NCBI GenBank assembly: GCA_017651315.1
Contig: JAGCDE010000016.1
Coordinates: forward strand, 1 to 37,850
Source of the DNA: Bacteroidaceae bacterium
GTDB lineage: Bacteria; Bacteroidota; Bacteroidia; Bacteroidales; Bacteroidaceae
Length of the DNA: 37,850 nucleotides
Direction: 5' to 3'
Positions 1 through 37,850 of the stretch are shown here, in pieces. A program made the position numbers and the translations under genes. The notes beneath the pieces are model-generated. The model did not search any database and had not been told where the DNA came from. It saw nothing but the letters and a program-made list of their open reading frames with translations. Every line of letters begins with the position of its first letter. Position 1 is the first letter of the stretch.

Positions 1-384
1 ATCGCCGTGGGCGCTCTGGGTCAGGTTCATGAAGTCCATGTCAATTGTATCCCATGGAATATCTGTGTTGTACTGGGTGTGGAAGTGGAGCAGGGGCTTC
101 TCAAGAGCCTGCAGACCCTTGATCCACATCTTGGCGGGGCTGAATGTGTGCATCCAGGTGATGATACCTATGCACTTGCTGTCATTGTTTGCAGCCTTCA
201 TTACGGCTTCAACCTCGTTGCTGCTGTTGGCAGTACCTTTATATACTATCTTGACGGGAATGTTGCCGCTCTTGTTCAGACCTTCAACCATCTCCTTTGA
301 GTGACCGTCCACCTGGACAACTGCATCGCCTCCGTAAAGGAGCTGTGCACCTGTCACCCACCATATCTCATTATTTTCAAACAT
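1..384 (-). CDS. araA: L-arabinose isomerase, N-terminal part (cut by window edge)
   Basis: This gene encodes the enzyme that converts L-arabinose to L-ribulose in the cytosol, the first step of isomerase-type arabinose catabolism. Only the first 128 codons are present; the reading frame is open to base 1, whereas the family is about 500 residues. Translation from the ATG at 384 begins [20 protein letters not shown], the highly conserved AraA start, followed by the [11 protein letters not shown] and [14 protein letters not shown] blocks and the LTQSAHGD segment at the edge. It lies 20 bp downstream of araD on the same strand and is the last visible gene of the galactose/arabinose operon. The truncation is an artefact of the window and not a broken gene. 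Confidence 0.95.
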
Positions 385-404
385 TTTTTCGGTTTTTAAT
401 CAGG

Positions 405-1100
405 TTATTTCTTTTTCTGGCCATAATAAGCGTTAGGGCCATGTTTACGCATATAGTGCTTCTCAATAAGAAGCGGATTCATTGTAGTGCCGGGATTCAG
501 TGTCAGTGATATGTAAGCCATCTTTGCGCACTGCTCCATCACCTTGGCGTTATATACGGCGTTTGCCGGGCTGGTACCCCATGAAAACGGGCCGTGGTTC
601 TTGACCAGGACACCCGGCGTGTGGTCGGGGTTGATGCCCTCGAAACGTCGTACGATGACGTTGCCGGTCTCCAGCTCATAGTCGCCCCTGACCTCTTTCT
701 CAGTCATATCCCCTGTGCAGGGTATGTCCTTGTAGAAATAGTCGGCATGTGTGGTGCCTATGTTTGGAATGTCCATACCGGCCTGAGCCCATGCTGTGGC
801 GTATGTGGAGTGTGTGTGGACCACGCCCCGGATATTCGGGAACGCCCTGTAGAGCACCAGGTGAGTAGGAGTGTCCGATGAAGGGTTGAGGTCCCCCTCG
901 ACCACCTTGCCGGTCTCGAGGGAGACAACAACCATATCACTTTCCTTCATCTCGTCATAGCTCACGCCGCTGGGCTTGATCACCACCAGACCTTTATCGC
1001 GGTCTATGCCTGATACATTGCCCCACGTGAATATGACCAGACCCTGTCTTACAAGGTCCAGATTGGCACGGAATACCTTCTCTTTCAGTTCTTCCAGCAT
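405..1100 (-). CDS. araD: L-ribulose-5-phosphate 4-epimerase
   Basis: The 231-residue class II aldolase-fold enzyme interconverts L-ribulose 5-phosphate and D-xylulose 5-phosphate, feeding arabinose carbon into the pentose phosphate pathway. Length matches the E. coli enzyme. The metal-binding histidines are visible as His95 and His97 in [12 protein letters not shown] and His169 in VKNHGPF. Asp120 in TTHADYF and the C-terminal Tyr pair (GPNAYYG) match known catalytic positions. The N-terminal [10 protein letters not shown] and KPSGVSYDE blocks are typical phosphate-binding loops. It starts 1 bp after the symporter stop and is followed 20 bp later by araA, so it sits inside a tight operon. No ribulokinase gene is visible; it may lie beyond the left edge. 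Confidence 0.95.
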
Positions 1101-1101
1101 A

Positions 1102-3066
1102 TTACCAAAGGGTTATATACAGTATGGCCAGCAACAGGATGATACCGTATGCACCGATGTTGAACTGGCTGTTGGTACGGAAGAGTGAAATGTCGATGTC
1201 GATGGCTTTGGGATCCTGTACCTTGTCCTTTGCATTCGATGTCAGGTAGATACCCAGTACAAGGAATACTGTCGCCAGGAAGAATATACCCTCAAATCCA
1301 AGATTCTGCAGCTTGACGCACCAGTCTGCATTACTGAACATTACGATTGCACCGAGAGCATAGCACAGAGCTGAAAGGACGAAGAGAATCTTGCTCCATT
1401 TGAGTTGTGTGCTGATTGTCTGAGCGTCAATCTTAGCCGCTTCCACCGTCTTCTTACTCATAAGTGAAAGACCTACAAACAAGAGGACAAGCACGAAGAA
1501 TACGTAACCCATACGGATAAGGAACGGAGTGTTTGGCATGATGACCTTGAACAGTATGGAGAATACGAATGTGCTGATGGCGGTGACGATTGCAGCAGTG
1601 CCGCTGGAACGTTTCCATAGCAGTCCGAGGCTGAATATCACTACGATGCCAGGATATACGAATCCTGAATACTCCTGAATGATCTGGAACGCCTGATCGG
1701 CTCCGCCCATGATGGGATAGATAGCTATGAGAGCGATGACAAGAGCTGAAACTGCCGTGATGCGACCTACCTTGACAAGGTTTCTGTCAGATGCACTCTT
1801 GTTGATGAACTGGTGATATACGTCCATCGTGAAGATGGTTGACGTGGAGTTGAACATTGAAGCCAGTGATGATATCACGGCAGCGGTCAGAGCTGCAAAT
1901 GAGAGACCCTTCACTACCACCGGGGTGAAGTTGCGGATCAGGAAGGGATAAGCGTCATCGGAAATGTTTATTGAACCGGCGAGAAGTCCTTCTCCGAGCA
2001 GACGGTTGTGCAGGTCAGCGTCATTCCAGATCAGATAAGCGCAGACACCGGGAATGCAGACGATGAACGGGATCAGAATCTTGAGGAATCCTGCAAACAC
2101 AAGACCCTTCTTGGCTTCGTCAATGTTCTTGGCAGCAAGACCCTTCTGGATGATGTACTGGTTGAAACCCCAGTAACCGAGGTTGGTGAGCCACATGGCA
2201 CCGATTACCAGGACAACTCCAGGAAGAGTGAAGTAAGGATCATCGGTTATGTTGGGGAACAGATCGGCCTGACGTTCAACCACCAGGTTGAAGTGACGGT
2301 CACCGGGAATATCTCCGAGCCGTTCCATGACCTGTCCGAGAGCGGGGATGGCACCGTTAGCGCCAATGTGCGGAGCAATGGTCTTCAGGGCGAAGAAAGC
2401 GGTGATAAGACCGCCGCCTACAAGGAATACGACCTGCATGACATCGGTCCATGCCACTGAGGCCAGACCTCCGTAGATTGAGTAAACACCGGCAACCAGA
2501 TACAGGAAGATAATTATGAGGAGACGTACCGATACTGAAGTGCCTCCAATCATCAGCACTGCACCTTTCAGACCCAGGATCTGCTCAATGGCAAGAGCTC
2601 CAAGCCATGCAACAGAGGTCAGGTTGATGAACACGTAGAGGAATAGCCAGAATATGGAGAATGCCAGTCCCACTCCCTTGTTGTAACGGTTGGTAAGGAA
2701 CTGGGGAATAGTGAACACCTTGTTCTTTATCATTACCGGCAGGATGAATTTGCCTACTACAACAAGCGTGAGAGCTGCCATAAGTTCGTATGCGGCAACC
2801 GCAATGCCTGAAGCATATGCCGTACCGCTCATTCCGATGAATTGCTCGGCGCTGATGTTGGCTGCAATCAGTGAAGCACCTACCGCCCACCAGGTAAGTG
2901 TGTTACCAGCCAGGAAGTAATCGTTGGAACTCTTTTCCTTACCGTCTTTCTTTCTTGACACGAAGAAGCCGAGAAATATAAGTACGGCCAGATAAATAAA
3001 GAAAATCACGTAGTCAACAGGTTTGAAACCATTGTTGGCCAGTCCTTGCATAATGCTGTTGTTCAT
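1102..3066 (-). CDS. Sodium/sugar symporter, SGLT (SSS/SLC5) family
   Basis: A 654-residue inner-membrane protein with about 14 hydrophobic segments, closely resembling the Vibrio Na+/galactose symporter vSGLT. Shared blocks include [40 protein letters not shown] and [11 protein letters not shown]. From remembered vSGLT numbering, residues that contact galactose are kept: Asn70, Gln75, Glu94, Asn295, Lys329, Gln464 and the gate Tyr298; one contact serine (vSGLT Ser91) is Ala97. Ser399 and Ser400 match the Na2 sodium site. Together with the adjacent galK and two mutarotases this suggests galactose or glucose as substrate, while the araD/araA neighbours leave L-arabinose possible. Substrate is inferred. 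It lies between the lipoprotein galM and araD in the operon. Confidence 0.9.
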
Positions 3067-3098
3067 ATTTTTGTTAGTTAATTAATTGATTTTTGTGA

Positions 3099-4250
3099 TT
3101 ATTCCACACCGAACTGATATATGCAGTGGCTGTAGTACTGCTGGCCGGGAGCGAGTTCCGCACTGTACCATCCGGGCAGGTTTGCCTTGTTGGGGCTGTC
3201 GGGGAACTTCTGGGTCTCTAAGCAGCAGCCGGTGCGCTGTTCCATTTTGTTGCCCTGTTTGTCAATACCGGTGCCATCCAGGAAGTTGCCTGAATAGAAC
3301 TGTATGCCCGGCTCGTTGGTATAGACCTCTACATAAATTCCGGTGATGGGGCTGTACAGCTTGGCTGCGCATTTGGTGTCATCGCCTTTGGTGTCAAGAA
3401 CCCAGTTGTGGTCATAGCCGTTACCGTTCTTGAGCTGCACGTAATCATAGTTGTTGATCTCCTTGCCGATGGCCTTGCCCTTGGTGAAATCCATAGGAGT
3501 ACCTGCTACCGGCAGAATCTCACCTGTGGTCATGTAGGTGTCGTCGCAGGGTGTGAAGTTGCTGGCGTTCAGTGTGAGGATATGGTTCGTGACAGGAATC
3601 GAGTGGTCGCCGTTCAGGTTGAAGTAGCTGTGGTTAGTCATGTTGATGACAGTCTTCTTGTCAGTGGTGGCCCTCCAGACTATATCGATGGCGTTCTTGT
3701 CTGTCAGGGTGTAGGTGACTGTGGCCACGACATTGCCGGGGAAACCAGCCTCACCATCGGGCGAATTCATGACAAGTGTGATACTGTTTTCCTTGACCTC
3801 CTTGACATCATAGACAAGGTTCTGCCATCCCATCGGCTCCGGTTCAAGGGTGCATCCGCCGTGCAGGCAGTGGCCGAAATTGTTCTGTGGCAACTGGTAT
3901 GTCACGCCGTCCAGGGTAATCCTTCCCTGGTCGATGCGGTTTGCATAACGGCCTACCGATGACCCGAAATCACTTGCCTGGGTCGTGTAGTCCTTGATGT
4001 TGGAGAAACCGATGACAGCGTCCTGCATCTTGCCGTCACGGTCAGGGACCTGTATGGCCACGATGCGTGCACCGAAGTTGGTAACCCAGACCTCGCAACC
4101 GTTCTTGTTGGTCAGCTTGTACAGGTCAGTCTTCTTGCCCGTAAAAACAGTCTGGAAGTCAGCCTTGTTGAGCAACGGAGCTGACTCTTTCTGAGAACAG
4201 GCCAACATGGAAAGCAGGCCTGCCAGCATGAAAAAGGTTGTTTTTTTCAT
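3099..4250 (-). CDS. galM: Aldose 1-epimerase (mutarotase), predicted lipoprotein
   Basis: A 383-residue galactose mutarotase, which interconverts alpha and beta anomers of galactose or related sugars. The N-terminus is a lipoprotein signal peptide: MKKTTFFMLAGLLSMLAC gives a lipobox ending at Cys18, so the mature enzyme should sit in the periplasm or at the outer membrane. The family's active-site residues are visible as His130 (CLHGG), His207 (TNHSYFNLNG) and Glu345 (CLETQKFPDSPN). It is preceded 32 bp upstream by galK and followed by the symporter, so it probably supplies the preferred anomer on the outer side of the inner membrane. It pairs with a second, signal-less mutarotase at 5446-6546. 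Confidence 0.93.
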   Translation of the reverse strand: MKKTTFFMLAGLLSMLACSQKESAPLLNKADFQTVFTGKKTDLYKLTNKNGCEVWVTNFGARIVAIQVPDRDGKMQDAVIGFSNIKDYTTQASDFGSSVGRYANRIDQGRITLDGVTYQLPQNNFGHCLHGGCTLEPEPMGWQNLVYDVKEVKENSITLVMNSPDGEAGFPGNVVATVTYTLTDKNAIDIVWRATTDKKTVINMTNHSYFNLNGDHSIPVTNHILTLNASNFTPCDDTYMTTGEILPVAGTPMDFTKGKAIGKEINNYDYVQLKNGNGYDHNWVLDTKGDDTKCAAKLYSPITGIYVEVYTNEPGIQFYSGNFLDGTGIDKQGNKMEQRTGCCLETQKFPDSPNKANLPGWYSAELAPGQQYYSHCIYQFGVE

Positions 4251-4282
4251 TGTTTTGTAAGTTATTTAGTTGGTTGATGAAA

Positions 4283-5434
4283 TTAAAGTTTACGCGAACC
4301 GTCACCGGTTATCACCCTATAGACTTTGGGTATGATTCCGAATTTCCTGGAGTATTCCCTTGTAGCTCTGGATATGAAATTGTCGCGCAGTGTCCTGCGG
4401 ACCAGGTTAATCGAGCATCCGCCGAATCCTCCGCCCATCATCCGGCTTCCGGTCACGCCGCATTCCCTGGCGGTCTCCACGAGAAAGTCAAGTTCCGGAC
4501 AGCTGGCGGTATAGTCATGGCTGAGGCCCCAGTGGGTCTCGTACATTTTGCGTCCAACGAGCTCGTAGTCCCCTTTGTTCAGGGCGTCGCATACGGTGAG
4601 CACCCTCTCTTTCTCGTCAAGAACGTACCGGGCCCTCAGGTAATCGGTTCCGGATATTTCATCCTTAACGGCATCCAGCATGGAATAGTCCGCGTCACGG
4701 AGGGTCTCCACTCCGCCGAAGAGACGGTTCATGGCCGCTACGGCGTTTTCACAGCTCTCGCGGCGTTCATTGTATTCCGTGCCGAGCGAATGCTTTACAC
4801 ACGAGTCAATCAGTACGAGGTCGTATCCTGTAGGGTTGAACGGGAAATACTCATATTCAAGGGAACGGCAGTCAAGTCTGATGAGACATCCCTTGCGGCC
4901 GAACACCGAGGCGAACTGGTCCATTATGCCGCACTTGACGCCGCAGTAGTTGTGCTCCGTGGCTTGTCCTATCTTGGCAAGTTCGAACTTGTCAACGCGT
5001 CCGTCGGCGAACATGGCGTTCAGGGCGAATGCGAACACACTCTCGAGAGCTGCCGATGACGAAAGGCCGGCACCGAGCGGGATGTCGCCGGAGAATGCGG
5101 CGTTGAAGCCGCCCGGATGGACCCCCCGCTTCTCCAGCTCCTTGCATACTCCGAATATGTAGCATGCCCAGTGCCGGGAAGGCTTATCCGTGTCATCCAG
5201 ACTGAACTCCACGTAGTTATCCTCCTCGATGTCGATTGCCAGGAGACGGACCTTGCGGGAACCGTTCCTGCAAATCTCGGCCGTGATACCTTTGTCTATT
5301 GCTCCGGGGAAGACGAATCCTCCGTTGTAGTCGGTGTGTTCACCTATCAGGTTTATGCGTCCGGGCGAGAAATAGAGGTCACCTTCATGACCGAACATAT
5401 CCCGGAACCTGTTTCTCAGAACAGTATTGTCCAT
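4283..5434 (-). CDS. galK: Galactokinase
   Basis: This 383-residue GHMP-family kinase phosphorylates alpha-D-galactose to galactose 1-phosphate with ATP in the cytosol, the entry step of the Leloir pathway. The galactokinase signature PGRINLIGEHTDYNGG occurs at residues 24-39, the GHMP ATP-binding loop PLGAGLSSSAALE at 119-131, the catalytic base region CGIMDQFASVFG with Asp172, and the C-terminal MMGGGFGGC motif. Length matches E. coli GalK. It starts 11 bp after the cytosolic mutarotase gene, which would deliver the alpha anomer it needs. No galT or galE is visible in the window. Confidence 0.96.
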   Translation of the reverse strand: MDNTVLRNRFRDMFGHEGDLYFSPGRINLIGEHTDYNGGFVFPGAIDKGITAEICRNGSRKVRLLAIDIEEDNYVEFSLDDTDKPSRHWACYIFGVCKELEKRGVHPGGFNAAFSGDIPLGAGLSSSAALESVFAFALNAMFADGRVDKFELAKIGQATEHNYCGVKCGIMDQFASVFGRKGCLIRLDCRSLEYEYFPFNPTGYDLVLIDSCVKHSLGTEYNERRESCENAVAAMNRLFGGVETLRDADYSMLDAVKDEISGTDYLRARYVLDEKERVLTVCDALNKGDYELVGRKMYETHWGLSHDYTASCPELDFLVETARECGVTGSRMMGGGFGGCSINLVRRTLRDNFISRATREYSRKFGIIPKVYRVITGDGSRKL

Positions 5435-5445
5435 GATACAGGGTA

Positions 5446-6546
5446 TTATTCGACTCCGAAACGGTAGATGGTGGTCTGTGTATATACTTCGCCGGGATTC
5501 AGTACTGTCGATGGGAAGTATGGGTGGTTGGGGCTGTCAGGAAAGTGCTCGGCTTCGAAACAGATGGCGCAGCGTTTGGGAAGGGTAGAGCCATGGGCGC
5601 AAGTGCTTCCGCTGCAATAGTTGCCGGTGTAACACTGTATGCCTGGCTCGGTGGTCCAGCACTCCATGGTGCGGCCGCTGACAGGGTCAACGCACCTGAC
5701 TGCGAAACTCAGTTCTCCGGGTTCACGCTTGTTGAGGACCCAGCAGTGGTCATAGCCGTTGCCGTTACTGGTCTGCTGCCCCTTCTCTATACGTTCTCCC
5801 ACCTTGTGCGGCGTGCGGAAATCGAACGATGTCCCTTCCACACTGTCGATAGTGCCCAGAGGTATGGCGGTGTCGTCGATCGGAATATACCGGTCCGCAT
5901 TGATGGTGAGGTCGTAGTCAAGTACTGTGAGAGGATCCTTCTTCATGCCGTTAAGGGTAAAGTAGGCATGGTGTGTCAGGCATACCACGGTCTTCTTGTC
6001 AGTAGTGGCCTCATATTCTATGACCAGCTCGTTGTCATCGGTCAGACGATATGTCACATTCACGTCCAGATTTCCGGGGAATCCCTCCTCTCCATCCTTG
6101 CAGAGATAATGAAGATGGAGCGTCCGGCTGTCGGTCTGCTCTGCATCGAATACACGTTTATGGAATCCGGTGGGGCCTCCGTGAAGGCTGTTGGGGTCAT
6201 TGTTGATGGCCAGTTCATACTGCTTTCCGTCAAGGGTGAACTTTCCGGCAGCGATACGGTTGCCGTAACGCCCGATGAGTACGCTGAGGAATGTCTCCTG
6301 GCTGTTCATCACATGCTCGAGGCTGTCATGGCCCCATACTACGCTCTCCATCTTGCCGTTGCGGTCAGGCATCATTACTGAGAGCAGAGCGCCTGCAAAA
6401 TTGGTTATCGCGATTTCACTGCCCTTATTGTTCTTCAGGATGAACAGGTCTGTCTCCTTTCCCTGGACATTGGCCTGGAAGTCCTCTCTTCTGAGGCCGG
6501 CAAGGTTGCCGTTTGTTAAGGAATTGCTCATTTGTACGAATTGCAT
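5446..6546 (-). CDS. galM: Aldose 1-epimerase (mutarotase), cytosolic
   Basis: A 366-residue mutarotase of the galM family without a signal peptide, so predicted cytosolic. Active-site residues appear as His122 (NSLHGGPTG), His193 (THHAYFTLNG) and Glu331 (CFEAEHFPDSPN). It resembles the lipoprotein mutarotase two genes downstream, suggesting duplication with different targeting. It is the first gene of the minus-strand sugar operon, with a promoter-like sequence just upstream at 6570-6601. The chosen ATG at 6546 gives MQFVQMSNSL; an in-frame ATG at 6531 (MSNSL) is an equally plausible start. Confidence 0.92.
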   Translation of the reverse strand: MQFVQMSNSLTNGNLAGLRREDFQANVQGKETDLFILKNNKGSEIAITNFAGALLSVMMPDRNGKMESVVWGHDSLEHVMNSQETFLSVLIGRYGNRIAAGKFTLDGKQYELAINNDPNSLHGGPTGFHKRVFDAEQTDSRTLHLHYLCKDGEEGFPGNLDVNVTYRLTDDNELVIEYEATTDKKTVVCLTHHAYFTLNGMKKDPLTVLDYDLTINADRYIPIDDTAIPLGTIDSVEGTSFDFRTPHKVGERIEKGQQTSNGNGYDHCWVLNKREPGELSFAVRCVDPVSGRTMECWTTEPGIQCYTGNYCSGSTCAHGSTLPKRCAICFEAEHFPDSPNHPYFPSTVLNPGEVYTQTTIYRFGVE

Positions 6547-6569
6547 TAATTGTGTTATATTTAATTACG

Positions 6570-6601
6570 CAAATTAAGGCAAAAATGTATAATGGAGCAA
6601 A
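6570..6601 (-). promoter_or_regulatory. Predicted promoter of the gal/ara operon
   Basis: Read on the minus strand, TTTG at 6601-6598 is followed after 20 nt by TTAATTTG at 6577-6570. This fits the Bacteroidota -33/-7 pattern (TTTG, TAnnTTTG) with one mismatch in the -7 box. Transcription would begin about 20 nt before the mutarotase ATG. No operator was recognised. Confidence 0.5.
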
Positions 6602-6616
6602 TAAAACGGTCAAAAA

Positions 6617-7930
6617 TCAGTTTGAGGGAATCATTTTCATTGACGATAGCAGGTCAGCCACAACGAAAGTGCTGCCTCCAACAAAGATAAGGTCATTCGG
6701 GCATGAGTCCGAAAGAGCCTTGTCGTAGGCTTCCCTGACTGTGGAAAAGGCTTCTCCGTGAAGTCCTGCGGCAATGGCTTCGGATTTTAGTTTACCGGCG
6801 TCAGCCGCGCGTTTTACCGATGCCTGTGTGAAGTAGTACACCGCGTTGCAGGGAATCATCTCCAGTACATGAGGGATATCCTTGTCTCCGGCCATACCGA
6901 ACACTATGCGCAGGGTCCCGAAACCGGGAGCTGAAGACATTTCCCTGAGCTGCTGTGCAATATATCTGAACCCGTGACTGTTGTGGCCGGTGTCGCAGAT
7001 TGTGAGGGGGGATTCGGAGAGCGTCTGCCACCTGCCTGCGAGACCTGTCATCCTGCATACGTCGCTGAATCCTTTCCTGATATCCTGTTCAGTTATCCTG
7101 AAACCTGACCGGGCAAGGATATCGGTTGCAGTCAATATGGTGTTAACATTGTTTGACTGGCAGTATCCGGCCAGGCAACTCTTGAGTCCGGGATAGTTGA
7201 CTGTGTCGTAAACTACAAGTGACGGATTAATGTGTTTTTGCGAAATAATTTTACAATTATCCTGCGCGAAAACAATAGGGGAATCTACTTGGGCAGCCTT
7301 TTCCCTGAATACTCCGTCAGTCTCCGCGCAGTGTTCCCCAATCACTACCGGGACTTGCGTCTTTATGATTCCGGCTTTCTCCGCAGCAATCTTGGAAAGT
7401 GTGTCACCCAGCAGTTGCATGTGGTCGTAACCGATATTGGTTATGATTGATAGGATTGGAGTTATTATGTTCGTGCAGTCAAGCCTTCCGCCAAGCCCGG
7501 TCTCAATGACCGCCACATCAACCTCCTGGTTGGCGAACCAGCTGAATGCCATTGCTGTGGTCACTTCAAAGAACGATGGTGATAGGGGTTGCAGGAAAGT
7601 TTGATTATTTTCAATAAACTTTACAACGAATTCTTTGCTCACGGGAGTTCCGTCAACTTTTATCCGTTCTCTGAAGTCAACCAGATGCGGTGATGTGTAG
7701 AGCCCTGTCCTGAGTCCTGAAGCCTGAAGAATGGCAGCCAGGGTATGTGCCACGCTGCCTTTGCCGTTGGTGCCTGCTATATGGATTGTAGGGTAGAGCT
7801 TGTGGGGATGTCCTGTGTGGCTGTCAATGAGAAGGGTGTTTTCCAACCCCTCCTTGTAGGCTTTTGAACCGGTGTTCTGGAACAAAGGCGTCTGTGTCAT
7901 CAGCCAGTCAAGCGCTTCACCGTAATCCAT
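6617..7930 (-). CDS. folC: Bifunctional folylpolyglutamate synthase / dihydrofolate synthase
   Basis: A 437-residue Mur-ligase-fold enzyme that adds glutamate to dihydropteroate and to reduced folates using ATP in the cytosol. The P-loop GTNGKGS lies at residues 53-59 and is followed by the family blocks TGLYTSPHLVDFRERI, VIETGLGGRLDCTN and ITNIGYDHMQLLG. The C-terminal domain ends with the usual LIFVGGSTFVVADLL. The stop lies 16 bp from the gal operon promoter, with no clear terminator between. It follows dnaJ on the same strand by 4 bp (dnaJ stop 7935, folC start 7930), so it is likely co-transcribed with grpE-dnaJ. Confidence 0.95.
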   Translation of the reverse strand: MDYGEALDWLMTQTPLFQNTGSKAYKEGLENTLLIDSHTGHPHKLYPTIHIAGTNGKGSVAHTLAAILQASGLRTGLYTSPHLVDFRERIKVDGTPVSKEFVVKFIENNQTFLQPLSPSFFEVTTAMAFSWFANQEVDVAVIETGLGGRLDCTNIITPILSIITNIGYDHMQLLGDTLSKIAAEKAGIIKTQVPVVIGEHCAETDGVFREKAAQVDSPIVFAQDNCKIISQKHINPSLVVYDTVNYPGLKSCLAGYCQSNNVNTILTATDILARSGFRITEQDIRKGFSDVCRMTGLAGRWQTLSESPLTICDTGHNSHGFRYIAQQLREMSSAPGFGTLRIVFGMAGDKDIPHVLEMIPCNAVYYFTQASVKRAADAGKLKSEAIAAGLHGEAFSTVREAYDKALSDSCPNDLIFVGGSTFVVADLLSSMKMIPSN

Positions 7931-7934
7931 ATTG

Positions 7935-9095
7935 TCAGTTGAAATAGCTGCGGAATTTCTTGAATATCTTTTCTTTGACTGTTGCAGAAGGCTGGAAGTT
8001 GTCTGAATTCAGGAATTTTTCCATAGCCTGTTTCTCGTCTTTGGACATGCTTTCCGGAATATAGACACTCACATTGACTATCATGTCGCCCCTCTGGTTG
8101 CTGTTGATTACCGGCAGACCTTTGCCGCGCAGCCTGAGCATCTTGCCGGGTTGCGTGCCTGGCTCGATCTTCAGTTTGACGGCACCGTCAAGAGATGGAA
8201 TCTCGACTGCTCCTCCCAAGGTTGCCTGAGGTACTGATAGCAGGAGATTATATACCAGGTCGTTCTCATCGCGAACAAGATTACTGTGCGGCTGCTCCTC
8301 AATGACTATCAGCAGATTTCCGTTGTAGCCGTTATGTTTTCCCGCATTGCCTTTCCCTTCGACCGAGAGTTGCATCCCTTCGGCGACTCCGGCAGGTATG
8401 TTGACCTCCACAATCTCTTCGCCATAGACGACCCCGTCACCGCTGCAGTGGGGGCAGCGGTTCTTTATGATCTTTCCTTCACCGCCGCAACGGGGGCATA
8501 CCGATTGTGTCTGTACCATTCCGAAGAAACTCTGCTGGGTACGCAGGACGGAACCTGTACCGTTGCAGTCCGGACATGTCTCGGCTCCGGACCCGCCCTG
8601 TGCTCCTGTTCCTTGACAATGCCGGCAGGGTACGAGTTTCTTGAGCTTGAATTTTTTGGTCACTCCGGTATTGATTTCCTCCAGGGTGAGCGACACCTTG
8701 ATCCTGATGTCGGATCCCTGTGCCTTTCTCTCTCCGCGCTGACGGGCGCGGCTTCCGAAACTGCCGAATCCGCTGAAGCCGCCGCTTCCGAAGATATCAC
8801 CGAACATGGAGAAGATGTCATCCATTGACATGCCTCCGCCGAAGCCACCGCCTCCGAATCCGGAAGCACCGTTCAGTCCGTCGAAACCGAACTGGTCGTA
8901 TTTGGCACGCTTGTCAGGATCGCTCAACACACTGTAGGCCTCCGCCGCCTCCTTGAATTTCTCCTCGGCCTGTTTGTCACCAGGATTCTTGTCAGGATGG
9001 TACTGTATGGCTTTCTTCCTGTAAGCCTTCTTTATTTCATCGGCTGTCGCGGTCTTAGGGACCTCAAGCACTTCGTAATAGTCTCTTTTTGCCAT
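7935..9095 (-). CDS. dnaJ: Chaperone protein DnaJ
   Basis: A 386-residue Hsp40 co-chaperone that stimulates DnaK ATP hydrolysis and delivers unfolded clients. The J domain (residues about 4-70) carries the HPD motif at 33-35. It is followed by a Gly/Phe-rich linker ([19 protein letters not shown] and onward) and a zinc-binding region with four CxxCxGxG repeats: [24 protein letters not shown] and CPHCSGDG. The C-terminal substrate-binding and dimerisation domain is complete, so this is a canonical type I DnaJ. It is downstream of grpE by 16 bp; dnaK is not in the window. Confidence 0.98.
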
Positions 9096-9111
9096 CTTTC
9101 ACATGGTGTTT

Positions 9112-9771
9112 TCATTGTGCAACCGCCACTTTGGCATGGCGCAGCACCTTGTCGTTCAATCTGTATCCGTCAATTACACAGTCAACCACCATCCCTTTTG
9201 ACTTTTCGTCGGGGGATGGTATCATGGCTATCGCCTCATGGAAATCAGTGTCAAAAGGCTCACCCTTCGGCGAGATCTTCTGAAGACCTTTCTGTTCCAG
9301 GATATGCATCAGTTTGCTGTAGATCAGCTCTACACCTTCCTTCAGGGCGGTGAAGTCCCCTGACTCCGATGAATTCGCGATGGCTCGCTCCATGTCATCT
9401 ATTACCGGAAGTATGTCGGTTATCACACCGGCGGAACCGTTCCTGATGATTTCCGCCTTCTCCTTGACTGTGCGTTTCCGGAAGTTGTCGAATTCCGCCA
9501 CAAGGCGCAGGTACTTGTCCTGCATTGATGCAATCTGCTCTTGCAGTCCGGTCATCTCCTGCTCCAGGCTCATTTCCGGCTGCCCTGACACTTCATCAGC
9601 ACCGGGAACGGTACCGGCATCTGTTCCGCACTGTTCCTGGGCATCCTGGCTGTCCGCTTGCCCCTCGCTTTCATTAATGACACGTGAGGTTCCGTTCTTT
9701 TCAATGTTGTCCGACTCCTCGGATTGTCTGTTGTCTGACATATTATGTTTCTGTTTCTTTCCGCTCTTCAT
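9112..9771 (-). CDS. grpE: Nucleotide exchange factor GrpE
   Basis: GrpE releases ADP from DnaK. The conserved core is visible as a long coiled coil (MSLEQEMTGLQEQIASMQDK and onward), the LRLVAEFDNFRKRT block, and the C-terminal beta domain with PFDTDFHEAI and VIDGYRLNDKVLRHAKV. The frame stays open upstream to 9936, but that extension would overlap cdd and cross a strong hairpin at 9807-9838, so a later start is more likely. I chose the ATG at 9771 (MKSGKKQ); 9798 and 9741 (MSDNRQ) are alternatives. The acidic low-complexity N-terminus is usual for the family. dnaJ follows by 16 bp. Confidence 0.9.
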   Translation of the reverse strand: MKSGKKQKHNMSDNRQSEESDNIEKNGTSRVINESEGQADSQDAQEQCGTDAGTVPGADEVSGQPEMSLEQEMTGLQEQIASMQDKYLRLVAEFDNFRKRTVKEKAEIIRNGSAGVITDILPVIDDMERAIANSSESGDFTALKEGVELIYSKLMHILEQKGLQKISPKGEPFDTDFHEAIAMIPSPDEKSKGMVVDCVIDGYRLNDKVLRHAKVAVAQ

Positions 9772-9806
9772 AATAGGTTCGCTTTTTTCTTTCTCCATAC
9801 AGCAAA

Positions 9807-9838
9807 AAACTTGCCACACAGCCAGTGTGACAGTGTGG
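9807..9838 (-). terminator. Hairpin with T-tract between cdd and grpE
   Basis: On the minus strand an inverted repeat TGCCACAC...GTGTGGCA (8 bp arms, 9833-9840 and 9812-9819) is followed by a run of six T. This looks like an intrinsic terminator for cdd that would separate it from the grpE-dnaJ heat-shock genes. The pairing is TGCCACAC with GTGTGGCA around a 13-nt loop. It does not match the CIRCE consensus, but a role as a heat-shock operator cannot be excluded. Confidence 0.55.
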
Positions 9839-9871
9839 CAGATGACGGGAACGTGGTTAACACGGTCGTGC

Positions 9872-10360
9872 CTACTCCGTTTCCATGGAATCCGCCCCGA
9901 AGCAGAAAGGCAGCAGTGCTGCCGTTCCATCTTCAATTACCATGGTCCCCTTCTTTCCGTAAAGAAGCGTCCTGACCGGTGTTCCTGAAAGAGATTCCGT
10001 TTCGGCCATAACCTGACGGCAGGCACCGCAGGGCGTGATAGGCCGGTCTGTCCAACCCTGCGCGTTACGTGCGGCAATTGCGAGAGCGGTGACTCTCCTG
10101 TCCGGATGATTGTGCCCGGCTGCGAACAGGGCGGTCCTTTCGGCGCACAAGCCTGACGGGTAGGCCGCGTTCTCCTGGTTGCTTCCTGTCACGACAGTTC
10201 CGTCCTCAAGCAGGACAGCTGCACCCACCTTGAAGCCGGAATATGGAGAATGGCTGCCACAGGTGGCGTCTTTAGCCGCTTCAACAAGATCTCTGTCTTT
10301 TGCGTCAAGTTCATCTGAACCGTAAACTTTCCAGGAAATCTCCTTTCTGTACTCTTTCAT
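9872..10360 (-). CDS. cdd: Cytidine deaminase
   Basis: A 162-residue zinc-dependent deaminase converting cytidine and deoxycytidine to uridine and deoxyuridine in pyrimidine salvage. The catalytic CAE motif is at residues 72-74 with Glu74 as proton shuttle, and the second zinc motif PCGACRQ gives Cys111 and Cys114. The SPYSGFKVGAA block at 38-48 is typical of the small homotetrameric class. It is transcribed divergently from the glucosaminidase gene, with a 133-bp spacer. A -7-like sequence (TATCTTAG on the minus strand) lies about 30 nt before the ATG. A terminator-like hairpin follows it. Confidence 0.95.
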   Translation of the reverse strand: MKEYRKEISWKVYGSDELDAKDRDLVEAAKDATCGSHSPYSGFKVGAAVLLEDGTVVTGSNQENAAYPSGLCAERTALFAAGHNHPDRRVTALAIAARNAQGWTDRPITPCGACRQVMAETESLSGTPVRTLLYGKKGTMVIEDGTAALLPFCFGADSMETE

Positions 10361-10458
10361 TTATGTGGATTGTCTGTTGTTCCAGTCCGCTAAGATATGA
10401 AAAAACCGGCATATTGTCCGCTTTGTATGATGATAAGTGGCTTTTTCTTTCAGAACCA

Positions 10459-10489
10459 TTTGTCCTGTCATCTTTTTGATTTAAATTCG
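10459..10489 (+). promoter_or_regulatory. Predicted promoter of the glucosaminidase gene
   Basis: TTTG at 10459-10462 and TAAATTCG at 10482-10489 are separated by 19 nt, matching the Bacteroidota -33/-7 consensus with one mismatch (C for T). The -7 box ends only 4 nt before the ATG at 10494, so the transcript would be leaderless or nearly so. Confidence 0.5.
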
Positions 10490-10493
10490 CGGT

Positions 10494-11408
10494 ATGAGAT
10501 TCTTACCCTTCCGCATATCACTGTTCGCCGTAACCATTCTGCTGGTCTTTGCCTCCTGCTCCGTTACCCGGAGAGGAGTCCATACCCGGGGCACGACCGG
10601 CGACCCCTATTCGGAATATGTTTCAAAGTACAGCGAGCTGGCTGTAAGACACATGAAAAAATATGGCATACCGGCAAGCATAACCCTTGCGCAGGGACTT
10701 TTGGAATCCGATGCCGGGCGCAGCTCGCTTGCTAAGGAATGCAACAATCATTTCGGAATAAAATGCCACAGTGACTGGCAGGGGAGGACCATGCTTTCTG
10801 ATGACGACCGAAGGAATGAGTGCTTCCGCTGTTACAGCAGCGCTGCGGATTCATTCGAGGACCATTCCCTCTTTCTCGTTAACGGGTCAAGATACCGGAA
10901 CCTCTTTTCCCTGGGCTCTAAGGATTACAAGGGGTGGGCCAGAGGACTTAAGGCGGCCGGGTATGCCACCAATCCGAATTATGCTGACAAACTTATCGGT
11001 TTGATAGAAAGATACGGTCTGGACAGGTATGATGAACGCAGTTCGCGCAAGCTTGCCAAAGGTGTCGTCCCTCACCGTCAGTTTGAGGTGAACGGCGTCA
11101 GATGTGTGCAACTGGGCGAAGGCGAGACCTTGAGGGATATTGCAAGGGAGTTCAGTATGAGCCTTAGCCTGTTGCGCCGGTTCAATGATGTCAACCGCAG
11201 TTTCGTTCCGCCTGCAGGCAGTCTTGTCTATCTCGAAAGGAAAAAGTCCCGTGCTCCGAAGGAACAGGGGACCTATACAGTCAAAAGCGGTGACAGTCTC
11301 TGGTCTATTTCCCAGAAGTTCGGCATCAGGATGGATAACCTGGCCGGCAGGAACAGGATAACGTCCTCCAATCCTGTCACTGTGGGGATGACCCTCAGAC
11401 TCAGATAG
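10494..11408 (+). CDS. Glucosaminidase lipoprotein with two LysM domains
   Basis: A 304-residue predicted peptidoglycan hydrolase. The N-terminus is a lipoprotein signal peptide ending in VFASC (Cys22), so it is likely anchored in the cell envelope. Residues about 38-180 form an FlgJ/GH73-type N-acetylglucosaminidase domain: ITLAQGLLESDAGRS carries the likely catalytic Glu71, and the NNHFGIKC and YATNPNYADKLI blocks are family hallmarks. Two LysM peptidoglycan-binding domains follow at about 202-250 and 260-303 (VQLGEGETLRDIA and YTVKSGDSLWSIS). It is a single-gene unit, divergent from cdd and convergent with the DUF4252 gene, with only 25 bp between stops. Confidence 0.9.
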   Translation: MRFLPFRISLFAVTILLVFASCSVTRRGVHTRGTTGDPYSEYVSKYSELAVRHMKKYGIPASITLAQGLLESDAGRSSLAKECNNHFGIKCHSDWQGRTMLSDDDRRNECFRCYSSAADSFEDHSLFLVNGSRYRNLFSLGSKDYKGWARGLKAAGYATNPNYADKLIGLIERYGLDRYDERSSRKLAKGVVPHRQFEVNGVRCVQLGEGETLRDIAREFSMSLSLLRRFNDVNRSFVPPAGSLVYLERKKSRAPKEQGTYTVKSGDSLWSISQKFGIRMDNLAGRNRITSSNPVTVGMTLRLR

Positions 11409-11433
11409 TCAGATAGAAAGCTGTCTCTCTGCC

Positions 11434-11931
11434 CTACAATGATTCGGCCGCACCCGCTATCGCCCTCTCAAGCTCCTTCCTGTTCATTTTGCCGTCAAGG
11501 CTGATGAATGTGAATCCGTCTCTGCTTGCAGCCGTAAGAATGAATACTGTCACTGTGTTTTCATTTCCGGATATATACACCCTGACTGTCTCCCCCTGTT
11601 TTTTTGCCTCCATAAGCAGCTCCATCTTGTGCTTCTCTATAACCTTGTCCACATCCTTCTTCAGGTCGGTGCAAATCCGTTCATCGTTGCAGTCCATGAC
11701 GAACATACTGTTCAGACTTTTCACAAGCGGTACTATGTTTATCTCATCCGATGAAGCGCTGAAGTTGATGGACGGCAGTTTCCCGATGAGGTTGAACATT
11801 GATGACGAAATGTAAACGGCGTTCACCTCGTCCATGTCGGAGTACTTTTTGTATATGCTTTTTGAATCCTGAGCGGCACCGTATGCCGCAACAAGCAGTA
11901 GTACTGCTGTCAATGCTGCTATTCTTTTCAT
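11434..11931 (-). CDS. DUF4252 family secreted protein
   Basis: A 165-residue protein with a cleavable signal peptide (MKRIAALTAVLLLVAAYGAAQ), so exported to the periplasm or outer membrane. The body resembles the Bacteroidota DUF4252 family: EVNAVYISSSMFNLIGKLP near the start, a charged helical middle region and VYISGNENTVTVFILTAASR toward the end. The molecular function is unknown. It overlaps the upstream membrane protein by 4 nt (ATGA), and that gene overlaps an ECF sigma gene in the same way. The three are probably translationally coupled and functionally linked, with this protein either the output or a sensor of the sigma system. Confidence 0.75.
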   Translation of the reverse strand: MKRIAALTAVLLLVAAYGAAQDSKSIYKKYSDMDEVNAVYISSSMFNLIGKLPSINFSASSDEINIVPLVKSLNSMFVMDCNDERICTDLKKDVDKVIEKHKMELLMEAKKQGETVRVYISGNENTVTVFILTAASRDGFTFISLDGKMNRKELERAIAGAAESL

Positions 11932-12329
11932 TTCAGTACGTTTATTGTTTTCCGGAATACCGGCTCAGCTGAGCTTGCTATGGCTGCGCCGTAATTCAAT
12001 TTCTCTGATATGTAAGTAAATGTCTGCTCCAGGCCGGCAAGAGCCATTGCCGGATCATCGTATGTGTCACTCGGCGCTTTAGCGGATAATGAGAAGGCAA
12101 CCGCAATGACTGCGGCAGCTGCTGCGGCTGCCGAAGGGATGAGTATGGCTCTCCTCTTTTTTCTGCCTGACGGCTTGTCGCAGGTCAGTGTGCCGGTCAT
12201 AAACTCCAGGGTCTTTGCTGTACGGACAATCTTTCCGTCCAGGCCGGCGGGAACCCGTACGGCATTATCTGATGCTATCCGCTCCAGTTCCTCATACCCT
12301 ATACTTTCAATCTCTTCAATCTGTTTCAT
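11928..12329 (-). CDS. Putative single-pass anti-sigma factor
   Basis: A 133-residue protein with an acidic cytosolic N-terminal part (residues 1-50), a basic stretch GRKKRR at 55-60, one hydrophobic Ala-rich segment at about 61-81, and a C-terminal part of about 50 residues predicted outside the inner membrane. I recognise no named domain. The assignment as anti-sigma factor rests on topology and position: it overlaps the ECF sigma stop by 4 nt and the DUF4252 start by 4 nt. This sigma / membrane protein / DUF4252 order is a typical Bacteroidota arrangement. No zinc-binding HxxxCxxC anti-sigma motif is visible. Confidence 0.6.
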   Translation of the reverse strand: MKQIEEIESIGYEELERIASDNAVRVPAGLDGKIVRTAKTLEFMTGTLTCDKPSGRKKRRAILIPSAAAAAAAVIAVAFSLSAKAPSDTYDDPAMALAGLEQTFTYISEKLNYGAAIASSAEPVFRKTINVLK

Positions 12330-12805
12330 ATCTGCATTTTCAATGACTTCCGGGCATTGCTCAGGAGCACCCTCAGTGTCAGGTTGGACATTCCGGTCCT
12401 TTCGCTTATCTCATTGTATGACATCTCTTCGAAAACATGCATCCTGATTACCTCCTGCTGACGTCGTGGAAGCCTGCTGATAGCTTTGAGAACCAGTTCC
12501 AGCGTCTCTCTTCCGATAACTTCATCCTCAGGCATACCGCTCTCCGCAAGATCGGTTTCCGTAGGTACACTCTGCATCCGGGTCTCCTTGCGGATCCTGT
12601 CTATGCAGAGATTCTTCATGAGCGTGGTACAGTAGGCGTTGAAGTTGACCACTGTATCCAGTCTGTCGCGACCGGCCCACAGTTTGAGAAAGAGGTCCTG
12701 GACGGCATCTTCGGCATCGGTTTCAGACTCAAGGATATAGTATGCCACCCTGTAAAGCCTGTCGCTCTGTGCCCTGAATGCTTCGGTCAGGAATTGCGAT
12801 GTCAT
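12326..12805 (-). CDS. ECF-type RNA polymerase sigma factor
   Basis: A 159-residue sigma-70 family protein with region 2 (residues about 8-75, ESETDAEDAVQDLFLKLWAG) and region 4 (about 105-155, LPRRQQEVIRMHVFEEMSY then ISERTGMSNLTLRVLLSNAR), without regions 1 and 3, as in extracytoplasmic-function sigma factors. It recruits RNA polymerase to alternative promoters. It heads a three-gene overlapping cassette with a putative anti-sigma factor and a DUF4252 protein. The regulon is unknown. Its upstream region carries a copy of the dispersed repeat at 12861-12946. No TAnnTTTG box was found upstream, so autoregulation from an ECF-type promoter is possible. Confidence 0.92.
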   Translation of the reverse strand: MTSQFLTEAFRAQSDRLYRVAYYILESETDAEDAVQDLFLKLWAGRDRLDTVVNFNAYCTTLMKNLCIDRIRKETRMQSVPTETDLAESGMPEDEVIGRETLELVLKAISRLPRRQQEVIRMHVFEEMSYNEISERTGMSNLTLRVLLSNARKSLKMQI

Positions 12806-12860
12806 ACTTCTCCTATCTGCTTTATGTTTCCGTATTAATGACGTAAGTTTCCGGAAAGTG

Positions 12861-12946
12861 TTAAGAATCTGTTCAGATTTGTTTGCATGAATCTCTTACG
12901 GTCTCCTTTTCCCCCTGTTACGGCCGTTTACAGGTTATGATGGACC
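12861..12946 (-). repeat. Dispersed intergenic repeat, copy 1
   Basis: Read on the minus strand, this stretch contains TCCATCA, AAACGG, TTCATGCAAACAAAT and AACAGATTCTTAA in the same order as the copy at 32872-32968. It lies between RNase G and the ECF sigma gene, with the ACAGATTCT end 55 bp before the sigma ATG. The alignment was made by eye and contains small gaps, so the outer boundaries are approximate. Confidence 0.55.
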
Positions 12947-12961
12947 CTCTTACGGTTCAAG

Positions 12962-12991
12962 GCCGGCAGAAAAGGAACTGTAACTGCCGGC
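12962..12991 (-). terminator. Inverted repeat downstream of RNase G
   Basis: GCCGGCAG (12962-12969) and CTGCCGGC (12984-12991) form a perfect 8-bp GC-rich stem with a 14-nt loop, 36 bp beyond the RNase G stop. No proper T-run follows on the minus strand, so it may be an atypical terminator or an mRNA 3'-end stabiliser. Confidence 0.45.
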
Positions 12992-13027
12992 AAGAGTATG
13001 TTAAGGCATGTCAGGTCAGGCGGGGAG

Positions 13028-14599
13028 TCATACAAGTTCGTGCTCCTCTTTCATGTAGATTTCCTGACCGTCAGCGTCTTTGATGGAATATGCGAGGAAG
13101 GCAAGGCTTTGGTCAGGTATGATTCTGATCCCCATTCCATATTTGAGGTGCCATTTCCGTTTCAGAGAGAAGACGCCGCTGTTGATATAGGAATATACAT
13201 AAGGATGGATATGCAGCGTGAATCTCCTGACACCTAACTTTTCTGTCAGATAGGCTATCTTGCTTTCCAACGTGTCAGTGAAGAGAATTGATGGGCCGAT
13301 GGTACCCTTGCCGAAGCAGGTCGGACAGGTCTCATCAACAGGTACGTCCATCACTGGCCGAACTCTCTGGCGGGTTATCTGCATAAGGCCGAATTTGCTT
13401 AGCGGAAGTATGTTGTGCTTGGCGCGGTCTCTTTCCATGTTCTGACACATACGCTCGTAAAGCTTCTGCCTGTCTTCTGCCAAAGCCATGTCAATGAAAT
13501 CCACAACAATTATTCCGCCCATATCCCGCAGTCTCAGCTGCCTGGCCAGTTCGTCGGCGGCACCGAGATTGACTTCCAGGGCATTCTCTTCCTGTGTGCC
13601 GGCCTTCAGGCGGTGTCCGCTGTTCACATCCACCACATGCAGTGCCTCAGTGTGCTCAATAATCAGGTATGCACCGCTTTTGTATGATACGACGCGGCCG
13701 AATGACGACTTTATCTGCTTGGTTATGGCGAAATGGTCAAATATGGGGAGTTCCCCTCTGTAAAGCTTGACCATTGCAATATGCTCGGGCGCAATAACTG
13801 ATATGTAGTCACGTATCTCGTTGAAAGTCTTTTCGTCATCCACATGGATGGACTCGTATGAGGGATTGAGGAGATCCCTAAGGATAGCGAGGGTGCGGCT
13901 TGTCTCCTCAAATACCAGCTTCGGTGGTTTTTCGCATCTGCAAATCGTGTTCAGGGCATCTTCCCACCTATGGTAGAGGGTTGTGAGCTCATTGTCAAGC
14001 TCGGCAACTCTCTTGCCTTCAGCCACAGTCCGGACTATCACTCCGCAGTTTTTCGGCTTGATGCTCTGTAATAGCTGTTTGAGACGCGCTCTCTCCTCCG
14101 GGGATTTTATCTTCGAGGAAATTGACACCTTGTCCGTGAAGGGGATAAGAATGAGAAATCTACCGGCAAGAGAAATGTCTCCCGTCAGTCGTGGACCTTT
14201 TGTGGAAATAGGTTCCTTCGCTATCTGGACAAGAATCTCCTGCCCCTGTTCCAGGGCAGTCGAAATATTGCCGTTCTTGTCATCCTGACCGGATAGCTGA
14301 GCCTTGCCGAAGGGGTATGTCTTCTTCCTGTTGCTACGGACCTGCTTAACATATTTCTGTATGGAACCGAACTGAGGACCGAGGTCTTGGTAATGGAGAA
14401 ACGCCTCCTTTTCGGAACCTATGTCAACGAAACAGGCATTCAGGCCGGGCATCAGTTTCTTCACCCGCCCAAGATACATGTTGCCCACAGCGAAAGTCAT
14501 CTCCCGGTTCTCTTTCTGGTATTCAACCAGGTTGCTGTCCTCGGTGATGGCTATCTGGATGCAGTCCGTCTGGACATTGACGGTCAGTTCGCTTGTCAT
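13028..14599 (-). CDS. rng: Ribonuclease G (RNase E/G family)
   Basis: A 523-residue endoribonuclease of the RNase E/G family, which cuts single-stranded RNA in rRNA maturation and mRNA decay. An N-terminal S1 RNA-binding region (GNMYLGRVKKLMPGLNACFV) has a basic insert around residues 88-112 (SNRKKTYPFGKAQLSG). The DNase I-like catalytic part shows the two metal-binding aspartates in HVVDVNSGH and IIVVDFIDMA, and the zinc-link motif CPTCFGKG follows. The long C-terminal degradosome scaffold of RNase E is absent, so RNase G is the better name. The start at 14599 lies 29 bp beyond the predicted terminator of the HU operon. Confidence 0.93.
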   Translation of the reverse strand: MTSELTVNVQTDCIQIAITEDSNLVEYQKENREMTFAVGNMYLGRVKKLMPGLNACFVDIGSEKEAFLHYQDLGPQFGSIQKYVKQVRSNRKKTYPFGKAQLSGQDDKNGNISTALEQGQEILVQIAKEPISTKGPRLTGDISLAGRFLILIPFTDKVSISSKIKSPEERARLKQLLQSIKPKNCGVIVRTVAEGKRVAELDNELTTLYHRWEDALNTICRCEKPPKLVFEETSRTLAILRDLLNPSYESIHVDDEKTFNEIRDYISVIAPEHIAMVKLYRGELPIFDHFAITKQIKSSFGRVVSYKSGAYLIIEHTEALHVVDVNSGHRLKAGTQEENALEVNLGAADELARQLRLRDMGGIIVVDFIDMALAEDRQKLYERMCQNMERDRAKHNILPLSKFGLMQITRQRVRPVMDVPVDETCPTCFGKGTIGPSILFTDTLESKIAYLTEKLGVRRFTLHIHPYVYSYINSGVFSLKRKWHLKYGMGIRIIPDQSLAFLAYSIKDADGQEIYMKEEHELV

Positions 14600-14628
14600 C
14601 AGTTTGCTTGAGTATCAATTAAAACAAA

Positions 14629-14666
14629 GAACAAACCCGCGCGCATAGATCACGGCAAGTTTGTTC
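14629..14666 (-). terminator. Intrinsic terminator after the HU/29-residue peptide operon
   Basis: GAACAAAC (14629-14636) and GTTTGTTC (14659-14666) form an 8-bp stem extended by CCG/CGG. On the minus strand it is followed by TTTGTTTTAA, consistent with an intrinsic terminator 25 bp past the small ORF. Confidence 0.6.
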
Positions 14667-14690
14667 CTTGTGGTCTTTTGTCAGACTAGA

Positions 14691-14780
14691 TTATTTGCTC
14701 TTGTGTCTGTTCTTTCTCAGTCTCTTCTTGCGCTTGTGCGTTGACATCTTGTGTCTTTTCTTCTTCTTTCCGCTTGGCAT
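14691..14780 (-). CDS. AURKAIP1/COX24-type small ribosomal peptide (29 residues)
   Basis: A very short, highly basic ORF encoding 29 residues: MPSGKKKKRHKMSTHKRKKR followed by LRKNRHKSK, over half Lys, Arg or His. The KRHKMSTHKRKKRLRKNRHK core matches the AURKAIP1/COX24 domain conserved in Bacteroidota and related to mitochondrial mS38 and actinobacterial bS22, which are ribosomal small-subunit components. It is therefore probably a ribosomal protein. It lies 27 bp downstream of the HU gene on the same strand and ahead of a terminator, so it is co-transcribed with HU. It is short enough to be missed by standard gene callers. Confidence 0.85.
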   Translation of the reverse strand: MPSGKKKKRHKMSTHKRKKRLRKNRHKSK

Positions 14781-14807
14781 ATCAATGATTTGTTAAAGTT
14801 GGTGGAA

Positions 14808-15083
14808 TCACTTCCTTACTTCGGCAGCAAAAGTCTTTGCAGGCTTGAAGGCCGGAATGTTGTGCTCAGGAACGGTGATTGTGGTGTTCTTGAGGATATC
14901 TCTGGCAGCCTTTGCAGCCCTTTTCTTGATGATGAAACTCCCGAATCCTCTCAGATAGACGTTCTCTTCATTGATAAGTGATTCTTTTACCACTTCCATG
15001 AAACCCTCCACGCAGTTCAGTACATCAGCCTTGTCAAGGCCGGTCTTCTGCGCGATTTCCTTAACGACTTGTGCTTTTGTCAT
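14808..15083 (-). CDS. hup: HU family DNA-binding protein
   Basis: A 91-residue nucleoid protein that binds and bends DNA as a dimer. The sequence spans the full family: helical N-terminus MTKAQVVKEIAQKTGLDKAD, the LRGFGSFIIKKRAAKAARD turn and strand, and the DNA-intercalating arm with NIPAFKPAK, where Pro is the wedge residue. Basic residues dominate the C-terminus. It is the first gene of a small minus-strand operon with the 29-residue ribosomal peptide and has a good promoter at 15129-15158, divergent from ssb. Confidence 0.96.
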   Translation of the reverse strand: MTKAQVVKEIAQKTGLDKADVLNCVEGFMEVVKESLINEENVYLRGFGSFIIKKRAAKAARDILKNTTITVPEHNIPAFKPAKTFAAEVRK

Positions 15084-15128
15084 AATTCTATTCTTTAGTT
15101 CAATAAGTCTTTATGTTTTAACAGTCCG

Positions 15129-15158
15129 CAAATTTACTTCAAAATAATCGTAATCAAA
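15129..15158 (-). promoter_or_regulatory. Predicted promoter of the HU operon
   Basis: On the minus strand TTTG (15158-15155) and TAAATTTG (15136-15129) are separated by 18 nt, a perfect -7 box of the TAnnTTTG type. The predicted 5' leader is about 40 nt. Confidence 0.65.
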
Positions 15159-15205
15159 GCATATTCTTGATTTTTTTTTACTTTTGAAAAAAATTCACGT
15201 TTCTC

Positions 15206-15236
15206 TTGCTGCCGGGGAAATGATTTATTATATTTG
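15206..15236 (+). promoter_or_regulatory. Predicted promoter of ssb-gldE
   Basis: A perfect -7 box TATATTTG lies at 15229-15236, with a partial -33 element TTG at 15206-15208, 20 nt upstream. The start of ssb is 28 nt beyond the -7 box. It is divergent from the HU promoter within the same 181-bp spacer. Confidence 0.6.
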
Positions 15237-15264
15237 TCCTGTCTAATTTTAATACCTATTTTAT

Positions 15265-15702
15265 ATGTCAGTAAACAAAGTTATTCTTATTGGTAATGTG
15301 GGAAGAGATCCGGATGTGAGGTATCTGGATAACCACGTTTGTGTCGCTAATCTGACTTTAGCAACCTCTGAGCGCGGATATACCGCGCAGAACGGCACCC
15401 AGGTCCCGGACAGGACGGATTGGCACAATCTGGTATTCTGGCGCGGGCTTGCCGAAACCGTTGAAAAATACGTCCACAAGGGTGACAAGCTCTACGTGGA
15501 GGGCAGTATCCGCAGTCGCAGCTACGATGACCAGAACGGTGTCCGCCGTTATGTGACAGAGATTTTTGTTGACTATATGGAGATGCTCAACACACGACAG
15601 ACCCAGCGTCAGAGTACGCAGGACGGTGCGTCGGCTGTGGCTGCCCAGAACCAGCAGGCTGTGACGCAATCGGGTTCCGGAGAATCCGGAACACCATTCT
15701 GA
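15265..15702 (+). CDS. ssb: Single-stranded DNA-binding protein
   Basis: A 145-residue SSB that coats single-stranded DNA during replication and repair. The OB fold covers residues 1-110, beginning with MSVNKVILIGNVGRDPDVRY and containing DWHNLVFWRGLAETVEKYVH and LYVEGSIRSRSYDDQNG. The C-terminal tail is Gln/Ser/Gly-rich and ends SGESGTPF. It keeps the terminal Pro-Phe but lacks the cluster of aspartates usual in the protein-interaction tip (DDDIPF in E. coli). gldE follows 47 bp later on the same strand. Confidence 0.95.
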   Translation: MSVNKVILIGNVGRDPDVRYLDNHVCVANLTLATSERGYTAQNGTQVPDRTDWHNLVFWRGLAETVEKYVHKGDKLYVEGSIRSRSYDDQNGVRRYVTEIFVDYMEMLNTRQTQRQSTQDGASAVAAQNQQAVTQSGSGESGTPF

Positions 15703-15749
15703 TTTAAAACCGGACAGTTATAGCACCTTGTATTGATATTCTAGCCGGT

Positions 15750-17057
15750 TTGACCGGAACGGAGGCCTTCCAGGGGCTTTCGTTCAATGCGCCTACGGCA
15801 GGGTCTGTCATCGCGATAGTGACAGCCCTGTTTTTTCTGTTTCTGTCAGGTTTTGTCTCTGCGTCAGAGACATCATTCTTTTCGCTCTCTCCCGAGGATC
15901 TGAATACTGTGAACAATTCCGGGGATGCCCGTGACAGGAGGATCGTTGACCTTTTATCCGATTCGGAAAGGCTACTGGCTTCCATACTCATAACCAATAA
16001 CCTTGTCAATGTCGCAATAATACTGCTCCTGGATCTGGCTTTCGGGCAGATGGTTGATTTCGGGCAGTCAGTGTGGCTTGAGTTCGCAGTCATAACCGTT
16101 CTCCTGACTTTTGTACTGCTCCTTTTCGGTGAGATTGTCCCCAAACTGTATTCATCGAACAATTCACTCCCGTTCAGCCGTCGGGCAGCCCCGGTCCTCT
16201 CTGTACTGGTGATGCTTTCCAGACCATTCTCATCCCTTCTCATCCGCTCAAATGCAATAACCCGTCACGTGGCGGTCAGGAACGGGTACAACATTTCAGT
16301 CGATCAGCTTGAACATGCACTTGAATTGACTGACTCGGCTGATATCCAGGATGAGCAGCAGATGCTGGAGGGTGTCATCCGTTTCGGGGACGAGACGGCA
16401 GCCGACATCATGACATCCCGTCTCGACATGGTGATGCTGAACATCAAGGCATCTTACGCGGATGTGATGAAGTGCATCAATGACAACTTCTATTCCAGGG
16501 TGCCGGTCTTTTCCGGTACATCGGACAATATAAAGGGAGTGCTTTATATCAAGGATCTCCTCCCTTATCTCGAAAAGAGTGATAATTTCAGGTGGCAGTC
16601 TCTGATCAGACCTGCATTCTTTGTTCCCGAGACCCGGCGGCTTGATGACCTGCTCCATGACTTCCAGACAGGCAGGATACACATGGCCATCGTGGTTGAC
16701 GAGTTCGGCGGGACATCGGGACTGGTTACCCTTGAGGATGTCATAGAGGAGATCCTTGGGGAGATTAACGATGAATTCGATGAAGATCCGGTCCGTTACA
16801 GGAAAACAGGTCCGGACACATACGTGTTTGAAGGCAAGACTCCGCTTCCTGACTTTTTCAGGATTATCGGGCTTGATGAGGACGACTATTCACAATATGT
16901 CGGCGAGGCTGATACGTTGGCAGGCTTTCTGCTTGAACTGAAGGGGGATTTTCCTGAAAAATACGAAGAACTAACATGCAAGGAGTTGAAGATGAGGGTG
17001 ATGGAAAAGAAGGAACGCCGTATATCCGGAATCAGGGTGGCGGTGTCACGAAAATAG
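15750..17057 (+). CDS. gldE: GldE-like CNNM/CorC transporter-associated protein
   Basis: A 435-residue inner-membrane protein of the CNNM/HlyC-CorC family; in Bacteroidota this ortholog is named gldE after its association with gliding lipoproteins, but it occurs in non-gliding species. A CNNM membrane domain with about four hydrophobic segments (residues 20-150, FVSASETSFFSLSPEDL) is followed by a CBS pair (about 205-325, DIMTSRLDMVMLNI and MAIVVDEFGGTSGLVTLEDV) and a C-terminal CorC_HlyC domain. The frame has no ATG upstream of the first membrane segment; the likely start is TTG at 15750, giving MTGTEAFQGLSF. An ATT at 15732 would add six residues. It lies 47 bp after ssb. Confidence 0.88.
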   Translation: MTGTEAFQGLSFNAPTAGSVIAIVTALFFLFLSGFVSASETSFFSLSPEDLNTVNNSGDARDRRIVDLLSDSERLLASILITNNLVNVAIILLLDLAFGQMVDFGQSVWLEFAVITVLLTFVLLLFGEIVPKLYSSNNSLPFSRRAAPVLSVLVMLSRPFSSLLIRSNAITRHVAVRNGYNISVDQLEHALELTDSADIQDEQQMLEGVIRFGDETAADIMTSRLDMVMLNIKASYADVMKCINDNFYSRVPVFSGTSDNIKGVLYIKDLLPYLEKSDNFRWQSLIRPAFFVPETRRLDDLLHDFQTGRIHMAIVVDEFGGTSGLVTLEDVIEEILGEINDEFDEDPVRYRKTGPDTYVFEGKTPLPDFFRIIGLDEDDYSQYVGEADTLAGFLLELKGDFPEKYEELTCKELKMRVMEKKERRISGIRVAVSRK

Positions 17058-17080
17058 TGCTCCTTCAGGATGAATTTTGA

Positions 17081-17118
17081 AATAATCATCTTCATGGCAA
17101 GTTTAAACAGATTCTTAT
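17081..17118 (+). repeat. Dispersed intergenic repeat, partial copy 2
   Basis: AATAATCATCTTCATGGCAA followed by GTTTAAACAGATTCTTAT matches the 3' half of the element at 32872-32968. It lies between gldE and the outer-membrane protein gene, with its ACAGATTCT end 76 bp before the next ATG. The left half is missing or too diverged to recognise. Confidence 0.65.
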
Positions 17119-17160
17119 AGACATAGAATAAATTCAACAGATTCCTATAGACAGATTCTC
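17107..17160 (+). repeat. Short tandem repeat ACAGATTCYTATAGACA
   Basis: ACAGATTCTTATAGACA at 17107-17123 is repeated as ACAGATTCCTATAGACA at 17137-17153, a 30-bp period with one mismatch. It is followed by an overlapping partial unit ACAGATTCTC at 17151-17160. The first unit is the end of the dispersed repeat. The array runs up to the promoter of the next gene. Confidence 0.75.
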
Positions 17161-17172
17161 GTTTATTTTGTT

Positions 17173-17180
17173 TATTTTTG
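17173..17180 (+). promoter_or_regulatory. Predicted -7 box of the outer-membrane protein gene
   Basis: TATTTTTG matches TAnnTTTG exactly and lies 15-24 nt before the two candidate ATG codons. No clear TTTG is present at -33; that position is occupied by the ACAGATTC repeat array. Confidence 0.4.
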
Positions 17181-17194
17181 TCTCATTATTATTT

Positions 17195-17965
17195 ATGGAT
17201 GTTATGAAATGTTTTTCTTTTCCTGCGGTTGCCGTATTCCTGTTCTTTATGAATGCTGCACATGCCCAGACAACTGAATCCGGTTTTTTCAACCATCTTG
17301 GAGCAGCTGTCTCTCTGGGTACCGGCGGATTGGGCTTTGATCTGGCTGCTCCTGTCACTGACTGGGCTGCTGTCCGTGCCGGTATGTCATTGTCTCCCGG
17401 TGCCAGATATTCAGCCGAGGTTGATCTGGATGTGGACACCAAGTCAATAATCACCGATCAGGTGAAGGTGGAGGGTAAATTGAATATCAGGGATTTCAAG
17501 CTGCTGCTTGATCTTTATCCGTTCAGGTCCGGTTTCCATCTGACAGCGGGCGCATTCTATGGTCCGGAGAAGTTTATCTCGTTATATAATGAGGAACCTT
17601 TCCTTGCCAGGGAAGACTGGGGGACAGCAGGTGTCAAGATTGGAGAATACCGTCTGACTTCCGATGAGTACGGTAATGTTGAGGCTAACATCGAAGTGAA
17701 TGGCTTCAAGCCGTATCTGGGCTTCGGATTCGGTCGTGCCGTACCGAAAAAAGGCCGTGTGGGGGTGTCCTGTGACTTCGGAGTGAAATTCTGGGGAACA
17801 CCCGGTATATATACATGGGTGGAGGACAACTTCGGTAACCGTGAATACAAGGAACTGACCAGAGAGGGTGTAAACGACGAGGATTTTGATGATGCATTTG
17901 ACATAATGTCAAGGATCACTTTCTACCCGGTGCTGAACATCCGTATCTGCGGAAGAATCTTTTAG
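17195..17965 (+). CDS. Predicted outer-membrane beta-barrel protein
   Basis: A protein of about 256 residues with an N-terminal signal peptide (MKCFSFPAVAVFLFFMNAAHA, cleavage before Gln). It has alternating hydrophobic and polar strands (LGAAVSLGTGGLGFDLA, FHLTAGAFYG, YLGFGFGRAVPKKGRVGVSC) and a C-terminal Phe (RICGRIF), typical of outer-membrane barrels. No specific family or ligand was recognised. The reading frame extends to a TTG at 17168, but that lies upstream of the -7 box. ATG at 17195 or 17204 is therefore the likely start. It leads a co-directional run of genes (lipoprotein, exporter and onward) with short gaps. Confidence 0.7.
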   Translation: MDVMKCFSFPAVAVFLFFMNAAHAQTTESGFFNHLGAAVSLGTGGLGFDLAAPVTDWAAVRAGMSLSPGARYSAEVDLDVDTKSIITDQVKVEGKLNIRDFKLLLDLYPFRSGFHLTAGAFYGPEKFISLYNEEPFLAREDWGTAGVKIGEYRLTSDEYGNVEANIEVNGFKPYLGFGFGRAVPKKGRVGVSCDFGVKFWGTPGIYTWVEDNFGNREYKELTREGVNDEDFDDAFDIMSRITFYPVLNIRICGRIF

Positions 17966-17984
17966 AGTAAAAACCACTAAAATA

Positions 17985-18911
17985 ATGAAAATGAAACAAA
18001 TCCGTTTTTATCATCTTGCGATGGCTGTCATGACAGCCATGTGTGTTATCGCGTGCAGTGACAAGAATGACGGCAAAGACAATGAAGAGTCCGCCATTGT
18101 CACACCTAAGTATGCAGAGCAAGCCTGTAAGTTAATCCTGAACAAGCCTGTCCTGATGAGTGACGGCAGTTTGTTGTCGTCCGTTGAATTGACGGAAAGC
18201 GGCCGGATATACCTGGAGCTAAGTGACAGTAAGGGGAAGGTGTCCTGCTACAGCGATTCGTACAGTTATAAGAATGGGGTATATACCTGTTCCGGCAAGC
18301 ATATCAGGGGTACGGTAACGGATATGACTACACATGCAGATGTGAAGGCTTACATAAAGTTCAACCTTTCGATAATATTACCCTCGGGTGGCATTCTTAA
18401 AATGGAGACTGATGTGGATACCGCCTTGGAGGTGGTGAAGATTGTCTCCGACAAGCAAGGCGACAACGATATTGTCTCGACATGGAAACCGCGTTCCATC
18501 GTCATAGACATTGACGGCGCTTTCAAGGAGTTTCCCGGAGGAAACCTTGACAATGTGCGCAAGGAGGCGGAGGCACAGGGCGTTGAACTGAACGACGAGG
18601 ACAGGAAAGTCCTGAAGAAGGTTGTCGAGTATGTGACTGTCAGCCCCAATATCCTTGCAATTGACTATACCGACGGCACAAGCGATGTGGCTGACTGGGA
18701 TTGGATCAACTCCATATATGACAAGATAAGCCTGAAACTCAAGGATGCAGGCATGGGTAACAAGTTCATCGTTGATGATCCGTCTGTCAATGTGGAGTTC
18801 TCCAAGCCGCAGGGTTATATGAACCTGACGATAAGTGCGACTGTTACAGACAGCAAGAAACATGATGCTGCATTGACGCTACGTCTGGAACAGGTTCCTG
18901 AAGCGAATTAA
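17985..18911 (+). CDS. Hypothetical lipoprotein
   Basis: A 308-residue protein with a lipoprotein signal peptide ending in MCVIAC (Cys24), followed by a polar Asp/Asn/Lys-rich linker typical of exported Bacteroidota lipoproteins. The body is rich in beta-strand-like segments and includes an acidic central region (ELNDEDRKVLKKVVEYV). It has no catalytic motif that I recognise. The weak similarity to known DUF lipoproteins is not enough for a family name. It lies 19 bp after the outer-membrane protein gene and 23 bp before the exporter, so it could partner with the barrel protein. Confidence 0.7.
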   Translation: MKMKQIRFYHLAMAVMTAMCVIACSDKNDGKDNEESAIVTPKYAEQACKLILNKPVLMSDGSLLSSVELTESGRIYLELSDSKGKVSCYSDSYSYKNGVYTCSGKHIRGTVTDMTTHADVKAYIKFNLSIILPSGGILKMETDVDTALEVVKIVSDKQGDNDIVSTWKPRSIVIDIDGAFKEFPGGNLDNVRKEAEAQGVELNDEDRKVLKKVVEYVTVSPNILAIDYTDGTSDVADWDWINSIYDKISLKLKDAGMGNKFIVDDPSVNVEFSKPQGYMNLTISATVTDSKKHDAALTLRLEQVPEAN

Positions 18912-18934
18912 GGCTTTGGAGCATATATATTCCG

Positions 18935-19582
18935 ATGAGCGGTGATTCTATCTTTGAGATTGCTCTCAAGGGTATGGCTATAGGATTTCTGGCAGCAGCC
19001 CCGACAGGTCCGTCGGGGGTGCTGGTTATTCAGAGAACGCTTAACAAAGGCCGGTGGAAAGGATTTCTTACCGGTCTTGGCGTGTCTGTAAGTGATGCTG
19101 TCTATATATTCATCACCATGATGTGCCTGTCTCTGGTTCTTGGGTATCTGGAGGATCCTATGGTATCGTCTGTCGTCAAGCTGGCAGGATGCGCCCTGTT
19201 GCTTGTTTTCGGTATCACGACGGTAAGGAACAATCCGCTTGCGGCATCAAGGGAGGTTACAGTGAAGAAGGATTCGTTTGGACAGATCATGCTGACGGGT
19301 TTTCTTGTGGCCATTGTCAACCCTTTGGTGATTTTCTTCTATATGGGTCTGTTTGCGTTCTTTTCTCTTCCGGTCGATGATTTCAGTGCCGGTCTCAAGA
19401 TGCAGGCATACCTGTTCACGTTGCTCGGAGACATCTGCTGGTGGTTCACTATCTCCACGGTCATAAACAAGCTGCGCAACCGTTTTGACCTGCGGGGGCT
19501 ATGGGTTATAAACAGGGTGCTTGGGACCATCCTCATCGTGTCGGCAACCGTCTGGTTGGCAGTAATTCTTGTAAAAATATAG
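18935..19582 (+). CDS. LysE/RhtB family exporter
   Basis: A 215-residue inner-membrane protein with six predicted hydrophobic segments, matching the LysE translocator family, which exports amino acids or similar small molecules. The N-terminal block GFLAAAPTGPSGVLVIQRTL with the helix-breaking PTGP motif is the family hallmark, and GFLVAIVNPLVIFFYMG is the second conserved block. The substrate cannot be predicted. The stop at 19582 abuts the DUF4924 start at 19583 directly, indicating a shared transcript. Confidence 0.85.
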   Translation: MSGDSIFEIALKGMAIGFLAAAPTGPSGVLVIQRTLNKGRWKGFLTGLGVSVSDAVYIFITMMCLSLVLGYLEDPMVSSVVKLAGCALLLVFGITTVRNNPLAASREVTVKKDSFGQIMLTGFLVAIVNPLVIFFYMGLFAFFSLPVDDFSAGLKMQAYLFTLLGDICWWFTISTVINKLRNRFDLRGLWVINRVLGTILIVSATVWLAVILVKI

Positions 19583-20128
19583 ATGTTCGTCCAGAGAGAG
19601 CTCAGAGAGAAGAATATAGCCGAGTACCTGCTATATATGTGGCAGGTGGAGGATACTGTCCGTGCCGCCGGTCTTGACAGTGACCGGTTGTACGGCACTG
19701 TGATAAAGGGTAGCGGACGCAGCGATGCTGAATGCATTGAATGGAAACAGTGGTATGATGACCTTATCGGTATGATGCGTTCAGAAGGAAAGACGGTCAG
19801 CGGCCATCTGCAGGTTAACGAGAATGTGCTCATACTATTGGAGGACCTGCACCAACGCCTGCTTGACTCTGACAGGCAACAGGCTTACAGAGAGCTTTTC
19901 TACAAGGCTTTGCCGTTCATTGTCGAGTTTCGTGCCAGGATACACAGCACTTCCGGCGGAGAGTTGCGGGACTGTTTCAACATGCTTTACGGGGTTTGGA
20001 TGCTCAGGCTGCAGGGAAAGCCTGTGAATCCTGCAACAGAGCAGGCGGTAAAGGCTGTTTCGGCATTCATCGGAAAACTGGCAGTGCTTTACCGGGAGGA
20101 TAAGGACGGCACGTTGGAGTTGTATTGA
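19583..20128 (+). CDS. DUF4924 family protein
   Basis: A 181-residue, largely helical soluble protein starting [20 protein letters not shown], which resembles the Bacteroidota DUF4924 family of unknown function. There is no signal peptide or membrane segment. The central part contains [19 protein letters not shown] and a C-terminal [20 protein letters not shown] block. It is directly adjacent to the LysE-type exporter (0 bp) and 10 bp before prfC, so it is expressed with a translation factor, though no functional link is evident. Confidence 0.8.
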
Positions 20129-20138
20129 AAATTGTATT

Positions 20139-21704
20139 ATGGAAGAGATAGAAAGAAGGAGGACATTCGCGATTGTCTCGCACCCCGATGCCGGTAAGAC
20201 CACTCTTACCGAGAAATTCCTGCTGTTCGGCGGCCAGATCCAGGTGGCCGGAGCGGTCAAGTCAAACAAGATACGCAAGACCGCCACATCGGACTGGATG
20301 GACATAGAGAAACAGCGTGGAATATCAGTGACCACATCGGTCATGGAGTTTGATTATGAAGGATACAAGATAAACATACTGGATACCCCGGGCCACCAGG
20401 ATTTTGCCGAGGATACTTTCCGTACCCTGACCGCCGTTGACAGTGTAATCATAGTGATTGACAGCGCCAAGGGCGTCGAGCTGCAGACGCGCCGTCTCAT
20501 GGAGGTGTGCCGGATGCGCAAGACTCCGGTCATAGTGTTCGTGAACAAGCTGGACCGTGAGGGCAATGACCCGTTCGACCTGCTTGACGAGTTGGAGGAG
20601 GAGCTGAAGATACATGTCCGCCCCCTTAGCTGGCCGATAGAGAAAGGAGCCCGTTTCAAAGGCGTTTACAATATATACGAGCAGAAACTGGACCTGTTTA
20701 CACCCGATAAGCAGAAGGTGACCGATAAGGTTGAGGTTGATATAAACAGTTCCGACCTGGAATCCCATGTGGGTGAGCGCGAGGCAGCCAAACTGCGCTC
20801 AGACCTGGAACTGATAGACGGGGTGTATGAACCGTTTGACCGACAGCAGTATCTTGATGGTGAGCTTGCACCTGTCTTCTTCGGTTCGGCCCTGAACAAC
20901 TTCGGTGTACAGGAGCTGCTCAACTGCTTCGTGCAGATTGCTCCCAGCCCGCGTCCCACCCAGGCACTTGAACGTATCGTTGACCCTGAGGACAGCAGAT
21001 TCACCGGATTCATTTTCAAGATAACCGCCAACATTGATCCTAACCACCGCTCTTCGGTCGCGTTCTGCAAGGTCTGCTCCGGCCGCTTCCAGCGGAATGA
21101 GCCTTACTATCACGTGCGCTTGGACAAGACCTTCCGATTCTCGTCACCCACCCAGTTCATGGCTCAGCGCAAGAGCACCATCGAGGAGGCGTGGCCGGGT
21201 GACATCATAGGACTTCCCGATACCGGTAACTTCAAGATTGGCGACACCCTGACTCAAGGTGAAAAACTCCATTTCAAAGGCTTGCCCAGTTTCTCGCCGG
21301 AGATGTTCAAGTATATTGAGAATGCCGATCCCATGCGAGCCAAGCAACTCGCCAAGGGTATCGACCAGCTTATGGGAGAGGGAGTCGCCCAGATGTTCAT
21401 CAGCCAGTTCAACGGCCGCAAGCTCATCGGAACGGTCGGACAGCTTCAGTTTGAGGTTATCCAGTATCGTCTTGAGCATGAGTACAATGCGATTTGCCGA
21501 TGGGAACCTGCCAGCCTTTACAAGGCATGCTGGATAGAGAGTGACGATGATGCGGAACTGGAGGCATTCAAGAAGCGCAAGTACCAGTTTATGGCTACCG
21601 ACATGGAGGGACGTGACGTGTTCCTGGCCGACAGCGGCTATGTGCTTCAGATGGCACAGATAGACTTCAAGCATATCAGGTTCCACTTTACAAGTGAGTT
21701 CTGA
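20139..21704 (+). CDS. prfC: Peptide chain release factor 3
   Basis: A 521-residue translational GTPase that recycles release factors RF1 and RF2 from the ribosome. All G motifs are canonical: G1 SHPDAGKT at 14-21, switch I KQRGIS at 58-63, G3 DTPGHQDF at 82-89 with catalytic His86, and G4 NKLD at 136-139. The RF3-specific C-terminal domains follow ([41 protein letters not shown]). It lies 10 bp after DUF4924 and 2 bp before tsaC. It serves as a within-window control for the degenerate GTPase at 33074. Confidence 0.97.
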
Positions 21705-21706
21705 AC

Positions 21707-22279
21707 ATGAAGGAATACATTGATGATGTAAAGGAAGCTGTGAAGGTTATGCGTGCCGGCGGCATAATCCTTTACCCCACTGACACCATCTGGGGAATAG
21801 GGTGTGATGCCTCCGATTCCGCGGCTGTGCGTCGGATCTTTGAACTCAAGCGGCGTTCTGACAGCAAATCCATGCTTTGCCTCATAGACTCGGATGCCAA
21901 GCTGGGTTATTATGTCCCGGATATACCGGATGTGGCTTATGACCTGATGGACCTGTCGGAGAAACCACTCACCATCATTTATGACAATGTGCGCAATCTG
22001 GCTCCAGAACTCCTTGCTGAGGACGGCAGCGCCGGCATCCGCGTGACAAAAGAGGGCTTCTCACGTGAACTGTGCCGCCGTATGGGTGGGGCGGTCGTCT
22101 CCACATCGGCCAATATAAGCGGAGAACCGTCGCCGGGTAACTTCAGTGAGATATCGGAAGAGATTCTGAAAGGTGTGGATTATATTGTGGAATACCGCCG
22201 TGACGAGCGTTTGCTTACGTCGGCGTCAGGAATCATAAAACTCGGTGTAGGCGGATTGGTAAAAGTAATCAGGGAATAA
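21707..22279 (+). CDS. tsaC: L-threonylcarbamoyladenylate synthase (Sua5/YciO/YrdC family)
   Basis: A 190-residue enzyme of the YrdC fold that makes threonylcarbamoyl-AMP from threonine, bicarbonate and ATP for t6A modification of tRNAs. Conserved blocks are ILYPTDTIWGIGCDA, FELKRRSDSKSMLCL with the KRxxxxKSM substrate-binding residues, AGIRVTKEGFSRELCRRMGG and VVSTSANISGEPSP. The C-terminal Sua5 domain is absent, so it is the short TsaC-type form. It starts 2 bp after prfC, and its stop overlaps the ClC start by one base (TAATG). Confidence 0.93.
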   Translation: MKEYIDDVKEAVKVMRAGGIILYPTDTIWGIGCDASDSAAVRRIFELKRRSDSKSMLCLIDSDAKLGYYVPDIPDVAYDLMDLSEKPLTIIYDNVRNLAPELLAEDGSAGIRVTKEGFSRELCRRMGGAVVSTSANISGEPSPGNFSEISEEILKGVDYIVEYRRDERLLTSASGIIKLGVGGLVKVIRE

Positions 22280-24084
22280 TGAAAAGTTCAACTCCAAACG
22301 AGGAGATGGAGAGACAGACCGAGTCTCTGCTCAACAGGTTCAACCTGTGGCGTAAGGATCATATAAGCGAGCGTCAGTTCATACTGTTGCTCAGTCTTGT
22401 CGTGGGCATATTCACAGCTTTTGCTGCGTTGCTGCTTAAATATATGATATCACTTATACACGGTTTTATTTCAGATAACCTGTTCATCAGTCATGAGAAT
22501 TACAGTTTGCTCATTTATCCGGTCATAGGCATCCTTCTGTCAGGTCTTTTCATCCGGTATGTCGTCCGCGATGACATAGGCCACGGTGTGACCAAGATAC
22601 TCTACGCGCTTTCCAAGAAGAACGGACGCATCAAACCGCACAATATGTATTCTTCGGTCATAGCCAGCGCCATAACCATAGGTATGGGCGGATCTGTAGG
22701 TGCCGAGAGTCCTATTGTGCTGACAGGTTCTGCCATAGGTTCAAACATAGGCCGTATGTTCAAGATGGAGCATCGGACGCTCATGTTGCTGGTCGGGTGC
22801 GGCTCTGCAGGCGCCATCGCCGGTATTTTCAAGGCTCCGATTGCCGGTTTGGTCTTTGTTCTTGAGGTGCTGATGTTTGACCTCAGCATGGGATCCTTAC
22901 TGCCCCTCCTGGTCTCTTCAGTTACTGCCGCCACTATCTCCTACGTATTTACCGGTACCGATTCCATGTTCCATTTCGTTTCAGAACATGGATTCGACCT
23001 GTCACGCATACCGTATGCGTTAATCTTAGGGATAACCTGCGGCCTTGTATCGCTCTATTTTTCACAGACCATGCACTGGTTCGAGACCTGGTTCAGGAAG
23101 TTCCAGAGTCCATGGTTGAAGTTCTTCATAGGGGCTATTGTGCTGAGTGTGCTCATTTTCCTGTTTCCGTCACTTTTCGGCGAAGGTTATGACACGATAG
23201 GCATGTTACTCAATGCGGATGAAAATCCTGCAAAAGTCATGGAAGGATCGCTGTTCTACGGTGGCAACATTCTGCTTTATCTCGGTCTGGTGGTGCTTAC
23301 CAAGGTCTTTGCCTCTACCGCAACCAATGCAGGTGGCGGATGTGGCGGTATCTTTGCACCCAGCCTTTTCCTTGGATGTCTCACCGGATTTATTTTCGGG
23401 ACAATCATGAACCGCCTCTCGCCGGGTGCTGAGATTTCAGTTCAGAACTTTGCGCTGTTAGGTATGGCAGGACTGATGTCGGGTGTCATGTTCGCCCCGT
23501 TGACTGGCGTGTTTCTCATAGCTGAACTGACAGGAGGATACTCCATGTTCCTGCCTCTTATGATGGTTTCCATCATGTCATATCTCACGATTAAGCTTTT
23601 TCAGCCGCATTCCATCTATTCTATGCGTCTGGCTCAGAAAGGTGAGCTGATGACACACCATAAGGACCAGTCGGTCCTGTTGCTCATGAGCATGGACAAT
23701 CTTATTGAGAAGGAGTTCCTGCGTGTCCGTCCGGAAATGGATCTGGGTCAGTTGGTAAATATTATCGCCCGTTCCAGGCGTAACCTGTTCCCTGTGGTCG
23801 ATGAAAACGATTGTCTTGTAGGTGTGGTCAATATGGAGAGTATCCGGAACATAATGTTCCGCCAGGAACTATATCACCGCTTTAATGTCCAGAAACTTAT
23901 GGAACTGCCTCCGGCTCGTCTTTCAGTCAGTGACCCTATGGATACAGTGATGAAGAAGTTTGACGAGACCGGGGCGTGGAACCTGCCTGTGGAGGACGAG
24001 GAGGGACGGTATGTAGGCTTCGTGTCCAAGTCCAAGATATTCAATTCATACCGTAATGTCCTGCTGGAACTCTCCGAAGAGTGA
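22279..24084 (+). CDS. ClC-family chloride channel/exchanger with CBS domains
   Basis: A 601-residue ClC membrane protein with a C-terminal CBS pair. The gating glutamate is present as Glu143 in GSVGAESPIV, and the helix-N motif GGCGGIFAPSLF is intact. Two positions differ from E. coli ClC-ec1 (my alignment). The GSGIP loop that supplies Ser107 reads GHGVT, with His102 in the Ser position. The proton glutamate Glu203 is Val197 in VFVLEVLMF, as in several animal ClC channels. This may indicate uncoupled chloride conduction. CBS domains occupy about 470-600 (FPVVDENDCLVGVV, NLPVEDEEGRYVGFV) and may bind nucleotides. It is co-directional with tsaC (1-nt overlap) and fmt (28 bp). Confidence 0.9.
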   Translation: MKSSTPNEEMERQTESLLNRFNLWRKDHISERQFILLLSLVVGIFTAFAALLLKYMISLIHGFISDNLFISHENYSLLIYPVIGILLSGLFIRYVVRDDIGHGVTKILYALSKKNGRIKPHNMYSSVIASAITIGMGGSVGAESPIVLTGSAIGSNIGRMFKMEHRTLMLLVGCGSAGAIAGIFKAPIAGLVFVLEVLMFDLSMGSLLPLLVSSVTAATISYVFTGTDSMFHFVSEHGFDLSRIPYALILGITCGLVSLYFSQTMHWFETWFRKFQSPWLKFFIGAIVLSVLIFLFPSLFGEGYDTIGMLLNADENPAKVMEGSLFYGGNILLYLGLVVLTKVFASTATNAGGGCGGIFAPSLFLGCLTGFIFGTIMNRLSPGAEISVQNFALLGMAGLMSGVMFAPLTGVFLIAELTGGYSMFLPLMMVSIMSYLTIKLFQPHSIYSMRLAQKGELMTHHKDQSVLLLMSMDNLIEKEFLRVRPEMDLGQLVNIIARSRRNLFPVVDENDCLVGVVNMESIRNIMFRQELYHRFNVQKLMELPPARLSVSDPMDTVMKKFDETGAWNLPVEDEEGRYVGFVSKSKIFNSYRNVLLELSEE

Positions 24085-24112
24085 CATTTGCAGGCGGTAA
24101 ACATGTGCAATT

Positions 24113-25081
24113 ATGGAAAAGAAGGAACTCAGGATAGTGTTCATGGGTACTCCCGAATTCGCGGAGTTCATCCTGCGCCGCCTCGTGGAAGAGGGGTATA
24201 ATATAATAGGTGTAGTCACAATGCCGGACAAACCTATGGGACGTCACGGCAGCGTGCTTCAAAGCAGTCCGGTCAAGAAGTATTCTGTGGAGCAGGGGAT
24301 TCCGGTCCTTCAGCCCGAAAGACTGAAGGATCCCGCTTTCATAGAACAGCTGTCATCCCTTAAGGCCGACCTGCAGATAGTGGTAGCGTTCCGTATGCTT
24401 CCGGAAGTGGTCTGGAGCATGCCCCGTCTTGGCACCTTCAATCTTCATGCATCACTTCTTCCCCAGTATCGCGGAGCCGCCCCCATCAACTGGGCCATTA
24501 TCAACGGGGACAAGGAGACAGGAGTGACGACTTTTTTCCTTAAGCACGAGATAGATACCGGTGACATAATCCATCAGGAACGTATTCCCATCCTGTCTGG
24601 CGACAATGCGGGAACCATGCATGACAAGCTGATGTGTTTGGGGGCTGACCAGACTGTCAGGACACTGCAGGACATTCTGTCCGGCAACATCCGGACAATT
24701 GCCCAGGACAGTATTCCCGCCGGCGATCTCCGCCCGGCCCCCAAGATATTCAAGGAGACGTGCCGAATAGACTGGGCTCAGCCAACCACCCGTGTGCATG
24801 ACTTCATCAGGGGCCTCTCCCCATACCCCGCAGCCTGGACTGTACTCCACAATACCGATGGCACTCAAATTGATTTCAAGATATTCTCTTCCGAACCTGT
24901 AGAGACCTCACGTCTCCTTCCCCCCGGAACAATAACATGTGACGGCCGCAGGAACCTGCAGGTGGCGACTGCCGACGGGATGTTGCAAATCCTCGAGGTC
25001 CAGATTTCCGGCAAGAAGAGAATGCCGACCCCTGCTTTCCTGTGCGGTAACACTCTGGGTGACGGATCCGTCTTTATGTAG
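24113..25081 (+). CDS. fmt: Methionyl-tRNA formyltransferase
   Basis: A 322-residue enzyme that formylates Met-tRNA(fMet) with 10-formyltetrahydrofolate for translation initiation. The catalytic triad is visible as Asn110 and His112 in FNLHASLLPQYRGAAPI and Asp148 in HEIDTGDII. The N-terminal RIVFMGTPEFAEFIL and the tRNA-binding C-terminal domain (RVHDFIRGLSPYPAAW) are complete. It lies 28 bp after the ClC gene and closes a long co-directional gene run; a separate promoter and ECF sigma gene follow. Confidence 0.97.
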   Translation: MEKKELRIVFMGTPEFAEFILRRLVEEGYNIIGVVTMPDKPMGRHGSVLQSSPVKKYSVEQGIPVLQPERLKDPAFIEQLSSLKADLQIVVAFRMLPEVVWSMPRLGTFNLHASLLPQYRGAAPINWAIINGDKETGVTTFFLKHEIDTGDIIHQERIPILSGDNAGTMHDKLMCLGADQTVRTLQDILSGNIRTIAQDSIPAGDLRPAPKIFKETCRIDWAQPTTRVHDFIRGLSPYPAAWTVLHNTDGTQIDFKIFSSEPVETSRLLPPGTITCDGRRNLQVATADGMLQILEVQISGKKRMPTPAFLCGNTLGDGSVFM

Positions 25082-25173
25082 CAGGGTTTCAAATTTCAGA
25101 ATCCCTGTTTCCGGGCATAGCTCTGTTGCAGTAATACATTTTTCTGACCTTGTAAGTGTTAAAATCATGGATA

Positions 25174-25208
25174 TTGTTGCGTATTAAGAATAATTCACAT
25201 TATCTTTG
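25174..25208 (+). promoter_or_regulatory. Predicted promoter of the second ECF sigma gene
   Basis: TATCTTTG at 25201-25208 matches the -7 consensus TAnnTTTG, with TTGTTG at 25174-25179 about 21 nt upstream as a -33 element. The leader to the ATG at 25293 is about 80 nt and A-rich. The 25082-25173 stretch before it holds no other feature that I can see. Confidence 0.6.
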
Positions 25209-25292
25209 TTGTCGCAAAACAATAATATTCACTTTAAAACGTAGCGCCTATCGACTGAACATTACTCCAAGAAACCAAAGAAAGAAGAAGTA

Positions 25293-25886
25293 ATGGATAA
25301 CATGAATCTGATGGCTGACGACATGTTGGTCAGTCTCTATTCAGACGGAAACGTCAAGGCGTTCGATATTCTCCTGAACCGTTATAAGGACAAGTTGTAT
25401 GCGTACATTAACTTCATTGTGCGTAACCGTGATATATCCGATGACATATTCCAGGAGACATTTGTCAAAGCTATAGTGACTCTCCAGAGAGGCGGATATT
25501 CATCCAGCGGGAAATTCGGGGCGTGGCTTACAAGGATTGCCCATAATCTCATTATAGACCGTTTCCGCCAGGAGCGTAATGACAATACGGTGAGCAATGA
25601 CTCCAGTGAATACGACCTGCTGAATGATGCGCGTCTTTTTGAAGGCGGAATAGAGGATGATATCGTAAATGAGCAGACTCTGAAGGATGTCCGCAGGTTG
25701 GTGGAGATGCTTCCCGACAACCAGCGTGAGGTTGTTTTCATGCGTTATTATCAGGACCTCAGTTTCAAGGAGATAGCCGATATTACCGGGGTCTCCATCA
25801 ATACTGCGTTGGGTCGTATGCGCTATGCCCTGATCAACATACGCAAGATGGCGGCAGAAAAGCGGATATCACTTACAATTATCTGA
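25293..25886 (+). CDS. ECF-type RNA polymerase sigma factor (stand-alone)
   Basis: A 197-residue sigma-70 family factor with region 2 (residues about 20-90, DDIFQETFVKAIVTLQRGGY and WLTRIAHNLIIDRFRQE) and region 4 (about 130-185, LPDNQREVVFMRYYQDLSF then EIADITGVSINTALGRMRYA). The acidic linker between them is longer than in the first ECF factor. No recognisable anti-sigma gene follows; the next ORF is a 60-residue unknown. In the B. fragilis literature a sigma factor named EcfO works with a small regulator, Reo, in the oxidative stress response; an orthologous relation is possible but unverified. It has its own TAnnTTTG promoter and sits between fmt and rpe. Confidence 0.92.
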   Translation: MDNMNLMADDMLVSLYSDGNVKAFDILLNRYKDKLYAYINFIVRNRDISDDIFQETFVKAIVTLQRGGYSSSGKFGAWLTRIAHNLIIDRFRQERNDNTVSNDSSEYDLLNDARLFEGGIEDDIVNEQTLKDVRRLVEMLPDNQREVVFMRYYQDLSFKEIADITGVSINTALGRMRYALINIRKMAAEKRISLTII

Positions 25887-25930
25887 CAGCGGAAGAGCGT
25901 CCTGTATTATATCCGACGTTTTCACGCCAC

Positions 25931-25956
25931 GACAGAGCGAACAAGTTCTCTCTGTC
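25931..25956 (+). terminator. Inverted repeat after the second ECF sigma gene
   Basis: GACAGAG (25931-25937) pairs with CTCTGTC (25950-25956), with a further GAA/TTC pairing inside, making a near-perfect hairpin 45 bp after the sigma stop. It is not followed by a T-tract, so it may be an atypical terminator or an operator. Confidence 0.4.
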
Positions 25957-25982
25957 CGTCTGGCTTAAAGAAAACTTTCAGT

Positions 25983-26077
25983 CATAATGGACCTCCATTA
26001 TGCCTTCAAACCGGCGAAAACAGGAACCAAAATAGCCTGTAATAGTTTTCACGGAACAATTTTATACAGATTCTGAT
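25983..26077 (+). repeat. Dispersed intergenic repeat, copy 3
   Basis: This copy opens with a perfect palindrome CATAATGGACCTCCATTATG (25983-26002), continues with CAAACCGG and TTTTCACGGAACAATTTTA, and ends ACAGATTCTGAT at 26066-26077. It aligns by eye along its whole length to the copy at 32872-32968. A second pairing, ACAGG with CCTGT, lies in its middle. The end of the element is 74 bp before the ATG of the small ORF. Confidence 0.75.
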
Positions 26078-26109
26078 AAAAAGATATGGCATTTGAATAC
26101 TATTCTTTT

Positions 26110-26117
26110 TAAGTTTG
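26110..26117 (+). promoter_or_regulatory. Predicted -7 box before the small ORF and rpe
   Basis: TAAGTTTG matches TAnnTTTG. The nearest upstream TTTG (26092-26095) is only 14 nt away, shorter than usual, so the -33 element is uncertain. The box lies 34 nt before the ATG at 26152. Confidence 0.4.
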
Positions 26118-26151
26118 CGTTTGAATAGTGTAAACTTAAAAAAGCGTGCCT

Positions 26152-26334
26152 ATGGATGAGACTTCTACCGCTTGTTCTTCTTTTGTTTCAGAAAATGTTA
26201 TCCGTGCAGCTGTCAAGGGAGGCTCATACGGTGCTCCTTCAATCAGGACAATAGATTTCCTGCACAGTTTTGCCGCCGGTATCCGTACTGTCAGCGGACT
26301 GTCGGGTGCTGCCGGCATCTATTCACTCAATTAG
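26152..26334 (+). CDS. Hypothetical 60-residue protein
   Basis: A short ORF with natural-looking codon use and a promoter-like -7 box upstream. The product starts MDETSTACSSFVSENVIRAA and contains PSIRTIDFLHSFAAGIRT, a possible amphipathic helix. It has no signal peptide or transmembrane segment and I do not recognise the family. An in-frame ATG at 26146 would add two residues. It ends 18 bp before rpe and is probably co-transcribed with it. It could be a small regulator linked to the ECF sigma gene 265 bp upstream, or a leader ORF for rpe. Confidence 0.5.
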   Translation: MDETSTACSSFVSENVIRAAVKGGSYGAPSIRTIDFLHSFAAGIRTVSGLSGAAGIYSLN

Positions 26335-26352
26335 GCACTCTTTGCATAACAA

Positions 26353-27003
26353 ATGGGCACCATAGTAGCACCATCACTCCTCTCTGCGGATTTTGCCAAC
26401 CTCCGCAGTGAACTGGAGATGATAAACCGCAGTGAGGCCGACTGGCTTCACCTTGATATAATGGACGGCGTGTTCGTTCCGAACATCTCGTTCGGTTTTC
26501 CTGTCTTGAAATATGTGGCTGAGTATTGCACCAAGCCTCTTGATGTGCATCTTATGATAGTAGAGCCTGAAAAATTCCTGGATCGTTTCAGGGATCTCGG
26601 GGCAACTTTCTACAATGTGCATTATGAAGCGTGCACTCACCTTAACAGGACTATATATGAAATAAAGAACCGTGGAATGAAGGCTGCGGTTACACTTAAT
26701 CCGTCCACTCCGGTATGTATGCTCCGTGATGTGATTTCCGATCTGGACATGGTGCTGGTCATGACTGTGAACCCTGGCTTTGGTGGCCAGCGTTTCATTG
26801 AACATTCCATAGACAAGGTCCGGGAATTACGGGGGCTCATTGAGGAGACAGGTTCCGATGCTCTGGTCGAGGTTGACGGAGGCGTGAATTTTGAGACAGC
26901 TCCGCGTCTTGTGAAAGCCGGGGTCGATGTCCTGGTGTCAGGCAGTACGGTCTTTAAGGCCGATGATCCGGAAAATGCGATAAGGAAACTGAAACAATTA
27001 TGA
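26353..27003 (+). CDS. rpe: Ribulose-phosphate 3-epimerase
   Basis: A 216-residue TIM-barrel enzyme interconverting D-ribulose 5-phosphate and D-xylulose 5-phosphate in the pentose phosphate pathway. It spans the full family: APSLLSADFANLRSEL, WLHLDIMDGVFVPNISFG with metal ligands His33 and Asp35, DVHLMIVEPE, MTVNPGFGGQRF and LVEVDGGVNFETAP. Asp in VEVDGG is the second catalytic acid. It works downstream of the arabinose enzymes at the left of the window only in a metabolic sense. comEC follows 7 bp after its stop. Confidence 0.97.
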   Translation: MGTIVAPSLLSADFANLRSELEMINRSEADWLHLDIMDGVFVPNISFGFPVLKYVAEYCTKPLDVHLMIVEPEKFLDRFRDLGATFYNVHYEACTHLNRTIYEIKNRGMKAAVTLNPSTPVCMLRDVISDLDMVLVMTVNPGFGGQRFIEHSIDKVRELRGLIEETGSDALVEVDGGVNFETAPRLVKAGVDVLVSGSTVFKADDPENAIRKLKQL

Positions 27004-27010
27004 ATGTGAC

Positions 27011-28573
27011 TTGAAAATAGCTGACTGTTCCTCCTTGAGATTGGCTGTTCCACTGATAGGAGGCATACTGATTTCTGATATTGTGGGAAACACCGGAAAC
27101 CAGACGCATGTTTTGATATGCGTTCTCGTACCAGTGCTTTCAGCTGCATTTCTTTCGTTTTCATGCGGTGACAGGTTCCCCCGGCTTTACGGATTTTTCC
27201 TGTCACTTTCCTTTTTCCTGGCAGGAGCGCTTCTGTATGACCTGCACATGCAGGGAGTTGTTACCCGATGGCCGGCCGGGAGAACCGAATATCACGGGAT
27301 ACTTACGGACTGGCCGTATGAACGTGCTGCGAGCTACCGGCTTGACCTTACATTGACCGGTCCTGAATATGAAGGGAAGAGGATATACCTCTATGTCCCG
27401 AAAGACAGTTCCGTCTTTGCCGTGACTCCGGGCGCGAGAGTTTGGTTCCGAGGGGTTATAGACATGCCTGAGTCGGATTCCGTATCGGGTTTTGACTACA
27501 GGAAATACCTGTATAGACAGGGGGTTTCCGGTACTCTATGGGTAAACTCACGGTATTGGGGCAGGGAGTCTGCGGAAATGACAGGCGGTATCAGGATAAA
27601 AGCTGTGAGAATCCGGCATGCCATGTTCGAGCATTACCGTGAATGGGGACTGGAGGGTAAACCGCTTGCCCTTGTGGCTGCAGTTTCCTTGGGATACAAG
27701 CGTGAGTTGGACGAAAGCATGAGGGATCTATATTCGGCGTCCGGTGCAAGTCACCTTCTGGCAGTCTCAGGATTGCATGTAGGGATAATGTATTCGTTCC
27801 TTTACTTCCTGTTTCCTCTTTTCCTGAACCGCCGCAGTCTGCAATGGTTGCGCGAACTGGTCGTGATATGTGTCATGTGGGGCTTCGCATTCCTCACGGG
27901 TATGCCTGTATCCATAATACGCTCAGTGGTCATGTTTTCCATGATTGCGCTCTGCAGGGCTACGGGGCGTGACAGTTCATCGGTCAATACCCTTGCATTT
28001 GCCGCTCTTGTCATGCTTGTGGCTGATCCGGCCTCCCTTTTCGATATCGGATTCAGACTGTCATTCTGTGCAGTGTTGTCAATCCTGCTTTTCGGACCGC
28101 TCATAGCTGGTATCCTGAATGCACGCACCAGGTTGGGAAACTGGCTGATAAACCTGATGTCCGTCTCCATTGCGGCACAGATCGGGACAGCGCCTATGGT
28201 GATTTACAGCTTTACCGGTTTTCCCACATATTTCATGCTTACAAACCTTCTTTCCATTCCGCTTATGTTCATGATGGTCTCCCTTTCCATGACACTTTGG
28301 GCGTTTTCGTGGATTGTGCCGCTCAGGAGCCTGATTGTGAAGGTTCTCGTGTTTCTCTCGAATCTTTTGGAAGGAATACTGTCCCGTATAGTGTCGCTTC
28401 CATTCTCAAGGATTGAGGTGAGCATTGATGATGCATGGAAGGTGTGGGCTCTGTATGGAATTATCATTTTTGTCTATTGCTGGCTGGCAGAGAAAAAGAT
28501 CCGTCATCTCGTAAGGGCGCTTTCAATCGTGGCCCTTTGGAGTGTTGTCTCTTTCTTCATCAGCATCGGATGA
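27011..28573 (+). CDS. comEC: ComEC/Rec2-type DNA uptake channel protein
   Basis: A 520-residue multi-pass inner-membrane protein of the ComEC/Rec2 family, which in competent bacteria passes single-stranded DNA across the inner membrane. An N-terminal domain with an OB-like part (residues about 75-185, TGPEYEGKRIYLYVPKDSSV) precedes the Competence domain with SASGASHLLAVSGLHVGIMY and RSVVMFSMIALCRATGRD. The C-terminal metallo-beta-lactamase-like domain with HxHxDH is absent, so the protein is shorter than B. subtilis ComEC. The only in-frame start is TTG at 27011, 7 bp after rpe; an in-frame TGA at 26990 blocks earlier starts. Competence itself is not shown. Confidence 0.88.
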   Translation: MKIADCSSLRLAVPLIGGILISDIVGNTGNQTHVLICVLVPVLSAAFLSFSCGDRFPRLYGFFLSLSFFLAGALLYDLHMQGVVTRWPAGRTEYHGILTDWPYERAASYRLDLTLTGPEYEGKRIYLYVPKDSSVFAVTPGARVWFRGVIDMPESDSVSGFDYRKYLYRQGVSGTLWVNSRYWGRESAEMTGGIRIKAVRIRHAMFEHYREWGLEGKPLALVAAVSLGYKRELDESMRDLYSASGASHLLAVSGLHVGIMYSFLYFLFPLFLNRRSLQWLRELVVICVMWGFAFLTGMPVSIIRSVVMFSMIALCRATGRDSSSVNTLAFAALVMLVADPASLFDIGFRLSFCAVLSILLFGPLIAGILNARTRLGNWLINLMSVSIAAQIGTAPMVIYSFTGFPTYFMLTNLLSIPLMFMMVSLSMTLWAFSWIVPLRSLIVKVLVFLSNLLEGILSRIVSLPFSRIEVSIDDAWKVWALYGIIIFVYCWLAEKKIRHLVRALSIVALWSVVSFFISIG

Positions 28574-28643
28574 ACCTTTGTGCCCATGGTGCCGTTTTTC
28601 GATTTTATTGAAGGGTAGGCTTCGGATTATGGATGATAATGAG

Positions 28644-28651
28644 TATTTTTG
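28644..28651 (+). promoter_or_regulatory. Predicted -7 box of nrnA
   Basis: TATTTTTG matches TAnnTTTG and ends 21 nt before the ATG at 28673. Its position makes the upstream in-frame TTG at 28649 an unlikely start. No clear -33 TTTG was found. Confidence 0.4.
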
Positions 28652-28672
28652 CAGGCGTTAAGTGAATCTGCA

Positions 28673-29725
28673 ATGATTGAGAACTATTTCTCTGCCGAGG
28701 ATGTTTCGGAGTTCCGGATTTGGCTGGATTATGCCGACAGGTTTGTAGTGATCTCGCACATGTCGCCCGATGGCGATGCGATAGGGTCTTCGCTTGCTCT
28801 CTGCCGTTACCTCAGATCACTTGGGAAGGAGGCTGTGGCTGTAGTTCCTGATTCACCACCCGATTTCCTGTGCTGGTTGCCCGGAATAGAGGGGATGATG
28901 ATTTACGATTCCGATCCCGAAGCTGTTGAGAAGGTTGTCTATCAGGCTGATGTCGTGTGCTGCCTGGATTTCAACGTTGTGAGACGCATAGATAAGGTCG
29001 CTGCCTGTTTCCTATATACAAAGGCCAGGAAGATTCTGATTGACCATCATCCATATCCGGGAGCCACGTTCAATGTTATCCTGTCTTACCCCGAAGCATC
29101 ATCGACCGCTGAGCTTGTCTTCCATTTCATCTGTGCCCTGGGAGGATTCAGGAATATTGACTATGACACTGCCGTATGTCTCTATACTGGCATGATGACC
29201 GATACAGGTGCCTTTACCTACAACAGCAACAGTTCCTGTCTGTTCAATGTGATCAGCCTGCTTCTTGAAACAGGTATTGACAAGGACAGGATTTACAGCA
29301 GGGTGTACAACACGTTTTCGGAATCGCGTCTGCGTCTGCAGGGATATGTGCTGAATGAAAAGATGCAGGTGTTCCCGGAGATGTCAACAGCACTCATAAC
29401 CCTTACAGGAAAGGAACTCAGACGTTTCAATGCCAGGAAGGGCGATACCGAGGGATTCGTGAACATGCCTTTACAGATCAAGGGCATCATGCTTTCGGTG
29501 CTTATCCGGGAGGAGAAGGACAATCTGAGGCTGTCATTCAGGTCGGCGGGTAGTGTTCCATGCAATATTCTGGCTTCGGAATGGTTTCATGGCGGTGGCC
29601 ACACCAATGCCAGCGGCGCGGAGTTCCAGGGCAGTATGGAAGAGGCGGTCGCCCTTTTTTTTGAGGCTATGGAGTCATGGAGAACATCAGAAAAAGAAAA
29701 TATCAGACAACTGTTCAAGAAATGA
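28673..29725 (+). CDS. nrnA: DHH/DHHA1 phosphoesterase (NrnA-type oligoribonuclease / pAp phosphatase)
   Basis: A 350-residue phosphoesterase of the DHH superfamily; family members degrade nanoRNA and/or dephosphorylate pAp. Metal-binding motifs are visible: SHMSPDGDAIGSS at residues 28-40 (His29, Asp33, Asp35), CLDFN, the DHH signature in ILIDHHPYPG, and GMMTDTGAF. The DHHA1 substrate domain at the C-terminus contains GGGHTNASGAEF. The frame is open from a TTG at 28649, but that codon falls inside a -7 promoter box; the ATG at 28673 (MIENYFSAED) is the better start. Its stop overlaps the next start (ATGA). Confidence 0.92.
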   Translation: MIENYFSAEDVSEFRIWLDYADRFVVISHMSPDGDAIGSSLALCRYLRSLGKEAVAVVPDSPPDFLCWLPGIEGMMIYDSDPEAVEKVVYQADVVCCLDFNVVRRIDKVAACFLYTKARKILIDHHPYPGATFNVILSYPEASSTAELVFHFICALGGFRNIDYDTAVCLYTGMMTDTGAFTYNSNSSCLFNVISLLLETGIDKDRIYSRVYNTFSESRLRLQGYVLNEKMQVFPEMSTALITLTGKELRRFNARKGDTEGFVNMPLQIKGIMLSVLIREEKDNLRLSFRSAGSVPCNILASEWFHGGGHTNASGAEFQGSMEEAVALFFEAMESWRTSEKENIRQLFKK

Positions 29726-30369
29726 CGATGACAAGACTGTTCAAGACTTTATTAGCGGTGATGGCTGGAACGCTTCTTTTCTCTTCGTGTGACGATGAGG
29801 AGACCTATGCGGAGCAGAAGGAGCGGGAAAACAGGCAGATCCGGAGTTTTATCGAGAGCCACGGGATTGATGTCATCTCCATGAGTGAATTCCTTGTGGA
29901 TACCATAACAGACAACCCGGAAACAGGTCCTGACAGAAACAGGAACGAGTATGTGCTCTTCAATGACAGAGGTGTCTATATGCAGATTGTTCGCAGAGGT
30001 GAAGGACGTATCATGGATCCGGGTGAGACATGGTATCTGAATGCCCGCTATTCGGAGGTCATGGTTTCGACGGGTGACACCCTCACCATGAACAAGACAA
30101 ACCAATATCCGGAATCGCTTTATGTCAAACGTACCGGAGATACCTATACGGCCTCTTTCATCACAGGGATTATGTCAAGCGCCTATGGCACAGTGGTTCC
30201 CAATGCCTGGATAATGACTTTCCCGTTCATAAAGCCCGGATTTCTCAACGGGGAGCCTTCGGCCAAGGTACGTCTGATAGTGCCTCATTCGGAAGGTACC
30301 CAGAAGGCTACACAGAATGTTACACCTATGTTTTACGAAATAACAGTAAGTACAGAAAAATGGCAATGA
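29722..30369 (+). CDS. DUF4827 family lipoprotein
   Basis: A 215-residue lipoprotein with a signal peptide ending LLFSSC and a mature part that begins with an acidic DDEETYAEQKERENRQ linker. The body (IRSFIESHGIDVISMSEFL, GVYMQIVRRGEGR, VMVSTGDTLTMNKTNQYP, PHSEGTQ) resembles the Bacteroidota DUF4827 family, which looks distantly like FKBP-type peptidyl-prolyl isomerases; enzymatic activity is unproven. I chose the ATG at 29722, which overlaps the nrnA stop as ATGA; a frame extension to 29677 lies inside nrnA. The 3' end overlaps the mutase start by 10 nt. Confidence 0.8.
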   Translation: MTMTRLFKTLLAVMAGTLLFSSCDDEETYAEQKERENRQIRSFIESHGIDVISMSEFLVDTITDNPETGPDRNRNEYVLFNDRGVYMQIVRRGEGRIMDPGETWYLNARYSEVMVSTGDTLTMNKTNQYPESLYVKRTGDTYTASFITGIMSSAYGTVVPNAWIMTFPFIKPGFLNGEPSAKVRLIVPHSEGTQKATQNVTPMFYEITVSTEKWQ

Positions 30370-31742
30370 TAAAATCAATCTCCGGTCTTCGCGGGGAAAT
30401 AGGAGGTCCTGCCGGTGAAGGACTTACTCCGTTGGATATAGTGAAGTTCACATCGGCCTATGCGACATGGGTCCGCCGTAACAATCCTCAGGCAAGGCAC
30501 ATTGTGGTGGGACGTGATGCCCGCCTTTCCGGTGAGATGGTCCGACAGGTGGTGTGCGGAACACTTATGGGCATGGGTTTTGACGTGACAGACATAGGGC
30601 TTGCCACTACCCCGACCACCGAACTTGCCGTGACCTGGCTGAAGGCGGACGGAGGACTGATACTCACCGCCAGCCACAATCCGCGTCACTGGAACGCCCT
30701 GAAGCTGCTCAACAGTCAGGGAGAATTCCTCACCGCCGCAGACGGAAACATGGTACTGGACATAGCCGGAAAGGAGGATTTCCTTTATGCGGATGTGGAC
30801 AGTCTCGGACACTACCGGACTGACGATACCATGAACCGTCGTCATATCGATGCGGTCCTGGCTCTTGACCTGGTCGATGCAGAGGCTATCGGCAGGGCCG
30901 GTTTTAAGGTTGCCATTGACTGCGTGAATTCAGTGGGTGGCATAATCCTGCCCGAACTGCTGGACCGTCTGGGCGTTAAGAGTGTCGATAAACTCTATTG
31001 CGAGCCGACTGGCGATTTCCGGCACAATCCCGAACCGTTGGAAAAGAATCTGGGTGATATAATGGGTCTTATGCGTAAAGGGGGGCGTGATGTGGCATTC
31101 GTGGTTGACCCTGACGTTGACCGTCTCGCCTTTATCGATGAGAACGGCAATATGTACGGCGAGGAATACACACTTGTGACAGTCGCGGACTATGTGCTCA
31201 GGCATACGCCCGGCAATACGGTTTCCAATCTCAGTTCAACCCGTGCCCTTCGTGACGTGACCCTGAAATATGGAGGCAGTTACAATGCTGCCGCTGTAGG
31301 TGAGGTCAATGTCACGACCAGGATGAAGGAGACAGGTGCGGTCATCGGCGGAGAGGGCAACGGTGGCGTGATTTATCCCGCACTTCATTATGGGCGTGAC
31401 GCTCTGGTGGGTATAGCGCTTTTCCTGAGCCATCTTGCGCATGAGGGGGTGACCGTAAGCCAGTTGCGCAAGACCTATCCGGCTTACTACATAGCCAAGA
31501 ACCGCATCGACCTTAAGCCCGGCACTGATGTCGATGCAATTCTCCATAAAGTCAAGGACATCTACTCCGACCAGGAGATAAACGACATTGACGGGGTCAA
31601 GATAGATTTCCCGGACAAGTGGGTGCATCTGCGCAAGAGCAATACCGAACCCATCATCCGCGTCTATTCCGAAGCCTCCACGATGGAGACTGCCAATGCC
31701 ATAGGGCAGGATGTGATGAATGTCATCAATTCAATGATCTGA
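30360..31742 (+). CDS. glmM: Phosphoglucosamine mutase-type phosphohexomutase
   Basis: A 460-residue alpha-D-phosphohexomutase, most likely GlmM, which converts glucosamine 6-phosphate to glucosamine 1-phosphate for UDP-GlcNAc and cell-wall synthesis. The phosphoserine loop is TASHNP at 103-108 (Ser105), the metal-binding loop is VDPDVDRLAFIDENG, the sugar-binding loop is GEGNGGVIYP and the phosphate-binding loop is RKSNTEPIIRVYSE. The start ATG at 30360 (MAMIKSISGLRG) overlaps the DUF4827 stop by 10 nt; an ATG at 30366 is also possible. A phosphomannomutase role cannot be excluded by sequence alone. hemW follows 4 bp later. Confidence 0.9.
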   Translation: MAMIKSISGLRGEIGGPAGEGLTPLDIVKFTSAYATWVRRNNPQARHIVVGRDARLSGEMVRQVVCGTLMGMGFDVTDIGLATTPTTELAVTWLKADGGLILTASHNPRHWNALKLLNSQGEFLTAADGNMVLDIAGKEDFLYADVDSLGHYRTDDTMNRRHIDAVLALDLVDAEAIGRAGFKVAIDCVNSVGGIILPELLDRLGVKSVDKLYCEPTGDFRHNPEPLEKNLGDIMGLMRKGGRDVAFVVDPDVDRLAFIDENGNMYGEEYTLVTVADYVLRHTPGNTVSNLSSTRALRDVTLKYGGSYNAAAVGEVNVTTRMKETGAVIGGEGNGGVIYPALHYGRDALVGIALFLSHLAHEGVTVSQLRKTYPAYYIAKNRIDLKPGTDVDAILHKVKDIYSDQEINDIDGVKIDFPDKWVHLRKSNTEPIIRVYSEASTMETANAIGQDVMNVINSMI

Positions 31743-31746
31743 CCCC

Positions 31747-32859
31747 TTGGCGGGCATATACGTACATATCCCGTTCTGTGCCCGGCGCTGTATATACTGC
31801 GGCTTCTTCTCCACTGTGCGTGAAGAGGAGGCCGCCCGTTATGTAAACGCACTGTGCAACGAAATCCGTATGCGCCGCGACTACCTTGCCGGAGCTCCTG
31901 TCACGACTGTCTATTTTGGAGGGGGAACCCCTTCGCGACTCTCTCCAGCCCAGATTGGGCAGGTGATTGACAGCATCCGTTCCGTTTGGGCATTGGATTC
32001 ACTGACGGAACTCACGGTGGAATGCAATCCTGATGATGTTACCTTGGATTACATGAAAGCACTTCGTGCTCTCGGGGTGAACCGTGTCAGCATGGGAATA
32101 CAGACATTCAATGATGACCTGCTGCGTTTCCTCGGTCGGCGTCATACCTCTGCTCAGGCGACGGATGCGGTTTACACCTGCCGCAAAGCCGGAATGGAAA
32201 ACATAAGCATAGACCTTATGTATGGCCTTCCCGGCCAGACGTTTGAAATACAGCAGCATGACCTTGATACGGCTACATGCCTCGGTGTGCAGCACATCTC
32301 CTCCTATTGTCTCTCTTACGAGGAAGGATCCGTGCTGGAACGTATGCGCAGGGATGGCCGGATAATCCCGGCTGATGACGAAACATGTGCCGCCATGTAC
32401 ACTCGGATGTGTAACCATCTGCGCAGTGCCGGTTTCAATCACTATGAGATTTCCAATTTCTGCAGTCCGGGTTATCACTCGCGTCACAACAGCAGCTACT
32501 GGGAAGGAACTCCATATATCGGAATAGGAGCCGGTGCACACTCCTATGATACCCGCTCCCGCCAGTGGAATCCGAGTGACCTCTATGCATACATGACTTC
32601 AATAGAGCGGGGATGTCCTCAATTTGAAACAGAGTCACTTTCAGGAACCGACATTTACAACGAGCTTATCATGCTCCGTCTCCGGACCGCCGGAGGACTG
32701 GATATCTCCTCTCTCTCTCCCGCAGATCGTATCTATGTCATGAAAGCGTCAGACAATCTGATATCTGATGGCACTCTTGTGCTGGAAAACAGTCATATCC
32801 GTATCCCGGAAACGCGCATGTTCATAAGCGATGCAATAATCAGCTCCCTCTTCAGATAG
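31747..32859 (+). CDS. hemW: Radical SAM heme chaperone HemW
   Basis: A 370-residue radical SAM protein resembling oxygen-independent coproporphyrinogen oxidase but of the HemW type, which binds and delivers heme. The iron-sulfur motif CxxxCxxC is CARRCIYC at residues 11-18, followed by TVYFGGGTPSRL, SIDLMYGLPGQT, HYEISNFCSPGYHSRHN and IGIGAGAHSY. The frame begins with TTG at 31747 (MAGIYVHIPFC), only 4 bp after the mutase stop; no ATG precedes the cluster in frame. The copy of the dispersed repeat at 32872 begins 13 bp after its stop. Confidence 0.92.
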   Translation: MAGIYVHIPFCARRCIYCGFFSTVREEEAARYVNALCNEIRMRRDYLAGAPVTTVYFGGGTPSRLSPAQIGQVIDSIRSVWALDSLTELTVECNPDDVTLDYMKALRALGVNRVSMGIQTFNDDLLRFLGRRHTSAQATDAVYTCRKAGMENISIDLMYGLPGQTFEIQQHDLDTATCLGVQHISSYCLSYEEGSVLERMRRDGRIIPADDETCAAMYTRMCNHLRSAGFNHYEISNFCSPGYHSRHNSSYWEGTPYIGIGAGAHSYDTRSRQWNPSDLYAYMTSIERGCPQFETESLSGTDIYNELIMLRLRTAGGLDISSLSPADRIYVMKASDNLISDGTLVLENSHIRIPETRMFISDAIISSLFR

Positions 32860-32871
32860 CAACAGGTCAAA

Positions 32872-32968
32872 ACAGATTCTGATGGACCTCATTTGTTCCA
32901 TCAAAACGGTAAAGTCAGAAAAACAGGCCATAATCAACTTCATGGAACAAATTTAAACAGATACTTAT
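32872..32968 (+). repeat. Dispersed intergenic repeat, copy 4 (most complete)
   Basis: The element is framed by ACAGATTCTGAT (32872-32883) and ACAGATACTTAT (32957-32968). Inside it holds TGATGGA (32880-32886) and TCCATCA (32897-32903), which can pair as a 7-bp stem. It then has AAAACGG, an A-rich stretch with CAGGCC, and ATAATCAACTTCATGGAACA. The whole length aligns by eye with copies at 25983-26077 and, reversed, 12861-12946. Its right end runs directly into the -33 TTTG of the predicted EF-G paralogue promoter. Confidence 0.75.
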
Positions 32969-32999
32969 TTGGATTTTTCACCTTAATTAAATAAATTTG
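32968..32999 (+). promoter_or_regulatory. Predicted promoter of the EF-G paralogue
   Basis: TTTG at 32968-32971 and TAAATTTG at 32992-32999, spaced by 20 nt, match the Bacteroidota -33/-7 consensus perfectly. The -33 box abuts the end of the dispersed repeat. The predicted leader to the ATG at 33074 is about 70 nt. Confidence 0.7.
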
Positions 33000-33073
33000 C
33001 GGGCCTTTGAAGGAATTGTGCTGCGGGTTTTGAATAAAGGCACAGACTGATTGACAAATCAACAATTTAAAAT

Positions 33074-35224
33074 ATGAAGAATTATAAAACTGAAGACATC
33101 CGGAACATCGCCATTGTGGGCGGCTCCGGATCCGGAAAAACCACTCTCTCAGAGAGTATCCTTTTTGAGGCTGGCGTAATTAAGCGCCGTGGCTCAGTCA
33201 ACTCCAAGAATACCGTCAGTGATACGGCTGCTGTTGAGCTCGAGTACGGCTATTCAGTCTATTCAACAGTCTTTTCTGTTGAGATGTGCGGCAAGAAATT
33301 CAACTTCTTTGACTGCCCGGGTGCTGATGATTTTTCCGGTCAGGCCGTCACTGCACTGAACATCTGTGATTCAGCTGTCCTTCTGGTGAACGGTTCACGT
33401 GGCGTTGACGTAGGTCTCATCAACAGTTACCGTCTCATCAAGAAACTCGGCAAACCCGCTTTCTTCGTCATCAATTATGTGGATAGCGACAAGTGTGAGT
33501 ATGACAGTGTGGTTGAGCAGATCCGCTCTACATTCGGAACCACATGTGTTGCAATCCAGTTCCCTGAACACTCAGGCCCTTCGTTCAACAGCATAATAGA
33601 TGTGCTGGTCAACCAGAAACTGACTTTTTCAGACGGCTCAGCCCCCAAGGCGGAGGATATCCCCGGTGCCATCGCCTCCAAGGCGCAGTCAATGCGCGAC
33701 TCCATTACCGAGTCGGCTGCCGAGAATGACGAGGAGCTTATGGAGAAGTTCTTTGATCAGGGCGAGCTCTCCACCGATGAGATCCGCGCCGGTTTCCGTA
33801 AGGGTATAGAGTCATGCGGTCTGTTCCCGATTGTCTGCACATCGGCTGCCCAGAATGTCGGTGTAAGCCGTCTTGTCGAGTTCCTGGCCAATGTGGCTCC
33901 CTCACCTTTGCAGGGTAAGCCTGTTGCCGATACCAAAGGTGAAACCGTTGGTCTGGACGCAGCCGGAACATCGCTCTTCTTCTTCAAGACTTCGATGGAG
34001 CCCCATATCGGTGCCGTATCCTATTTCAAGGTGATGTGCGGCAAGGCTCATGAGGGCCAGGACATGGTCAATGCCGACCGTGGCTCCAAGGAGCGTGTCG
34101 CACAGCTGTTCGTAAGCCAGGGTAACAGTCGCGTACAGGTTCCGGAACTCGTGGCAGGTGACCTTGGCTGCACTGTAAAGCTCAAGGATGTCCGTACAGG
34201 AAACACCCTGAATGAGGGTGCTGACCACAGCTTCAACTTCATAAAATATCCTAACTCGAAATTCTCGCGTGCCCTCAAGCCTGTCAATGAGGCCGATATG
34301 GAGAAGATGATGACCATCGTCAACCGTATGCGCGAAGAGGATCCGACACTTGTCATAGAACAGTCCAAGGAGCTCCGTCAGGTTATCCTCTACGGTCAGG
34401 GGGAATTCCATCTGCGCACCTTCAAGTGGTGTATTGAGAACAATGACAAGATGATGATTGTATTCGAAGAGCCGAAGATTCCCTATCGTGAGACTATTAC
34501 CAAGGCTGCCCGTGCAGACTATCGCCACAAGAAACAGTCCGGAGGTGCCGGTCAGTTCGGTGAAGTTCATCTTATCGTGGAGCCATACGAGGACGGCAAG
34601 CCTATGCCTGAGGTGTTCAGGTTCGGCAATCAGGAATTCAAGATGAGCGTGAAGGGCGTTGAGGAATATCCGCTGGATTGGGGTGGCAAGCTGGTCTATG
34701 TGAACAGTATCGTAGGCGGTTCAATTGATGCCCGTTTCATGCCTGCAATCCTCAAGGGTATCATGCAGCGCATGGAGCAGGGACCCCTTACCGGATCTTA
34801 CGCACGTGACGTGCGCGTTATAGTATATGATGGTAAGATGCATCCTGTGGATTCAAACGAAATCTCATTCCTGCTTGCTGGCCGTAACGCTTTCAGCGCA
34901 GCCTTCAAGGAGGCGGGGCCCAAGATTCTGGAGCCTGTCTATGACGTGGAGGTTCTTGTGCCCGCAGAGTATATGGGTGATGTCATGAGTGACCTGCAGG
35001 GTCGCCGCGGCATGATCATGGGTATGGAAAGTGAAGGTAATTACCAGACCCTCAAGGCCAAAGTGCCTCTTAAGGAGATGGCAACATATTCGACTTCATT
35101 GAGTTCGATAACCGGCGGCAGCGGCTCATTCGTAATGAGTTTCAGCAGCTATGAACTTGTTCCGACCGATGTCCAGGATAAGCTTATCAAGGAGTTCGAG
35201 GCAAAACAGAAAGAGGAAGAATAA
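33074..35224 (+). CDS. fusA2: EF-G paralogue with degenerate GTPase motifs (EF-G2-like)
   Basis: A 716-residue protein with full EF-G domain order: G domain (residues about 8-275), domain II (about 290-400), III (405-480), IV (490-610, SGGAGQFGEVHLI and tip loop MHPVDSNEISF) and V (about 615-690). The P-loop GGSGSGKT (16-23) is intact, although the usual AHIDAGKT is lost. Switch I RGIT reads YGYS (58-61), G3 DTPGH reads DCPGA with Ala84 for the catalytic His, and G4 NKxD reads NYVD (134-137). This pattern fits a factor that does not hydrolyse GTP normally, as reported for B. thetaiotaomicron EF-G2, which supports translation during carbon starvation. Codon use looks like that of a well-expressed gene. 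It precedes the rprX/rprY-like pair. Confidence 0.93.
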   Translation: MKNYKTEDIRNIAIVGGSGSGKTTLSESILFEAGVIKRRGSVNSKNTVSDTAAVELEYGYSVYSTVFSVEMCGKKFNFFDCPGADDFSGQAVTALNICDSAVLLVNGSRGVDVGLINSYRLIKKLGKPAFFVINYVDSDKCEYDSVVEQIRSTFGTTCVAIQFPEHSGPSFNSIIDVLVNQKLTFSDGSAPKAEDIPGAIASKAQSMRDSITESAAENDEELMEKFFDQGELSTDEIRAGFRKGIESCGLFPIVCTSAAQNVGVSRLVEFLANVAPSPLQGKPVADTKGETVGLDAAGTSLFFFKTSMEPHIGAVSYFKVMCGKAHEGQDMVNADRGSKERVAQLFVSQGNSRVQVPELVAGDLGCTVKLKDVRTGNTLNEGADHSFNFIKYPNSKFSRALKPVNEADMEKMMTIVNRMREEDPTLVIEQSKELRQVILYGQGEFHLRTFKWCIENNDKMMIVFEEPKIPYRETITKAARADYRHKKQSGGAGQFGEVHLIVEPYEDGKPMPEVFRFGNQEFKMSVKGVEEYPLDWGGKLVYVNSIVGGSIDARFMPAILKGIMQRMEQGPLTGSYARDVRVIVYDGKMHPVDSNEISFLLAGRNAFSAAFKEAGPKILEPVYDVEVLVPAEYMGDVMSDLQGRRGMIMGMESEGNYQTLKAKVPLKEMATYSTSLSSITGGSGSFVMSFSSYELVPTDVQDKLIKEFEAKQKEEE

Positions 35225-35253
35225 TAGCTGTAGTTACGAATTTGATAACTATG

Positions 35254-35281
35254 AAGGGTGGAAGGATGAACTTTCACCCTT
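35254..35281 (+). terminator. Intrinsic terminator after the EF-G paralogue
   Basis: AAGGGTGGAAG (35254-35264) pairs with CTTTCACCCTT (35271-35281) as an 11-bp stem with one G-U pair and a 6-nt loop, followed by a T-rich tract that includes TTTTTT at 35303-35308. It separates the EF-G paralogue from the two-component genes. Confidence 0.65.
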
Positions 35282-35340
35282 TATTATCATAAATTCTATT
35301 AATTTTTTAAGTTAATAGCTGGATAATCCGTTTTCGTTAC

Positions 35341-35348
35341 TATATTTG
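35341..35348 (+). promoter_or_regulatory. Predicted -7 box of the sensor kinase gene
   Basis: TATATTTG is a perfect TAnnTTTG box ending 5 nt before the ATG at 35354, implying a leaderless or almost leaderless transcript. A clear -33 TTTG at the right distance is missing. Confidence 0.45.
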
Positions 35349-35353
35349 TCGCT

Positions 35354-36898
35354 ATGAAAAAAATTGTAGTCTGGATTCTTGGTTTTGTTATCAGTGTCTC
35401 TTTCGTGGTGCTGCTGCTTATGCAGTTGAGGTATATGAAAGAGATGAGTTCCATGCGCCATCAGGAATTTGAGGATGCCGTCAAGCGAAGCCTGTATGAG
35501 GTGGCGCATCAGTTGGAGTTGGAGGAGGCCAAGTGGTATCTGGAAAATGATATCCGCGAAATGGAGCGCAGCTCGAATCTGGGATACCCTATTCTTGAGG
35601 GTGGGATATTCAGCCAATCCATTACATATATGAACGGCGGCTTTACCTACAACCAGTCTGTGCAGCAGAACTTCGGCCCTTCCGCAACAATGCCTTCTCT
35701 GCAGGTGCCCCGTACGAATTCAGAACCTGGAACTACTGTGACCGACAAGGGTGTCAGTCTTCAGCAGCAGCAGCTCAAGCGTTATCTCACTCAGAAGAAT
35801 CTTCTGGACGAGGTTATTTTCAGTATGCTGAACACTGCAAGCGAACGGCCTCTGAACGAACGCATCAATCCTCAGTTCCTGGCTAATGAGTTGCAGTCAG
35901 AACTTAAGGACAACGGCGTGGATATTCCGTTCCACTGGGTGATAACAACCCCAAACGGCCGCATAGTACATACGTGTTGCCGCGATTTCAATCCGGCTGT
36001 ACTGACAAATACCTTTGACCAGACTGTCTTCCACAGTGATTCTCCCTCCCGCATGGGTGTCATGCGCGTATATTTCCCTACTTTGGATGCCTATATTGAC
36101 AATTCTGTAAATTTCATGATTCCTTCGCTCATTTTCATGGCGGTCCTCATGGTTACCTATGTGTTCACCCTCGTGCTTGTGCTTCGGCAAAGGAAGGTGA
36201 CCGAAATGAAGAACGATTTCATCAACAACATGACACATGAGTTCAAGACCCCCATATCCACTATATCACTTGCCGCACAGATGTTGAATGACCAGTCTTT
36301 GGACAAGTCCCCCCAGTTGCTTCAGCATTACTCAAGGGTTATAAACGATGAAACCAAGAGATTGCGTTTTCAGGTGGAGAAGGTGCTGCAGATGTCCATG
36401 TTTGAACGCCAAAGTACCACTCTCAAGTTCAAGAACATGGATATTGATGAACTCATATATGGTGTAGTCACCACTTTCCGCCTGAAGGTGGGCAACATAG
36501 GAGGCACGTTGGAAACAGAATTTGAGACGGAGGATCCTTTTGCAATGGCGGATGAGATGCATTTCACAAATGTGATATTCAATCTTATGGACAATGCCGT
36601 CAAATACAAGCGTGACGACGTTCCGTTGAAACTTACCGTACGCACCTGGAATGAACCTGGCAAGCTCCTGATATCCATAGCCGACAACGGAATAGGGATC
36701 AGGAAAGAGGATCTTAAGAAGATTTTTGAGAAATTCTATCGTGTCCATACCGGCAACAGGCACGACGTGAAAGGATTCGGACTTGGTCTTGCCTATGTCA
36801 AGAAGGTAATCCTCAGCCACAAAGGGACCATCCGCGCCGAAAGCGAATTAGGCAATGGAACCAAATTTATAATTACCCTACCTCAAAGTGAAGAATAA
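35354..36898 (+). CDS. rprX: Sensor histidine kinase, RprX-like
   Basis: A 514-residue inner-membrane sensor kinase. The first membrane segment is at about residues 4-24, a periplasmic sensor region of about 225 residues without a recognised domain follows, and the second membrane segment is at about 253-276. HisKA contains FINNMTHEFKTPISTISLAA with the phosphorylated His295. The ATPase domain shows N box LMDNAVKYK, G1 ADNGIGI, F box FEKFYRV and G2 GFGLGLAYV. It is followed 17 bp later by an OmpR-type regulator. Size, order and neighbours match the rprX/rprY pair first described in Bacteroides fragilis; the name is by similarity and gene context. Confidence 0.88.
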   Translation: MKKIVVWILGFVISVSFVVLLLMQLRYMKEMSSMRHQEFEDAVKRSLYEVAHQLELEEAKWYLENDIREMERSSNLGYPILEGGIFSQSITYMNGGFTYNQSVQQNFGPSATMPSLQVPRTNSEPGTTVTDKGVSLQQQQLKRYLTQKNLLDEVIFSMLNTASERPLNERINPQFLANELQSELKDNGVDIPFHWVITTPNGRIVHTCCRDFNPAVLTNTFDQTVFHSDSPSRMGVMRVYFPTLDAYIDNSVNFMIPSLIFMAVLMVTYVFTLVLVLRQRKVTEMKNDFINNMTHEFKTPISTISLAAQMLNDQSLDKSPQLLQHYSRVINDETKRLRFQVEKVLQMSMFERQSTTLKFKNMDIDELIYGVVTTFRLKVGNIGGTLETEFETEDPFAMADEMHFTNVIFNLMDNAVKYKRDDVPLKLTVRTWNEPGKLLISIADNGIGIRKEDLKKIFEKFYRVHTGNRHDVKGFGLGLAYVKKVILSHKGTIRAESELGNGTKFIITLPQSEE

Positions 36899-36915
36899 CC
36901 CCAAACAATACGATT

Positions 36916-37617
36916 ATGGAAGAAAAACTTAACATTCTGCTGTGTGAAGATGATGAGAATCTGGGCATGCTGCTCCGTGAATATCTTCAGTCCAAAGGAT
37001 ACAATACAGAACTGTGTCCGGATGGTGAAGCCGGTTACAAGGCTTTTCTTAAAAGCAAGTTTGACATCTGCATCTTCGATGTTATGATGCCGAAGAAAGA
37101 TGGGTTCACCCTTGCCAAGGAGATCCGTTCCATCAATTCGGATATTCCTATCCTGTTCCTCACAGCCAAGGCGTTGAAAGAGGATATTCTGGAAGGCTTC
37201 AAGATTGGTGCCGATGATTATATCACAAAGCCTTTCAGCATGGAGGAGCTTACTCTCCGTATGGAGGCCATCCTCCGTCGTGTGCATGGAAAGAAGAACC
37301 GTGAAGTCACTATGTATAAGATTGGACGCTTCACCTTCGATGCCAAGAAACAGATCCTTTCAATCGGTGAGAAATCGACAAAGCTCACTACCAAGGAGTC
37401 GGAACTGCTTAATCTGCTCTGCGTGCATCAGAATGAGATTCTCCAGCGTGATTTCGCCTTGAAGGCCATCTGGATAGATGACAACTACTTTAATGCACGC
37501 AGTATGGATGTCTATATCACGAAGCTGCGCAAGCACCTTAAGGAGGATGATACAGTGGAGATCATCAACATACACGGAAAGGGGTACAAACTTATTGTCC
37601 CTGAAACCGAGGAGTGA
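36916..37617 (+). CDS. rprY: OmpR-family response regulator, RprY-like
   Basis: A 233-residue response regulator. The receiver domain (residues 5-120) has the acidic pocket Glu11, Asp12 and Asp13, phospho-acceptor Asp55 in CIFDVMMPKKDG, Thr83 in FLTAKAL, and Lys105 in DYITKPFSMEEL. The winged-helix DNA-binding domain (about 135-230) contains LTTKESELLNLLCVHQNEIL and DVYITKLRKHLKEDDTVEII then NIHGKGYKLIV. It follows the cognate kinase by 17 bp, so the two form an operon. The target regulon is not visible here. A strong terminator follows at 37644-37675. Confidence 0.92.
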   Translation: MEEKLNILLCEDDENLGMLLREYLQSKGYNTELCPDGEAGYKAFLKSKFDICIFDVMMPKKDGFTLAKEIRSINSDIPILFLTAKALKEDILEGFKIGADDYITKPFSMEELTLRMEAILRRVHGKKNREVTMYKIGRFTFDAKKQILSIGEKSTKLTTKESELLNLLCVHQNEILQRDFALKAIWIDDNYFNARSMDVYITKLRKHLKEDDTVEIINIHGKGYKLIVPETEE

Positions 37618-37643
37618 CTATCACCCTTCCCCGGGCATTAATT

Positions 37644-37675
37644 AAAAGAGGTGAACCGTCCGGTTTCACCTCTTT
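37644..37675 (+). terminator. Intrinsic terminator after rprY
   Basis: AAAAGAGGTGAA (37644-37655) pairs with TTCACCTCTTTT (37664-37675) as a 12-bp perfect stem, with extra CC/GG pairing in the loop. The pattern is symmetric (A-run and T-run), so it could work in both directions. Confidence 0.85.
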
Positions 37676-37693
37676 TAATATAATATATATCCG

Positions 37694-37750
37694 CCAACAA
37701 ACATTCTCGCTCCAACAGCCATCCTCCAACAATCATCCCAACAGCCATCC
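37694..37750 (+). repeat. Cluster of four 13-nt repeats CCAACAnnCATYC
   Basis: Units: CCAACAAACATTC (37694-37706), CCAACAGCCATCC (37712-37724), CCAACAATCATCC (37726-37738) and CCAACAGCCATCC (37738-37750), with irregular spacing of 5, 1 and -1 nt. The rest of the window end (37751-37850) is AT-rich, contains TTTG near 37830 that could be a -33 element for a gene beyond the edge, and shows no gene. Confidence 0.7.
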
Positions 37751-37850
37751 TGCAGTAATCAACGTCCAGGGTCATAATCAGCAAGTTATGTTTATTAACA
37801 AAAAAAACATCAAAAAAAGTGTCCGAATTGTTTGGCTGTAACATTAAGAA

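Follow-up and report, generated by a model that had tools for sequence, protein, structure and literature searches.

A fusA2 gene apparently freed from Cur control and preceded by a predicted consensus promoter in a genus of Bacteroidaceae

The fusA2 locus and the identity of its product

The window, that is, the whole stretch of 37,850 nucleotides that was analysed, carries on its forward strand at 33074..35224 a coding sequence of 716 amino acids, which profile, Pfam, tree and structure matches identify as fusA2, the gene for EF-G2. The open reading frame lies where a sequence-only reading of this DNA had placed it, and the residues to which that reading had drawn attention (Ala84, YGYS and NYVD) were all read again in the translation. 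The product scored 1158.7 bits against the EFG2_Bacteroid profile (NCBIfam NF058620; curated cut-off, 1000), and Pfam matched the GTPase domain and domains II, III, IV and V, in agreement with the earlier claim that domains II–V are complete. A predicted structure of the window EF-G2 (pLDDT 89.3; an earlier model built from 9 sequences had a pLDDT of 50.8 and was set aside) aligned with 8DMF over 715 residues at 66% identity and an rmsd of 2.2. In a tree of 80 rows, a check of the kind that the sequence-only reading had named, the window protein fell inside the EF-G2 clade and not with canonical fusA (EF-G1), and EF-G2 was split from the 16 EF-G1 rows with a support of 100; B. faecis and other named Bacteroides served as stand-ins for B. 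thetaiotaomicron. Profile score, tree placement and similarity to 8DMF together bear out the proposed orthology with B. thetaiotaomicron EF-G2, and this identity can be regarded as established. The protein itself is of an already known kind, an ordinary EF-G2.

Of 151 genomes of the family, 146 gave an EF-G2 match with an E value of 1e-200 or lower (identity 58–100%), the family sample being taken as GTDB Bacteroidaceae, as inferred from the Bacteroides records that match its genomes. The match was absent from the remaining five (G322, G352, G361, G416 and G424), and the gene may therefore have been lost in places; one of these genomes, G352, is 96% complete. All 37 genomes of the window genus contained a match, some as fragments only. 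A chance open reading frame or a frameshift artefact is ruled out by the family-wide matches and the conservation of the domains. An anti-phage role was also considered and rejected, PADLOC having given just a 19.7-bit match to mad3 over residues 12–39. Two genomes of the genus encode an additional EF-G-like protein (L291 in G451, and G363:C89:18324-20375), and the extra copy in G451 is 51% identical to EF-G1. The named database records closest to the window genome belong to uncultured Bacteroidaceae or Bacteroidales sampled from reindeer, horse faeces and water buffalo caecum and to the RUG series, which we take to be rumen genomes.

Upstream of fusA2 lies hemW (31747..32859, forward strand; TIGR00539, 287.6 bits, cut-off 205.4). 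Downstream, on the same strand, are a sensor histidine kinase gene (35354..36898), recognized by profile and locus comparison and named rprX from its position before rprY, and the response regulator gene rprY (36916..37617; RespRegRprY, 431.7 bits, cut-off 370). Neighbours were counted at readable loci when they lay on the same strand within 1.2 kb and were detected by tblastn at 1e-8. By this count, rprX is directly downstream of fusA2 at 30 of 30 loci of the genus, 76 of 93 other loci of the family and 0 of 68 other loci of the phylum; hemW is directly upstream at 21 of 30, 7 of 92 and 0 of 70 such loci, respectively. The two genes had been described as constant neighbours of fusA2, which holds for rprX within the family and fails for hemW: the link with rprXY is a trait of the family, whereas the link with hemW is mostly a trait of the window genus.

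Regulator, operator and promoter of fusA2

In B. thetaiotaomicron, a 22-bp palindrome upstream of fusA2 is the binding site of the Crp-like activator BT4338, or Cur, which increases fusA2 mRNA under carbon limitation, as described in PMC6989115; PMC10294740 gives the rise as 238-fold and the identity between the Cur proteins of B. thetaiotaomicron and B. vulgatus as 77.3%. Cur is defined here as the Crp family that shows 70–90% identity across five genomes, the BT4338 sequence itself not being the query; its members in B. faecis and P. coprocola are 75.7% identical. A palindrome lies 29–36 bases before the first Met of the Cur genes in the five genomes, with three mismatches in four of them and one in Paraprevotella, in line with the autoregulation that a part of PMC3878776 proposes.

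The protein search detected no ortholog of Cur in the 37 genus genomes, 8 of which are at least 90% complete, and returned just five weak matches of 22–24% identity and about 20 bits; the window's own genome, of 2.69 Mb, is 83% complete. Matches at E 1e-8 or better were present in 103 of 142 family genomes outside the genus; seven of these, all from one genus, are only 30–41% identical and may be paralogues. Proteins with a Crp/Fnr domain number one in each of five genus genomes and 4–13 in five relatives.

With at most two mismatches allowed, a threshold reached in 4.6% of shuffles, the Cur operator occurs about 97–139 bases upstream of fusA2 in named Bacteroides, Phocaeicola, Mediterranea, Paraprevotella and Parabacteroides; B. 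pyogenes and B. salyersiae have an operator with three mismatches. None of the 31 genus loci carries the operator at −85 to −150, where the best match has 4–6 mismatches of 12; one of them (L081) has a two-mismatch match at −43 rather than in the usual position. Among 50 genomes, the site (at most two mismatches) precedes fusA2 in 20 of 33 genomes with Cur and in 0 of 17 without it (Fisher, 1.3e-5); with the window genus left out, the counts are 20 of 33 and 0 of 12 (Fisher, 3.3e-4), neither value being corrected for relatedness. When three mismatches are allowed, the counts become 26 of 33 and 4 of 17.

The site is missing in 13 of the 33 Cur-containing genomes too, and five loci without it (L046, L047, L050, L053 and L057) belong to genomes that have kept Cur (G441, G413, G324, G300 and G327), which indicates that the operator can be lost without the regulator. 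Three loci of another lineage that lack the usual site (L066, L192 and L197) share TTTGTTnnnAAAAATT-like words at −139 to −160 of fusA2, in a comparison that covered 50 of 80 named loci; the genomes of L192 and L197 have no Cur. Over the genome as a whole, nine genus genomes contain at most one exact Cur palindrome each, two relatives without Cur contain none and nine genomes with it contain 1–7, and the number does not exceed that of a control pattern in B. faecis (2 versus 3) or B. pyogenes (1 versus 2); these counts are too low to carry weight alone. The sequence-only reading had connected the gene with carbon starvation, and in so far as this role would depend on the known regulator, it does not extend to the window genus: neither a Cur ortholog in the 37 genomes nor an operator in place at any of the 31 loci was found. 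This double absence is established for the genomes and loci searched, and Cur control of fusA2 appears, from these sequence comparisons, to have been lost in the genus.

Comparison of upstream regions within the genus points to a predicted Bacteroidota promoter on the forward strand, composed of a −33 element, TTTG, at 32968..32971 and, 20 nt past it, a −7 element, TAAATTTG, at 32992..32999. These boxes correspond to the Bacteroides/Bacteroidota promoter consensus. The full pattern (TTTG or TTG, 19–21 bases, then TAnnTTTG), to which a perfect match arose in 0.2% of shuffles, occurs at every one of the 31 genus loci, at one of the 44 loci that have a Cur site and at one of the 42 remaining loci. 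Repeated upstream sequences, L149–L153 (repeats of genus genomes), L001, L010 and loci with fewer than 200 upstream bases were left out of this promoter and operator count, and the loci of one genus represent one evolutionary event, not 31. A form shorter by one base, TAnTTTGCG, occurs at 49 of 86 loci outside the genus; in our reading, it may be a weaker, activator-dependent form of the promoter. Twelve Cur-lacking genomes outside the genus have neither the Cur site nor the full −33/−7 promoter, and the full promoter is thus a trait of the genus rather than a rule for the loss of Cur.

Single-sequence folds predict a hairpin, GCCTTT...AAAGGC, in the leader of the fusA2 mRNA, close to its 5' end (33003..33041, forward strand). 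It is kept despite changes of letters at L038–L045 and L067–L088 (GCCTTT/AAAGGC, GCCTTC/GAAGGC, GCTCCAA/TTGGGGC and GTTGCCC/GGGCAAC). The leaders at 17 of 31 genus loci fold better than 95% of their mononucleotide shuffles, and seven genus loci (L043, L068, L081, L084, L086, L087 and L088) show almost no leader fold. RNAalifold found no common pairs in an alignment of 19 leader hairpins, which in our view had shifted the stems. Leaders of the Cur type often contain a different hairpin, GTATG/CATAC, in a chosen subset of 25.

Another regulator could act on the fusA2 promoter. A less likely but serious reading is that fusA2 is still induced by starvation as in Bacteroides, through RprY, the remaining Crp/Fnr protein or some other regulator than Cur; the position of rprX directly downstream at every genus locus counted and the one Crp/Fnr-domain protein left in each of the five genus genomes are consistent with it. 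When the last 220 upstream bases of the 31 genus loci are roughly aligned, however, the only well-kept blocks are the −33/−7 boxes and parts of the leader that follows them, which argues against such a regulator.

Residue losses and constraint in EF-G2

The GTPase motifs of the window EF-G2 were located by alignment, all on the forward strand. The P-loop GGSGSGKTT (residues 16–24; 33119..33145) retains Lys22, as had been observed before, and has Gly19 where canonical EF-G has Asp; the loss of this Asp, which is present in the genome's own EF-G1 (AHIDAGKTT), adds to the changes already noticed. Switch I reads EYGYSV (residues 57–62; 33242..33259) for ERGITI, with Ser61 at the Mg-coordinating position, and conforms to the EFG II consensus xxxSx given in an excerpt of PMC3150367; the same excerpt describes Ser for Thr in switch I as a hallmark of the EFG II subfamily, and the Ser is therefore not damage. 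Switch II (G3) reads DCPGADDF (residues 80–87; 33311..33334), with Ala84 for the His of canonical EF-G, and G4 reads NYVD (residues 134–137; 33473..33484) for NKxD. The open reading frame at 20139–21704, previously named prfC, has canonical motifs as described (RGIS60, DTPGH82 and NKLD136).

The residues were compared in 134 proteins, comprising 30 from the genus, 22 others from the family, 78 other EF-G2-like proteins of the phylum and 4 EF-G1, with proteins shorter than 600 amino acids and repeats left out of the motif alignment. All 4 EF-G1 rows have the switch II His and none of the 130 EF-G2-like rows does, so its loss is old in the EF-G2 of the phylum; among the 30 genus rows, Ser is commonest at this position (25), and Ala occurs in 3, including the window. 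At the switch I Arg position, all 52 family rows have Tyr and all 78 other EF-G2-like rows have Arg or Lys, and YGYS is found only in family rows and one Tannerellaceae row. None of the 52 family rows has the NKxD Lys, which 45 of the 78 others retain. Lys22 of the P-loop and Asp80 and Gly83 of G3 are kept in all 130 EF-G2-like proteins. The suggestion that NYVD reduces guanine specificity finds little support, in that G4 retains its Asp in 52, its Asn in 51 and its Lys in none of the 52 family proteins, and B. thetaiotaomicron EF-G2 itself has NQLD. The sole loss of the G4 Asn among these 52 is in L086 fusA2 (1501–3648), which has SNVD.

Domain IV contains a segment with an insertion at residues 503–536 (34580..34681, forward strand), 34 amino acids long by alignment and 7 in the genome's own EF-G1. 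Its length across the 134 rows is 34 amino acids in 51, 25 in 68 and 5 in 7. Han et al. in 2023 reportedly described an extra region of about 26 residues in EF-G2 that is absent from EF-G; the 34-residue segment may be that region.

Translocation by B. thetaiotaomicron EF-G2 without GTP hydrolysis has been published, and the ortholog of that species is reported to lack GTPase activity, according to a title cited in PMC12775393. Since the window protein shares its residues and fold with this ortholog, it most likely also acts without hydrolysis. That it instead hydrolyses GTP slowly through other residues, like an EFG II protein elsewhere, seems to us improbable. The nucleotide-binding residues are retained in EF-G2-like proteins, and T. 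thermophilus EFG2, a member of EFG II, has an intrinsic GTPase activity above that of EFG-1 in the part of PMC3150367 concerned; against this stand the reported inactivity of the B. thetaiotaomicron ortholog and the further departure of the family from the other EF-G2 proteins of the phylum at the switch I Tyr.

Codon use had been noted as suggestive of good expression, an observation upheld by a codon adaptation index of 0.776 for fusA2, the second highest of 33 window genes; these genes are our choice from 79 open reading frames, the reference was ribosomal genes (6 reference genes per genome), and the spread of the index across the window genes is small (0.61–0.80). The ratio of the fusA2 index to that of fusA, scored with itself removed from the reference, is 0.85–1.25 in six genus genomes versus 0.74–0.87 in six others (rank test, 0.004). 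The divergence of EF-G2 relative to EF-G1 is similar in 25 genus genomes and 24 others for domain I (1.64 and 1.66) and domain II (1.57 and 1.61), but for domains III, IV and V it is 1.27, 0.39 and 0.62 in the genus versus 2.08, 0.70 and 1.47 elsewhere, EF-G1 itself diverging similarly in both sets (0.124 and 0.136). EF-G2 is less variable than EF-G1 in domains IV–V within the genus and only in domain IV in the 24 others. The nucleotide half of EF-G2 drifts equally in both sets; the half that mimics tRNA is under roughly twofold tighter constraint in the genus, although such a reduced divergence does not by itself imply stronger expression. This conservation of domains III–V across 25 genomes and the EF-G2 matches, partly fragments, in every genus genome make a non-functional remnant or an assembly artefact extremely improbable, even though the five family genomes without a match indicate that the gene can be lost.

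Proposed role and comparison with known systems

We propose that EF-G2 would dock on the ribosome with GTP bound and that its domain IV would bias the tRNA–mRNA complex forward, the GTP not being hydrolysed. In Bacteroides, carbon starvation activates fusA2 through the Crp-like Cur (BT4338); in the window genus, where Cur and its operator at fusA2 are missing and a consensus −33/−7 promoter is present, EF-G2 would be made in ordinary growth and would share routine translocation with EF-G1. We consider it probable that EF-G2 of this genus is a hydrolysis-free factor, freed from Cur, expressed from a consensus promoter and made in ordinary growth; the hydrolysis-free step is inferred from orthology, and constitutive expression and a housekeeping share of translocation likewise go beyond direct observation. 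We predict a constitutive, housekeeping-like use of fusA2. The stronger view, that a starvation-only translocase has turned into a constitutive housekeeping factor carrying a large share of routine translocation in a genus of the herbivore gut, is possible but doubtful.

If this stronger view is true, cells of this genus at times translate without the GTP cost of EF-G. Which translocation steps need GTP hydrolysis by EF-G is still debated, as a part of PMC12775393 states, and EF-G2, so far studied as a Cur-controlled starvation factor, is a natural test case for this need. In a lineage that has kept EF-G2 and has a consensus promoter but no Cur, such a factor may turn out to belong to everyday translation, and the starvation role known from B. 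thetaiotaomicron should not be carried over to every EF-G2 ortholog. A limited literature search found no published report of a Cur-free fusA2 with a consensus promoter; this form of the gene, and not the already known protein, is what appears to be new here.

Among known systems, ribosomal protection proteins of the Tet(Q) type are distant relatives of EF-G, and identity with Tet(Q) was rejected since the window protein scores 112.4 bits against a cut-off of 1425. The chain of B. thetaiotaomicron EF-G2 in PDB 7UVP and 8DMF bears the misleading label 'Tetracycline resistance protein TetQ', which is a matter of naming. Canonical EF-G, represented by the genome's own fusA on contig C22, has the same domain order at 31% identity, but it possesses the His, RGITI, NKMD and the P-loop Asp, whereas the window EF-G2 departs from the canonical (EFG I) motif set of RGITI, DTPGH and NKxD. 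The likeness to the EFG II subfamily lies in switch I, where EYGYSV follows the G2 consensus xxxSx and not RGITI (PMC3150367); unlike EFG II proteins such as the T. thermophilus EF-G homolog 1WDT, the window protein has lost the Lys of NKxD, a motif conserved in EFG II of which it keeps Asn and Asp, and has the switch I Tyr and the 34-residue domain IV segment. The closest known system is EF-G2 of B. thetaiotaomicron (fusA2, BT2167; PDB 8DMF and 7UVP), with which the window protein shares its full-length fold, 66% identity, YGYS, DCPG and the loss of the NKxD Lys. The two proteins differ in Ala84 for Ser84 and NYVD for NQLD. They differ also in control, since we found neither a Cur gene in the window genus nor a Cur operator at its usual position there, and in the promoter, which is TAAATTTG in the window and TAnTTTGCG in many Bacteroides.
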